A DNA stretch of 49,846 nt, taken from Caldisericota bacterium (GTDB lineage: Bacteria; Caldisericota; JANLFM01). A program made the translations under genes and the position numbers. The notes under the pieces are model-generated. The model searched no databases. It had not been told where the DNA came from and saw only the letters and a program-made list of their open reading frames with translations. Location: positions 16,490 to 66,335 of the forward strand of contig JANLFM010000010.1 of the NCBI GenBank assembly GCA_024655865.1, in the 5' to 3' direction. Each line of letters begins with the position of its first letter. Positions within the stretch are counted from its first letter, which is position 1. Shown here piece after piece: positions 1 to 49,846 of the stretch.

Positions 1-2
1 TG

Positions 3-74
3 CCCACTGCCGTTTTCGATTTAAAAGAGGCCTCCAGGTTGATTAAGGAGGAATTGAGCCGTGCCTCTTGCTGA
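3..74 (+). CDS. C-terminal tail of an ECF transporter ATP-binding subunit (partial)
   Basis: A reading frame is open from the left edge of the window and ends with TGA at 72-74, encoding about 23 residues that begin PTAVFDLKEAS. It overlaps the GTG start of the EcfT gene by 14 bases, which is the usual coupling between EcfA ATPases and EcfT. Only the tail is visible, so the ATPase identity rests on position and on the general look of the tail. No Walker motif can be seen in this fragment. Confidence 0.45.
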   Translation, partial: PTAVFDLKEASRLIKEELSRASC

Positions 75-882
75 GGCAGTTACCCTTGGCCAGTACGTTC
101 CCGGAACCTCTTTCCTGCATCGGATGGATCCCAGGGTAAAATTACTTATTACCTTATTTTTCCTCGTGATCCTCTTTTTTATTAATAAAATTTCCGGGTA
201 CTGCTTTTTTCTTGTAATCCTGTTCCTCCTAGTAAAGACCTGCGGAATTTCCCTGAAATATCTCTTTAAGGGCCTAAAGCCTATCCTGATCCTGATCCTG
301 TTTACTTTAATTGCCCAGGGGCTCTTCAGTGGGGAGGGCCGTATCCTTTTTTCCTGGGGAATTATCACTATCTCGGATGTTGGTCTCTGGAAGGCCCTTT
401 TTATGAGCATGAGGCTTGCTATGCTTGTTTTCGTTACCACCCTGCTTACCCTCGTTACCTCTCCCATTGACCTTACCGATGGGATGGATCGCATGCTATC
501 GTTTCTCACTTACTTGAAGTTTCCCATTCACGAGGTAGCAATGATGATGACTATTGCTCTGCGCTTTATCCCCACTTTACTCGATGAGACCGATAAAATA
601 ATTAAGGCCCAGATTTCCCGAGGAGCGCCGCTGGATCGAGGGAACATTTTTAAGCGCTTGAAAGCCTTGATCTCCGTTTTTATACCCCTTTTCGTTTCCG
701 CTTTTAGAAGAGCTGACGAGCTGGCCCAGGCAATGGAATCCCGCTGTTATAGAGGGGGAGTCGGAAGAACCAGGATGAAGGAAATGCGCCCTTCTCTGCT
801 TGATCTCTGGGGAACACTAATCGCTCTCGGTATTGGCAGTTCAACCGCACTCTTTAATTTTCTGCCTTATTGGTTTCTATGA
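61..882 (+). CDS. ecfT: Energy-coupling factor transporter transmembrane protein EcfT
   Basis: Encodes 273 residues. EcfT is the membrane scaffold that links the EcfA ATPase pair to a substrate-binding S component for vitamin or metal uptake. The protein has several strongly hydrophobic stretches (roughly residues 28-60, 75-90, 115-135, 155-175 and the C-terminus). The two coupling-helix motifs typical of EcfT are visible: SRGAPLDRG near residue 185 and ESRCYRGG near residue 222. A GTG start at 61 follows the purine-rich AAGGAGGAATTGAG. It overlaps the upstream ATPase tail and shares an ATGA with truA. No S component lies in the window, so the substrate cannot be read. Confidence 0.9.
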   Translation: MPLAEAVTLGQYVPGTSFLHRMDPRVKLLITLFFLVILFFINKISGYCFFLVILFLLVKTCGISLKYLFKGLKPILILILFTLIAQGLFSGEGRILFSWGIITISDVGLWKALFMSMRLAMLVFVTTLLTLVTSPIDLTDGMDRMLSFLTYLKFPIHEVAMMMTIALRFIPTLLDETDKIIKAQISRGAPLDRGNIFKRLKALISVFIPLFVSAFRRADELAQAMESRCYRGGVGRTRMKEMRPSLLDLWGTLIALGIGSSTALFNFLPYWFL

Positions 883-1613
883 GGAACATACTACTTGAGG
901 TCTCCTACCTGGGAAACTCTTTTTACGGATTTCAAAAGCAAAAGGGCGCTTTGACGGTGCAAGGCTTGCTGGAATCCACATTAAGCAGGATTACCGGGGA
1001 AAAGATTAAAGTGGTGGGTGCTGGGAGAACAGACAGGGGAGTACACGCCTTTGCTCAGATATGCAATTTCTACACCCATTCCTATCTTTCCCCTGAGAAG
1101 CTCAAAGACGCCCTCAATGCCCTCCTTCCCCCTGAAATTCGCGTAAACCGAGCAGAAGAAGTTGACCAGGACTTCCACGCCCGAAAATCTTCCAAGGGCA
1201 AGGTTTACATCTATTTTGTCTGGACAGAGGAAATTATGAGTCCTTTCCTTTTGAAGTTCGTATACCATTATCCTTATCCTTTGGACTATGAGCTCATGAG
1301 AAAAGCGCTCTCTATCATAAAAGGAGAGCATGATTTTAGCTCTTTCGCTAAAGCCGGGAGCTACAAGGGTGAAGCCTTAAGATTAATCAAACGCGCCGAG
1401 CTAATCGATAAAAGTCCCCTCTTGTGCTTTTTAATTGAGGGTAGCGGCTTCCTCCAGCACATGGTAAGAACCATCGTGGGAACGGTTTTAGAAGTTGGCC
1501 GGGGAAAATTTGACCCTAATTTTATGGCAGAAATTCTTAAAAGAAAGGATCGCAGTACCGCTGGCCCCACGGTACCTGCTTGCGGCCTGTACCTGGTTAA
1601 GGTTATTTATTAA
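879..1613 (+). CDS. truA: tRNA pseudouridine(38-40) synthase TruA
   Basis: Converts uridines 38-40 of the tRNA anticodon stem to pseudouridine. The signature GAGRTDRGVHA contains the catalytic aspartate, residue 52 when counted from the ATG at 879. The N-terminus YLGNSFYGFQ and the C-terminal segment GSGFLQHMVRTIVG are typical of the family, and the length of 244 residues is normal. A TTG at 870 would add three residues, but the ATG at 879 forms an ATGA overlap with the ecfT stop and is preferred. In many bacteria this ecf-truA block continues into rplM-rpsI; here it does not, and the helicase module follows instead. Confidence 0.95.
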   Translation: MRNILLEVSYLGNSFYGFQKQKGALTVQGLLESTLSRITGEKIKVVGAGRTDRGVHAFAQICNFYTHSYLSPEKLKDALNALLPPEIRVNRAEEVDQDFHARKSSKGKVYIYFVWTEEIMSPFLLKFVYHYPYPLDYELMRKALSIIKGEHDFSSFAKAGSYKGEALRLIKRAELIDKSPLLCFLIEGSGFLQHMVRTIVGTVLEVGRGKFDPNFMAEILKRKDRSTAGPTVPACGLYLVKVIY

Positions 1614-1797
1614 TTTTTTGCCGGAATAAATTTGGAGAGATTTGATCACCCTGAGAGATCTTTATCGTGGGCTTAAGGAAGCTTATTATAAAATAAGTCC
1701 CAGGGATTCCAAACGCAAATTCTCATAATGTTGCTCAGGGCAAAGAGGAATTTTTAAATAACCTATCAGGAAGCCGAGGTTGGCGCTGAGGAAATTT

Positions 1798-4056
1798 ATG
1801 ATGGGCAAAATGATGGAGGACTCTCACGGTCAAGGATACTTTCTTATTCGCACCGAGAGATGGGGTGTGGGAGAAATTTGGGCTTTGCCCACAATAAAAT
1901 CCGATCTTCTTTCTGAAAATTCTAAAGCTGAAGACCTCCCATTTTTAAAATTTGATCCAGAGGCATTTAAAGACGGGTTTCCGTTAACACCTGACGAGAT
2001 TATCAGAAGAGGAAGCGCAAGGCTCCGGGGCCTTCTAAAGGAGAGTGATTTCCCTTTTATTTCTCCAACCAGGGATTACTCTGAGGGATGGCCTAAGTCC
2101 CATTTTGAATTTCTGGTGTACTGGGGCTTGCCGGGAGGAATCGTAGGGGGATACGAGCTTTACCCTCAAGTGGCAGCCTTTCTGAATGATTTTCTCCAAG
2201 CCAAACCCAATTGCCAGGTTATGGTTACAGGGCCGAAAAGGGCTTTATCAGCTATGGCACCTTTTCTTAACGGGAGAGAGGGAGTTCACCTTTTAGCTCC
2301 CAACGAAGTGGAGACATGGAAAGAAGACGATCCCTTAAGCATTGTTCTCATTCTGGATGCAGAGCAAGCTGTGAGTTTTGCCACCTCTTACTTTTTTGCT
2401 CTCCTTAAAATTCCCAAAAGGCTGGTTCTTGCTCAGTTCAATACCCGCGATTTTTTCCGAACCTCCCGCAAGGAGGCTTTATCCAAAATTTTCGGAGTCT
2501 CTTATTATTCGGTGATTTGGGATTACTGCATCCTTGACCCCAATTCTTTCTCGTTCTTCGAGCCCAAAAGCTATTCCTGGGTTGCTGAGCAGGCTTCCTC
2601 CGTGGATTTTGCGGAGTTCACTTTAGAGGATGACTCAGTCACGGAAACCAAAGTTCCTGGAACGTTTGTTATTCCCACAGAGCTTCCCGTCAAAGGGAGC
2701 CGCTCCTTTTTCGAGGATGCCGAGTACCTCGCTTTTCAGGAAGAGGATAAAGCAGAATTCGTCCCCTTCAGGAAATACTATCCGACATATTCGGACATGA
2801 GCCCTGCGCAGCTCAAATGGTATCTATACTGGAGGTCCCAGGCCAGAAGGGGCATGTTTCTTGACACCGACCTCTCTTATATCTTCCTCTATGTTTATGA
2901 GCTGCTTAACAAAATCGGAATATTTGAGCCATTGGAAGGTTTGCTCAAACTCAGGGAGTTATGGCTCAATTATCGGGAGAAATATCCTAAACTCGATCAT
3001 TATCTGGTGGACTGGATAGCGGATTACGCAATCATTTATTCCTGTCCTGTAAATCCTGTGGGCATTTACAAAGAAGCCTTGAAGTTTGGCTTCGTTAGAA
3101 ACCCGGATCTCCTTCTGGAAGAATTTCTCCAGGGTCCAATTGAGGAAATTCCCATTATTCTCTTTGAGGAGCTGTCTTTCTACAAGTTCCTCAAGAGCCC
3201 CTTTTTCCGAAAGGAAGGCAACCAAAATCTCGAATTAGAGCTCAAGAGGGCCCTCGCTAAAGTTGATAATTTTTTTCGGGAAAGGGACCACGTAGGAATC
3301 TTTGAGAAGTTCAGACCGCAAGCCAAGATAAGAATTCAGCGCTTTCCCTTTCAAGGTGCTATCTTTCGGAGTGATCACAATCAGATGATCACCCTGGGCA
3401 CGGCCTTTCCTTATTCTCGATACCCGCCACTTTGTAATTTTTTCACTTCCTTAGTCAAAGAGATCGAAAACAGGCTCCGGGAAAAGTTTCATTTTCCGGG
3501 GAGATTGGGAGGGTATGAACTTTCTCCTTTAGTGAGGAAGGTAATTAGAGAAGCTCTCAAGGAAGGCGCTCCTGAACCACTAGTCCCTGCGATTGAAGTT
3601 GACACCTGGAAAGTGAAGGAGCTCATCCGGGAGTCCGATGAAGTACGGGAACTAATTCAAAAATTCATTTCCCAGGAACACGGTATTGATGGTATTGAAT
3701 CCCCTGTTACATCCGGAGAAGAACCCTCCCCTTCTCATTCCATCCAGGAAACAGCGCCAGATCTTAAGGAGGTTCCTCCCGAATGGCGCCAGTTCGCATC
3801 GAAATTAAGGCCTTTTCAAGCTAAAACCCTCGCGGCCCTCCTTTCCGGGAAAAACACGGCCTCTCAAATCGTGAGCATATCCCGGGAAAATGCCTTAATG
3901 CCAGAAGCCCTACTGGATTCCCTGAACGAGCTATCGTTGGAGACCGTTGGGGATCTAATCGTCGATTGCTCTGTATCCCCACCCGTGCTCTTTGAAGAAA
4001 ACCGAGATATAATTAATCAATTAATTGCTCTCGTTTTAAAAGATGAACACACTTAG
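1798..4056 (+). CDS. TerB_N/TerB_C domain protein of a predicted helicase-associated defence module
   Basis: Encodes 752 residues, with no signal peptide or membrane span. Near residues 322-470 it carries the TerB_N-type signature: PTYSDMSPAQLKWYLYWR followed by TDLSYIFLYVYELLN. Near residues 661-745 it has a TerB_C-type ending, with W-R-F, LxxFQxKxLAALL, LxDSLNELSLETVGD and a final PPVLFEENRD. The first 300 residues match nothing I recognise; they include alternating hydrophobic strands and a VTGPKRALS segment. TerB_N/TerB_C proteins are known to be encoded next to P-loop ATPases and helicases in Ter-type stress or predicted defence loci, and that is the context here: the stop overlaps the next start by 14 bases. 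A TTG at 1780 is possible, but ATG 1798 has GAGGA five bases upstream. The molecular role is unknown. Confidence 0.75.
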   Translation: MMGKMMEDSHGQGYFLIRTERWGVGEIWALPTIKSDLLSENSKAEDLPFLKFDPEAFKDGFPLTPDEIIRRGSARLRGLLKESDFPFISPTRDYSEGWPKSHFEFLVYWGLPGGIVGGYELYPQVAAFLNDFLQAKPNCQVMVTGPKRALSAMAPFLNGREGVHLLAPNEVETWKEDDPLSIVLILDAEQAVSFATSYFFALLKIPKRLVLAQFNTRDFFRTSRKEALSKIFGVSYYSVIWDYCILDPNSFSFFEPKSYSWVAEQASSVDFAEFTLEDDSVTETKVPGTFVIPTELPVKGSRSFFEDAEYLAFQEEDKAEFVPFRKYYPTYSDMSPAQLKWYLYWRSQARRGMFLDTDLSYIFLYVYELLNKIGIFEPLEGLLKLRELWLNYREKYPKLDHYLVDWIADYAIIYSCPVNPVGIYKEALKFGFVRNPDLLLEEFLQGPIEEIPIILFEELSFYKFLKSPFFRKEGNQNLELELKRALAKVDNFFRERDHVGIFEKFRPQAKIRIQRFPFQGAIFRSDHNQMITLGTAFPYSRYPPLCNFFTSLVKEIENRLREKFHFPGRLGGYELSPLVRKVIREALKEGAPEPLVPAIEVDTWKVKELIRESDEVRELIQKFISQEHGIDGIESPVTSGEEPSPSHSIQETAPDLKEVPPEWRQFASKLRPFQAKTLAALLSGKNTASQIVSISRENALMPEALLDSLNELSLETVGDLIVDCSVSPPVLFEENRDIINQLIALVLKDEHT

Positions 4057-5365
4057 AATTCCAAGAAGAATTTCCACTGCCATATTGAACTCATTGCACT
4101 CCGGGGTGGTTCCGAGGATCGGCCTGGAGTATTTTGCGGTAGGGAGGAAGAAAGAGACTGCCATCCTTCTTTCAGATTTGGAGAACATTGCTCAGGGCGG
4201 TTCAGTCTTTCGCCTGATTGTAGGACGCTACGGTTCGGGCAAGAGCTTTATGCTTAACCTTTTGAGAAACCTGGCTCTTGACCAAGGCTTTGTTGTTATG
4301 GATTGCGATCTCTCCCTGGAAAGGCGCCTCTCAGGCTCGAATAGGGAGGGCCTGAATACCTACCGGGAGTTAATGCACAACCTTTCCCTAAGTACCAGGC
4401 CAGAAGGTGGAGCCTTACCAGTAATTTTGGAAAGGTGGATTTCTCAAATCCAGACTGAGGTGGCCAGGAAGACAGATTGCTCGCCCAATAGTCCTGCGTT
4501 CCAGGAAGCCCTGGAAAGGGAAGTAATTAAAACCGTGAACCAACTTGAGGGTATGATTCACGGATTCGATTTCGCTACGGTGATCAATGCCTATTGGAAA
4601 GGGTACCTGAGGGACGATGAGACCCTGAAGGGCAACAGCCTGCGCTGGCTAAGGGGAGAATTCGATTATCGCACTCAGGCAAGGGAAGCTTTGGGGGTGA
4701 GGGTAATTGTCGATGAGGATAGCTGGTATGATTATCTGAAGCTTTTTAGCCAGTTTGCAGTGAAAATAGGCTATAAAGGTTTACTTGTACTTCTGGATGA
4801 GGTGGGAAACCTTTATAAAATTAGCAACTCCCTTTCTCGGCAGAATAATTATGAGAAACTCCTGCACATTTTTAACGACACTACCCAGGGAAAGGCTTCT
4901 TTCTTTGGAGTTTTTCTGGCCGGGACCCCCCAATTTCTTGAGGACCAAAGAAGGGGACTTTACAGTTACGAGGCTCTGCGCTCGCGCTTAACTGATTCTC
5001 GAATTATTGACTCGGAACTGATCACTTCCACAGGGCCGGTGATAAAACTGGAGGTCTTAAGCCCGGAAGAGATTTTCGTACTTTTAACAAGGATTCAAGA
5101 GATTTACGCTTCCCATTATGGAATTTCGCCTATTCTTAAGAACGAGGAACTGGAGGTCTTTTTAAACGAGCTGGCTAAGAGGCTTGGTGCCAGGGAGTTT
5201 CTTACTCCGCGGGAGGTCGCAAGGGATTTTCTAGCCCTCTTGGATACCTTGAGGTTGAAACCAGAAATTAAATTTGAGCAGGTCATCCGCTCCTCAAATT
5301 TTAAACCTTCCCGACAAGAAAGTGAAAAAGAGGAAGGGGATGGCCTGACGGACATCCTTTTATGA
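4043..5365 (+). CDS. DUF2791 / BrxD-like P-loop ATPase
   Basis: Encodes 440 residues. The N-terminus reads RRISTAILNSLHSGVVPRIG followed by a clear Walker A, GRYGSGKS, at residues 61-68, and a Walker B-like LLVLLDEVGNLYK near residues 247-260. This arrangement (short leader, early P-loop, LDE-x-x-N-LY) is that of the DUF2791 family, which includes BrxD, the ATPase that partners the helicase BrxHI in some BREX phage-defence systems. The gene overlaps the TerB_N/C gene by 14 bases and its stop shares ATGA with the helicase start, so the three products are almost certainly made together. No PglZ, BrxC or methyltransferase is in the window, so this is not a complete BREX locus. Confidence 0.8.
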   Translation: MNTLRIPRRISTAILNSLHSGVVPRIGLEYFAVGRKKETAILLSDLENIAQGGSVFRLIVGRYGSGKSFMLNLLRNLALDQGFVVMDCDLSLERRLSGSNREGLNTYRELMHNLSLSTRPEGGALPVILERWISQIQTEVARKTDCSPNSPAFQEALEREVIKTVNQLEGMIHGFDFATVINAYWKGYLRDDETLKGNSLRWLRGEFDYRTQAREALGVRVIVDEDSWYDYLKLFSQFAVKIGYKGLLVLLDEVGNLYKISNSLSRQNNYEKLLHIFNDTTQGKASFFGVFLAGTPQFLEDQRRGLYSYEALRSRLTDSRIIDSELITSTGPVIKLEVLSPEEIFVLLTRIQEIYASHYGISPILKNEELEVFLNELAKRLGAREFLTPREVARDFLALLDTLRLKPEIKFEQVIRSSNFKPSRQESEKEEGDGLTDILL

Positions 5366-7554
5366 AGGAAAATCCATTTTTCAGGCTGGCTCCATTTATT
5401 CAGGAATTCATCTATACCCACGGATGGACGGAACTCCGGGCTATTCAAATTGAAGCCTGTAGGGTCATTTTCGAAACCGATGCCCATCTCCTTTTGGCCA
5501 CAGGTACAGCCTCCGGAAAAACGGAGGCTGCCTTTCTTCCGGTTCTGACTATCCTCTACAATGATCCCCCCGAGTCCGTGGGGGTCTTGTATATTGGACC
5601 CACCAAAGCTTTGATAAACGATCAGTTTATCAGGCTAAACGACCTATTGCAGGAGGCCAACATCCCGGTCTTCCATTGGCACGGAGACGTACCTTTAACT
5701 GAAAAGATGAAGGTTCTCAATAATCCTCAGGGCGTGCTCCAGATAACTCCGGAGTCGCTGGAGGCACTTCTGATGCATCGAAAAACCCAGCTTCAGAAGC
5801 TTTTTGGTGACTTAAGGTTTGTGATCATCGACGAAGTACACGTGTTCATGAATTCTGACCGTGGCCGCCAGATTCTGGCCCAGCTGGGTCGCCTGAAGGT
5901 ATACCATAAACAGGAGCCCAGGCGGATAGGTCTGTCGGCCACGCTCGGGGACTACTCGGAGGTAGAAGAGTGGCTCCGTTCAGGGAGCACGAGGCCAGTA
6001 ATCACTCCCAGGGTTAGTGCGGGAGAACAAAAGATTCGTCTGGCATTAGAGCACTTTTTCATTGCAAAGATGGAAAAGACGACGCGGGAACCCGAAAATG
6101 AACCAGTTGTCAATCCTTATTACGAGTATATTTTTGATAATACCTGGAAGCGTAAGTGCCTGATTTTTTCCAACTCGAAAGAGGAAGCCGAATCCATGCT
6201 CTCCTCTCTGCGCCTGGTGGCCAAGGCGAAAAAAGCTCCTGATTTCTACCATATGCACCACGGCTCTATCTCTGCTCCCTTAAGAGAAATGGCTGAAGAC
6301 GCCATGAGAAGCCCTTACCTTCCGGCAATTGTGGCTGCCACCACTACTTTAGAATTAGGCATCGATGTCGGTCCCTTAGAGAGGATAATCCAGTTAGAAG
6401 CTCCTTATTCCGTTTCCAGTTTTCTCCAAAGGTTGGGGAGGTCAGGAAGAAGGGGGAACCCTCAGGAAATGATCATGGTCTTCAAGGAGGAGGAACCCAT
6501 TGGGCACGAGATCCTTCCCCAACAGTTTCCTTGGATGTTGCTTCAGGGAATAGCCATTATCCAGCTTTATCTGGAGGAAAGATGGATAGAACCTTTGCGC
6601 CTAGTCCGTTATCCCTTCAGCCTCCTTTATCACCAGACCATGGCTATCCTTGCTTCCCAGGGAGAACTAAGATTCTCAGAGCTCGCGGAGAGGGTCCTCC
6701 AGCTTCCTCCCTTTGTTCACATTCCCATTGAGGATTTTAAGGAGCTGATCAGGCACCTGATTAAGATCGACCATATTGAACAAACTGAAGAAGGCGGCCT
6801 GATTGTTGGTCTAAAGGGGGAAGATGTAGTACGCAGTTTCCGCTTTTACGCAGTTTTTCCGGATGATGACGAGTACTCTGTTAAAGAGGGATCAGAAGAA
6901 ATCGGAAGCGTGGCTTACCCCCCACCACCAGGTGAGAGGTTTGGCCTGGCGGGAAAGACATGGGAAGTGCTGGATGTGGATCAAAAGCGCAAGATCATCC
7001 TTGTCAGGGGTGTTGAAGGAAAAGCCCTTACTACCTGGCCAGGGCCCTATGGGGTGATCCACACCAGAATAAAGCAACGCATGAAGCAGGTGCTCTTCGA
7101 AGACCTGGAATATAGCTACTTGCAGCCCAAAGCCCGAGCAAGACTCAAAGAAGCGAGAAACCTGGCCAGAATGGTAGGGTTGGAGCAAAACCACATTTTG
7201 GCCTTAGGGGGCAACACCTATGCGCTTTTTCCCTGGTTGGGAACCAGGTCTTTTCGCACGATCACCAGAGTAATAAAACATCTCCTGGCTTCGGAATTGG
7301 GTATTTCCAATGTTGAGGGGGAACCCTCTAATTACCTGATTTTTAAAATGGAAAAGGGAAATGTGGAGGAGCTGCGCCAGAGGCTGGTAGCCCTGGCAAA
7401 CGAAGGGATTGCCCCGGAGTCGCTCTTGGGAGGAAACGAAGCTCCCGTGATGCAAAAGTACGATCAGTACATCCCCGGAAAATTGCTTCGTAAAGCCTTT
7501 GCTTACGATCATCTGGACGTGGAAGAGTTTTCCCAGATCGTAAAGGGCTGGTAG
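5362..7554 (+). CDS. DEVH-box superfamily 2 helicase (Lhr/BrxHI-like)
   Basis: Encodes 730 residues. Helicase motifs are in order: Q-motif region near residue 29, motif I ATGTASGKTEA at 46-56, motif Ia GPTKAL near 79-84, motif Ib TPES near 129-132, motif II DEVH at 157-160, motif III SAT near 192, motif V TTTLELGIDVG near 327 and motif VI QRLGRSGRRG near 350. The C-terminal half (about 400-730) resembles the extended tail of Lhr-type helicases. It is predicted to unwind or translocate on nucleic acid using ATP. It starts with ATG overlapping the ATPase stop (ATGA). Pairing with a DUF2791 ATPase parallels BrxHI-BrxD. A repair role rather than defence is possible. Confidence 0.85.
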   Translation: MKENPFFRLAPFIQEFIYTHGWTELRAIQIEACRVIFETDAHLLLATGTASGKTEAAFLPVLTILYNDPPESVGVLYIGPTKALINDQFIRLNDLLQEANIPVFHWHGDVPLTEKMKVLNNPQGVLQITPESLEALLMHRKTQLQKLFGDLRFVIIDEVHVFMNSDRGRQILAQLGRLKVYHKQEPRRIGLSATLGDYSEVEEWLRSGSTRPVITPRVSAGEQKIRLALEHFFIAKMEKTTREPENEPVVNPYYEYIFDNTWKRKCLIFSNSKEEAESMLSSLRLVAKAKKAPDFYHMHHGSISAPLREMAEDAMRSPYLPAIVAATTTLELGIDVGPLERIIQLEAPYSVSSFLQRLGRSGRRGNPQEMIMVFKEEEPIGHEILPQQFPWMLLQGIAIIQLYLEERWIEPLRLVRYPFSLLYHQTMAILASQGELRFSELAERVLQLPPFVHIPIEDFKELIRHLIKIDHIEQTEEGGLIVGLKGEDVVRSFRFYAVFPDDDEYSVKEGSEEIGSVAYPPPPGERFGLAGKTWEVLDVDQKRKIILVRGVEGKALTTWPGPYGVIHTRIKQRMKQVLFEDLEYSYLQPKARARLKEARNLARMVGLEQNHILALGGNTYALFPWLGTRSFRTITRVIKHLLASELGISNVEGEPSNYLIFKMEKGNVEELRQRLVALANEGIAPESLLGGNEAPVMQKYDQYIPGKLLRKAFAYDHLDVEEFSQIVKGW

Positions 7555-7609
7555 AGGTTGTATTTTTGTTTTAATTTCTTAAAATAAAAAGCTACTTTTC
7601 TCGAGAATT

Positions 7610-7639
7610 TTGACACATACTGAGCTTCGAGTTTATAAT
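7610..7639 (+). promoter_or_regulatory. Sigma-70-type promoter for rplU-rpmA
   Basis: A perfect -35 box TTGACA (7610-7615) and a perfect -10 box TATAAT (7634-7639) are separated by 18 bases. The expected start of transcription near 7646 leaves a short leader holding the GGAAAGGAAGG ribosome binding site before the rplU ATG at 7666. This is the strongest consensus promoter in the window. Confidence 0.85.
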
Positions 7640-7665
7640 TACCCTAATCTGGAAAGGAAGGTAAG

Positions 7666-7998
7666 ATGTACGCGGTAATCCATTTAGGCGGAAAACAATA
7701 TAAGGTTCAGCCAGGGATGACCTTTAAGGTTGACTACCTGGAAGGCGAGGTAGGGAAGCCCCTGGAGCTGGATAAGGTTTCCATGATTGTTGATAAGGAT
7801 AAAGTGCTCGTAGGCAAACCCTGGGTGGATGGCGCCCGAGTGAAGGTCACAGTGCTTGAACACAGCAGGGACAAGAAGGTGCAGGTTTTCACCTATAAGT
7901 CCAAGACTAACTTCAAGAGAATGCAAGGGCACAGGCAGGACATTACCACGATGAGGGTAGAGGCAATCACATACCCCGGTCAGGAGGTAGAGGAATAA
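7666..7998 (+). CDS. rplU: 50S ribosomal protein L21
   Basis: Encodes 110 residues beginning MYAVIHLGGKQYKVQPG, the classic L21 start, with the conserved VLVGKPWVDGARV segment and the C-terminal FKRMQGHRQ that replaces the usual KxRKGHRQ. L21 binds 23S rRNA in the large ribosomal subunit. It is preceded by a strong ribosome binding site and a consensus promoter and abuts rpmA directly (the rpmA ATG follows the TAA with no gap). Length is normal for the family. Confidence 0.97.
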   Translation: MYAVIHLGGKQYKVQPGMTFKVDYLEGEVGKPLELDKVSMIVDKDKVLVGKPWVDGARVKVTVLEHSRDKKVQVFTYKSKTNFKRMQGHRQDITTMRVEAITYPGQEVEE

Positions 7999-8250
7999 AT
8001 GGCGCATAAGAAAGCTGGCGGTAGCTCGCGTAACGGCCGAGATTCCAATTCTAAAAGATTAGGCGTTAAGCGCTTTGATGGTGAATTTGTCAAAGCTGGT
8101 TCTATTATCGTGCGACAACGAGGAACCAGGGTGAAGCCCGGACTGAATGTTGGTCTGGGCAAGGATTTCACCATCTTTGCCAAAATAGATGGCTTCGTTA
8201 AATTTCAGCGTTACGGGAGAGACCAGAAAAAAGTCAGTGTCGTTCAATAA
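7999..8250 (+). CDS. rpmA: 50S ribosomal protein L27
   Basis: Encodes 83 residues beginning [16 protein letters not shown], and so lacks the extra N-terminal peptide that Firmicutes L27 carries and removes with the Prp protease. The rest ([20 protein letters not shown], then [12 protein letters not shown]) is standard. The free basic N-terminus of L27 reaches the peptidyl transferase centre. It forms a two-gene unit with rplU, closed by a strong terminator. The absence of the Firmicutes-type extension is a useful taxonomic clue. Confidence 0.97.
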
Positions 8251-8265
8251 TCTTGAAAATTTTCC

Positions 8266-8310
8266 AAATAGACTTCGATTTAAAAAGGCATCGAAGTCTA
8301 TTTTGTTTTT
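8266..8310 (+). terminator. Rho-independent terminator after rpmA
   Basis: A 14-bp perfect stem pairs 8266-8279 (AAATAGACTTCGAT) with 8290-8303 (ATCGAAGTCTATTT), with a 10-base loop, followed by TTGTTTTT. It ends seven bases before the obgE ATG, so it can both end rplU-rpmA and act as a gate on read-through into the obgE operon. Confidence 0.9.
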
Positions 8311-8316
8311 AAAGGC

Positions 8317-9594
8317 ATGTTCGTAGACAGAGCAAAAATTCTGGTCCGGGGCGGAAAAGGGGGAAACGGGTGTGTTGCCTTTAGGAGAGAAAAGTTTGTC
8401 CCTAGAGGGGGTCCCTCCGGAGGAGATGGCGGTAACGGCGGTAACGTCTATCTGGAAGCCAATCCTCATCTCTTTACTCTGCTCGACTTCACGTATAAGC
8501 GGATTTACGAGGCTCCATCAGGAAAAAACGGTCAAGGTGGAAGGAAGCATGGAGCGAGCGGTGAGGATCTTGTGATTCCTGTTCCCGTGGGCACTATCGT
8601 CCAGACCGGGAACGGCCAGATACTGTGTGACCTTACAGAACCCGGTCAGAGGGTTCTCGTGGCCAGGGGGGGAAGGGGAGGGCACGGAAATGCTTTTTTC
8701 GCAAGCTCCACCAATAGATCTCCCCGTTTTGCGGAAAAAGGGGAAAAAGGAGAAGAGGTGGAGCTTCAACTTGAGCTGCGTTTGATTGCTGATGTAGGAA
8801 TTATTGGTAAGCCCAATGCTGGAAAGTCTACCCTGCTCAGCGCTTTGACCGCTTCTACGCCCAAGATTGCCGATTATCCCTTTACTACTTTGAGTCCTGT
8901 TCTTGGGGTTCTTACCTTTCAGGACCTTAGCACTTTGACCCTGGCGGAAATCCCGGGTTTGATTGAGGGAGCTCATGCTGGGGCTGGACTGGGCCATGAA
9001 TTCCTGCGTCACGCTTTGCGCTGTCGGGTGCTCCTTTGCCTTCTCGACCTCACCGGGAAGCCCCTCGAAGAATGGGAAATGTTGAGGAACGAGCTCCTTC
9101 TTTACGATAGTGCTCTCGGCAATAAGCCTTATTTAATTGCCTTGAACAAATGCGACCTCCTCAGTCCTGAAGAGATTGCCGAAGTAAGGGACAGATTTCC
9201 GGATAACGAGAAAGAACTGCTGGTAATCTCAGCAAAAGAGGGTATAAACCTTGAAGAGCTCAAAATTGCCCTGAAGGAAATGGTGGAAAAGGCTCCTCCT
9301 GTGGAATCTCCGCTTTCCCGGTCAAGGGTTGTTTACCGCCTATCTCCAAGGGAGACCAGGGAGTTCATAGTGAGTAAGGTTTCTGATGGAATTTTCGAAA
9401 TCGAGGGAGATTACCTGAAACGGCTGGTGGAAAGAACTGATTTTGATAACCAGGAAGCCATTAAGCGATTGCAGAGGCAATTCGATAAACTTGGTGTGGA
9501 AAAGGAGCTAAAAAAAGCAGGGATCAAGGAGGGGGATACCGTGCGTATAGGGGGCATGGAATTCGAATTTAAGGAATCTGGGGAAGAAGCATGA
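8317..9594 (+). CDS. obgE: Obg family GTPase ObgE/CgtA
   Basis: Encodes 425 residues. The glycine-rich Obg fold spans about 1-158 (GGKGGNGCVAFRREK, GGDGGNGGNVYLEA, GRGGHGNAFF). The GTPase domain follows, with G1 GKPNAGKS near 165, G3 as EIPGLIEGA (E in place of the usual D), G4 NKCD and G5 SAKEG. A C-terminal OCT domain occupies about 345-420. Obg is a GTPase that assists assembly of the large ribosomal subunit and the stress response. It heads an overlapping operon with nadD, rsfS, polA, mutM and coaE. The ribosome binding site (AAAGG) is modest and close to the rpmA terminator. Confidence 0.96.
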   Translation: MFVDRAKILVRGGKGGNGCVAFRREKFVPRGGPSGGDGGNGGNVYLEANPHLFTLLDFTYKRIYEAPSGKNGQGGRKHGASGEDLVIPVPVGTIVQTGNGQILCDLTEPGQRVLVARGGRGGHGNAFFASSTNRSPRFAEKGEKGEEVELQLELRLIADVGIIGKPNAGKSTLLSALTASTPKIADYPFTTLSPVLGVLTFQDLSTLTLAEIPGLIEGAHAGAGLGHEFLRHALRCRVLLCLLDLTGKPLEEWEMLRNELLLYDSALGNKPYLIALNKCDLLSPEEIAEVRDRFPDNEKELLVISAKEGINLEELKIALKEMVEKAPPVESPLSRSRVVYRLSPRETREFIVSKVSDGIFEIEGDYLKRLVERTDFDNQEAIKRLQRQFDKLGVEKELKKAGIKEGDTVRIGGMEFEFKESGEEA

Positions 9595-10190
9595 ATAGGG
9601 TAGGAATCATCGGCGGAGCCTTTAACCCCATTCATTACGGCCACCTTTTTGCCGCCGAAGAAGCCAGGGTAACTTTTAAACTGGATGTAGTTTATTTTGT
9701 CCCTACCGGTACCTCCGTCTGGGAAAAGGAGGAACCCCTTCTGGATAAGGAAATTCGCTACCAGATGGTAGTTATCGCAATCCAAGACAACCCTTATTTC
9801 CGCGTATCCAGAGAGGAAATTGATCGACCTGGAAAATCCTATACTGTTCTTACCCTGCAAAAATTCAAGGAGCTTTTTCCCGCAAGCTCCTTATTCTTCA
9901 TTACAGGGATGGATGCCTTACTAAAATTCCACAAATGGCGTGATCCCGAAGAGATCCTTGAGCTGGCTGAGTTAATTGCTGTTTCCCGACCAGGGTATAC
10001 CCTAAACGATGTGACCAGGTCCCCTTTGAATTCAAGGATTCACGTTTTGAAAACTATCGGGGTAGCGATATCCTCTCGGGAGATCAGGGAGAGGGTGAGG
10101 AAAAATTTACCCATTCGCTATCTTCTTCCTCCGGAAGTGGAGGCTTTTATAAGAGAAAAGAATCTATATAGAGAGGAGGTGCCGAGGTAG
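9591..10190 (+). CDS. nadD: Nicotinate-nucleotide adenylyltransferase
   Basis: Encodes 199 residues. NadD makes deamido-NAD from nicotinate mononucleotide and ATP. The nucleotidyltransferase motif GGAFNPIHYGH lies at residues 8-18, FITGMDAL in the middle, and ISSREIR (the ISSTxIR-type motif) near residue 165. The ATG overlaps the obgE stop (ATGA). Its own TAG at 10188-10190 overlaps the apparent natural beginning of rsfS. Linkage obgE-nadD-rsfS is common in bacteria. Confidence 0.95.
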   Translation: MNRVGIIGGAFNPIHYGHLFAAEEARVTFKLDVVYFVPTGTSVWEKEEPLLDKEIRYQMVVIAIQDNPYFRVSREEIDRPGKSYTVLTLQKFKELFPASSLFFITGMDALLKFHKWRDPEEILELAELIAVSRPGYTLNDVTRSPLNSRIHVLKTIGVAISSREIRERVRKNLPIRYLLPPEVEAFIREKNLYREEVPR

Positions 10191-10201
10191 AAAGCGAACG
10201 C

Positions 10202-10528
10202 TTGCTGGAAGAACTGGTAGAACTTCTCCTGGCCAAAAAGGCTGAGGACGTGGTAACCCTGGACCTGAGGGGCGTTTCCGCTTTTGCTGATTATTTCATC
10301 ATTTCCAGCGCTGAAACCACAAAACAAAGCAAGGCTTTGGTGGAAAGTTTGAACGAGAAAATCGCATCCCTGGGAATTGCTCCTTATGGTGTTGAAGGGG
10401 AGGAAGATGCGAGGTGGGTTCTCTATGACCTGGGTGATATTGTGATTCATATTTTCACTCCCGAGCTCAGAGCCTTTTATGATTTAGAGAGCCTTTGGTC
10501 TCAGGCTAAGAAAAAGGTTTACCTGTAG
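10202..10528 (+). CDS. rsfS: Ribosomal silencing factor RsfS
   Basis: RsfS binds L14 and blocks subunit joining when translation must be slowed. The frame contains the conserved KKAEDVVTLDLRGVSAFADY segment, then SAETTKQSKAL, GEEDARWVLYDLGD and VIHIF, as in the family. The coordinates use a TTG at 10202, which yields 108 residues. However, homology continues upstream as VESERLLEEL, and the GAGGAGGT ribosome binding site at 10173-10180 is placed for a start at 10187. That codon is GTA, not GTG, and its last two bases are part of the nadD stop. The true start is therefore unsettled. Confidence 0.9.
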   Translation: MLEELVELLLAKKAEDVVTLDLRGVSAFADYFIISSAETTKQSKALVESLNEKIASLGIAPYGVEGEEDARWVLYDLGDIVIHIFTPELRAFYDLESLWSQAKKKVYL

Positions 10529-10545
10529 AAAGGGTATCTTCGCAA

Positions 10546-13143
10546 ATGGAAAAGAAAGAAAGAGTCATCCTGGTGGACGGGAATAGCCTGCTTTACCGCA
10601 CCTACTTCGCTCTGCCAAGCCTGACCACCTCTGATGGCATTCCCACGGGGGGAGTTTACGGCTTCACCAATATCCTCTTAAAACTTTTAGAGGAAGTGAA
10701 GCCGGATTTTATCGCTTTCGCCTTTGACCGCCGCGGTCCTACCTTTCGCCACCTGGAATACAAGGAATATAAAGCCCAGCGTCCCAAGACTCCTTCGGAT
10801 TTGGTAGCCCAGGTCACTATGGCTAAGGAGTTAGCTGAGGCCTTTGGCATTCCGGTTTTTGAAAAGGAAGGCTTTGAAGCGGATGACTGCATCGCTACTC
10901 TGGCTCGAAGAGCGTTAAAGGAGGGCAAGCAGGTGATCATCTTGAGCGGCGATCTGGACTCCTTGCAACTTGTCTCCCAGGATATAACTCTCATGACCCC
11001 ACTTAAAGGCATCTCTCAGATCACAGTATATGACCGGGAAGCCGTGAAAAAACGTTTTGGCCTTGACCCGGAGCAGATGCTTGATTACAAGGCCCTGGTT
11101 GGAGATCCCTCCGATAATATCCCCAGGATTCCAGGAATTGGGGAAAAAACTGCCCAGGGCCTGCTTGCTCGCTACGGCTCCCTTAAGGGAATCTACGAAC
11201 ACCTGGAGGAATTGGAGCCGAAAACCAGGGAGACGCTCGTCAAATTCCGACCCCAGGTGGAACAGAACCTGAAACTTTCAGCGCTGGTGGATGACCTGGA
11301 CTTAAAAATTGACTGGGAGCATCTCAGGGTAAAGGAGCCTGATCGGGAAAAGCTCTTAGAGCTTTTTTCTCGCTTGGAGTTCAAAACTCTGATAAAAAAA
11401 TTCGCTTCTACCCAGGTTCAGAATTATTTGGAAATCAAACCACTTTCAGCCTGGGAGAGATCCTCAGATCCCTGGGCACTGGCGATAATTCCGGCGGATC
11501 CTCCTGCCCTTGCCTTAGCCTCCAAAAATGAAGTCTTTGCCCAGGAGATCGACCAAAAAGAGGAGAACCTTTCCTTGTTTTCCAATTTCTTCCCGCTTCC
11601 TGCTCGAGCGAGGGAGTTTATTGAGGACGAAAGTGCCCCCAAGTGGGTGCACGATTTGAAGAGCGGAATTACATTTCTCATGGAGAAGGGACTTGAGCTT
11701 AAAGGTGTCAAGTTCGACTCCATGCTTGCCTCCTATCTTTTAAATTCCTCTCGTAGCTCTCATACTCTGGAGCAGATATATTTGGAACGAGTGAAACAGC
11801 CCCTGTGGAATGAAGAGAGGGATCTCACCTCGTTGAAGCGAGCAGCACTTTCAGCCTGCGCTATAAGAGATCTCACTCCCATTCTTGAGAAGGAGCTCCA
11901 AGAGCAGGGGCTGGAAGAGCTTCTGGTTTCCCTGGAACTTCCCTTAAGCTATGTTCTGGCAGATATGGAATTAACGGGAATCAGGATCTCCATTGATGTG
12001 CTCGAGGAGCTCAAAGGAGAAGCCGAAAAGCGCTTACACGTATTGGAAAAGGAGATCTACGAGCTCTGCGGCACCCAGTTCAACATTTCCTCCCCGAAGC
12101 AATTGAGTTTTGTGCTTTTTGAGAAACTTCAGCTTGCTCGGGGCAAAAAGACGAAGACAGGGTATTCCACGGATATCTCCGTGCTTGAGGGACTTCGGGG
12201 CTGGCATCCGGTGATAGAAAAGATAATCGAACACCGTGAGCTCTCCAAGCTCAAGAACACTTACATCGACGCGCTCCCCGAGTTAATTGATAAGGATAGC
12301 AGGGTGCACACTACTTTTTTGCAAACCTCTACCGCTACGGGACGCCTCTCCTCGGTTAATCCCAATCTTCAAAACATCCCCATCCGTTCGGAGTTCGGAG
12401 GGAGAATCAGAAAAGCTTTTGTTGCCAGCTCTCGTGATCACTTCCTTTTAAGCGCTGATTACTCCCAGATCGAGTTAAGGGTGCTAGCTCATCTCTCCGG
12501 CGATCCCAAGTTAAGGGAAATATTTTTAAGAGATGGAGATATTCACACTAATACCGCTTGCCACATTTTTCAGGTAAGCGAGGATCAGGTAACCTCCGAG
12601 ATGCGCAGAGTAGCAAAAACTGTGAACTTCGGCGTAATCTACGGAATGAGCGCTTATGGTCTTTCTCAGGCTATTTCTGTTCCTACCGAGGAGGCTCAGG
12701 CCTACATCGATTCCTTCTTTCTGGAACATCGAGGAGTGAGGGAGTACCTGGATGGAGTCCTGGAAGAGGGAAGGGCTCGGGGATTTGTCTCTACCATTTT
12801 GGGACGCAGGAGATACATTCCTGATCTTAATTCCTCGAACAAGAAGCTTGTCCAGCAAGCAGAACGCATGGCTATTAATGCTCCAATTCAGGGCTCGGCA
12901 GCAGATATCATCAAACTGGCTATGATTAAGCTCTATCAAGCTCTAAAGAGAGAAGGGATGAAAAGCAAGCTCGTGCTTCAAGTGCACGATGAGTTAGTTC
13001 TTGACTGTCCTCGAGAGGAGAAAAAACAGATCGTGGAAATAGTTCGCCAGATTATGTCTCAGGCTTTCCCCCTTTCCGTCCCCCTAAAGGTGGAGCTTAA
13101 GGGAGGGGAAAACTGGTTCGAAATGGAGCCCCTCAATGCCTGA
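10546..13143 (+). CDS. polA: DNA polymerase I
   Basis: Encodes 865 residues. The 5'-3' exonuclease (FEN) domain fills about 1-290, with LVDGNSLLYR at the start and GEKTAQGLL in the helix-hairpin-helix region. The middle domain (about 300-480) lacks the D-x-E of Exo I and other carboxylates of an active 3'-5' exonuclease, so proofreading is probably lost. The polymerase domain shows DYSQIELRVLAHLSGD (motif A), RRVAKTVNFGVIYGMS (motif B) and QVHDELVLD (motif C). It fills gaps and removes RNA primers. The gene overlaps mutM by eight bases, joining polymerase and base-excision repair in one transcript. Confidence 0.97.
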   Translation: MEKKERVILVDGNSLLYRTYFALPSLTTSDGIPTGGVYGFTNILLKLLEEVKPDFIAFAFDRRGPTFRHLEYKEYKAQRPKTPSDLVAQVTMAKELAEAFGIPVFEKEGFEADDCIATLARRALKEGKQVIILSGDLDSLQLVSQDITLMTPLKGISQITVYDREAVKKRFGLDPEQMLDYKALVGDPSDNIPRIPGIGEKTAQGLLARYGSLKGIYEHLEELEPKTRETLVKFRPQVEQNLKLSALVDDLDLKIDWEHLRVKEPDREKLLELFSRLEFKTLIKKFASTQVQNYLEIKPLSAWERSSDPWALAIIPADPPALALASKNEVFAQEIDQKEENLSLFSNFFPLPARAREFIEDESAPKWVHDLKSGITFLMEKGLELKGVKFDSMLASYLLNSSRSSHTLEQIYLERVKQPLWNEERDLTSLKRAALSACAIRDLTPILEKELQEQGLEELLVSLELPLSYVLADMELTGIRISIDVLEELKGEAEKRLHVLEKEIYELCGTQFNISSPKQLSFVLFEKLQLARGKKTKTGYSTDISVLEGLRGWHPVIEKIIEHRELSKLKNTYIDALPELIDKDSRVHTTFLQTSTATGRLSSVNPNLQNIPIRSEFGGRIRKAFVASSRDHFLLSADYSQIELRVLAHLSGDPKLREIFLRDGDIHTNTACHIFQVSEDQVTSEMRRVAKTVNFGVIYGMSAYGLSQAISVPTEEAQAYIDSFFLEHRGVREYLDGVLEEGRARGFVSTILGRRRYIPDLNSSNKKLVQQAERMAINAPIQGSAADIIKLAMIKLYQALKREGMKSKLVLQVHDELVLDCPREEKKQIVEIVRQIMSQAFPLSVPLKVELKGGENWFEMEPLNA

Positions 13144-13954
13144 GCTCCCTGAGGTTGAAACGATCAGAAGGGGATTAAACGAGCACCTTCCCGGGCTTTC
13201 CATCGAGGAGATAGAAGTGTTCTTCCCGGGAATTCTGAAGAATGAATCCCCGGATAATTTCCGTTTGAGGCTTCTTCGAGACTGCTTTGTTCAGGTGGAT
13301 CGAAAAGGGAAATACCTGCTTCTTTATCTGGCCTCCGACCAGGTGATTGTGATTCACCTGAGGATGACGGGGAATTTGTATTATACTACGCCCAATTATC
13401 CTAAGGAGAAGCACCTGCACCTCTTATTTATCCTGGATAGCAAAGAAGAGCTGCGTTTTGTAGACCAGAGGAAATTCGGGGAAGTGTACCTTATCCTCGC
13501 TTCCCAGGTACAGGATTTTCCTCCACTAAAAAAATTAGGGTTAGAGCCCTTTAATTCCTCTCTCTCCCTTTATAAGTTTGAAGAGATGCTCAAAAATTCC
13601 AAGAGACCAATAAAACAGTTTCTCCTGGACCAGACAAAAATTGCAGGAATTGGCAACATTTACGCAGATGAGGCTCTCTTTCTCGCAAAGGTGATGCCCA
13701 CGAGAAAGGCCGACTCCCTTTCTCGGGAAGAAATCCGAAGGCTCTTCCGCGCAATCAGGGAAGTCTTGAAGAAATCTATTAAGGCTCAGGGTCGAACTTT
13801 TTCCAATTACCGCAATGCCCGCGGGGAAGCGGGTGATTATCAGCCCCTGGTTCACGATCGGGAAAGGAAGTTCTGTCCTTTCTGCGGTACGCCCATAGAG
13901 TACACCAGAGTTTCCCAAAGAGGAACCTTTTTCTGCCCCAAGTGTCAGAAATGA
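13136..13954 (+). CDS. mutM: Formamidopyrimidine-DNA glycosylase
   Basis: Encodes 272 residues beginning MPELPEVETIRRGL, in which Pro2 is the catalytic nucleophile and Glu3 is required. The helix-two-turn-helix has IAGIGNIYADEALF, and a C-terminal zinc finger is formed by CPFC and CPKC at about residues 248-271. The enzyme removes 8-oxoguanine and ring-opened purines and nicks the strand. It overlaps polA by eight bases, and its TGA overlaps the coaE ATG. All key residues are present. Confidence 0.96.
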   Translation: MPELPEVETIRRGLNEHLPGLSIEEIEVFFPGILKNESPDNFRLRLLRDCFVQVDRKGKYLLLYLASDQVIVIHLRMTGNLYYTTPNYPKEKHLHLLFILDSKEELRFVDQRKFGEVYLILASQVQDFPPLKKLGLEPFNSSLSLYKFEEMLKNSKRPIKQFLLDQTKIAGIGNIYADEALFLAKVMPTRKADSLSREEIRRLFRAIREVLKKSIKAQGRTFSNYRNARGEAGDYQPLVHDRERKFCPFCGTPIEYTRVSQRGTFFCPKCQK

Positions 13955-14541
13955 AGGTAATAGTGATTACAGGAAGCATAGCTTCAGGAAAGAGCGAGGT
14001 ATCCAGGCTACTCAGAAAGCTTGGGGCTTTGGTGATCGATGCTGATGAGGTAGTTCACGGGATCCTGGAGAGAGGGGAAAGGACTAAGAAGCACCTTCTT
14101 GAGGAATTTGGCTCGGGAATTTTCAAAGAGGGAAGGGTAGATAGGGATCATCTGGGGAAGATCGTTTTCGCCCAAAAAGAAAAAAGGGTTGCCCTGGAGA
14201 AGCTCCTGCACCCTCAGGTAAAGAGGATAATTTCCGGGAAGATTAAAAGGTTAGAAAAACAGGGAATCGATGTCATTTTCCTGGAAATACCCCTTTTCTT
14301 TGAGGTCCGTTGGCCTCATTCCCCGGATGAGATTTGGGTTGTTTACTCCTCGCCTGACCTTCAGAGAAAGCGCCTCAAGGAAAAAGGGTTCCCGGAAAGC
14401 GAGATTGAAAGGAGGATCTCCGCTCAGCTCCCCTGGGAAGCCAAGCTTACCCGCGCCACCCGGATAATTGATAATTCCGGCTCTCTAAGGGAACTTGAGG
14501 AGAAGGTCCTTTCGGCCTACAGCTCTCTCTTTGAGAGGTGA
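13951..14541 (+). CDS. coaE: Dephospho-CoA kinase
   Basis: Encodes 196 residues from the ATG at 13951. The P-loop GSIASGKS lies at residues 8-15, followed by GALVIDADEVVH and, further on, FLEIPLFFE. CoaE phosphorylates dephospho-CoA in the last step of coenzyme A synthesis. A GTG at 13942 would add three residues, but the ATG forms an ATGA overlap with the mutM stop and gives the expected N-terminus (MKVIVITG). Linkage polA-mutM-coaE is a recurring bacterial order. Confidence 0.95.
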   Translation: MKVIVITGSIASGKSEVSRLLRKLGALVIDADEVVHGILERGERTKKHLLEEFGSGIFKEGRVDRDHLGKIVFAQKEKRVALEKLLHPQVKRIISGKIKRLEKQGIDVIFLEIPLFFEVRWPHSPDEIWVVYSSPDLQRKRLKEKGFPESEIERRISAQLPWEAKLTRATRIIDNSGSLRELEEKVLSAYSSLFER

Positions 14542-14550
14542 TTGAGAGAA

Positions 14551-15267
14551 ATGTATATTTCCTATTCCCGGCTTTCAACTTACCTTAGCTGTCCTTATCG
14601 CTATTACCTGCAATATGTGGAGGGCTTTAGGCCACCGGCAAACGCCTTGATGAGCTTCGGTAGTTCTCTTCACGCAGCCCTCAGGGATTTCTACTCCCAG
14701 GATAAGATACCTCCTACGTTAGATGACCTCTATGCTCATTATTACCGCAATTGGTTTTCCTTCGGATACAGAAGCCGGGAAACCGAAGCTAAATTTTTCC
14801 AGGAAGGGCTTTCCATCCTTGAGGAGTATTACGATAGGAATATAGACGAGTTTTGTCCAGCACTTTTTGTAGAGCGGAGGTTCCAGGTAGAGATCAAGGG
14901 CGTTCCCTTTGTGGGGGTGGTGGACAGGATTGATCGGATGCCCGACGGAACCCTCAGGGTGATTGACTATAAAACCTATAGAAAGAACGGAAGTGGCCTT
15001 CAGCTTATGTTATATCATCTGGCCCTGGAGAAGCTCTTCGGATACCCTCCAGAAAAACTCCTCTATTATTTTTTAAAGGAACAGGAGACCTCCTCGGTCG
15101 AGGTCAATGAAGAAGCTCTGGGGGAGGCGCAGGAAAACCTGGTTAGAATGAAGGAAGGGTTGGAGCGCGGCCTGTTTTTAAAGAACAAGGGCCTCAATTG
15201 TATAAGCTGTGACTTCCAGCGTTTCTGCGAATTAGAGGAAAACGGATACCCTGAGGAGAACCTCTAA
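14551..15267 (+). CDS. RecB/Cas4-like PD-(D/E)XK nuclease with iron-sulfur cysteines
   Basis: Encodes 238 residues. The nuclease core GVVDRIDRMPDG followed by VIDYKT gives the PD-(D/E)XK acidic and lysine residues, and QLMLYHLA matches the trailing motif of the RecB family. One cysteine near the N-terminus (SCPYRYYLQYV, residue 14) and three near the C-terminus (CISCDFQRFC) form the one-plus-three pattern that binds a 4Fe-4S cluster in AddB and Cas4. No CRISPR or addA gene is near, so it is a stand-alone member, probably for DNA end processing. The start at ATG 14551 is preferred over TTG 14542 because GAGAGGTGA lies at a better distance. It ends in a 4-base convergent overlap with the next gene. 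Confidence 0.82.
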   Translation: MYISYSRLSTYLSCPYRYYLQYVEGFRPPANALMSFGSSLHAALRDFYSQDKIPPTLDDLYAHYYRNWFSFGYRSRETEAKFFQEGLSILEEYYDRNIDEFCPALFVERRFQVEIKGVPFVGVVDRIDRMPDGTLRVIDYKTYRKNGSGLQLMLYHLALEKLFGYPPEKLLYYFLKEQETSSVEVNEEALGEAQENLVRMKEGLERGLFLKNKGLNCISCDFQRFCELEENGYPEENL

Positions 15268-16541
15268 TTCCTGTGATGCAATAGGGGAGCGGCGATAAAG
15301 CTCATCCCTTTCTCGGTAAGTGCTCTGGCCGTCAAATTTATGGATTCATGCTTGTCCAGGTAATTTCTAAGGAGCAGGGGCATTTCTCCTTTTTCCTCGA
15401 TTTCTGATTTGAAGCGGAAATAATCGAGAATGTCCGAGGGGTGTTCCCTGGTTTTCTCCACCTCAATCTCCCCGCCTTCATGTTTTGCTGAGATGTTAGC
15501 CACGTGGTCCGCGAGCTCCAATAGTTCCGCTCTCCTGTTATATGGTTGAATTACTATGCTTTTCCAGGTTTCTGTGATGTGGTGCTCGAAGCGGACCACT
15601 TTTTCAAACCCCAAAGCTTTGCGGAATTGAGCGGTAATCTCCATGGTCTTATTGTTCACGGAGTTCGACCAATTGAACCCGACTAAGGGGGAAGTGCCGT
15701 CATCTCGAGAGAAAAGCTTAGCTCCGATTAGTGTCCAGAGCGCAGCGTAAGGGTTGTCATTTCCCATAAACACCGAGATTTTAAACTCAATATCAATGCC
15801 TAATTTATAAAGGAAGTAACCCAAAAGGACAGTCCCGGGATTAATGTTCAGGACCTGCTTAATTCCATAATTGGTGTAGTAGTAGAGGAACTCATCTACC
15901 CACTTCAGGGGATGCTCATTAGGCTGGCCTACCCCTCCGAAGTAACCAGTAATCGTTTCTGGCCCTCCAAGGTGGATGTTGGAGCCATCCGTTCCTTTAG
16001 TATCTAAAGTCTCCACGTAGCTTGCGCCCATGATTTGCATGGAAGCGGCAAACGCCAAAAGATCGCCGTTATCCGCTTCAGATTCCTTCATCTTTCGCAC
16101 TCTGATGAAGCGTCCGGGCATAAGTTCTTCTTTTTCCAGGGCCTGTTGGGCTTCGGCAATCACCCACGGGAAATACTGAGCAGCGCTGATTTCCAGTGTT
16201 ACGGCGAATTCGTCCTTAAATTCCATCTGGTCAGCTTTTGGCCCCAAAACCTTTCTTCGGAATTCCCTTACCGTGATAAACCTCCCTTTATCCCTCTGTT
16301 CCTTCAACCAGAGCACATCCTTCCGATAAGGAGACTCGATTCTTTCTAAATGCGCAAGGAGGTTTTCTAACTTGCGAGCTTCCCGGGCCTTTTGGTTAAT
16401 CTCCTCGGGAGTGCCGTATTTGGCGATCACATCGAGAAAATCCTCAATTATGGGCATCTCTGGATTGAGGAATAATTCGTTAATCACATTCAAGCGATCA
16501 GGGGGGATTTGAAGTTTTTCCCTCATCTCTTTTCTTTCCAT
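15264..16541 (-). CDS. Conserved protein of unknown function (425 aa, possibly TIM-barrel-like)
   Basis: Encodes 425 residues, soluble, with a charged helical N-terminus of about 110 residues. The rest alternates hydrophobic strands and helices: ASYVETLDTKGTDGSN, a glycine-rich HLGGPETITGYFGGVG, QVLNINPGTVLLGY, FKISVFMGNDNPYAA, GFNWSNSVNNKTMEI and VVRFEHHITETWKS. This pattern with conserved-looking Asp, His and Asn ends of strands suggests a barrel-type enzyme, which is inference. I do not recognise the family. The ATG follows AAAGGAGG. It is divergent from the homoserine-dehydrogenase-like gene, with a 162-base intergenic region, so the two may be co-controlled. Confidence 0.8.
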   Translation of the reverse strand: MERKEMREKLQIPPDRLNVINELFLNPEMPIIEDFLDVIAKYGTPEEINQKAREARKLENLLAHLERIESPYRKDVLWLKEQRDKGRFITVREFRRKVLGPKADQMEFKDEFAVTLEISAAQYFPWVIAEAQQALEKEELMPGRFIRVRKMKESEADNGDLLAFAASMQIMGASYVETLDTKGTDGSNIHLGGPETITGYFGGVGQPNEHPLKWVDEFLYYYTNYGIKQVLNINPGTVLLGYFLYKLGIDIEFKISVFMGNDNPYAALWTLIGAKLFSRDDGTSPLVGFNWSNSVNNKTMEITAQFRKALGFEKVVRFEHHITETWKSIVIQPYNRRAELLELADHVANISAKHEGGEIEVEKTREHPSDILDYFRFKSEIEEKGEMPLLLRNYLDKHESINLTARALTEKGMSFIAAPLLHHRN

Positions 16542-16703
16542 CGGTAGCCTCCTTTTGGCCTTTTTCCCACAGATTCATTCTACCCAAAAGCTCCTCGCTT
16601 GAAAATGGAAATTTAAAGCACAATGTAAAGTAATTGTTATAGAATTTTCTTACCGGTGCGTTCCCGGAAAGAACCGCTAAAATGAGAGCGGAAGGAGGCA
16701 GAA

Positions 16704-17744
16704 ATGTATAAGTTAGCCTTAATCGGCTTTGGTGTTGTAGGGCAGGGTTTTTTGGAGTTACTCTCAGAGAAGGAAGATATTCTCAGGAAAAATTACCAGT
16801 TAGAGTTCCAAGTAGTGGCCATTTCCGACGCGCAAAAGGGTTCCGTATTTTCCGGCCAGGGAATAGATTTTCGCAAAGCCCTGGAATGGGTGAAAGCGGG
16901 GAAGAGCCTCAACGATTTGCCAGGAGAGAAAAATGGAATGGATGCTTTAAGCACCATAGAAAGTTGTGGTGCCGATATTCTCTTCGAGGCCACCTGGACT
17001 GACATCAAGACCGGGGAACCAGCTTTGAGCCATATCAGGAAGGCGCTCGAAAAGGGTATGCACGTAGTTACAACAAATAAGGGACCTCTCGCCCGTTATG
17101 GGAAACAGTTGATCGAGGAGGCTGAATCCCGGGGGTTGATTTTGCGTTATGAGGGGACCGTGATGAGTGGAACTCCTCTTCTGAATTTAATCAGGGAATG
17201 CCTGGCCGGCTGTGAAATTCTGGAAGCGAGAGGAATCTTGAACGGGACCACGAACTTCATCCTTACCAAAATGTCAGAAGGACAATCCTATGAGGAGGCC
17301 CTGAAGACCGCTCAGAAGTTAGGATATGCGGAGGCTGTGCCGGATGCTGATGTTCTGGGCTGGGACGCGCTGGCCAAAGTCTGTATTCTGGCTAACACCG
17401 TTTTCGGAGCCTCTATTATACCGGATCCAGAGAAATTGCCCTGTAAGGGCATTACCGGGATCAGGAAGGAAGATATTGAGAACGCTAAAAGGGAAGACCA
17501 GATCTGGAAATTGATCGCCAGGGTGTATCGGGAGAATGGGGCCGTGAAGGTCAGGGTCTGGCCCGAGAAAATCCCCTTGACCGACCCCCTGGCTGGGGTC
17601 ACAGGGGCCAAAAACGCTCTGACCATTAAGACCGATGCCCTTGAGGAGATCACCATTGCTGGCTTCGGTGCCGGCAGGACCCCTACAGGTTACGCTATGC
17701 TCATTGATTTCATAGATATCCACAAAAACCTGAGAAGGAGGTAG
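16704..17744 (+). CDS. Homoserine dehydrogenase-like oxidoreductase
   Basis: Encodes 346 residues. The Rossmann start LALIGFGVVGQGF, the TTNKGPLA loop with the cofactor-proximal lysine, the signature RGILNGTTNFILTKM and DADVLGWDALAK all match homoserine dehydrogenase, which interconverts aspartate semialdehyde and homoserine. It has no C-terminal ACT regulatory domain, so feedback control by threonine is not expected. The start ATG has GGAAGGAGG upstream. The next gene, a ferredoxin oxidoreductase, starts one base after its stop. That pairing is unusual for threonine biosynthesis and leaves open that it acts on another semialdehyde or keto acid. Confidence 0.82.
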   Translation: MYKLALIGFGVVGQGFLELLSEKEDILRKNYQLEFQVVAISDAQKGSVFSGQGIDFRKALEWVKAGKSLNDLPGEKNGMDALSTIESCGADILFEATWTDIKTGEPALSHIRKALEKGMHVVTTNKGPLARYGKQLIEEAESRGLILRYEGTVMSGTPLLNLIRECLAGCEILEARGILNGTTNFILTKMSEGQSYEEALKTAQKLGYAEAVPDADVLGWDALAKVCILANTVFGASIIPDPEKLPCKGITGIRKEDIENAKREDQIWKLIARVYRENGAVKVRVWPEKIPLTDPLAGVTGAKNALTIKTDALEEITIAGFGAGRTPTGYAMLIDFIDIHKNLRRR

Positions 17745-17745
17745 C

Positions 17746-19524
17746 ATGGGCGAACCACTTTTTGATCGCTATCTGGAAATTGACTTACAAAAAAGATCTT
17801 TCAAAGCTGGGAAGATCGACAAGGAAACCTTGAGGAAGTTTGTGGGCGGAAAGGGCGTAGGCCTCTCTCTCCTCGTGAAAATGGATAAGTCCAGGGACGC
17901 TTTGGATGCCCAGAATCCCTTAATTTTCGCCACCGGCCCTCTCACCGGAACCATTATTCAAACTTCCGCACGTTCCGTAGTGGTCACTCGCTCCCCTTTG
18001 ACGGAAAATTTTTTGGACTCCAACGCCGGAGGACATTTCGGTCCCGCTTTAAGAAGAGCCGGGTGGGATTATCTTGCTGTTCTGGGGGCTTCCGATCATC
18101 CAGTTTATCTTTTGATTACCCCGGAAGGAGTGGAATTCAAGGACGCCTCCGACCTCTGGGGAAAGGACATTTTTGAGACCGAGAAGATCCTCAAGGCCAG
18201 ATACCCGGGAAGCAGGGTAGCCTCAATTGGCCCTGCGGGGGAGAACCTGGTGCGCTTTGCCTGCATTGGCACCGAGCTCTACCGACAATTTGGGAGAGGC
18301 GGCGCTGGTGCCGTTATGGGCTCCAAAAAGCTCAAGGCGATTGTGGTCCAGGGAAATGAGAAGATAGAGTACGCTCAGGAGAAAGAGTTCCAGAATTTAG
18401 CCCGGGAAATCGTGGAGGAGCTCAAAGTACATCCCAACGCGAAAAGACGATACGAGCTGGGAACCATGATGTGGGTCAGGATGGGACAGGAAATCGGGCA
18501 CTTCCTGCCCACGAAAAACTTTAAGAAGGGACAGTTCGAACATTACGAGAAGATCACGGCGGAAACCATGAAGAGGGAGTTAAACTGGAAATCAGTGGGA
18601 TGCTTCGGGTGCGCCGTCATTCGTTGTGCCAAATTCGCTAAGTGGAACGGCTTTGAGCTGGAAGGCCCGGAGTATGAAACCACAGCCTTTTTAGGGTCCG
18701 GTTGCTGCCTCTCTGAGGCCAGAGACGTGGCATATGCCAACTGGCTGTGCGACAAATATGGACTGGACACCATCTCTTGTGGGGTAACCATCTCCTTTGC
18801 CATGGAATGCGCAGAAAGGGGATTGCTCTCTGAAGAGGAAAATGCTCGCATCAGGTTTGGCTCAGCCCAGGCGGTTCATTCCCTGATTGAGGAAATTGCC
18901 TTCCGCAAGGGGCTGGGCGATCTCCTGGCGGAAGGAACAAGGAGGGCATCAAGGATCATAAAAAAAGGGAGCGAGTATTTCGCCATCAATATCGGCGGGA
19001 TGGAAATATCCGGAGTAAATATCCTGGGCTGCTACTCCATGGGCCTTAATCTGGCCACAGCAGATTTTGGGAGTCATACTCGTTTCTGGAGCGCTACCGA
19101 TGAGATGAACGGCGCCCTGACCCTGGAAACCCTGCCCTCTTACATTAAAAATGGCCAGGACGAGATAAACGTCAGGAACAGCATGGTCATTTGCGATTTC
19201 TTTCCCTTTGGCCTGGATCGCCTGGCACCGTTTATGAATGCCGCCACTGGTTTCGACTATTCCCCTGCCGAGCTCCTTGAGGCTGGCGAGCGCATTCACT
19301 CGCTCTCCCGGCTTTACAATTTACGGACCGGCCGTACTCATGCTGATGATACTTTGCCTCCTCGCTTCTTCGAGGAGGAGAGTTTCGCCGGGTTAATGAA
19401 GGGCCAGAAAATTTCCCGCGAATTCTTTGAAAGGCATGTCCAGGAAATTTTTGCCCTCCGGGGCTGGGATAAAGAAGGGCGGCCGAAACCAGAAACCCTG
19501 AAGAGGTTAGGGATAGGGAATTAA
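17746..19524 (+). CDS. Aldehyde:ferredoxin oxidoreductase family protein (tungsten-pterin enzyme)
   Basis: Encodes 592 residues. The N-terminal pterin-binding domain shows KFVGGKGVGLSLL, NPLIFATGPLTGT, SNAGGHFGPALRRAG and FGRGGAGAVMGSKKLKAI, all typical of the family. Cysteines C286, C289 and C294, with C483, can hold the 4Fe-4S cluster; the C-x2-C-x4-C spacing is one residue longer than the usual C-x2-C-x3-C. Such enzymes oxidise aldehydes to acids, passing electrons to ferredoxin, and use tungstopterin. It is directly coupled to the homoserine-dehydrogenase-like gene and converges with the Nudix gene by a few overlapping bases. The substrate is unknown. Confidence 0.9.
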   Translation: MGEPLFDRYLEIDLQKRSFKAGKIDKETLRKFVGGKGVGLSLLVKMDKSRDALDAQNPLIFATGPLTGTIIQTSARSVVVTRSPLTENFLDSNAGGHFGPALRRAGWDYLAVLGASDHPVYLLITPEGVEFKDASDLWGKDIFETEKILKARYPGSRVASIGPAGENLVRFACIGTELYRQFGRGGAGAVMGSKKLKAIVVQGNEKIEYAQEKEFQNLAREIVEELKVHPNAKRRYELGTMMWVRMGQEIGHFLPTKNFKKGQFEHYEKITAETMKRELNWKSVGCFGCAVIRCAKFAKWNGFELEGPEYETTAFLGSGCCLSEARDVAYANWLCDKYGLDTISCGVTISFAMECAERGLLSEEENARIRFGSAQAVHSLIEEIAFRKGLGDLLAEGTRRASRIIKKGSEYFAINIGGMEISGVNILGCYSMGLNLATADFGSHTRFWSATDEMNGALTLETLPSYIKNGQDEINVRNSMVICDFFPFGLDRLAPFMNAATGFDYSPAELLEAGERIHSLSRLYNLRTGRTHADDTLPPRFFEEESFAGLMKGQKISREFFERHVQEIFALRGWDKEGRPKPETLKRLGIGN

Positions 19525-19949
19525 ATGTTCAGGGCGCTTAATGCCTTCTTGAGGATTTCCCGGTCCCCGTGATAAGTAGCAAGTTTGAGGGCCTCCTCCG
19601 GCTTGAAAAAGCGGGCTTCCTCCACCTCAAAATCGTGCTTTTCCAGGTTTCCTCCTATGGCCTCGAAGAGGAAAAAGTAAACCTTTTTGTGGTAGCGGGC
19701 CTTTTCCTCTGAGGAATAGAACCAGTAATCGATTGAGCCCAATGGTCCCTTTAGCTCTACCTTTAAACCTGTTTCTTCCTCCACCTCCCTTAAAGCGGCT
19801 ACTTCCGGCTTTTCCCCTTTCTCGATCAAGCCTTTAGGGAGAGTCCAGGCATCCCTTGTTTTAATCAAAGCAATCTCCAAGCCAGACAGGGTCCTACGGT
19901 AGACCACTCCTCCGGCGGAGAAGGCCAGTTTAATGGGTAGCTTTTCCAC
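19521..19949 (-). CDS. Nudix hydrolase
   Basis: Encodes 142 residues with a full Nudix box (GLIEKGEKPEVAALREVEEETGL condenses to G-x5-E-x7-REVEEETGL) at about residues 40-62. Nudix enzymes hydrolyse nucleoside diphosphates linked to another group; close relatives include diadenosine polyphosphate and mutT-like hydrolases. The start is GTG, 12 bases after GGAGGTG, and overlaps the 3' end of the aldolase gene by 20 bases, so the two are translated together. The substrate cannot be read from the sequence. Confidence 0.9.
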   Translation of the reverse strand: MEKLPIKLAFSAGGVVYRRTLSGLEIALIKTRDAWTLPKGLIEKGEKPEVAALREVEEETGLKVELKGPLGSIDYWFYSSEEKARYHKKVYFFLFEAIGGNLEKHDFEVEEARFFKPEEALKLATYHGDREILKKALSALNI

Positions 19950-20544
19950 GGAAGAAGTTCACCTCCTCGGGAGTGAGGATATTAAACCTGCCCAGGAGAT
20001 GGACGAAGACCAGTGTATGAGCAAAACTTTCCCCCATCTCCAGGAAGTCAAAAGCCTCTTCTAAGGACTCCCCAACCGCTACGGCACCGTGATTGAAGAG
20101 CACACCTAACCTTGCTGTGCTCAACTTTTCTCGAACCGCCTGGGCAAGTCCTTCAGTACCTGGCCTAATGTAGGGTATCAGGGCAATTTCTCCGAGCACT
20201 ATCTCCATTTCCGGGAGAACGGGCTTAAATTCCAGGGCTGCCACGGCAACTATGGAAAGAAAAGGGGGATGAGCGTGGATAATAGCCTTTATTTCGGGCC
20301 TTCTGGCATATATGGCATAATGCATTCTGGCCTCGGTGGAGGGTTTACCCGGGGAGAGGGGATTCCCTTCAAGATCGGTTTCCAATACCTGTTCCTTCTT
20401 AAGGCGATGTTTGGGAATGCCAGCAGGGGTAATAAAAATGCGGTCTCCATCCCTACAAGAGACGTTCCCTGCATAACCGCAGTTCAGCCTCCTTGAATAG
20501 AGAAGCTGACAGAATTTAACAATCTTATCCCGGAAGTCCTCCAT
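19930..20544 (-). CDS. Class II aldolase/adducin family protein
   Basis: Encodes 204 residues. The family's zinc site is visible as AIIHAHPPFLS near residue 92, with a further His in LFNHGAVAVG near residue 150, and a glycine-rich N-terminal phosphate loop GNVSCRDGDRIFITPAG. Relatives include fuculose-1-phosphate and ribulose-5-phosphate type aldolases and methylthioribulose-phosphate dehydratase. The substrate is not predictable here. It is the first gene of a minus-strand pair with the Nudix gene and diverges from the metallo-beta-lactamase gene. Confidence 0.9.
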   Translation of the reverse strand: MEDFRDKIVKFCQLLYSRRLNCGYAGNVSCRDGDRIFITPAGIPKHRLKKEQVLETDLEGNPLSPGKPSTEARMHYAIYARRPEIKAIIHAHPPFLSIVAVAALEFKPVLPEMEIVLGEIALIPYIRPGTEGLAQAVREKLSTARLGVLFNHGAVAVGESLEEAFDFLEMGESFAHTLVFVHLLGRFNILTPEEVNFFRGKATH

Positions 20545-20599
20545 ACATCATAATCGTAGCAGAAACCTGCTCCTCTTGGGAATGCGCTAAAATAAAACC

Positions 20600-21946
20600 A
20601 TGGTAAAGTTGATTTTTTACGGTGGCGTAAACGAAATCGGGGGAAACAAGATTTTCCTCCAGGATGGTGACACCCGCATTTTTCTGGATTTTGGAAAAAG
20701 TTTCTCCAGGCGCGCTTACTTTTTTAATGATCCTTTTCTTGTCCCCAGGGAGATAGAGGACTTTCTGGAACTGGAACTGATTGAGCCCCTGGAAGGCGTC
20801 TACAAGATCCCTGCCTCGAATGGGAGTTTAAAGTTGATCGACGCCATCTTTATTTCCCATGTGCACGCTGATCATGTTGATCATGCCTCCTTGAGCCACC
20901 CCATGATTCCTATTTATCTCGGGGAGACGGGCAAGATGATCCTCGAGAGTTTAGCGGTGACCAGATTCCGACAAATTGACAACGATCTTACTGAATCCCA
21001 ATTTCATACTTTCCGCACGGGAAAGACGGTTAAAATTGGTTCCCTGGAAATAGAGCCCATCCATGTAGACCACTCCATTCCTGGTTCCTACGGCTTTATC
21101 GTTTATACTTCCTCGGGCCCTATAGTTTACACTGGGGATTTTCGCCTTCATGGCCCCCATGCAGAAATGAGTTGGGACTTTTTAAAGAAGGCACAGCAAG
21201 TACAACCCGTGGCCATGATTTCTGAGGGGACAAACGCTTTTGCCACCACTTTCCTTGCGGAGAGTGAGATCGAGGAGAAGATGGAAGTTTTAATCAATTC
21301 CTCACCAGGACTGGTGGTGGTCTCATTCCTTTTTAAGGATGTGGATCGATACAGGACGATCTACCGGGCTGCGAAAAAAACTAAAAGGAAACTCGTCCTT
21401 TCTCTAAAGCATGCTCACCTTTTACGCTCTTTAAGCCGGGACTCCAAGCTTTCCTCTTCCCTGCCTATCTTTGAGGATGAGGATGTCCTGTTTCTCGTCC
21501 GGAGAAAGGGCTGTACGCTTGATTGGGAAATTGACCTTTATTCCCAGCTGGAGAAAATGGGAAAGGTAATCACTGCTGAGGGCGTCCATTCTCAGCAGGA
21601 AGAGTATATTATCAATCTCAACTTGTTTGACCTTCCGGAACTGGTGAAAATTAAGCCTGTTCCGGGAAGTATCTTTATCCTCTCCTTGACCGAGCCCTAC
21701 AACGAGGAGATGGAGCTTGACTACGAGAGGTTGACCCACTGGTTGGAACACTTCGGTATGCCCCTCTATTCTTTGCACTCCTCTGGCCACATCCTTCCTC
21801 ACCACCTGAAGGAGGCGGTGGAGTTCATAAACCCGGGAAAACTTTTTTTAATCCATTCGGAGGAGCCCCAACTCCTTGCCCGTTATCTGGCGGGCTCTGC
21901 AAAGGAGATTATTTTGCCCGAGAAGGGAAGGGAATACCAGCTTTAG
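20600..21946 (+). CDS. RNase J-like metallo-beta-lactamase fold hydrolase
   Basis: Encodes 448 residues. The N-terminus MVKLIFYGGVNEIGGNKI and the metal motif SHVHADHVDH near residue 95 (the HxHxDH signature), then VDHSIPGSYG, IVYTGDFRLHGPH and, near the end, HSSGHI with LIHSEE, are those of the beta-CASP/RNase J group that processes RNA. The protein is about 100 residues shorter than RNase J and probably lacks its C-terminal domain. The ATG is close to a TAAAAT -10-like element (20588-20593) with no clear ribosome binding site, so the messenger may be leaderless. An exonuclease role is likely but not certain. Confidence 0.85.
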   Translation: MVKLIFYGGVNEIGGNKIFLQDGDTRIFLDFGKSFSRRAYFFNDPFLVPREIEDFLELELIEPLEGVYKIPASNGSLKLIDAIFISHVHADHVDHASLSHPMIPIYLGETGKMILESLAVTRFRQIDNDLTESQFHTFRTGKTVKIGSLEIEPIHVDHSIPGSYGFIVYTSSGPIVYTGDFRLHGPHAEMSWDFLKKAQQVQPVAMISEGTNAFATTFLAESEIEEKMEVLINSSPGLVVVSFLFKDVDRYRTIYRAAKKTKRKLVLSLKHAHLLRSLSRDSKLSSSLPIFEDEDVLFLVRRKGCTLDWEIDLYSQLEKMGKVITAEGVHSQQEEYIINLNLFDLPELVKIKPVPGSIFILSLTEPYNEEMELDYERLTHWLEHFGMPLYSLHSSGHILPHHLKEAVEFINPGKLFLIHSEEPQLLARYLAGSAKEIILPEKGREYQL

Positions 21947-21947
21947 C

Positions 21948-21977
21948 TTGACTATGTCAGACAAAGGCGGGTATCAT
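21948..21977 (+). promoter_or_regulatory. Predicted promoter of the purine-conversion operon
   Basis: TTGACT (21948-21953) and TATCAT (21972-21977) are separated by 18 bases. The spacer holds a short perfect palindrome, TGTCAGACA, at 21955-21963, which could be an operator. The leader can fold CGGGT (21968-21972) against ACCCG (21992-21996). A GAGGTG ribosome binding site precedes the TTG start at 22026. Confidence 0.5.
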
Positions 21978-22025
21978 TTTTATGGTTGGGAACCCGCGTG
22001 AAGCGAGAAAAGAGGTGCGCATAAT

Positions 22026-22487
22026 TTGAAAATAGACATCACCCTGAGGATTAACGGCCGGAGTTGCACCCTTTCTGTACCCGCAAAAACTACTCTTCTG
22101 GAAGCGTTAAGAGATCACCTCGGTTTAGTGGGTGCTAAAGAAGGCTGTGGAAAGGGGGAATGCGGAGCTTGCACCGTGCTTGTGGATGGGAAAGCTGTTA
22201 ACTCCTGCTTAATGCTCGCCGCCCAGGCCGAGGGAAAAGAGATTTTGACCATTGAGGGGTTGAGCCAGGGAGGTCCTACTCCCCTGCAGCGAGCATTCGT
22301 GGAGGAGGGAGCGGTTCAGTGTGGATATTGTACTCCGGGAATGATCATGTCCTGTGAGGCTCTGCTTCGTGAAAACCCCAATCCCTCTGAAGAGGAGATC
22401 AAGGAGGCTATTTCGGGAAACCTCTGCCGTTGCACCGGCTATATCAAAATTCTCCGAGCCGTCAAAAAGGCTTTGGAGGAAAGATGA
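22026..22487 (+). CDS. [2Fe-2S] subunit of a xanthine dehydrogenase/CO dehydrogenase-type molybdenum hydroxylase (copy 1)
   Basis: Encodes 153 residues. Two [2Fe-2S] sites are visible: the plant-ferredoxin type with CGKGECGACTV and a later Cys (VNSC), and the second domain with CGYCTPGM and NLCRCTGY. This small subunit (CoxS/XdhC type) carries electrons from the molybdopterin subunit to FAD. It starts with TTG after GAGGTG, and its stop overlaps the ATG of the MocA-like gene. It is complete. The partner FAD subunit is two genes on; no molybdopterin subunit is in the window. Confidence 0.93.
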   Translation: MKIDITLRINGRSCTLSVPAKTTLLEALRDHLGLVGAKEGCGKGECGACTVLVDGKAVNSCLMLAAQAEGKEILTIEGLSQGGPTPLQRAFVEEGAVQCGYCTPGMIMSCEALLRENPNPSEEEIKEAISGNLCRCTGYIKILRAVKKALEER

Positions 22488-23107
22488 AAATTGTCGCTCT
22501 AATTCTGGCTGCTGGAAAGTCCGAGCGCATGGGTGTTCCTAAAATGCTACTCCCCTGGGGCAAAAGGACGATCCTGGAACAAGTTGTCTCTTGTGCGCTT
22601 GAGGGAGGAGTGCAGGAAGCAGTTGTAGTCATCGGGGATAAAGCGGAAGTGATTGAGAAGAAGGTGAAGGAAAATCTCTGGCCCAAGCCGGTGCGCACAG
22701 TGTTCAATCCTGATTACTCCCTGGGAATGCTTTCCTCCATTCAGTGCGGACTCAAAGCTTTAAATGCATCCTGTGATGCGACACTCCTTGCTTTAGGTGA
22801 TCAGCCAACGATTCCAGCTATCATTTACCAGAACCTTGTAGAGCTTTTCCCTCGATGCGGTAAGGGCATTTTGATTCCCAGGTTCCAGGGGAAGAGGGGG
22901 CATCCCATTATCATCCAGAAAAAGTACTTCGATTTCATTCTAGCCCTCGATCCCCTTCATGAGAGCATGCATCAGCTTACGGGTAGCTTTCCTGAGGACA
23001 TTTTTGATCTGGAAGTGGAAAGCCCTGAGATCCTGCGCGATATAGATCGCCCTGAGGATCTCAAAGAGCTTGCTGGAAAGGAGAACTGCTCGGGTGAGGG
23101 ATTTTAA
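22484..23107 (+). CDS. MocA-like molybdenum cofactor cytidylyltransferase / NTP transferase
   Basis: Encodes 207 residues from ATG 22484. The nucleotidyltransferase start LILAAGKSERMGVPKMLLPW and the metal motif LALGDQPTI are those of the MobA/MocA family. MocA attaches CMP to molybdopterin for xanthine-dehydrogenase-type enzymes, and a location among hydroxylase subunits supports that. The ATG overlaps the previous stop (ATGA); a longer frame begins at 22430 inside the upstream gene, but its extra 18 residues look like read-through. The related E. coli gene ygfJ/mocA lies in a similar cluster. Confidence 0.85.
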   Translation: MKIVALILAAGKSERMGVPKMLLPWGKRTILEQVVSCALEGGVQEAVVVIGDKAEVIEKKVKENLWPKPVRTVFNPDYSLGMLSSIQCGLKALNASCDATLLALGDQPTIPAIIYQNLVELFPRCGKGILIPRFQGKRGHPIIIQKKYFDFILALDPLHESMHQLTGSFPEDIFDLEVESPEILRDIDRPEDLKELAGKENCSGEGF

Positions 23108-23957
23108 ATATTTTCGTCCCCGAACTTTAAAAGAAGCGCTCTCGATCCTTACCCAGGAGAGGGCAAAGGTGTTAGCTGGAGGCACGGATTTGCTCGTGAA
23201 AATGAAGGATGGATTGCTTCGCCCGGAAAGCGTCATGGACATCAGCTTCCTCGAGGAGCTGAAATTCATCCGGGAAGAAGAGGGGATGGTTACTATCGGG
23301 GCTTTAGCCACGCATTCCATGTTAGAACGTTCCCCGATAATAAACACCAAAGCCCCTCATCTGGCGGAAGCTTCAAGGAGCATTGGCTCGCCCCAAATCC
23401 GCAACGTGGCTACAATTGGTGGAAATATCGTAAACGCCTCCCCTGCTGGGGATTCATTGCCTCCTCTCTATACCCTGGAGGCGGAGCTTTTGCTGGAAAG
23501 CGAAAAAGGATCAAGAATTGTAGCCATAGAGGAGTTCTTCACAGGTCCCGGGCAATCCATAATTGAACCCCACGAGCTTTTAACCGCGATTCGATTCAAA
23601 GCTCCTCGAGGTGAACTTCTTACCTTTTTTCAAAAACTCGGGCAGAGGAAGGCCCTGGCTATCTCCAAAGTAAGCGTGGCTTTCCTCGCAACTTGTGCTG
23701 CCGATAAAAAGTTTCTAAGGAAAGTTCGTATCGCTCTGGGTGCCGTAGCTCCCACCGTGATCCGGGCTCGAGAAGTGGAGAGCTTTCTGGAAAATGGATC
23801 AATAAACGAGGAAATGGTGGATCTGGCTGCCAAACTTTGTTCAGAGGAGGCCAGGCCCATTTCTGACATCAGATCGACTTTGGTTTATCGAAAGAAAGTT
23901 ACGGGTGAGTTACTCAAGAGAGGTTTATCTCAATTTATAGAAGGGGTGATTTCGTGA
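23094..23957 (+). CDS. FAD-binding subunit of a molybdenum hydroxylase (copy 1)
   Basis: Encodes 287 residues from GTG 23094. It matches the CoxM/XdhB type: FRPRTLKEALSIL, VLAGGTDLLVKMKDG, the flavin motif ATIGGNIVNASPAGDSLP, and the C-terminal GAVAPTVIRAREVE. This subunit takes electrons from the iron-sulfur subunit and passes them to NAD or another carrier. A TTG at 23070 would add eight residues; AAGGAG at 23075-23080 favours the GTG. It overlaps the MocA-like gene by 14 bases and the PreT gene by four. Confidence 0.92.
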   Translation: MRDFKYFRPRTLKEALSILTQERAKVLAGGTDLLVKMKDGLLRPESVMDISFLEELKFIREEEGMVTIGALATHSMLERSPIINTKAPHLAEASRSIGSPQIRNVATIGGNIVNASPAGDSLPPLYTLEAELLLESEKGSRIVAIEEFFTGPGQSIIEPHELLTAIRFKAPRGELLTFFQKLGQRKALAISKVSVAFLATCAADKKFLRKVRIALGAVAPTVIRAREVESFLENGSINEEMVDLAAKLCSEEARPISDIRSTLVYRKKVTGELLKRGLSQFIEGVIS

Positions 23958-25294
23958 GGGTAGAAAGGATGGTGCCGAGATCCCTTTCCCCAAAGGAAAG
24001 GAAGGATTTTTCCGAAGTAATTATGAGCTTCACCTACCAAGAAGCACTTTTTGAGGCTCGAAGGTGCCTCTATTGTTATGACGCCCCCTGCATTAAGGGA
24101 TGTCCTGCAGGAGTGAATGTCCCCGAGTTTATTGCCCGGATCAGGTCCGAAAACGTCCTGGGAGCGGCGAAGGTGATTTATGCGGCGAACCCCTTGGGTT
24201 CGATCTGCGGTAGGATTTGTCCTACGGAGGCTCTTTGTGAGAAAGCCTGTACCAGTAAGCTCCTTAACGTTCCCATCGCCATTGGCCACCTGCAACGCTT
24301 TGCCTGTGACTTCGCCCTTTCTAAAGGAAAGGTCATTTTCCCATATCCCAAACCCGATAAAGACCCGGTAGCAGTTGTAGGGGGTGGGCCAGCTGGCCTC
24401 TCATGCGCACATTTCCTTCGCCTTCAGGGGTACGATGTGACCCTGTTTGAGAAAGAGGACGCTTTGGGGGGCCTTCTTCTTCATGGCATCCCCCGCTATC
24501 GTCTCCCCGAACAACCAGCCAAAGAAGAGATTGCTTTAATAACCTCTGGTTTAAAAAGGGAAAGAGGGGTTCTGAACCGGGAACAGGCCGAAAGAATCCT
24601 CAGCGAGTTCCAGGCAGTTTTTCTTTCTCCCGGATCTAATATTCCAGTAAAACTGGACATTCCAGGGGAAGAGGAAGAGGGGGTCATTTCCGCAAACGAC
24701 CTCCTCAGGGAGGTAGCGCCCTCAAAAGCACCTCTCCCTTCCTTTGAGGGAAAAGAGGTTGCGGTTATCGGAGGAGGAGCTTCGGCAATGGATGCTGCCA
24801 GAACCAGTCTGCGCCTGGGGGCAGCAAAAGCTTTCCTGCTTTACCGCCGGAGCAAGGAGGAAATGCCTGCCTTTCCCTCTGAGTTTGAAGGCGCCCTGGA
24901 AGAAGGGGTGGAGTTCTACTGGCTGGTCTCCCCCGTAGAGATCAGGAGGATTAACGGGAGGTTGGAATTGAAACTGGAGCGCATGAAGCTTGGGGCTCCT
25001 GATGAAAGTGGAAGGAGGAGCCCGGTCAGAACCGGCCGATATTTTAGAATGGAATTTGATCTGATTATCAAGGCCATTGCCGCTTTACCGGATAGGGAAT
25101 CCTTAAAAATCTGGCCGGGGTTGGAGCTTGACCGGAACGGGTACCCGATAAGTAAGGATGGGCAAAGCACGAACCCCAAAATTTTCTTAGGCGGGGATAT
25201 CCTTAAGGCGGGCACGGTGGTTCAAGCAGTGGCTGACGGCAAGACCGCTGCAGGAAGGATTGATAGCTGGCTTAAGCAAGGAGGTGCGCGATGA
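23954..25294 (+). CDS. PreT/GltD-type NAD(P)H-dependent iron-sulfur flavoprotein
   Basis: Encodes 446 residues. The N-terminal domain carries two cysteine clusters, CLYCYDAPCIKGCPAG and CGRICPTEALCEKAC. An FAD motif VVGGGPAGLSCAHFL follows near residue 142 and a NAD(P) motif AVIGGGASAMDAAR near residue 270. Relatives are the small subunit of glutamate synthase and PreT, the diaphorase half of bacterial dihydropyrimidine dehydrogenase. The PreA gene begins four bases before its stop, so the PreT role is favoured. The related YgfK protein sits in the E. coli ssnA/xdhD region. Confidence 0.88.
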   Translation: MRVERMVPRSLSPKERKDFSEVIMSFTYQEALFEARRCLYCYDAPCIKGCPAGVNVPEFIARIRSENVLGAAKVIYAANPLGSICGRICPTEALCEKACTSKLLNVPIAIGHLQRFACDFALSKGKVIFPYPKPDKDPVAVVGGGPAGLSCAHFLRLQGYDVTLFEKEDALGGLLLHGIPRYRLPEQPAKEEIALITSGLKRERGVLNREQAERILSEFQAVFLSPGSNIPVKLDIPGEEEEGVISANDLLREVAPSKAPLPSFEGKEVAVIGGGASAMDAARTSLRLGAAKAFLLYRRSKEEMPAFPSEFEGALEEGVEFYWLVSPVEIRRINGRLELKLERMKLGAPDESGRRSPVRTGRYFRMEFDLIIKAIAALPDRESLKIWPGLELDRNGYPISKDGQSTNPKIFLGGDILKAGTVVQAVADGKTAAGRIDSWLKQGGAR

Positions 25295-26487
25295 CTCCCG
25301 ATCTCTCAGTCAAATTTTGTGGAATAAAATTTCCCAACCCCTATATTCTCGCGGCTGCACCCACTACAGATGATGGGGAAATGGTAGCCCGAGCCCTGGA
25401 GGCCGGATGGGCAGGAGCTGTTCTGAAAACTACTTCCGTGGAATCAGAGCCGGTGGAACTCGTTTATCCCCAGATGGGAGCTATCCAGGTAAACGGGCAG
25501 AAGCTGGTAGGTATGGTGAATATAGACCTGATCTCCAAAAGGCACATCGACCAGGTGGAGAAGGATGTGCGCAACCTGAAAAAGTCCTTCCCGAATAAAG
25601 TGATCATGGCCTCGATTATGGGATCCCGAAAAGAGCACTGGCAAGAACTGGTTTTCAGACTGGAAGAGGCGGGAGTTGATATGATTGAATGTTCCTTCTC
25701 CTGCCCTCACGGAATGCCAGAGAGGGGTATGGGATCAACCATAGGACAAAACCCTGAGCTTACCGAAAGGACTGCACGTTGGGTAAAGGAAGCGGCAAAA
25801 CGAGCACCAGTAATGATCAAACTTACTCCCAATGTCACCGATATCGTGCCCATTGCTCAAGCCGTGAAGAATTCCGGAGCTGATGCGGTTTGTGCTGTTA
25901 ATACAGTGCTGGGGTTAATCGGTGTGGACATTAATACCTTTGCTCCCATTCCCACCGTAGACGGCATGGGCATTTACGGTGGCTTGTCTGGTCCGGCGAT
26001 CAAACCTATCGCTTTGCACTTCGTTTCTAAAATTGCCCGGAACGTTGATATTCCCATTTCAGGCGTAGGTGGAATTAGCACCTGGCGCGATGCTGTGGAA
26101 TTTATGCTTGTAGGTGCAAGGACAGTGCAACTGTGTACGGCTCCCATGCATTTTGGATTCCGGATCATAGATGACCTGATTGATGGTCTGGCTAATTACC
26201 TCGAAGAGAAGGGCTTTTCAAGCGTCCAGGAAATAATTGGCCTGGCCCTACCCAAGCTTACTACCTACGAGCATCTCTCGCGCACTCACAAAGTTAAATC
26301 CCAGATTGATTTGGAAACCTGCATCAAGTGTGATCTCTGTTACATTTCCTGTCGAGATGGAGGACATCAGGCGATTAGCTTGAAGGAGGACCGCACTCCC
26401 CTTGTGGATGAAGAAAAGTGCGTGGGGTGTGCTCTCTGCCCGCAGGTTTGTCCGGTGGGAGCCATTTCCATGAAAAGGGTTGCCTGA
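25291..26487 (+). CDS. preA: PreA-type dihydropyrimidine dehydrogenase subunit
   Basis: Encodes 398 residues. The TIM-barrel FMN domain (about 1-310) starts LSVKFCGIKFPNPYILAAA and includes ECSFSCPHGMPERGMG, VMIKLTPNVTDI and GVGGISTWRDAVEFM. Two 4Fe-4S sites follow: CIKCDLCYISC and CVGCALCPQVCPVGA. With PreT this family reduces uracil or thymine, or acts on related ring systems. Start ATG overlaps preT (ATGA); the next gene starts immediately at 26488. Among purine genes the true substrate could be a purine-derived ring rather than a pyrimidine. Confidence 0.9.
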   Translation: MTPDLSVKFCGIKFPNPYILAAAPTTDDGEMVARALEAGWAGAVLKTTSVESEPVELVYPQMGAIQVNGQKLVGMVNIDLISKRHIDQVEKDVRNLKKSFPNKVIMASIMGSRKEHWQELVFRLEEAGVDMIECSFSCPHGMPERGMGSTIGQNPELTERTARWVKEAAKRAPVMIKLTPNVTDIVPIAQAVKNSGADAVCAVNTVLGLIGVDINTFAPIPTVDGMGIYGGLSGPAIKPIALHFVSKIARNVDIPISGVGGISTWRDAVEFMLVGARTVQLCTAPMHFGFRIIDDLIDGLANYLEEKGFSSVQEIIGLALPKLTTYEHLSRTHKVKSQIDLETCIKCDLCYISCRDGGHQAISLKEDRTPLVDEEKCVGCALCPQVCPVGAISMKRVA

Positions 26488-26709
26488 ATGAAAATCAGGG
26501 TGCAGGCTCTGGCGGGGTTAATGAAGGAAGACTTAATTCAGGAGATGGATGTTCCCGCCAGGTGTACTGTCAAGGAGGTGTCGAGAAACCTGCCCCTTAA
26601 AAACACTGTTTACTTAATTTACCTTGTTAACGGCTCAAGGGTACCCGAGGATTATCAATTGAAAGAAGGAGATTCTCTGGTGATTTTCCCCCCAGTACTT
26701 GGAGGATAA
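26488..26709 (+). CDS. MoaD/ThiS-like ubiquitin-fold sulfur carrier
   Basis: Encodes 73 residues ending in VLGG. A Gly-Gly C-terminus, short beta-rich sequence and a GDSLVIFPPVLGG tail are the marks of MoaD/ThiS sulfur-carrier proteins, which donate sulfur to molybdopterin or to thiazole after adenylation by a MoeB-type enzyme. Position in a molybdenum-hydroxylase cluster favours the MoaD role. No activating enzyme is in the window. The ATG follows the preA TGA directly. Confidence 0.8.
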   Translation: MKIRVQALAGLMKEDLIQEMDVPARCTVKEVSRNLPLKNTVYLIYLVNGSRVPEDYQLKEGDSLVIFPPVLGG

Positions 26710-26711
26710 AG

Positions 26712-27596
26712 TTGCTTCCTCCTTTTAACTATTTTAGGCCGGTAACTTTAAACGAAGCCCTTTCCTTTCTGGCGAATGAGGCTTCCAGGCCTGCTTTCAT
26801 CCTTGCTGGAGGGACGGACCTGATTTTGAAAATGAGGAGTGGCCGCCTGCCCCAGGACTCCTTTATTGTTGATATCTCCTTTTTGGAAGAGCTCAGGTAC
26901 CTGCGCACTGCAAAGGGAAATTTGGAAATTGGCCCCTTGCTCTCTCACGGCCAAATCTCTACCTCCCGGGAAATTCTGGATTTTGCCCCTTTGCTTGCTC
27001 GGGCCTGTTCCGAAGTGGGTACTCCCCAGGTCAGAGCTCGCGGAACCATTGGAGGGAACATCGTTCACGCCTCCCCGGCAGCGGATTCCATTCCCCCGCT
27101 TCTTCTACACGATGCACGGGTCACTCTTATTTCCCTTCGCTCTGAGCGCACAGTACCCCTTATCTCCTTCCTGAAGGATGCTTATAAATCAGACCTTCAT
27201 GAGGGCGAGCTTTTATGGAAGATTACCTTATCACCCCTTCAGGGTTTTTCCTTCGGGTACCAGCGCCTGATCCCGCGCCAGGCTGTGGGTATTGCCAGGT
27301 TGATAGTCTGCGTGGCATTAAAGACCAAAGGCCAAATTGAAGAGGCGCGCATTGCCATTGGCTCTGCAACTCCAGTTGCTTTCAGGGCCCGGAAGGCGGA
27401 AGCCTTTTTAAAAGGAAAAGAGGCCTCACCCGATAACCTTGATTTTGCCGCCTCGCTCGCCAGTGAAGAAATGATAGAAATTTCGGGAGAGCGCTGGTCC
27501 ACTCCCTATAAAAGGCCAGTTCTCCAGGCTCTGGCCAAACGAGCTTTGCTGGAAGCGCTCTCAGGGAGTCGAGGAAATGGAGAAGGTGAAAATTAA
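26712..27596 (+). CDS. FAD-binding subunit of a molybdenum hydroxylase (copy 2)
   Basis: Encodes 294 residues, again CoxM/XdhB type: NYFRPVTLNEALSFL, FILAGGTDLILKMRSG, RARGTIGGNIVHASPAADS and IGSATPVAFRARKAEAFL. It is clearly a paralogue of the gene at 23094 but diverged, so each probably serves its own enzyme. The TTG start lies just after GGAGGATAAAG. It overlaps the second iron-sulfur subunit by 20 bases, giving the reverse gene order to copy 1 (FAD first, then iron-sulfur). Confidence 0.92.
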   Translation: MLPPFNYFRPVTLNEALSFLANEASRPAFILAGGTDLILKMRSGRLPQDSFIVDISFLEELRYLRTAKGNLEIGPLLSHGQISTSREILDFAPLLARACSEVGTPQVRARGTIGGNIVHASPAADSIPPLLLHDARVTLISLRSERTVPLISFLKDAYKSDLHEGELLWKITLSPLQGFSFGYQRLIPRQAVGIARLIVCVALKTKGQIEEARIAIGSATPVAFRARKAEAFLKGKEASPDNLDFAASLASEEMIEISGERWSTPYKRPVLQALAKRALLEALSGSRGNGEGEN

Positions 27597-28053
27597 GCTC
27601 ACGGTAAACGCCAGGGAATACGAGCTCGAGGTCTATCCCAACCAACGGTTGCTCGATGTCCTCAGGGAAAACTTGCACTTGACAGGGACTAAGGAGGGGT
27701 GCGGGATTGGAGAATGCGGAGCCTGCACTGTTCTTATAAACGGAGATGCTGTCAATTCCTGCCTCGTTCTTGCTCCCCAGGCTGATGGGAAAGAGGTGGT
27801 TACTGTTGAAGGTCTCGGCCAGGGTGAGAATTTACACCCCCTGCAGGAGGCTTTTATCAAGCACTTCGCCTTTCAGTGCGGTTTTTGTACACCAGGGATG
27901 CTGATGGCGGCGAAGGCACTTCTTTTAAAAATTCCGGATCCCACAGAGGAGGATATTCGGAAATGGTTATCCGGAGTACTTTGCAGGTGTACCGGATACC
28001 AGCAGATAATCGATGCCGTAAAAGAAGCGGCTGAGGAGATGAAGAAATGTTAA
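27577..28053 (+). CDS. [2Fe-2S] subunit of a molybdenum hydroxylase (copy 2)
   Basis: Encodes 158 residues with both clusters: CGIGECGACTV with VNSC, and CGFCTPGM with VLCRCTGYQQ. It is paralogous to the gene at 22026. The start ATG has GTCGAGGAA upstream, inside the FAD-subunit gene. Its stop overlaps the SsnA-type gene by seven bases. The molybdopterin catalytic subunit that such a protein needs is missing from the neighbourhood. Confidence 0.93.
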   Translation: MEKVKIKLTVNAREYELEVYPNQRLLDVLRENLHLTGTKEGCGIGECGACTVLINGDAVNSCLVLAPQADGKEVVTVEGLGQGENLHPLQEAFIKHFAFQCGFCTPGMLMAAKALLLKIPDPTEEDIRKWLSGVLCRCTGYQQIIDAVKEAAEEMKKC

Positions 28054-29372
28054 TCGGAGGAGGACCTCTTTTTACTTTCGGTAAGGAGGACAAATTTTTG
28101 GAAAATGGGGGAGTGAGGGTCGAAGGGGGATTAATCCAGGAAGTGGATTCCTGGGAACAATTATTGAAGCGGTATCCTCAAGCGGAAGCCCATGACTTTA
28201 AAGGGGGAATAATCATTCCGGGAATGACCTGCGCCCACCACCATTTTTATTCCTCGCTTGCTCGGGGGATTGACCTCAAAGGGAGAAGCCCCAAAAAATT
28301 TGGGGAGATCCTGCAGGATCTATGGTGGAGGCTGGACAAATGCCTTACCCTCGAAGATGTCTACTATTCCGCTAAAGTTGCCCTTATTGATGGGATAAAA
28401 TGTGGCACGACAGCTATACTTGACCACCATGCAAGTCCTAAGGCCATCAGGGGAAGTCTGGAAACCATAGCTCAGGCAGTGCGCGAGGCGGGAATTCGGG
28501 CATGCCTTTGTTACGAAGTCTCGGACAGGGACGGACCAGACCCGGCTCGAGAAGGCCTGGAGGAGAATGCGGAGTTCGTTGCCCGAGCAAAAGAGGAAAA
28601 TTCGGATTACCTGAAGGCCACCTTCGGCCTTCATGCTTCTTTCACCCTATCGGATGCCACCCTCTCCCTGGCCCGGGAGCTTGCTCAAAAGTTGGATACC
28701 GGTTTTCACATTCACGTCGCTGAAGGGGAGGAGGATGTGGAAAACAGCCTCAACCTTTACGGGAAAAGGGTAGTGGAGAGGCTCTACGATTCCGGAATAT
28801 TGGGCGGGAAAACTCTCGCTGTGCACTGCATCCACGTGGATGATAGGGAAATCGGAATTCTCAGGGAAACCGGGACCATGGTAGTGCATAACCCCTCCTC
28901 AAATATGAATAATGCCGTAGGATATGCTCCTATCGGAGAAATGTTGAAGAAGGGGATAATTGTGGGTCTGGGCACAGACGGGATGAGCTCGGACATGTTC
29001 TTTGAACTCAAAACTGCTTTTCTCCTCCAAAAACATCAAAGTCAGGATCCGCGAAGGGGTTGGGAGGAAGTGCGGAGAATCTATTTCGAGAATAATCCTA
29101 AAATCTTCAAAAAATTTTTTCCGAGGCCTGTTGGAGAGCTAAGCCAGGGGTCATATGCTGACCTTGTTGTGCTGGACTATAACCCTCCCACACCCCTGGG
29201 GAAAGAGAACTTTTTGGGCCATCTGCTCTTCGCCATTGGTTCTGGAAGCGTGAGGGATGTCGTTGTCGGAGGGCGATTTTTGATGAAGGACCGCATCCTC
29301 CTTCATATGGATGAGGAGAAAATAATGGCTCAGGCCAGGAAGTTAGCCCGAAAGCTCTGGGAAAGGTTTTAG
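28047..29372 (+). CDS. ssnA: SsnA-type amidohydrolase
   Basis: Encodes 441 residues of the amidohydrolase superfamily. Metal ligands are visible in CAHHHFYSSLARG near residue 62, HIHVAEGEED near residue 223, AVHCIHVDD near residue 256, and TDGMSSDMF near residue 310. The overall look matches the putative aminohydrolase SsnA and the chlorohydrolase/8-oxoguanine deaminase group. In E. coli and anaerobes ssnA sits with molybdenum-hydroxylase and ygfK genes in purine breakdown regions, as here. It overlaps the preceding gene by seven bases. The exact substrate is unknown. Confidence 0.83.
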   Translation: MLIGGGPLFTFGKEDKFLENGGVRVEGGLIQEVDSWEQLLKRYPQAEAHDFKGGIIIPGMTCAHHHFYSSLARGIDLKGRSPKKFGEILQDLWWRLDKCLTLEDVYYSAKVALIDGIKCGTTAILDHHASPKAIRGSLETIAQAVREAGIRACLCYEVSDRDGPDPAREGLEENAEFVARAKEENSDYLKATFGLHASFTLSDATLSLARELAQKLDTGFHIHVAEGEEDVENSLNLYGKRVVERLYDSGILGGKTLAVHCIHVDDREIGILRETGTMVVHNPSSNMNNAVGYAPIGEMLKKGIIVGLGTDGMSSDMFFELKTAFLLQKHQSQDPRRGWEEVRRIYFENNPKIFKKFFPRPVGELSQGSYADLVVLDYNPPTPLGKENFLGHLLFAIGSGSVRDVVVGGRFLMKDRILLHMDEEKIMAQARKLARKLWERF

Positions 29373-29383
29373 GAGGAAAGCCA

Positions 29384-31174
29384 ATGCCCTACGAGAGGGA
29401 GAGGCTGGAAACTGTAACCCGGATCTTAGCCCGAACGGCATTGGGATTAGAAAAAGCTGACCTGGTTTTAAAAAACGGCAGGTTAGTTAATGTTTGCTCG
29501 GGTGAAATAATTGAAAACACTGATGTGGCTGTTAAAGGCTCAAGGATTGCCTACGTGGGCCCGGATGCCTCTCACACTATTGGGAAGGAAACGGAAATTC
29601 TTGATCTTAAGGGCATGTACGTCTCCCCTGGTTTCCTGGATGGGCACGTCCATGTGGAGTCCTCCATGCTCACTTTAAGGCAATTCGCTTCCGCCGTCCT
29701 TCCTCACGGAACAACCGGGATTTTTTGGGACCCTCATGAGATCGCCAATGTGCTCGGTCTTAAAGGGGTGCGCCTGATGTTGGAGGAGGCTCGCGGTATC
29801 CCCCTTGCGGTTTTTATGGAGATCCCCTCCTGCGTGCCTGCCTGTCCTGGTCTGGAAACAGCAGGAGCGGAAATCAAGGTTAAGGATGTAGCTACTGGAA
29901 TGACCTGGGACAACGTCATTGGACTGGGAGAAGTGATGAATTACCCGGCCGTGATTTCCGGTGATCCAGAAATTCATCAGGAAATTTTTGAGGCCTTGAG
30001 AGCGGGAAAGGCGGTCACTGGTCATTATGCTTCTCCAGATCTGGGGTGCGCGTTTCAAGCCTACGCTGCTTCTGGGATCTGGGACTGCCACGAGGGCGTT
30101 TCCAGGGAAGATGCTATTTATAGGGTGCGGGCTGGAATGTACGCTTTGATGCGCTTCGGTTCCGCCTGGCACGATGTCAAGGAAAATATTAAAGCCTTTA
30201 CTGAAGCTAAATTGGATTCCCGGCACATGTGTCTGGTCTCAGATGACCGCCATCCGGAAACAATTTTTACGAGGGGACACATGGACGATGTCCTCAGGGA
30301 GGCAATAGGGAATGGTGTACCTCCTATCGTGGCTATCCAGATGGCCACTTTAAACACTGCCGAGAACTTCGGGGTCTCAAGAAACCTGGGATCGGTGAGC
30401 CCTTCTCGCTTTGCGGATATCGTAATCCTCGAGGACCTGAAAGAGGTCCAGGTACACGCGGTCATCGCTTGTGGAAAAATTGTTGCCCGGGAAGGCAAGC
30501 TCGTTATAGGGATCGACCCCATAAATTACCCCGATGAGGTTAAGGATTCCGTGCACCTCAAGAAAATTCCTAAAGCCGAGGATTTCAGAATTCCTGTTAC
30601 TTTTAAAAAGAGCGCGAGGGCAAGGGTGATCGGGGTGATAGAGAACCACGTCCTGACCAAACACCTTATCCTTGATTTACCCGTGGCCGAGGGAGATATC
30701 ATCGCCTCGGAAGAGCAGGACGTGGCAAAGCTGGCTGTTCTTGAGAGGCACCATAAAACAGGGAATTTGGGGTTAGGGTTTGTAAAAGGGATGCGCTTGA
30801 AAAAGGGGGCGCTCGCCTCCACCGTTGCCCACGACAGCCATAATCTCCTCGTTTGCGGCATGTCGAACGAGGAGATGGCCCGAGCTTGTGCTGAGATCAT
30901 TAAAATGAGAGGTGGCATGGTGGTAGTCTCTGGTGACCATGTCCTTGCGCGGGTGGAGCTCCCCATTGCGGGGTTAATGTCCGAGGAAAAGGTCGAGGTC
31001 GTAGCGGAAAAGGTAGGGAGGCTGGAAGGGGCTCTAAGAGAAATCGGCTGCGATTTGAATTCGGCGATGATGACATTTTCCCTCCTGGCCCTGGCGGTGA
31101 TTCCCGAACTAAGATTGACTGACCTGGGGCTGGTTGACACCGTTACTTTTCAAAGAGTGCCTCTTTTGGTTTAA
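29384..31174 (+). CDS. ade: Adenine deaminase
   Basis: Encodes 596 residues. Adenine deaminase makes hypoxanthine and ammonia. Family signatures are all present: LVLKNGRLVNV, DGHVHVESSMLTLRQFA, GTTGIFWDPHEIANVLG, EIPSCVPACPGLETAGA, LVSDDRHPETIFTRGHMD and the C-terminal STVAHDSHNLLVCGMSNEE. Length is normal. AGGAGG lies nine bases before the ATG, and the gap to the SsnA gene is only 11 bases. It links the adenine branch to the predicted xanthine-type oxidation genes upstream. Confidence 0.97.
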   Translation: MPYERERLETVTRILARTALGLEKADLVLKNGRLVNVCSGEIIENTDVAVKGSRIAYVGPDASHTIGKETEILDLKGMYVSPGFLDGHVHVESSMLTLRQFASAVLPHGTTGIFWDPHEIANVLGLKGVRLMLEEARGIPLAVFMEIPSCVPACPGLETAGAEIKVKDVATGMTWDNVIGLGEVMNYPAVISGDPEIHQEIFEALRAGKAVTGHYASPDLGCAFQAYAASGIWDCHEGVSREDAIYRVRAGMYALMRFGSAWHDVKENIKAFTEAKLDSRHMCLVSDDRHPETIFTRGHMDDVLREAIGNGVPPIVAIQMATLNTAENFGVSRNLGSVSPSRFADIVILEDLKEVQVHAVIACGKIVAREGKLVIGIDPINYPDEVKDSVHLKKIPKAEDFRIPVTFKKSARARVIGVIENHVLTKHLILDLPVAEGDIIASEEQDVAKLAVLERHHKTGNLGLGFVKGMRLKKGALASTVAHDSHNLLVCGMSNEEMARACAEIIKMRGGMVVVSGDHVLARVELPIAGLMSEEKVEVVAEKVGRLEGALREIGCDLNSAMMTFSLLALAVIPELRLTDLGLVDTVTFQRVPLLV

Positions 31175-31276
31175 TCTGGTATTAATTAAGAAAGCGTTTA
31201 ATTTACTTAAAGGAGGTGAGACAAAGGTCAAAGGGGTTAGAATAAACAACAAAAACAAAAAGAAAGGAGAGGTTGG

Positions 31277-32425
31277 ATGGTAATTAAAAAAAGAATTTTG
31301 TTTTTAACAGTCCTGTTCGTGCTCCTGGCTTTCGCAGTGACGTCCTGCGCTCCCGCGACTCAAACCCCAACTACTACTTCCCCCACTCAAACCGTCACTC
31401 CCACACCCACTGAGAAGAAACTGAAAGTAGTATTCATTTACGTGGGCCCCATAGGGGACGGGGGTTGGACCTATGAGCATGATCAAGGACGCAAAATGCT
31501 TGAGCAAGAAGTTCCTGGAGTAGAAACAACTTATGTGGAATCGGTTCCAGAGGGGGCTGACGCCACTAAGGTTATTCGGGACTTCGCCCAGAAAGGTTAC
31601 GATGTCATTATAACCACCTCTTTTGGGTATATGGATCCTACAATCGAAGTGGCAAAAGATTTTCCGAACATCATCTTCCTCCACTGCTCCGGTTATAAGA
31701 CTGCTCCTAACGTGGGGACCTATTTTGGAAAGATTGAGGAACCCAGGTACCTTTCCGGTTTAGTAGCTGGCAAAATGACCAAGAGCAACCTTATCGGTTA
31801 CGTCGCCGCCTACCCGATTCCCGAAGTTATTCGTGGGATTAACGCTTTCACCTTAGGGGTGAGAGCTGTGAATCCCGACGCTGAAGTAAGGGTGGTCTGG
31901 ACCAATACCTGGTATGACCCCGCGAAGGAGCGCCAGGCAGCTGAAGGCTTGCTTGATGTGGGATGTGACATAATTGCCCAGCACCAGGATACTCCTGGAC
32001 CACAACAGGCTGCCGAGGCTAGGGGAGTTTACGGCATAGGCTATGACTCTGACATGTCCAAGTTTGCTCCCAAGGCTGTTCTTACCAGCCCGATCTGGAA
32101 ATGGGGAGTTTACTACGTGGACGCCATCAAGCGCATCAAAGCCGGAACATGGAAAACTGAGCAGTACTGGGGCGGCATGAAAGACGGCATTGTGGATCTG
32201 GCACCTCTTGCCTCTTTTGTTCCCGATGACGTAAAAAAGCTGGTAGAAGACAAGAAAAAGGAGATCATGGGGGGCAAGTTTGGCATTTTCGATATCTTCT
32301 CCGGCCCTCTCAAGGATCAGAGTGGACAAATCAGGGTTGAGGAAGGAAAGAAGATGACCGCCGATGAAATTCTGAACATGAAGTGGTTCGTGGAAGGGGT
32401 CGTCGGAGAGATTCCGCCAGAGTAA
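31277..32425 (+). CDS. BMP-family nucleoside-binding lipoprotein
   Basis: Encodes 382 residues. The N-terminus has a basic start, a hydrophobic core and a lipobox ending VTSC, with Cys24 as the lipidated residue, followed by a Thr/Pro-rich linker to about residue 46. The body starts LKVVFIYVGPIGDGGWTYEHDQG, then GYDVIITTSFGYMDP, and has FGKIEEPRYLSGLVAGKM, the BMP/PnrA pattern of purine nucleoside-binding proteins. The ATG follows AAAGGAGAGG. It heads the ABC transporter, with a strong terminator after it that likely makes the binding protein more abundant than the membrane parts. Confidence 0.93.
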   Translation: MVIKKRILFLTVLFVLLAFAVTSCAPATQTPTTTSPTQTVTPTPTEKKLKVVFIYVGPIGDGGWTYEHDQGRKMLEQEVPGVETTYVESVPEGADATKVIRDFAQKGYDVIITTSFGYMDPTIEVAKDFPNIIFLHCSGYKTAPNVGTYFGKIEEPRYLSGLVAGKMTKSNLIGYVAAYPIPEVIRGINAFTLGVRAVNPDAEVRVVWTNTWYDPAKERQAAEGLLDVGCDIIAQHQDTPGPQQAAEARGVYGIGYDSDMSKFAPKAVLTSPIWKWGVYYVDAIKRIKAGTWKTEQYWGGMKDGIVDLAPLASFVPDDVKKLVEDKKKEIMGGKFGIFDIFSGPLKDQSGQIRVEEGKKMTADEILNMKWFVEGVVGEIPPE

Positions 32426-32430
32426 ACTCA

Positions 32431-32465
32431 AACGGGGGGAGATTCCCTGATCTCCCCCCGTTTTC
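32431..32465 (+). terminator. Terminator/attenuator between the BMP lipoprotein and the ABC ATPase
   Basis: A 13-bp stem pairs 32431-32443 (AACGGGGGGAGAT) with 32450-32462 (ATCTCCCCCCGTT), with a six-base loop, followed by TTCT after GTT. It lies 21 bases before the next start. It probably lowers expression of the transporter core relative to the binding protein. Confidence 0.85.
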
Positions 32466-32485
32466 TATTCAAGGGGGTCGAGCCT

Positions 32486-34024
32486 GTGGAAAACAACGCC
32501 GTGAAGATGGAGGGAATTGTCAAACGATTCCCGGGAGTCCTCGCTAACGATCATGTGGACTTCGAAGTAAGGACGGGGGAGGTGCATGCACTATTAGGAG
32601 AAAACGGAGCCGGTAAAACTACCTTGATGTCCATCCTCGCCGGTATTTATAGGGCAGATGCAGGAAATATTTATATCAATAACCGCCGCGTGCACATCAA
32701 AAGCCCCCGTGACGCAATTAAGGAAGGAGTGGGCATGATCCATCAGAATTTTCTCCTGATTAATTCCCACTCTGTCGCCGAAAACATCACTCTGGGATAC
32801 GATCGCCCTCGGTTTCTTTTAAAAAGAAAAAAATTGGAACAGGAAATTCAGGAGATCGGCCAGAAATTCGGGTTGGAGGTCGACCCTCAAGCCAAAATCT
32901 GGCAGCTTTCTGTAGGGGAGCAACAGAGAGTTGAAATACTGAAAATGCTTTACAGAGGGGCAAAGATCCTAATCCTTGATGAGCCTACAGCGGTACTGAC
33001 CCCTCAGGAAGTTCAAGAGCTTTTCTCCACTTTGCGCCGAATGGCTCAAGCTGGTCATGCTGTTGTATTCATCAGCCATAAATTGGAAGAAGTGATGAGA
33101 ATTTCCGATCGCATTACGGTCCTGCGCAAGGGGAGAAAGGTTGCCACCCTCGCAACCAGGGACACTAACCCCGGAGAACTGGCCCGCTTAATGGTGGGAA
33201 GGGAGGTTTTCTTCGACATAAAAAAATCCCCCCCGAAGCCAGGGGAAGAGGTTCTGGCCATTCGCGACCTGCATGCTCTATCTGACAAGGGGCTACCTGC
33301 GCTGAAAGGAGTGAGCTTGTCCGTTTACTCCGGAGAAATCCTGGGCATCGCCGGAGTGGCCGGAAACGGGCAGAAAGAGCTCGCTGAAGTCATATCAGGC
33401 CTCCGCCCAGCGAAAGGAGGCAAGGTCTTGATCTGTGGCAAAGACCTGACCTCCGTGTCTCCCCGAAGGGTAATCGAGGAAAAAGTGGCTTACATTCCTG
33501 AGGATCGGAAGGGTGTAGGTACCGTGGGCAACTTAAGTGTTCTCGACAACCTAATTCTCAAGGACTACAGGAGAGCTCCTTTCAGCTCAGGGACTTTTCT
33601 TAATTTGCGCTATATTCGCGACCACGCCTCCTCCCTGGTGGAAAAGTTCCAGATTATTACCCCCACTCTGGAAACATCTGCAAAACTCCTCTCCGGAGGA
33701 AACTTGCAAAGGCTGATTCTGGCTCGGGAGATATCCTGCTCCCCAAAGTTAATGATCGCAGTCCACCCCACAAGGGGGCTGGATGTGAGCGCTACCGAGT
33801 CAGTGCACCGGATGCTCTTAGAACAGAGAGAAAACGGAGCCGCAATTCTCCTTATTTCAGAGGATCTGGACGAGCTCACCGCCATTTCCGATCGCCTGGC
33901 CGTGATTTACGAAGGTGAAATTATGGGAATTGTGGAGCCAAAGGAAGTCACGCTGGAGGAAATTGGGCTGATGATGGCTGGAAAAAAGAGAAAGATGCTG
34001 GAAAGCTCGGAGGTAACCTCATGA
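32486..34024 (+). CDS. Nucleoside-type ABC transporter ATP-binding protein (duplicated domains)
   Basis: Encodes 512 residues with two ABC domains. Domain 1 has Walker A GENGAGKTT near residue 36, Q-loop region HQNFLLI, signature LSVGEQQRVEI and Walker B ILILDEPTAVL. Domain 2 has a degenerate P-loop GVAGNGQKEL near residue 290 and signature LSGGNLQRLILAREI. This RbsA/YufO-like form powers BMP-type nucleoside importers. It starts with GTG after AAGGGGGTCGAG and overlaps the permease by four bases (ATGA). Confidence 0.94.
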   Translation: MENNAVKMEGIVKRFPGVLANDHVDFEVRTGEVHALLGENGAGKTTLMSILAGIYRADAGNIYINNRRVHIKSPRDAIKEGVGMIHQNFLLINSHSVAENITLGYDRPRFLLKRKKLEQEIQEIGQKFGLEVDPQAKIWQLSVGEQQRVEILKMLYRGAKILILDEPTAVLTPQEVQELFSTLRRMAQAGHAVVFISHKLEEVMRISDRITVLRKGRKVATLATRDTNPGELARLMVGREVFFDIKKSPPKPGEEVLAIRDLHALSDKGLPALKGVSLSVYSGEILGIAGVAGNGQKELAEVISGLRPAKGGKVLICGKDLTSVSPRRVIEEKVAYIPEDRKGVGTVGNLSVLDNLILKDYRRAPFSSGTFLNLRYIRDHASSLVEKFQIITPTLETSAKLLSGGNLQRLILAREISCSPKLMIAVHPTRGLDVSATESVHRMLLEQRENGAAILLISEDLDELTAISDRLAVIYEGEIMGIVEPKEVTLEEIGLMMAGKKRKMLESSEVTS

Positions 34025-35079
34025 GCCTGGTCCTGGAAAAAAGAGAAAGTTCTTCCCCTCTGGTTAACTTTCTTGTACCCGTATTATCCGTGCTTTTCGC
34101 TCTTCTTTTAGGTGCCTTGATCATTTATCTTTCCGGGTTTGACCCGGGGGTTGCTTACATGGAAATGTTGAGTGGCGCCTTTGGGTCAGGATATGCTATC
34201 TCAGAGACCATAGTCAAAGCCATTCCTTTGATGCTCTGCGCATTAGGAGTGGGTTTAGCCTTTAAAACGGTGCTTTGGAATATTGGGGCCGAAGGCCAGC
34301 TTTACATGGGCGCCTGGGCTGCAGGCTGGGTGGCCTTGAGCTTTCCTCAGGGGCAGTCCTGGTGGTTGATCCCCTTGATGATGATCGCGGGTTTTCTGGC
34401 TGGCGCTCTCTGGGGGCTCGTTCCGGGAATTCTCAAGGCCTCCCTTAACGTGAACGAGATTATCACCTCTCTCCTTTTAAACTACGTCGCCATTCTCTGG
34501 GTGGATTATTTTGTTTATGGTCCCTGGAAGGATCCTAAAGGATACGGTTTTCCCTTTACTCCCTTCTTCGGTGAAGGGGCCTGGCTCCCGACATTCTTTG
34601 GTACCCGAGTGCATTTAGGGATTGTGTTTGCCCTATTTGCAGCGATCATCATCTACTTTCTTTTAAAGAGCACCCGCCTGGGTTATGAAATTAGAGTGAT
34701 TGGCGAAAATCCTCGGGCTGCGAAGTATGCTGGGATGAATATCTTCCGCAACATAATAATTGTTTTTATTATTTCAGGAGGCCTGGCAGGGTTAGCAGGA
34801 ATGGCTGAAGTTTCCGGGGTCATCCACCGCTTGCAGCATGCTATTTCTCCGGGATATGGCTATACAGCGATCATCATTGCCTGGCTTTCCCGGCTGAATC
34901 CTATCACTACAGTACTGGTGGCAATCCTGTTTGGAGGATTGCTCGTAGGAGGGTTTTCCGTCCGCTCAATTGGGCTTTCGGAGTCCTTAGTTTATGTGAT
35001 CCAGGGAATTATCCTGTTCCTCCTCTTAGCTGGCGATATCCTTACCCGGTATCGTCTCTCCTGGAGAGGAAGGAGTTAA
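34021..35079 (+). CDS. Nucleoside ABC transporter permease (first subunit)
   Basis: Encodes 352 residues with about nine hydrophobic spans. Motifs SETIVKAIPLMLCALGVGLA, WNIGAEGQLYMGAWAA, ASLNVNEIITSLLLNYVA and RVIGENPRAAKYAGMN are typical of the BPD_transp_2 permeases YufP/BmpC. The protein forms half of the transport channel with the next gene product. The ATG overlaps the ATPase gene. Confidence 0.93.
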   Translation: MSLVLEKRESSSPLVNFLVPVLSVLFALLLGALIIYLSGFDPGVAYMEMLSGAFGSGYAISETIVKAIPLMLCALGVGLAFKTVLWNIGAEGQLYMGAWAAGWVALSFPQGQSWWLIPLMMIAGFLAGALWGLVPGILKASLNVNEIITSLLLNYVAILWVDYFVYGPWKDPKGYGFPFTPFFGEGAWLPTFFGTRVHLGIVFALFAAIIIYFLLKSTRLGYEIRVIGENPRAAKYAGMNIFRNIIIVFIISGGLAGLAGMAEVSGVIHRLQHAISPGYGYTAIIIAWLSRLNPITTVLVAILFGGLLVGGFSVRSIGLSESLVYVIQGIILFLLLAGDILTRYRLSWRGRS

Positions 35080-35080
35080 A

Positions 35081-36016
35081 ATGAACCTTGATATCGTTAT
35101 CGCTACCCTTTCTGCCACTATTAAAGCCGGAACCCCGCTCCTATTGGCCACCCTGGGAGAGATCATGGCTGAGCGAGCGGGGATCTTAAACCTGGGCTTA
35201 GAAGGAATGATGCTTGTAGGGGCACTCAGTGGCTTTATCGTCTGCTTTCTCACCTCAAATCCCTGGGTCGGCCTGCTTGTTGCTCTGGCCTCGGGAGCCA
35301 TCATTGCTTTAATTCACGCTGCGCTCACCGTTACCCTCAGGGCAAATCAGGTCGTCTCCGGGCTAGCAGTGACCCTTTTTGGCACGGGCCTTTCCGGATT
35401 TCTGGGAAAGATGGTAATCGGAGTGCCTATTCCTAATTACTTTACCCCGATTGCTATCCCTGGACTCGTCAATATTCCTTTTCTTGGCCCAATACTTTTC
35501 CGCCAGGATCCCCTGGTTTACCTGAGCTATCTGCTCGTTCCTCTCCTTGCCTTCTGGATTTATAGAACCAGACCTGGCCTGCACCTGAGAGCTGTGGGAG
35601 AAAATCCTGCTGCGGCTGATGCCCTGGGTGTCAATGTGTATGGGGTCCGCTATCTTTACACTCTTATTGGAGGGGCGCTTGCGGGAATGGCTGGGGCATA
35701 TCTATCCTTAGCTTATACCCCGGTCTGGATCGAGAACATGACTGCAGGGAGAGGATGGATAGCCATTGCCCTGGTAATTTTTGCCACCTGGGACCCTTTC
35801 AAGGCGCTTTTGGGCTCCTACCTTTTCGGTCTGGTGGATGCCGTGCAATTTCGCCTTCAGGCAGTGGGAGTTGCCGTGCCTTCCTTTTTCCTCAACATGA
35901 CCCCATATTTAGCTACAATCATCGTTCTGATCTTTGCCACTACGGAAACGGCAAGAAGGCGCATTGGGGCGCCTGCTGCTTTGGGGTTACCATACGAACG
36001 CGAGGAGAAATCCTGA
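35081..36016 (+). CDS. Nucleoside ABC transporter permease (second subunit)
   Basis: Encodes 311 residues, hydrophobic throughout. TPLLLATLGEIMAERAGILN, LGLEGMMLVGALSGF, LRANQVVSGLAVTLFGTGLS and RAVGENPAAADALGVNVYG are those of YufQ/BmpD-type permeases. It follows the first permease by one base. With the BMP lipoprotein and the double ATPase it completes a nucleoside importer, which feeds the purine genes upstream. Confidence 0.93.
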   Translation: MNLDIVIATLSATIKAGTPLLLATLGEIMAERAGILNLGLEGMMLVGALSGFIVCFLTSNPWVGLLVALASGAIIALIHAALTVTLRANQVVSGLAVTLFGTGLSGFLGKMVIGVPIPNYFTPIAIPGLVNIPFLGPILFRQDPLVYLSYLLVPLLAFWIYRTRPGLHLRAVGENPAAADALGVNVYGVRYLYTLIGGALAGMAGAYLSLAYTPVWIENMTAGRGWIAIALVIFATWDPFKALLGSYLFGLVDAVQFRLQAVGVAVPSFFLNMTPYLATIIVLIFATTETARRRIGAPAALGLPYEREEKS

Positions 36017-36017
36017 G

Positions 36018-36134
36018 ATGAAGCGAAAGATTCTACTTTTTGCCCTGGGAATGCTCTTTTTAGCCATTGGTCTTGGGCTTTTATGGCAGCTTTTGAAGAA
36101 GCAAGCCGCATTATTTGAATTTATAGAAGACTAA
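36018..36134 (+). CDS. 38-residue single-span membrane peptide
   Basis: A short frame starts with ATG one base after the permease stop and encodes MKRKILLFALGMLF and a further 24 residues, giving one hydrophobic span of about 20 residues flanked by a basic start and an acidic end (FEFIED). GAGGAG lies 13 bases upstream. The composition (lysine inside, acid outside) supports a real translated membrane peptide, possibly an accessory of the transporter. I do not recognise a family. Confidence 0.55.
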   Translation: MKRKILLFALGMLFLAIGLGLLWQLLKKQAALFEFIED

Positions 36135-36162
36135 AAATGGGTTAGGGTTTACTCCCTAACCC
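36133..36162 (-). terminator. Terminator of the M50 protease gene (minus strand)
   Basis: A nine-base perfect stem, GGGTTAGGG (36139-36147) with CCCTAACCC (36154-36162), has a six-base loop. On the minus strand it is followed by ATTTTT, so it fits the leftward transcript from 37374. On the plus strand there is no T-run, although the same hairpin may help end the transporter transcript. Confidence 0.75.
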
Positions 36163-36264
36163 AAGAAGACACGGCTTATTTGGTTACCATTAATTAACCA
36201 ACCCGTCTTCCGGTATTAAATTTACCTTTTTTCCTTTAAAAAATCAAATATTCCATAAAGTTGA

Positions 36265-37374
36265 TTAAATGCCAATAATCTCGGAACGGATGCGCAGGGC
36301 ATCTAAGAGATCTTGCCTGGTGATAATTCCGATTAACTGCCCGTCTTCCATTACCGGTAGCCTGCCCACGTTCTTTGAAGTCATTTTCAAGAGAGCGTCG
36401 TAAGCGTTATCACTCGGGGAGACGGTCTCTAACTGCGCCAGGGGGGTCATGATTTGTCTTACGGTTTCCAAGTGCCATTGATCCCGGGGAACTTTCTTTA
36501 AATCGCTTATTGTGACGATTCCTAAAATTTCCTCGCCCCAGGTAACAAAAAAGGCCGTTTGCTGGAAGCCCAGGAAATGCTCTCGAGCAAGTTCTTCCAG
36601 GGTGATGTTGGGCGGCACGCTTTTTACTTCGGTCTCCATAATGGAGCGTACTGTCAATCCCGCCAGCGCTTGCTTGATCACGAGTTGCTGGTAGCTCGAT
36701 TCGGCGGAGTTTTGGAGGAACCAGCCAATGATGATCCACCACAGTCCTGAAACCAAATTTCCTTCAAGCAGGGAAAAGAATCCCAGGAAGATCAGAACGT
36801 ATGAAAAGATTACCCCGGTTGTGGCCGCTGTTCTGGTGGCCACGCGGTAGTCCTTTTTCCACTTCCAGACTATGGCCCTGAGAATCCTGCCACCATCTAA
36901 AGGAAAGGCCGGTATTAAGTTGAAAGCCGCGAGGATGATGTTGATCAAAAACAGGTAGGAGAAAATGGCCGAAGAGATTTCCTCAGGGGAGAGGTATGCA
37001 AGAAGAAAGAAAAGGCCTGCCAGGATTAAACTGGCAGTTGGTCCAGAGATAGCAATTAACAATTCCGAGCTGGCTTCCTTAGGTTCGTCTGCGATCTGAG
37101 CAACTCCTCCGAAAATAAACAGGGTGATGCTTTTCACATCAGTACCTTTCTTTTTAGCCACTAAAGAATGAGAGAGTTCGTGAACTAAAACACCCCCGAA
37201 AAGCAGGATGGTAGAAATCGCCCCTGCGGCCCAATAGCTAATGCCGCTCCATCCAGGGAAGTATTGGGGAAAATATCCGGAAGCTAGGCTCCAGGTAAAG
37301 AGGAAAAATACGATGACCCAGGTATAATGTATCTCAATCTGAATCCCATAGATTTTTCCAATTTTTATCTTCAC
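36265..37374 (-). CDS. Site-2-type M50 membrane zinc metalloprotease with CBS domains
   Basis: Encodes 369 residues. The zinc motif HELSH lies at residues 65-69 inside a membrane span, and the second motif [12 protein letters not shown] (third metal ligand Asp) near residue 156. Six or so hydrophobic spans end near residue 225. Two CBS domains follow at about 245-365 ([50 protein letters not shown]), which suggests control by adenosine nucleotides. It cleaves membrane proteins within the bilayer. The start is GTG after GAGGGAATG. The target is unknown. Confidence 0.93.
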
Positions 37375-37446
37375 AACATTCCCTCGCTTTCAAGAATAGT
37401 TTAGCATCTGCATATCCGGGATGCTATTTGAGGAAAGCGCGCGCTC

Positions 37447-37475
37447 TTTAATTTAGTCCCATTTTCTGGTACACT
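37447..37475 (+). promoter_or_regulatory. Possible extended -10 promoter for the bS22-like gene
   Basis: An extended -10 element, TGG followed by TACACT (37470-37475), lies 38 bases before the ATG at 37513. The -35 region TTTAAT (37447-37452), 17 bases upstream, is a weak match. The extended -10 would compensate for a poor -35. Confidence 0.35.
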
Positions 37476-37512
37476 AACCTCCTGTGAAAAATTCCCGTTA
37501 GGGGGTTATTGA

Positions 37513-37605
37513 ATGGGTTCTGTACTTAAAAAGCGTCGTAAAAAGATTAGCAAACACAAATTAAAAAAGCGCCGAAAAGCTTTACGGCATAAGAGGAAAA
37601 AATAG
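37513..37605 (+). CDS. bS22-like / AURKAIP1-COX24 domain mini ribosomal protein
   Basis: Encodes only 30 residues: MGSVLKKRRKKISKHK, then 14 more that are mostly Lys, Arg and His, ending RHKRKK. This is the pattern of the very small basic proteins of the bS22 / AURKAIP1-COX24 family (MGSVxKKRRKxMxKxKxxK), first seen bound to the mycobacterial small ribosomal subunit and found in several phyla. AGGGGG lies nine bases before the ATG. It stands alone between two minus-strand genes with its own candidate promoter. It is too short to be called by standard gene finders. Confidence 0.8.
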   Translation: MGSVLKKRRKKISKHKLKKRRKALRHKRKK

Positions 37606-37659
37606 TCGTTGAAACTGAGAGATTCTTCAGGAATTAGTATCTATTTTTTCCTTTAAAAA

Positions 37660-37853
37660 ATTTAAATGAGCCGGATATGGTCCGGCATACTCGGTCAATC
37701 AAGACGAACCCCGCTCCTCAGGCAGGCCTGATTTTGATACTTGATGATGTCTCTCAAGCCTCCCAGGGGGCGGGGTCGTTTAAGTACTTTCCCTGAGTTG
37801 GGCCAATGCCAGCCCTGAGTTTACCCGGCCAGGGTCCTGCCGGCATCCTAAAA
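37660..37853. other. GC-rich intergenic segment with several hairpins, candidate structured RNA
   Basis: The stretch between the bS22-like and MIP18-like genes holds no plausible ORF but folds extensively. GCCGGA/TCCGGC pair at 37670-37686; ACCCCGC (37708-37714) pairs with GCGGGGT (37770-37776); TCAGG/CCTGA form a hairpin with a four-base loop at 37718-37731; CTTGA/TCAAG pair at 37740-37758; CCGGC and GCCGG pair at 37825-37843. The GC content is far above the flanking AT-rich DNA. It matches no RNA class I can name, and the strand is not clear. Confidence 0.35.
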
Positions 37854-37857
37854 GTTT

Positions 37858-38172
37858 CTACGGTTCCATCTTCCTCTGGTCGAAGAGCTTTTCCAGTGCC
37901 TCCTTGTTGATTCTTTCTGGAGTCCAGGGGGGATCCCAGACTACTTCTACCGAAGCCTCCTTCACTCCTTCTAACTGAAGCAACCTTTCCCTGACCTCAG
38001 AGGAAAGGAGCTCGGAAAGTGGGCAGCCCGGGGCTGTTAAAGTCAATTTAATGTAAACCTTTTCATCCTCGGTTTGAACATCATAAATTAGTCCCAGATC
38101 AACAATATTGATAGGAATCTCTGGATCATAGACATCTTTTAAAGCCGCTAAAATTTCCTCTTTTGTGGGCAT
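37858..38172 (-). CDS. MIP18/SufT-like iron-sulfur assembly protein (DUF59)
   Basis: Encodes 104 residues: EILAALKDVYDPEIPINIVDLGLIY, then KLTLTAPGCPLS near residue 63, which holds the conserved Cys, and VEVVWDPPWTPERI. This is the DUF59 (MIP18/SufT/PaaD) fold, which helps mature iron-sulfur proteins. AAGGAG stands upstream of the ATG. It is a single gene. The organism encodes many iron-sulfur enzymes in this window, consistent with a need for it. Confidence 0.9.
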   Translation of the reverse strand: MPTKEEILAALKDVYDPEIPINIVDLGLIYDVQTEDEKVYIKLTLTAPGCPLSELLSSEVRERLLQLEGVKEASVEVVWDPPWTPERINKEALEKLFDQRKMEP

Positions 38173-38268
38173 TATTTTCTCCTTTTATATAGCTTTATCT
38201 TATTGACAGGGATTCCCAGGAAAAAATTCCCGATTGTCTCTTTTACCTGTCTTTAGTATTTTACTCTT

Positions 38269-38901
38269 ATGCTGGATGAGTTTGGCAACTACCTGGAAGC
38301 CTTTATTTTTAACTTTGGCTTTTGGGCTGTTCTTATAACTATGACTTTAGAGAGCATGGGAATGCCCTTGCCCTCGGAGATCATTATGCCCCTCGCCGGT
38401 TTTCTCGTTAGCCTGGGGCAGATGGAAATGTGGGAAGCGGTGCTCGCGGGAACCCTCGGGTGCACCGCAGGTTCTTATTTGTCCTACGTGCTCGGAAGAA
38501 AGTGGGGGGATCAGGTAATATTTAAGATAGGAAAGTTCCTGCTAATCACCCCACGTTCTATGGAAAGAGGGGTAAAGTGGTTCAAGCGGTACGGGAAGTC
38601 CGTGGTTTTCTGGTCCCGTCTTTTACCGGTAATCAGAGGAGTTATTTCCTATCCCGCCGGATCAGCTCGCATCCCACTTGTGCTTTTCCTGACCCTGTCA
38701 GCCATAGGATCATTGATTTGGTGCTGGGTTTTAGCTTATTTGGGCTTTATCCTCGAGGAAAATTGGAGGTTGATCCACGACAAGCTCTCTGGACCTACTC
38801 TCTACCTTGCCCTGAGTATTTTGGTTTTTCTCATCTTCCTCCTGGCTTTCCTCATCTGGAGAAGATCCAGGAAAAAGGATACAAACAACCTGATCAAATA
38901 A
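38269..38901 (+). CDS. DedA-family membrane protein
   Basis: Encodes 210 residues. The conserved start TLESMGMPLPSEIIMPLAGF, the GCTAGSYLSYVLGRKWG stretch, and FWSRLLPVIRGVISYPAGSAR near residue 120 are those of DedA proteins, which are proposed lipid flippases and support membrane homeostasis. There are five or so hydrophobic spans and a basic C-terminal tail. There is no clear ribosome binding site before the ATG, so the messenger may be nearly leaderless. Confidence 0.92.
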   Translation: MLDEFGNYLEAFIFNFGFWAVLITMTLESMGMPLPSEIIMPLAGFLVSLGQMEMWEAVLAGTLGCTAGSYLSYVLGRKWGDQVIFKIGKFLLITPRSMERGVKWFKRYGKSVVFWSRLLPVIRGVISYPAGSARIPLVLFLTLSAIGSLIWCWVLAYLGFILEENWRLIHDKLSGPTLYLALSILVFLIFLLAFLIWRRSRKKDTNNLIK

Positions 38902-38941
38902 CTCTATTTAAACTGGATCACTCTTATCCTCATTTTTAACT

Positions 38942-38970
38942 TTGCGGTTTTAAGGTGGCGTTTATATAAT
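38942..38970 (+). promoter_or_regulatory. Orphan consensus promoter pointing into non-coding DNA
   Basis: TTGCGG (38942-38947) and a perfect TATAAT (38965-38970) are 17 bases apart. The expected transcript starts near 38977, but no plus-strand gene follows for almost 3 kb; the next coding region is a minus-strand kinase. This suggests a non-coding or antisense transcript. Confidence 0.55.
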
Positions 38971-38976
38971 TTAAAA

Positions 38977-39090
38977 GCTGACTAAGTCTGATCTAGAAGG
39001 GCTTCAAAGGGGATTATGTCAGAGGTGTGCTCTAAGACCGGGGAGGGGTTCCTCCCTTGGAGGCGCTTTTCACCACCTCAGACGGAAGTT
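38977..39090 (+). ncRNA. Candidate small RNA downstream of the orphan promoter
   Basis: The stretch after the orphan promoter folds well. CTGAC (38978-38982) can pair with GTCAG (39018-39022). GAGGTGTG (39022-39029) pairs with CAC/ACCTC (39071-39079) with one bulge. An apical hairpin of six G-C-rich pairs, GGGAGG (39041-39046) with CCTCCC (39051-39056), has a four-base loop. It has no ORF of note. A clear T-run terminator is lacking; GCTTTT occurs at 39065. It does not fit a known class that I can name. Confidence 0.3.
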
Positions 39091-39097
39091 CTTTAAC

Positions 39098-41314
39098 TTA
39101 CTGTACCCTGCGCTCCCCTCCCTTCACAGGCAATCTCACGGTAACGGTAGTCCCTTTTCCCTCTCCGCTTGAAAGCGATATCGTTCCTCCGTGGGCCTCG
39201 ATCAGGATCCTGGAAACGTAAAGGCCCAGGCCTGTTCCGGGGATCACTGATTGCATCGCCTGCTGGGTGCGGCTGAAGGGCTGAAAGAGATAAGAGATAT
39301 TCTCTTGGGGAATCCCCGGGCCGTAGTCCTGAACCTCCAGGATCACCAGGTCTTCCTCGGACCGGGTCCTGATCTCCACGGTTCCCCCGGGAGGGGAGAA
39401 CTTGAAGGCGTTAGTCAGGAGGTTTTGCAGCACGCGGGTAATCGCCTCTTGATCCAGGTCAATACTGGGAAGAGGCTTTAAGTCCAGCTTCAGTTCGATG
39501 TTTTGCTTCCTCATCGGTATTTCCAACTCTTCCACGGCGGACTTGACCAGGGAATTGAGGTCGGCCTTGACCAGGTTGAGGCGCATTCCCATCGTGGCCG
39601 CGCGCTGGCTGTCAATTAAATTTTCCACCAGGAAGCGCAGGCGCATCAGGTTGCGCGAGAAAGTTTCTTCCATTGAGAGGAGTTGGCGCAGGCGTTCCTC
39701 CGGGGGCCGGGATTTCAAAAGCTCTAAATCTGCAGCCATCAGGAAAAGCGGGGTCTTGAGCTCGTGGCTGACAGAAAGGAGGAAATCCGCCCGGGCCCTT
39801 TCCACTTCCGTTTCCTTCCGCCTGAGTTCTGTGACGTCCCAGAGGACGCCCATGACCCTCACGGGTTGCCCTTTCTCGTCGCGCATTACCCTCCCCCGGG
39901 CGCGGATGAAGCGCACGCTCCCATCGGCCCAGAGGACGCGGTACTCCTGGTCGAAGGGCTGATCAAGTTCCGCGACACTGGCCATAAAGGCCCTGAGCCT
40001 CTCCCTGTCTTCCGGGTGAACTGCCGCCAGGAACTCCTCCACGGTGCCCCTGAATTTCTCAGGATCAATTCCCAGTAGCTTTAAGGCGTAGTCGCTGAAG
40101 AAGAACCTGTTCTGGGCCAGATCCCTGCGCCACACCCCCATGCCGGCCGCTTGCAGGGCAATTTCGAAATAGGCCTGGCTTTCCTCGAGGGCTTCCTCCA
40201 CCTGTCTGCGTTCCAGGGTTCTCCAGACTGCTTCCATGAGGAGCCTGATCTGGAGGACATCGGCCTCCTCGTAATCCGTCTCCTTGTTCGCCAGCCCTAT
40301 TAAGGCGACGATCTTTCCGTTTTTGAAGACCGGTACGCTCAGGAACTTGCGGATCTCAACGTGCCCTTCGGGGTACCCCTTCTTTAGGGGATGAGGGGCT
40401 TGATAGTCGTTGAGGATGAGCGGCTTTCCCTGGCGCACCGGCTCTCCCAAGAGAGCGCTTTTTTCCGGGTCAAAATGATAAGGCGGATTGGGGATTTTGG
40501 TTTCCTCGAGCGCACCCTTTGACCAGGCCTGGGGGATTAATCGCTTCTTTTCCTCATCGTAGGTGAAGATGTACCCTAACTTGCTTCCCGTAAGCTCAAT
40601 TGCCTTTTCCAGGGTCAGGGCGAGGAAATCCTGCAGGTCCCTGGTCTGGTATTGGAGGAGTTCCACGAGGCTCCTGAGCCGGGCTTCATTGCGGCGCAAG
40701 GTCTCCTCAGCTTTCTCCTTCTCCTTTTCCAGGTGTCTCCTTGCCTCCCGGGCAACCATGGCCCAGCCAGCAAGAGCGGTAGCCAGGGGATAGATGAGCA
40801 TTACCGGGAGGGCGGCTTGAGCGAAGAAATTGCCTCGGGCCTCCTGAGGGAGAAGCAGCATGAGTCCGATCATCACGAAATGCACCGCCAGTCCCAGAAG
40901 GTAAAGCTCTCCGAAAGAAAGGGCGCGGAGCTCGCGCTTGCGCAGGTAGCGCCAGAGGAGGCCGATTCCGGCCGAGCATACTATCACTGCTACTCCCACC
41001 GGGGCCCCGCCCCCGCCAATCATGATGCGCAGAGCCCCGGTGAGCAGGACCGCAAGGAGTGTCGGGACCGTGCCGAAGAAAAGTCCAGAAAGCGCCAAAA
41101 CTACCGATCGCGTATCGTAGATCACTCCAGGGGCTAACTGCCAGGAGTTGAGCATCACCGCCATCCCGATCATTCCCAAAAGAAGTCCCGAGATCACCTG
41201 CCACAAAAGGTTTTTCCTGGTCGGGAGCCTGGCGCTCAATACCTCATATACCAAGACCATGGCAACCAGCAGGGCGGCGTTGTTTATGAGGGGAATTAGC
41301 GCGGACTGGCTCAC
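39098..41314 (-). CDS. Orphan sensor histidine kinase (5TM-LYT, GAF, PAS, HisKA, HATPase)
   Basis: Encodes 738 residues from a GTG start. Residues 1-190 contain several membrane spans of the 5TM-5TMR_LYT type (GLLLGMIGMAVML, GLFFGTVPTLLAVLLTGALR). A short coiled segment follows, then a GAF domain at about 220-370 (ELTGSKLGYIFTYDE, KFLSVPVFKNG), a PAS domain at about 380-500, the phospho-acceptor box SVSHELKTPL near residue 515, and the HATPase motifs NLLTNAFKFSPPGG, QDYGPGIP and GTGLGLYVSR. No response regulator is adjacent. The gene is visibly more GC-rich than its neighbours, consistent with a different origin. Confidence 0.93.
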   Translation of the reverse strand: MSQSALIPLINNAALLVAMVLVYEVLSARLPTRKNLLWQVISGLLLGMIGMAVMLNSWQLAPGVIYDTRSVVLALSGLFFGTVPTLLAVLLTGALRIMIGGGGAPVGVAVIVCSAGIGLLWRYLRKRELRALSFGELYLLGLAVHFVMIGLMLLLPQEARGNFFAQAALPVMLIYPLATALAGWAMVAREARRHLEKEKEKAEETLRRNEARLRSLVELLQYQTRDLQDFLALTLEKAIELTGSKLGYIFTYDEEKKRLIPQAWSKGALEETKIPNPPYHFDPEKSALLGEPVRQGKPLILNDYQAPHPLKKGYPEGHVEIRKFLSVPVFKNGKIVALIGLANKETDYEEADVLQIRLLMEAVWRTLERRQVEEALEESQAYFEIALQAAGMGVWRRDLAQNRFFFSDYALKLLGIDPEKFRGTVEEFLAAVHPEDRERLRAFMASVAELDQPFDQEYRVLWADGSVRFIRARGRVMRDEKGQPVRVMGVLWDVTELRRKETEVERARADFLLSVSHELKTPLFLMAADLELLKSRPPEERLRQLLSMEETFSRNLMRLRFLVENLIDSQRAATMGMRLNLVKADLNSLVKSAVEELEIPMRKQNIELKLDLKPLPSIDLDQEAITRVLQNLLTNAFKFSPPGGTVEIRTRSEEDLVILEVQDYGPGIPQENISYLFQPFSRTQQAMQSVIPGTGLGLYVSRILIEAHGGTISLSSGEGKGTTVTVRLPVKGGERRVQ

Positions 41315-41785
41315 AGTGCTCTCTTTTGAAAGTTAAAATGAAAATTCCGGAGGAGTATTAGATCGTTCTTCAAAGTTTCTTCGCTCAAAGGTTCGCTCCT
41401 ATACTCAAAGCTTGGTTTCCCGGAAGCATTTCTCCTAAATACCTAAATCTAGTTTAGCATATCCTAATGATTTTTGAGAACTGGTCTATAAAAATATGCA
41501 AGGATCTTGTTCGTAATCGGTCCGGGTTAATTAGCAATTACTGGAAGTTAACCAAATGATCCCTTGTTATGGCTCTCCAGGTTTGTCGGGTAAAAATTCT
41601 CATTTTGGATCCGGCAGTTTGTCAAGACTTCTTAAGGAATTAGTAGCGAGATCCAACCTCCCCACGCCTGAGCGCCGTCTCCGTGCTCCCCGCTGAACCA
41701 TGCCATAGCCCTCAGGAGGTGTAACTAAGGCAAAATGTTTCAGCCGGAAGGCACTGGTTGCGGTTTAGAGGAAATCTACTATCTC
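41315..41785. other. Intergenic region upstream of argG
   Basis: Some 470 bases between the divergent kinase and argG promoter. It holds a GGTTAA (41525-41530) / TTAACC (41548-41553) inverted repeat that could be an operator. A possible small frame with an AGGAGGT sequence at 41714-41720 begins near its right end. I see no gene, tRNA or clear riboswitch in the rest. Confidence 0.4.
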
Positions 41786-41812
41786 TTTACACTTTCGGTC
41801 AGAGGGCTCTAA
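41735..41812 (+). CDS. Possible 25-residue leader peptide before argG
   Basis: An ATG at 41735 opens a 25-codon frame (MFQPEGTGCGLEE and on) ending at 41812, with AGGAGGT 14 bases upstream, a longer than ideal distance. It contains one Arg codon near its end and spans the argG promoter, so it would need an earlier transcript. Support is thin. Confidence 0.15.
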   Translation: MFQPEGTGCGLEEIYYLFTLSVRGL

Positions 41813-41815
41813 AAT
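41786..41815 (+). promoter_or_regulatory. Predicted argG promoter
   Basis: TTTACA (41786-41791) and TAAAAT (41810-41815) are separated by 18 bases. The transcript would begin near 41822, just ahead of the AAAGGAGG site that precedes the ATG at 41846. Confidence 0.55.
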
Positions 41816-41845
41816 AATTAAATTTTTTAAGTAAAGGAGGAAAAA

Positions 41846-43126
41846 ATGAATAAGGTTGTTCTTGCCTACAGTGGAGGCCTTGATACATCTGTGATTTTAA
41901 AATGGCTCTCCCTGAAAGGGTATGAGGTGATCGCCTACACTGCAAATGTTGGGCAGAATGACGACTTTGAAGAGATTGAGGAAAAGGCAATTAAAACGGG
42001 GGCAAGCAAAGTTTATGTCGAAGATCTGAGGAGGCGGTTTGTTACAGAGTTCATCTTCCCTGCGCTGATGGGGAACGCAATTTATGAAGGAAGGTATCTG
42101 CTTGGGACTGCTCTTGCCAGACCCTTGATAGCCCAAAGACAAATTGAAATTGCAGAAAAGGAAAATGCGGAATTTGTTGCTCACGGTGCCACGGGGAAAG
42201 GGAACGATCAGGTTAGATTTGAGCTGACCTATTATGCGCTAAACCCCTCTATTAAAGTGATCTCCCCCTGGAAAGACCCTGAGTTTTTAAGCCTCTTTAA
42301 AGGGAGAGGTGACTTAATGAAGTTTGCACAGGAGAACGGGATCCCGATAAAGGCAACAGTCGAAAAACCGTTTAGCGAAGATGAGAATCTGATGCATATA
42401 AGCCATGAAGCAGGGATCTTAGAGGATCCCCTTGAGAGACCGGAGGAGTATATCTTCACGCGAACAAAATCACCAAAAGAAGCAAGGGACGAAGAGACCG
42501 TCATTGAAATAACTTTTAAAGACGGGATCCCTGTTGAGGTTAAAAATGAAGAGGAAGGTGTTGTTTATAAAGACCCGTTGGATCTCTTCCTTTACCTTAA
42601 CAGGATAGGGTATGAAAATGGTGTCGGAAGAGTTGATATGGTGGAAAACAGATTCATCGGAATTAAATCAAGGGGGGTTTACGAGACACCTGGGGCCACA
42701 ATCCTGTGGATAGCACATAGGGATCTTGAGGGAATCGCCATGGATAAGGAAGTGATGCACTTGAGAGATATGCTTACTCCAAAATTCTCTGAACTTATCT
42801 ACAATGGATTCTGGTTTTCTCCAGAGATGGATTTTCTCCTCAGTGCCATAAAGAAAAGTCAGGAAGCAATCGATGGGAAAGTTATTCTCTCCATATACAA
42901 GGGGAATGTAATGCCAATAGGAAGGGAGTCACCCACTTCCCTCTACGATAGGGAACTTTCGAGTATGGAAGTAGAGGGCGGTTTTAATTCTGAGGATTCG
43001 AAAGGCTTCATAAATATCAACGCAATCAGGCTTAAGGCGCACAATCTGGTTTTGAGGAGGGGTAGGCCGTATGAGTGGAGAAAGGAGCTCTATGAGGAAA
43101 CTCTGGGAGAAGGGGAACAAGATTGA
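41846..43126 (+). CDS. argG: Argininosuccinate synthase
   Basis: Encodes 426 residues. It joins citrulline and aspartate using ATP. The N-type ATP pyrophosphatase motif [15 protein letters not shown] lies near residue 7, followed by [29 protein letters not shown] and PWKDPEF. The last 27 residues (beginning [11 protein letters not shown]) form a tail beyond the usual end, and they overlap argH by 35 bases. Sequence here is noticeably more A/T-rich in codon third positions than the flanking genes, suggesting a different ancestry for the argGH pair. Confidence 0.96.
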
Positions 43127-44285
43127 TAGGGAAGCGATGAAATTTACGGTCGGGAAAGACTACTTATACGATTCTCGGCTCGTTAAATATGATTGCCTCT
43201 CAAGCATTGCTCACGCTGAGATGCTTTATCAGATCAACGTGCTTACCCTCGAAGAGAAAGAAAAGATAAAAGCCGCCCTGAACGAGATTATGCGATTAAA
43301 AGATCTAGGTGAATTCCAGATTGAGGAAAACGATGAGGACTGCCACACAAAGATTGAAAACTATCTTACAGAGAAACTCGGCAGCATTGGTGAAAAAATC
43401 CATACGGCGCGATCAAGGAATGACCAGGTACTCACAGCGTTGAGGCTTTACTATAAGGATGAGATCAAGGCAATTGAGGGGCTAACAAAGGAGTTGATAC
43501 TTTCGGTTAAAGGTTTTGTAAAGGAGTATGGAAGGATAAAAATCCCAGGCTTTACGCACACAAGAAAAGCAATGCCAATGAGCATTAAAATGTGGGGGAA
43601 AAGTTTTATTGAAAGCTGGAATGACGATCTGAAAATTCTCAAAGCAGTGTCCGATTTGATAGATGCTTCCCCTCTCGGTACTGGTGCTGGCTTCGGGATA
43701 CCCGTATTCGATGTCAAAAGAAAGCTTACTCAAAAACTGCTCGGGTTTAAGAGAATCCAAAAGAACTCCCTTTATGTGCAGAACAGCAGGGGAAAGTTCG
43801 AGGGCGCGATTGTCTCCGCGCTCTCCTTGATCAGGTACGATGTAAATAAAATGTCCTCAGATATTATTTTTCTCAGTGAAGACGATATTAGAATTTTTGA
43901 AATTCCGGAGGCATTCACAACTGGGAGTTCAATAATGCCGCATAAAAGAAACCCCGATCTCTTTGAAATTGCCAGGGGAAATTATGTAAAAATCGTTTCC
44001 CTTGAATTTGAGCTTAAGATGCTGCCCACGAACCTCATTTCTGGTTATCACAGGGACCTGCAACTTACAAAGGGAGCCATTATGGAGGCATTTGATATTA
44101 CCAAGGAGACGATAAAAATCTATTCCAGGGTGATAAGTAACTTAAAGGTTAACGCAAAGAGCGCAGAGAAGCTTTTGAAAGATCCCCAGTTATTCTCAGT
44201 AGAAAAGGTAAATAGACTCGTAAAGAGAGGAATTCCATTTAGGGAAGCTTATAGGATAGTTGCAAAGGATTTTGTCGAAAAATAA
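43092..44285 (+). CDS. argH: Argininosuccinate lyase
   Basis: Encodes 397 residues from ATG 43092, chosen because AAAGGAG lies at 43079-43085; an upstream ATG at 43071 lacks that. Motifs: [34 protein letters not shown], and the lyase loop [12 protein letters not shown] with the catalytic serine. It releases arginine and fumarate. It is shorter than the roughly 460 residues of most ArgH because the C-terminal region is reduced, as in some thermophile versions. It overlaps argG by 35 bases. Confidence 0.95.
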
Positions 44286-44543
44286 GTTAATTGTATTCTT
44301 GCCCATCCTGTCTAACGCTTTTCAAACATTCCTCGGTTCTTTTAAGAGGTCTCTTCCCTGATTTTGGTATCCCTGATGAGGCCCCTTTGTATTGTAGTGG
44401 ACAAGCTACTGGTCTAAATCCTTCTTTACAGAGAACTCTAATAAATCCATAGGACTTGGTTAGGAAAGCCAGATATGGTTACAAAGGAAGCTATCGTTAG
44501 TGGCGGTATTGAAGAACTAATTTGCCCCTTTCCTTGTAGCACC

Positions 44544-45156
44544 TTACTCAAGAGGGGGAAGCTTACTCAGATATGACAGGGCGCGGTAAATCAAGCTTGC
44601 CGCCTCCATCCTGGTTATGGGTTGTCTGGCCTGAATGTCCCGTCCTCGTAGTCTGTGAGGATCCCCAGGTCGCGCAGAGCCAGGGCGATCTTTCGAGCTT
44701 TTCCTTCCCAGAGGGTAGGGGAGAGGTCCGGGAAGGGATCGAGGGCCTGCATGGAAACCGGATCCCCTGCATCCGAGCACTGGGCGGAGCCAGCCTTCAC
44801 CGCACCGCAATCTTGAGGAATATTGCCATTTCTGGAACCGCCCTTGGACCAGCTTCCAATTCTCGCGCTCAGGAAGTCCAGCACCCCGCAGGCGATGGCG
44901 TGGGCGCACTTTTGCTGGAAGTCCGGGGAGCGCAGGAGCTTTTCCTCCACGGGGTTGAGAATAAAAAGAAGCTCGAGCAAAGCAGCAGGACCTGGGAAAT
45001 ACCGCAAGACCCTCATTCACCGGTCCACTTGGAATCAGAGGAAGGGCGCCAGTCGGCGTCATCCTTCACCCCCCTTGAGCGGGCTCCGATTTCCGCAGTC
45101 AGGACCCCGAGGATCGCACTCGCCAGCCCCTTTCCCTCCTCGTTTTCCTCTTTTAG
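44544..45156 (-). pseudogene. Decayed N-acetylmuramoyl-L-alanine amidase with SLH domain
   Basis: Three minus-strand frames hold pieces of one protein in order. Frame A (45156-45013) reads EGKGLASAILGVL and ARSRGVKDDADW, as in Amidase_3, then hits TGA. Frame B (45016-44615) continues with PAALLELLFILNPVEEKLL and SPDFQQKCAHAIACGVLDFL, the amidase end, then after a linker ALRDLGILTDYEDGTFRPDN, an SLH repeat, then TAA. Frame C goes on with PITRMEAASLIYRAL, the rest of the SLH repeat. The N-terminal catalytic part is missing and stops precede frame A. Assembly errors could explain a frameshift but not the lost N-terminus. Confidence 0.75.
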
Positions 45157-45173
45157 CTAAAAGAAGAGCTTTT

Positions 45174-45618
45174 ATTCCACAGGGAGGGCAACATACAGAT
45201 TAAATTCTTTGAACCCCTTTTATCCCTATTGCATGGTCTGGATTTGCTACTCTGAAGCAGAAAAGCGGGAGAAGTATCTGGGAGATCGTACAAACTCGAA
45301 AGGGCCCGCCAGGTTGCCGTGCGGCGAGCCCCTGAATTTCCTTTTTCAGAGCTAAATGCCGCTTTAGAGAGCCTCATCTTTTCCCTGAAGAAGAAATCTC
45401 CGGGATCTGGTTTCTCCTTTAGGTCTCTTTCTGATTGAAAGGCTTTCGCTATCTGGGAAAGGTCAAAATGGGCCATTTTAAGAACCAAGAAACTAAAAAT
45501 GTGCGGCGCTGGAAAGGAAACTCTATTAGGGAGGAGAAATCTCCCTTTTTGTAATTTTCAATATTATAATGATATTAGCCCCTTCGAGGGACGGGCCTTG
45601 AACTAAATCAGTTGGCTA
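45174..45618. other. Non-coding region between the pseudogene and tRNA-Arg
   Basis: No convincing gene. A hairpin pairs GGGCCCGCC (45302-45310) with GGCGAGCCC (45323-45331); the one mismatch is C-A on the plus strand but a G-U pair on the minus strand, so it is better formed in a leftward transcript. A 111-codon minus-strand frame across 45153-45488 has no family features. The area could hold more remains of the amidase locus. Confidence 0.35.
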
Positions 45619-45647
45619 TTGCAGTTTTAAATTAACCTACATACAAT
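45619..45647 (+). promoter_or_regulatory. Promoter of tRNA-Arg
   Basis: TTGCAG (45619-45624) and TACAAT (45642-45647) are 17 bases apart. A start near 45654 would give a short leader with a CCCC/GGGG hairpin (45660-45672) ahead of the tRNA. Confidence 0.6.
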
Positions 45648-45696
45648 AGGTCTGTCAGCCCCAAAAAGGGGTAAATCTTAGAAATGGCTCTACGAC

Positions 45697-45773
45697 GCGC
45701 CCATAGCTCAATTGGATAGAGCGACAGACTACGGATCTGTAGGTTGCGGGTTCGACTCCTGCTGGGCGCGCCA
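45697..45773 (+). tRNA. tRNA-Arg (anticodon ACG)
   Basis: A complete cloverleaf: acceptor arm GCGCCCA with TGGGCGC, D arm GCTC/GAGC, anticodon stem ACAGA/TCTGT with loop CTACGGA, so anticodon ACG, T arm GCGGG/CCTGC around TTCGACT, discriminator G and an encoded CCA. ACG is normally edited to ICG by TadA; a tadA gene lies 3.5 kb downstream. A T-run follows directly. Confidence 0.96.
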
Positions 45774-45861
45774 TTTTTTATTTATGGAGAATGGCTGAAT
45801 GGCCGCTTCCAGCAATGGGAACTGGAAGCTCCGTGGTCTGCTTTGAAAGGAGCTTAAGGAC

Positions 45862-47043
45862 ATGGAAAAGGAAACCAAAAGCAACCTGCGCCGCAGGGCA
45901 ATGAGCTTCATCCTCCTTCTTGGCCTGGTCTCGCTTTTCGGGGACATTGCCTACGAAGGAGCGCGCTCCATTACCGGTCCCTACCTCTCTCTTCTTGGTG
46001 CCAGTGCTGCAGCTGTGGGCTTCGTATCAGGTTTGGGTGAATTTGTAGGGTACGCTTTAAGGCTTCTCAGCGGGTACCTCGCTGACCGTACAAAACAGTA
46101 CTGGACGATTACCTTTTTGGGATATGCCTTGAACCTTCTGGCAGTTCCCCTTTTAGCTTTGGCTGGAAGATGGGAAATCGCAGGATCGCTCATTGTTTTA
46201 GAAAGGTTAGGGAAAGCAATTCGCACCCCTGCCCGGGATACCATGCTCTCTCAAGCTACCAATCAAGTGGGCAGGGGTTGGGGCTTCGGAATTCACGAGG
46301 CCATGGATCAAATAGGGGCCATCCTGGGGCCTCTTTTTGTCTCGCTGATTTTATTTTTAAAGCTTGGTTATCAGGAAGGATTTGCCCTTCTGGGCATCCC
46401 TGCTTTTTTGGCCATCCTCTCTCTCGTAATCGCACGGGTGAATTTTCCCAAACCTCAGGATTTAGAAAGCAGGGCGGTGGATCTGGAAGACAAAAAGGGA
46501 TTATCCGGGCTTTTCTGGATATATAATGCCTTCATCTTCTTGAGTGTTGTCGGGTTTGCTGCCTTTGCCCTCATCTCCTACCACTTTAAAGCTAACTCCG
46601 TAGTCCCCGATGCCCAGATCCCGGTATTTTATGCCATTGCCATGGGAGTGGATGCCCTATTCGCCCTTTTAGTGGGCAGGCTCTATGACCGCCTGGGCTT
46701 TTCTGTACTTCTTGCCACTCCCTTATTGACCATTCCTGTACCCTTCTTGGTGTTTTCTCACTCTTATTGGGCAGCTCTTGCGGGAATGGTCCTCTGGGGA
46801 GCAGTGATGGGGATCCAGGAGACTATAATGAGGGCTGCCATTGCCGATTTGACGCTGATCTCCAAAAGAGGTCTGGGTTACGGAATTTTTAATACTGCTT
46901 ATGGGTTGGCTCTATTGGCTGGAGGTTCCCTGCTGGGGTTCCTCTACGACATCTCCCTAACTTATATTTTTATTTTCGTGGTTTTAGTGGAAGTGGCATC
47001 CATTCCGTTTTTGGCCACAATCCTGCGCCGACGAAAAAGATAG
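45862..47043 (+). CDS. Major facilitator superfamily transporter (first)
   Basis: Encodes 393 residues with about 12 hydrophobic spans. Early MFS motifs are GDIAYEGARSITGPYL and YLADRTKQYW; the middle has RLGKAIRTPARDTMLSQA, and GFGIHEAMDQIGAILGPL. The look is close to uncharacterised MFS proteins of the same type in anaerobes. The substrate is unknown. AAAGGAG lies before the ATG; a GCTTCCAG (45805-45812) / CTGGAAGC (45822-45829) inverted repeat sits in its leader and could be a control element. Confidence 0.9.
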   Translation: MEKETKSNLRRRAMSFILLLGLVSLFGDIAYEGARSITGPYLSLLGASAAAVGFVSGLGEFVGYALRLLSGYLADRTKQYWTITFLGYALNLLAVPLLALAGRWEIAGSLIVLERLGKAIRTPARDTMLSQATNQVGRGWGFGIHEAMDQIGAILGPLFVSLILFLKLGYQEGFALLGIPAFLAILSLVIARVNFPKPQDLESRAVDLEDKKGLSGLFWIYNAFIFLSVVGFAAFALISYHFKANSVVPDAQIPVFYAIAMGVDALFALLVGRLYDRLGFSVLLATPLLTIPVPFLVFSHSYWAALAGMVLWGAVMGIQETIMRAAIADLTLISKRGLGYGIFNTAYGLALLAGGSLLGFLYDISLTYIFIFVVLVEVASIPFLATILRRRKR

Positions 47044-47095
47044 CATGACCTGCGTTCCAATTATTTTCCGATATAGGTAAGATTTAAACAGGGAA

Positions 47096-48343
47096 ATGGA
47101 CTTCTGGCGCAATTACCTCGAGAAACTCTCGAAAATCAATCGCAATTGCAAACTCCTTCTGTATTTTCTCTTTATCACCAGTACCTCGAGCTCGATCATT
47201 TTTCTCCTCCTGAACCTGTTCCTTCTGGAGGCCGGCTTTTCCAAGGAAAATATCGCTCTCTTTAACTCCATTAACTTTTTGGGCTCCGGGTTAACGGCTA
47301 TCCCTCTGGCCCTTCTTTTGGAAAACATACCCAGAAAGTACCCATTTATCGGTGCCGCTTTCATGCTTCTTCTTACTCTATTTGGCGTTTGCTTTACAAG
47401 AAACTTTTTCCTTCTATGTATCCTGGCTTTCCTGGCTGGAATGGCGAACTCGATTTTTAATGTGCTTGTCCTTCCCTTTCTTACTGAAAACAGCACTAAA
47501 GAGGAAAGGGTTCACCTTTTCAGTCTTTTTTCCGCTCAGGGCTGGGCCTCATCAATGCTTGGAAGCTTCATAGGTGGTTTTCTTCCGGCTTTAGCAGCTG
47601 GTGTCTTTTCTTCCCTTGGCCCCGCCTGGAATTACAGGGCGAGCATCCTCCTGGCGATTTTTATCTCCTTTTTAAGCCTGATTATCCTTTTTTTCATCAG
47701 GGAAAAACCGAGAACGGTCACAGGCTCGAAGGACGCCGATAGCTTTCCTGAAATCTCTTATAACGTGAACGGAGCCATGCCCAAGTTTTTGCTCGTAGAG
47801 TTGATAATCTTCCTCGGTGCCGGACTATTTATGCCCTTCATGAACCTTTACTTTTCCAGCGCCCTCAAGGTTAGTTCGGAATCCATTGGGGTGGTCTTTA
47901 CCGTAGCTTCCGGGGTGGCATTAGCAGGCACGATTTTAAGCCCCGTGCTGGCAGAGAAAATGGGAAAAATTCGAGCAACGTTTCTCTGCCAGGCCCTCTC
48001 CATCCCCATGCTTGTGGGGCTGGGCTTAGTCACTAACTTCTACGCGGCTTCCCTGTTATATATCTTCCGTTTAGCATTGATGAACATGAGCAATCCTCTT
48101 CTGGACTCATTTGGTATGGAGATTGTCTCCCCTAAAAGAAGAGCGACATTCGCCAGCATGATGCGCACTACCCAACCCCTCGCCTGGGCCGTGATGGGTC
48201 CTGTAGCCGGCTTTATTATGGAGAGATATGGATTTGCTCCCCTCTTTTTTGCCGCCAGTGGACTATATCTATTATCCAGTTTCACCTTGCTTGGTTTTTT
48301 CGGCAGGGCGGAAAAGGCTCATTTGAAACAAGGGGCAGGTTAG
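47096..48343 (+). CDS. Major facilitator superfamily transporter (second)
   Basis: Encodes 415 residues with about 12 hydrophobic spans and a short amphipathic start. Features include LFLLEAGFSKENIALFNS, a SMLGSFIGGFLPALAAG stretch and a second half that begins KFLLVELIIFLGAGLFMPFMN. It is only distantly like the gene at 45862, so tandem duplication is not obvious. The gap to that gene is 52 bases, so they may be cotranscribed. It ends in a 4-base convergent overlap with the CDF gene. The substrate is unknown. Confidence 0.88.
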   Translation: MDFWRNYLEKLSKINRNCKLLLYFLFITSTSSSIIFLLLNLFLLEAGFSKENIALFNSINFLGSGLTAIPLALLLENIPRKYPFIGAAFMLLLTLFGVCFTRNFFLLCILAFLAGMANSIFNVLVLPFLTENSTKEERVHLFSLFSAQGWASSMLGSFIGGFLPALAAGVFSSLGPAWNYRASILLAIFISFLSLIILFFIREKPRTVTGSKDADSFPEISYNVNGAMPKFLLVELIIFLGAGLFMPFMNLYFSSALKVSSESIGVVFTVASGVALAGTILSPVLAEKMGKIRATFLCQALSIPMLVGLGLVTNFYAASLLYIFRLALMNMSNPLLDSFGMEIVSPKRRATFASMMRTTQPLAWAVMGPVAGFIMERYGFAPLFFAASGLYLLSSFTLLGFFGRAEKAHLKQGAG

Positions 48344-49233
48344 CTCTCCCTGGTTTCGGGTAAGCAACTGCCATTAGGGCAGGAACCGCATTCCACCTGG
48401 AAGGTAGGGTGAGTTACCAGAAATTTTTCCCTGAGACTAAAAGAGAGGTCCTTAATCAATTCCCCTGACTGACTGAGGAGCTGGTCCTCCATTACCAGAT
48501 GGGCGCTTAAAGCGCGATTGTGCGAAGATATGGACCAGACATGCAGGTGATGGACCCCCTGGATTCCCGGGAACGCGCGAATGAAGTCCTCGATTTCTTT
48601 TAGTTTAAGATCCTGAGGTACGCCCTCGTCCAGAATGTTAAAGCTCTCCTTGAGGACTTTGCTTGCCGAATACAAAATCCAAACACTAATTAACAGGGAA
48701 AAGACCGCATCAAGAAAGCTCCACCCCAATAGTGTAATCAAGGCTCCTGCAAGGATCACCGCCAGAGATTGTCCGGCATCTAAAACTAAATGCAGGAAAG
48801 CGCTCTTGATATTCAAGCTCTCTCTTGCTTCTGCCTTTAAGAGGAATGCTGATGTTAAATTGGCCAGGAAAGCCCCTCCAGCTATTATCATGATCCAGAA
48901 TCCCTGGAGTTCCCGGGGCGAAAATAGCGATTGGACAGCTCGGTACATGATATAAATTGAAACGCCTATCAGGGAAAAGGAGTTAATTGCAGAGATTAAA
49001 ATCTCAATTCTTCCGTAACCATAGGTTTTCACCTCGTTAGGCTTCCAGCGAAGTGACCTCTCCCCTAAGAGGCTCAAAAGGAGAGAAAAAAGGTCAACGA
49101 GGTTATGCAGAGCATCGGAAATTAAAGCCAGACTACCAACGAGTATCCCTCCGGCGATCTCCATGAGGGGGATCAAACCGTTAAGGATTATGGCAGCCCA
49201 GAGTTTCTTTTCCACATGTGTATGCTGATGCAT
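48340..49233 (-). CDS. Cation diffusion facilitator (CDF) family transporter
   Basis: Encodes 297 residues. Six membrane spans carry the metal site: SDALHNLVDLFSL near residue 39 (the HxxxD of the second span) and HLVLDAGQSLAV near residue 149 (that of the fifth). A cytosolic C-terminal domain includes GVHHLHVWSISSH. CDF proteins export zinc, iron, cobalt or related ions. The His-rich start (MHQHTHVE) and a C-terminal CGSCPNGSC motif are extra metal-binding candidates. The ion cannot be assigned. Confidence 0.92.
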   Translation of the reverse strand: MHQHTHVEKKLWAAIILNGLIPLMEIAGGILVGSLALISDALHNLVDLFSLLLSLLGERSLRWKPNEVKTYGYGRIEILISAINSFSLIGVSIYIMYRAVQSLFSPRELQGFWIMIIAGGAFLANLTSAFLLKAEARESLNIKSAFLHLVLDAGQSLAVILAGALITLLGWSFLDAVFSLLISVWILYSASKVLKESFNILDEGVPQDLKLKEIEDFIRAFPGIQGVHHLHVWSISSHNRALSAHLVMEDQLLSQSGELIKDLSFSLREKFLVTHPTFQVECGSCPNGSCLPETRES

Positions 49234-49318
49234 TTAGCCGAGACCCCTTGCTTTCTTTTTTCTTAGTCCCAAACTATCATATTTTATAACCCAAATCCTT
49301 TTAAATGATAGGTTCCAG

Positions 49319-49777
49319 GTGAGAGATAGGGGAGAGAAATACTATATGAAACTGGCCCTTATGGAAGCAGAGAAATCGCTTCCGGATGACGTGCCTGTGG
49401 GGGCTGTAGTGGTAAAAGAGGGCAAAGTAATAGGACGGGGGCACAACCAAAGGGAAAAAAGGCAGGACCCTACTCTGCATGCGGAGATAGTTGCTTTAAG
49501 ACAAGCAGCAAAAAAGTTGGGCTCCTGGTATCTGACAGAGTGTTTACTATATGTCACGCTTGAACCCTGCCCGATGTGTGCTGGAGCTTTGATCCAGGCC
49601 CGGATTAAAGGCGTAATTTTTGGTGCTTTCGATTCTAAAGGAGGCGCGCTGGGAAGCGTAGTGAACCTGAATCAGGAGGGGCTTTTTAATCATCGATTTG
49701 AATGTCGCGGGGGCGTAGAGTCCGAAGCTTGTGCTAAACTTTTAAGAGAATTTTTTCTAATGCGGAGAGGTGGCTGA
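49319..49777 (+). CDS. tadA: tRNA-specific adenosine deaminase TadA
   Basis: Encodes 152 residues from a GTG start. It converts A34 to inosine in tRNA-Arg(ACG), a tRNA present in this window. The zinc site shows HAEIVAL near residue 53 and PCPMCAGALIQARI near residue 83, both standard. The 3' end is unusual: the last codons (ending RRGG and stop) overlap the acceptor and D-arm beginning of tRNA-Ser by 14 bases. No strong ribosome binding site precedes the GTG. Confidence 0.94.
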   Translation: MRDRGEKYYMKLALMEAEKSLPDDVPVGAVVVKEGKVIGRGHNQREKRQDPTLHAEIVALRQAAKKLGSWYLTECLLYVTLEPCPMCAGALIQARIKGVIFGAFDSKGGALGSVVNLNQEGLFNHRFECRGGVESEACAKLLREFFLMRRGG

Positions 49778-49846
49778 GCGGTTGAAAGCGGCGGTCTCGA
49801 AAACCGCTAAGCCTCGTTCGGGGCTTCGTGGGTTCGAATCCCACCC
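49764..49846 (+). tRNA. tRNA-Ser (anticodon CGA), 3' end beyond the window
   Basis: A class II tRNA: acceptor 5' strand GGAGAGG, D arm GGCTGAGC, anticodon stem GCGGT/ACCGC with loop CTCGAAA, so anticodon CGA, a long variable arm (CCTC/GGGG region around GTTC) and T arm GTGGG/CCCAC around TTCGAAT. The final acceptor strand and CCA lie past the right edge. It overlaps tadA by 14 bases. Confidence 0.92.

Follow-up and report, generated by a model that had tools for sequence, protein, structure and literature searches.

A candidate divergent form of the Shango anti-phage system fixed on the chromosome of a Caldisericota family

Shango is a three-gene TerB/ATPase/helicase system that stops phages in Pseudomonas aeruginosa PA14 and was reported earlier still in Escherichia coli islands (PMC10250203); its mechanism is listed as unknown in a 2026 review (PMC12926258). 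The Shango helicase SngC has been grouped with BrxHI, DruE and DpdJ in a potentially distinct clade of defence helicases (PMC12278908). In BREX type 2, the ATPase BrxD has been proposed to load or activate the helicase BrxHI, and inactive Swi2/Snf2 lobes in PglZ, which has a shortened second P-loop domain, and in DndH have been described as fast evolving and proposed to act as invader sensors (PMC12839542).

We analyzed a three-gene locus in a 49,846-nucleotide stretch of Caldisericota DNA, referred to here in its entirety as the window. An earlier note on this DNA had described a run of three genes on the same strand with overlaps of 14 and 4 bases. The coordinates bear this out (Table 1): sngA and sngB overlap by 14 bases and sngB and sngC by 4 (ATGA). 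The order and spacing of the trio are repeated in a second species of the window's genus, so the layout is not due to chance. We infer co-expression of sngABC, and translational coupling between the genes is likely. The ATG start of sngA is preceded by GAGG at 1788-1791, within an open frame that begins at a TTG at 1780. The trio is flanked by ecfT-truA upstream and by rplU-rpmA-obg downstream. A TTGACA-18-TATAAT sequence ahead of rplU-rpmA-obg matches the sigma-70-type consensus at 12/12 positions, a consensus match only; rplU therefore probably has its own promoter, and the site suggests that rplU is expressed independently of the trio.

Table 1. Coordinates of the trio, its predicted domains and its downstream border within the window
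Feature	Coordinates	Strand	Description and evidence
sngA	1798-4056	+	752 aa; N-terminal extension, TerB_N and TerB_C, without TerB core; PADLOC SngA, Pfam
SNF2-like N-lobe remnant in sngA (predicted)	2080-2532	+	approximately residues 95-245; L081 homology, AlphaFold/Foldseek of L081, hhalign
TerB_N domain of SngA	2698-3078	+	residues 301-427; Pfam E = 3.2e-34
TerB_C domain of SngA	3568-3972	+	residues 591-725; Pfam E = 9.8e-10
sngB	4043-5365	+	440 aa BrxC/BrxD-family ATPase; Pfam, PADLOC, alignment
sngC	5362-7554	+	730 aa SF2 helicase, SngC/BrxHI type; PADLOC, alignment
Sigma-70-type promoter-like site	7610-7639	+	in the sngC-rplU gap; marks the edge of the unit and lies outside it

Analysis with Pfam confirmed the domains that the earlier note had called (TerB_N/TerB_C, DUF2791 ATPase and DEVH helicase). 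SngB matched BrxC_BrxD (formerly DUF2791) at E = 3.1e-154, and SngC matched the DEAD helicase family at E = 6.8e-28, with a DEVH motif and a weak Lhr winged-helix match besides. Alignment revealed intact motifs in SngB (GRYGSGKS and LLVLLDE) and in SngC (TASGKT, DEVH and QRLGRSGRR). All three Shango models of PADLOC matched adjacent genes in SngA-SngB-SngC order, at E = 6.5e-80 for sngA (residues 291-743), 2.7e-175 for sngB and 2.1e-244 for sngC, and the window SngA carries both TerB_N and TerB_C, as a Shango SngA should. Judged by its sequence, the trio is thus a divergent form of the Shango anti-phage system and not an unnamed module. The original description of a candidate defence or repair system was right about the ATPase-helicase-TerB unit and missed the named defence family to which all three models assign it. 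Its picture of a self-contained unit, in which a TerB adaptor accompanies the ATPase and the helicase and PglZ, methyltransferase and nuclease are all lacking, agreed with the Pfam and PADLOC results.

The proposed kinship to BrxD and BrxHI also held, with the PADLOC BrxD model matching SngB at 2.6e-51 and the BrxHI model matching SngC at 2.7e-121. These matches would be expected if the trio were a degenerate fragment of BREX type 2, that is, a BrxD-BrxHI dyad with an adaptor. We consider this extremely improbable: the Shango models score far higher, SngB reached 177.8 bits against the cut-off of 350 for the NCBIfam BrxD equivalog (NF033438), the 39 neighbours scanned contained no PADLOC match to PglZ, the PglX methyltransferase, BrxC or PglW, and the same three-gene unit was found again in distant phyla. 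Together these results contradict the BREX reading.

We also examined the conservation of the trio among relatives. All five genomes sampled from the window's family (5/5) have SngB, and the four proteins besides that of the window are 78, 59, 59 and 59% identical to it. Elsewhere in the phylum, a comparable SngB was missing from 48 of 49 genomes, the single exception being G045; three further phylum genomes outside the family gave weak BrxD-level matches (23-26%). The family sample comprises five genomes, several of them draft and fragmented, and in two (G002 and G004) sngC is split across contig ends. The trio directly follows truA in four of the five (G000, G001, G002 and G004); the G003 copy is on a short contig, with truA of that genome located elsewhere and followed by another gene. 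On the right, rplU borders the trio in only 2/5 genomes, both of the window's genus, and the other two genera of the family have different genes at this border. Outside the family, truA in G008 is followed by genes reading as rplM and rpsI, rplU in G016 has neighbours other than truA, and a truA-rplU adjacency was not found in the phylum members examined. There was therefore no ancestral pair for the trio to split, and an interrupted truA-rplU pair was dropped as an explanation; with its differing right borders, the trio sits at the junction of two separate blocks.

These results do not support the insertion between truA and rplU that the earlier note had suggested; the trio was already in the family ancestor or was acquired very early in the family. 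The note had named conservation of order and site in all relatives, as a housekeeping locus, as an outcome that would refute its proposal, and at the family level such conservation holds for gene order (5/5) and largely for the left border (4/5), while the right border is conserved within the genus and not in the other family genera. The 39 neighbours scanned held no defence island, the matches being limited to polA, a Cas4/PDDEXK-like gene and a mad3 model. A recent Shango cassette that landed by chance between truA and rplU would account for the absence of the trio from nearly all other phylum members, and canonical Shango is often carried on plasmids. This scenario is nevertheless very unlikely and is contradicted by family-wide conservation, since the trio is conserved and monophyletic across three genera and the divergence of SngB within the family (56-58%) matches that of obg (56-57%).

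Several other features were observed in these genomes. A lone PD-(D/E)XK (Cas4/RecB-like) nuclease gene lies approximately 7 kb from the trio at 14542-15264, after polA, mutM/fpg and a coaE-like gene (Pfam PDDEXK_1, 9.7e-37; PADLOC Cas4, 8.9e-16). The ecfT, truA and sngA genes of G002 and G004, and the stretches separating them, contain short peptides that recur, MTAPGN and AGGYQP among them (L020:7888-8097, L020:8942-9658 and L021); the pattern looks as if small DNA repeats had spread in these genomes, reaching even into SngA and SngB. Weak BrxC/D-like matches (26-34% identity) were identified on other small contigs of three family genomes (L011 and L014 in G003; L012 and L017 in G002; L013 and L015 in G004) and perhaps represent a second system.

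Phylogenetic analysis of SngB from 85 loci placed the five family members together (SH-aLRT 92) and united the cyanobacteria (100); 6 changes, the minimum, sufficed for the labelled phyla. A tree of SngB plus SngC, which leaves out the activity-tested PA14 and E. coli proteins, split a clade containing the window (31 rows) from a mobile Shango clade at 100/100; the grouping of the three family members that have complete copies of both genes received 100/100 as well. The partners of the window in its clade are systems of Paenibacillaceae, cyanobacteria and Desulfosporosinus, and the tree of this clade follows organism groups. The mobile clade comprises systems from Klebsiella, from Phaeobacter, Methylibium and Sphingobium plasmids, and from G045; by DNA similarity the E. 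coli form, present in 480 of 5,426 genomes, goes with the Klebsiella form. The patchy, defence-island or mobile context usual for Shango, which is not a defining feature, was not seen for the window trio, which is carried by 5/5 family genomes among housekeeping neighbours. The Shango of the Phaeobacter sp. G2 plasmid has genes for a PD-(D/E)XK nuclease and a UvrD-type helicase immediately after it (L223, 8488-11269), which may form a helicase-nuclease partner.

The clades also differ in SngA. Canonical SngA consists of TerB_N, TerB and TerB_C, and the TerB core (PF05099) was identified in four of five proteins checked (L022, L222, L223 and L225). It was undetected in the Methylibium protein of the mobile clade (L224), so we do not take the core as strictly defining for Shango. 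No TerB core was found in any of the five family SngA proteins or in any of the checked SngA proteins of the window clade. TerB_C is the part of SngA that is common even to a 423-aa cyanobacterial version (L057), which has coiled coils, TerB_C as its only TerB domain and, as its sequence indicates, probably an N-terminal membrane segment. In Nostocales (L057, L055, L074 and others), SngB is preceded by a protein of approximately 420-460 aa that is not a normal SngA.

Some members of the window clade carry an N-terminal extension of SngA spanning approximately 620 positions, which is common to the family, Desulfosporosinus, Desulfobacca, Saccharibacillus and some Paenibacillus and was found in 4/83 and 20/300 genomes of two wider searches. 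The window's genus retains only the second half, the first ~300 residues being gone, and many clade members lack the extension, among them a 525-aa Paenibacillus SngA and the cyanobacterial proteins; it is therefore not essential to the core mechanism. With five sequences, direct modelling of the window SngA gave a poor structure (pLDDT 55), and the fold assignment therefore rests on the Desulfosporosinus homologue (L081 region; 35 sequences), for which the AlphaFold model reached pLDDT 85.5. Foldseek analysis of this model identified Zorya ZorD (8qy7) as the best match (E = 1e-9), followed by Chd1, ISWI and the Sulfolobus SWI2/SNF2 core. The matches, at E = 1e-9 to 2e-4, were mostly SNF2-family entries, with many alignments covering ~190-220 columns at 4.4-7 angstrom, and their TM-scores were low because only one lobe matches. 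A sequence-profile search of the PDB with the extension gave no match. In an hhalign comparison, genuine SNF2 lobes lined up with the extension in the correct register and scored 29.7, against 14.0 when the profile was reversed and no more than 24.0 in any of 60 column shuffles; by itself this alignment is weak (probability 8%, E = 0.0044), and it was retained only after the shuffle controls and the Foldseek result. The P-loop GKT and the DExH motif are lost at the aligned positions in 35/35 extension sequences, the latter position reading LEAD, LEPD, IEPD or DAEQ. The modelled SNF2-like fold without catalytic residues therefore identifies the extension, in this part of the clade, as a predicted dead N-lobe of an SNF2 ATPase.

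Selection on the trio was analyzed by comparing the window with its congener, for which synonymous sites are near saturation and only the ranking of pN/pS values is meaningful. By this ranking sngB (0.174) and sngC (0.142) are under strong purifying selection, as constrained as obg (0.181) and polA (0.210). The value for sngA (0.368) was the highest among the 12 genes compared, and this fastest evolution within the trio is as expected of a sensor. Given its fixation in the family, a serious rival is that the trio is a housekeeping DNA-processing complex for replication-fork work, repair or chromosome maintenance, of Shango ancestry and not, or no longer, engaged in defence. The ribosomal/polA neighbourhood, the lack of a defence island, the constraint on sngB and sngC and the agreement of the clade tree with organism groups all favour such a role. 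So does the retention of sngC, at 54-58%, in Nostoc-type genomes, in several Nostocales far from sngB. On balance we lean against this role. Close SngB relatives were found in only 70 of 151 Paenibacillaceae genomes and, within the cyanobacterial order, in 33 of 147, which is too patchy for an essential function; the neighbours of the Paenibacillus trio are common only to close species groups and vary between them; and nearly all other phylum genomes manage without a comparable SngB. At 14 Bacillota loci, 14 PADLOC models were each matched by one of 147 neighbour proteins, in a scan without a random-gene control that we therefore take neither for nor against enrichment. A search of 50,697 phage records found no SngB relatives.

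Our preferred reading, to which we assign a probability of roughly 55%, is that the trio represents a variant of Shango fixed on the chromosome, with SngA reading DNA and SngB loading the helicase motor SngC, and that it likely provides standing innate immunity. SngA would serve as a DNA-reading adaptor that uses its dead SNF2 lobe together with the TerB_N region for binding to DNA or to a protein mark, while its conserved TerB_C end would dock SngB. SngB, a BrxD-like ATPase of the ORC/Cdc6-type AAA+ group, would then load or activate the helicase SngC on the DNA read by SngA, and SngC would unwind or strip the incoming DNA, so that replication is blocked without cutting. This adaptor-loader-motor arrangement carries over the BrxD-loader and dead-lobe-sensor ideas from BREX type 2 and PglZ/DndH. 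Since the trio lacks a nuclease, it is more likely that the system blocks incoming DNA through unwinding or stripping than that it cuts, and the fast evolution of SngA beside the slow evolution of SngB and SngC fits a sensor paired with a loader and a motor. The system may have become a permanent part of the chromosome in this family, most likely as standing innate immunity. A defence role is favoured by the family name, the validated relatives, the patchiness on a wider scale and the sensor-like evolution of SngA. Against it stand the fixation in the family, whereas defence systems are usually patchy and mobile, and the position of the mobile E. coli/Klebsiella form in another clade.

A broader and rather unlikely proposal is that the TerB-less clade (the window family, Nostocales, Paenibacillaceae and Desulfosporosinus) could be a DNA quality-control machine passed on vertically, in which the dead SNF2 lobe serves some members as DNA reader, and mobile anti-phage Shango its defence-specialised relative. 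If true, the two would be a housekeeping and a defence counterpart, captured on either side of the switch. Comparison across the clade, with its long retention, genes split apart in cyanobacteria and an inactivated SNF2 lobe in the fastest-evolving protein, points to SngB, SngC and the TerB_C end as the core parts and to the SngA N-terminus as the part that may sense invaders. With this clade, the question of whether a defence system can turn into a permanent component of the cell becomes testable, and tractable Paenibacillus and Nostoc strains carry its members.

Among known systems, ZorD, which the SngA extension matches best in structure, functions as an active SNF2-type helicase, whereas the extension has one lobe, without P-loop or DExH. 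The inactive lobes of PglZ and DndH resemble it in that they too have an SNF2-like fold, lack the catalytic motifs and lie N-terminally in a defence protein that evolves fast; unlike PglZ, SngA appears to combine the first (P-loop) ATPase lobe with a beta-rich region at its N-terminus, both fused to TerB_N/TerB_C. The BrxD-BrxHI dyad of BREX type 2, for which the loader-motor model was proposed (PMC12839542), has the same tightly linked ATPase and helicase families, whereas the window trio has a TerB adaptor in place of PglZ, methyltransferase, BrxC and PglW. Shango of PA14 and of E. coli/Klebsiella shares the gene order, the BrxC/D ATPase, the SngC helicase and the TerB_N and TerB_C ends, and the window SngB is ~41% identical to that of Klebsiella. 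In contrast to this patchy and mobile form, the window trio belongs to a separate clade, its SngA has a predicted N-terminal dead SNF2 lobe and no TerB core, and it is fixed on the chromosome in its family.
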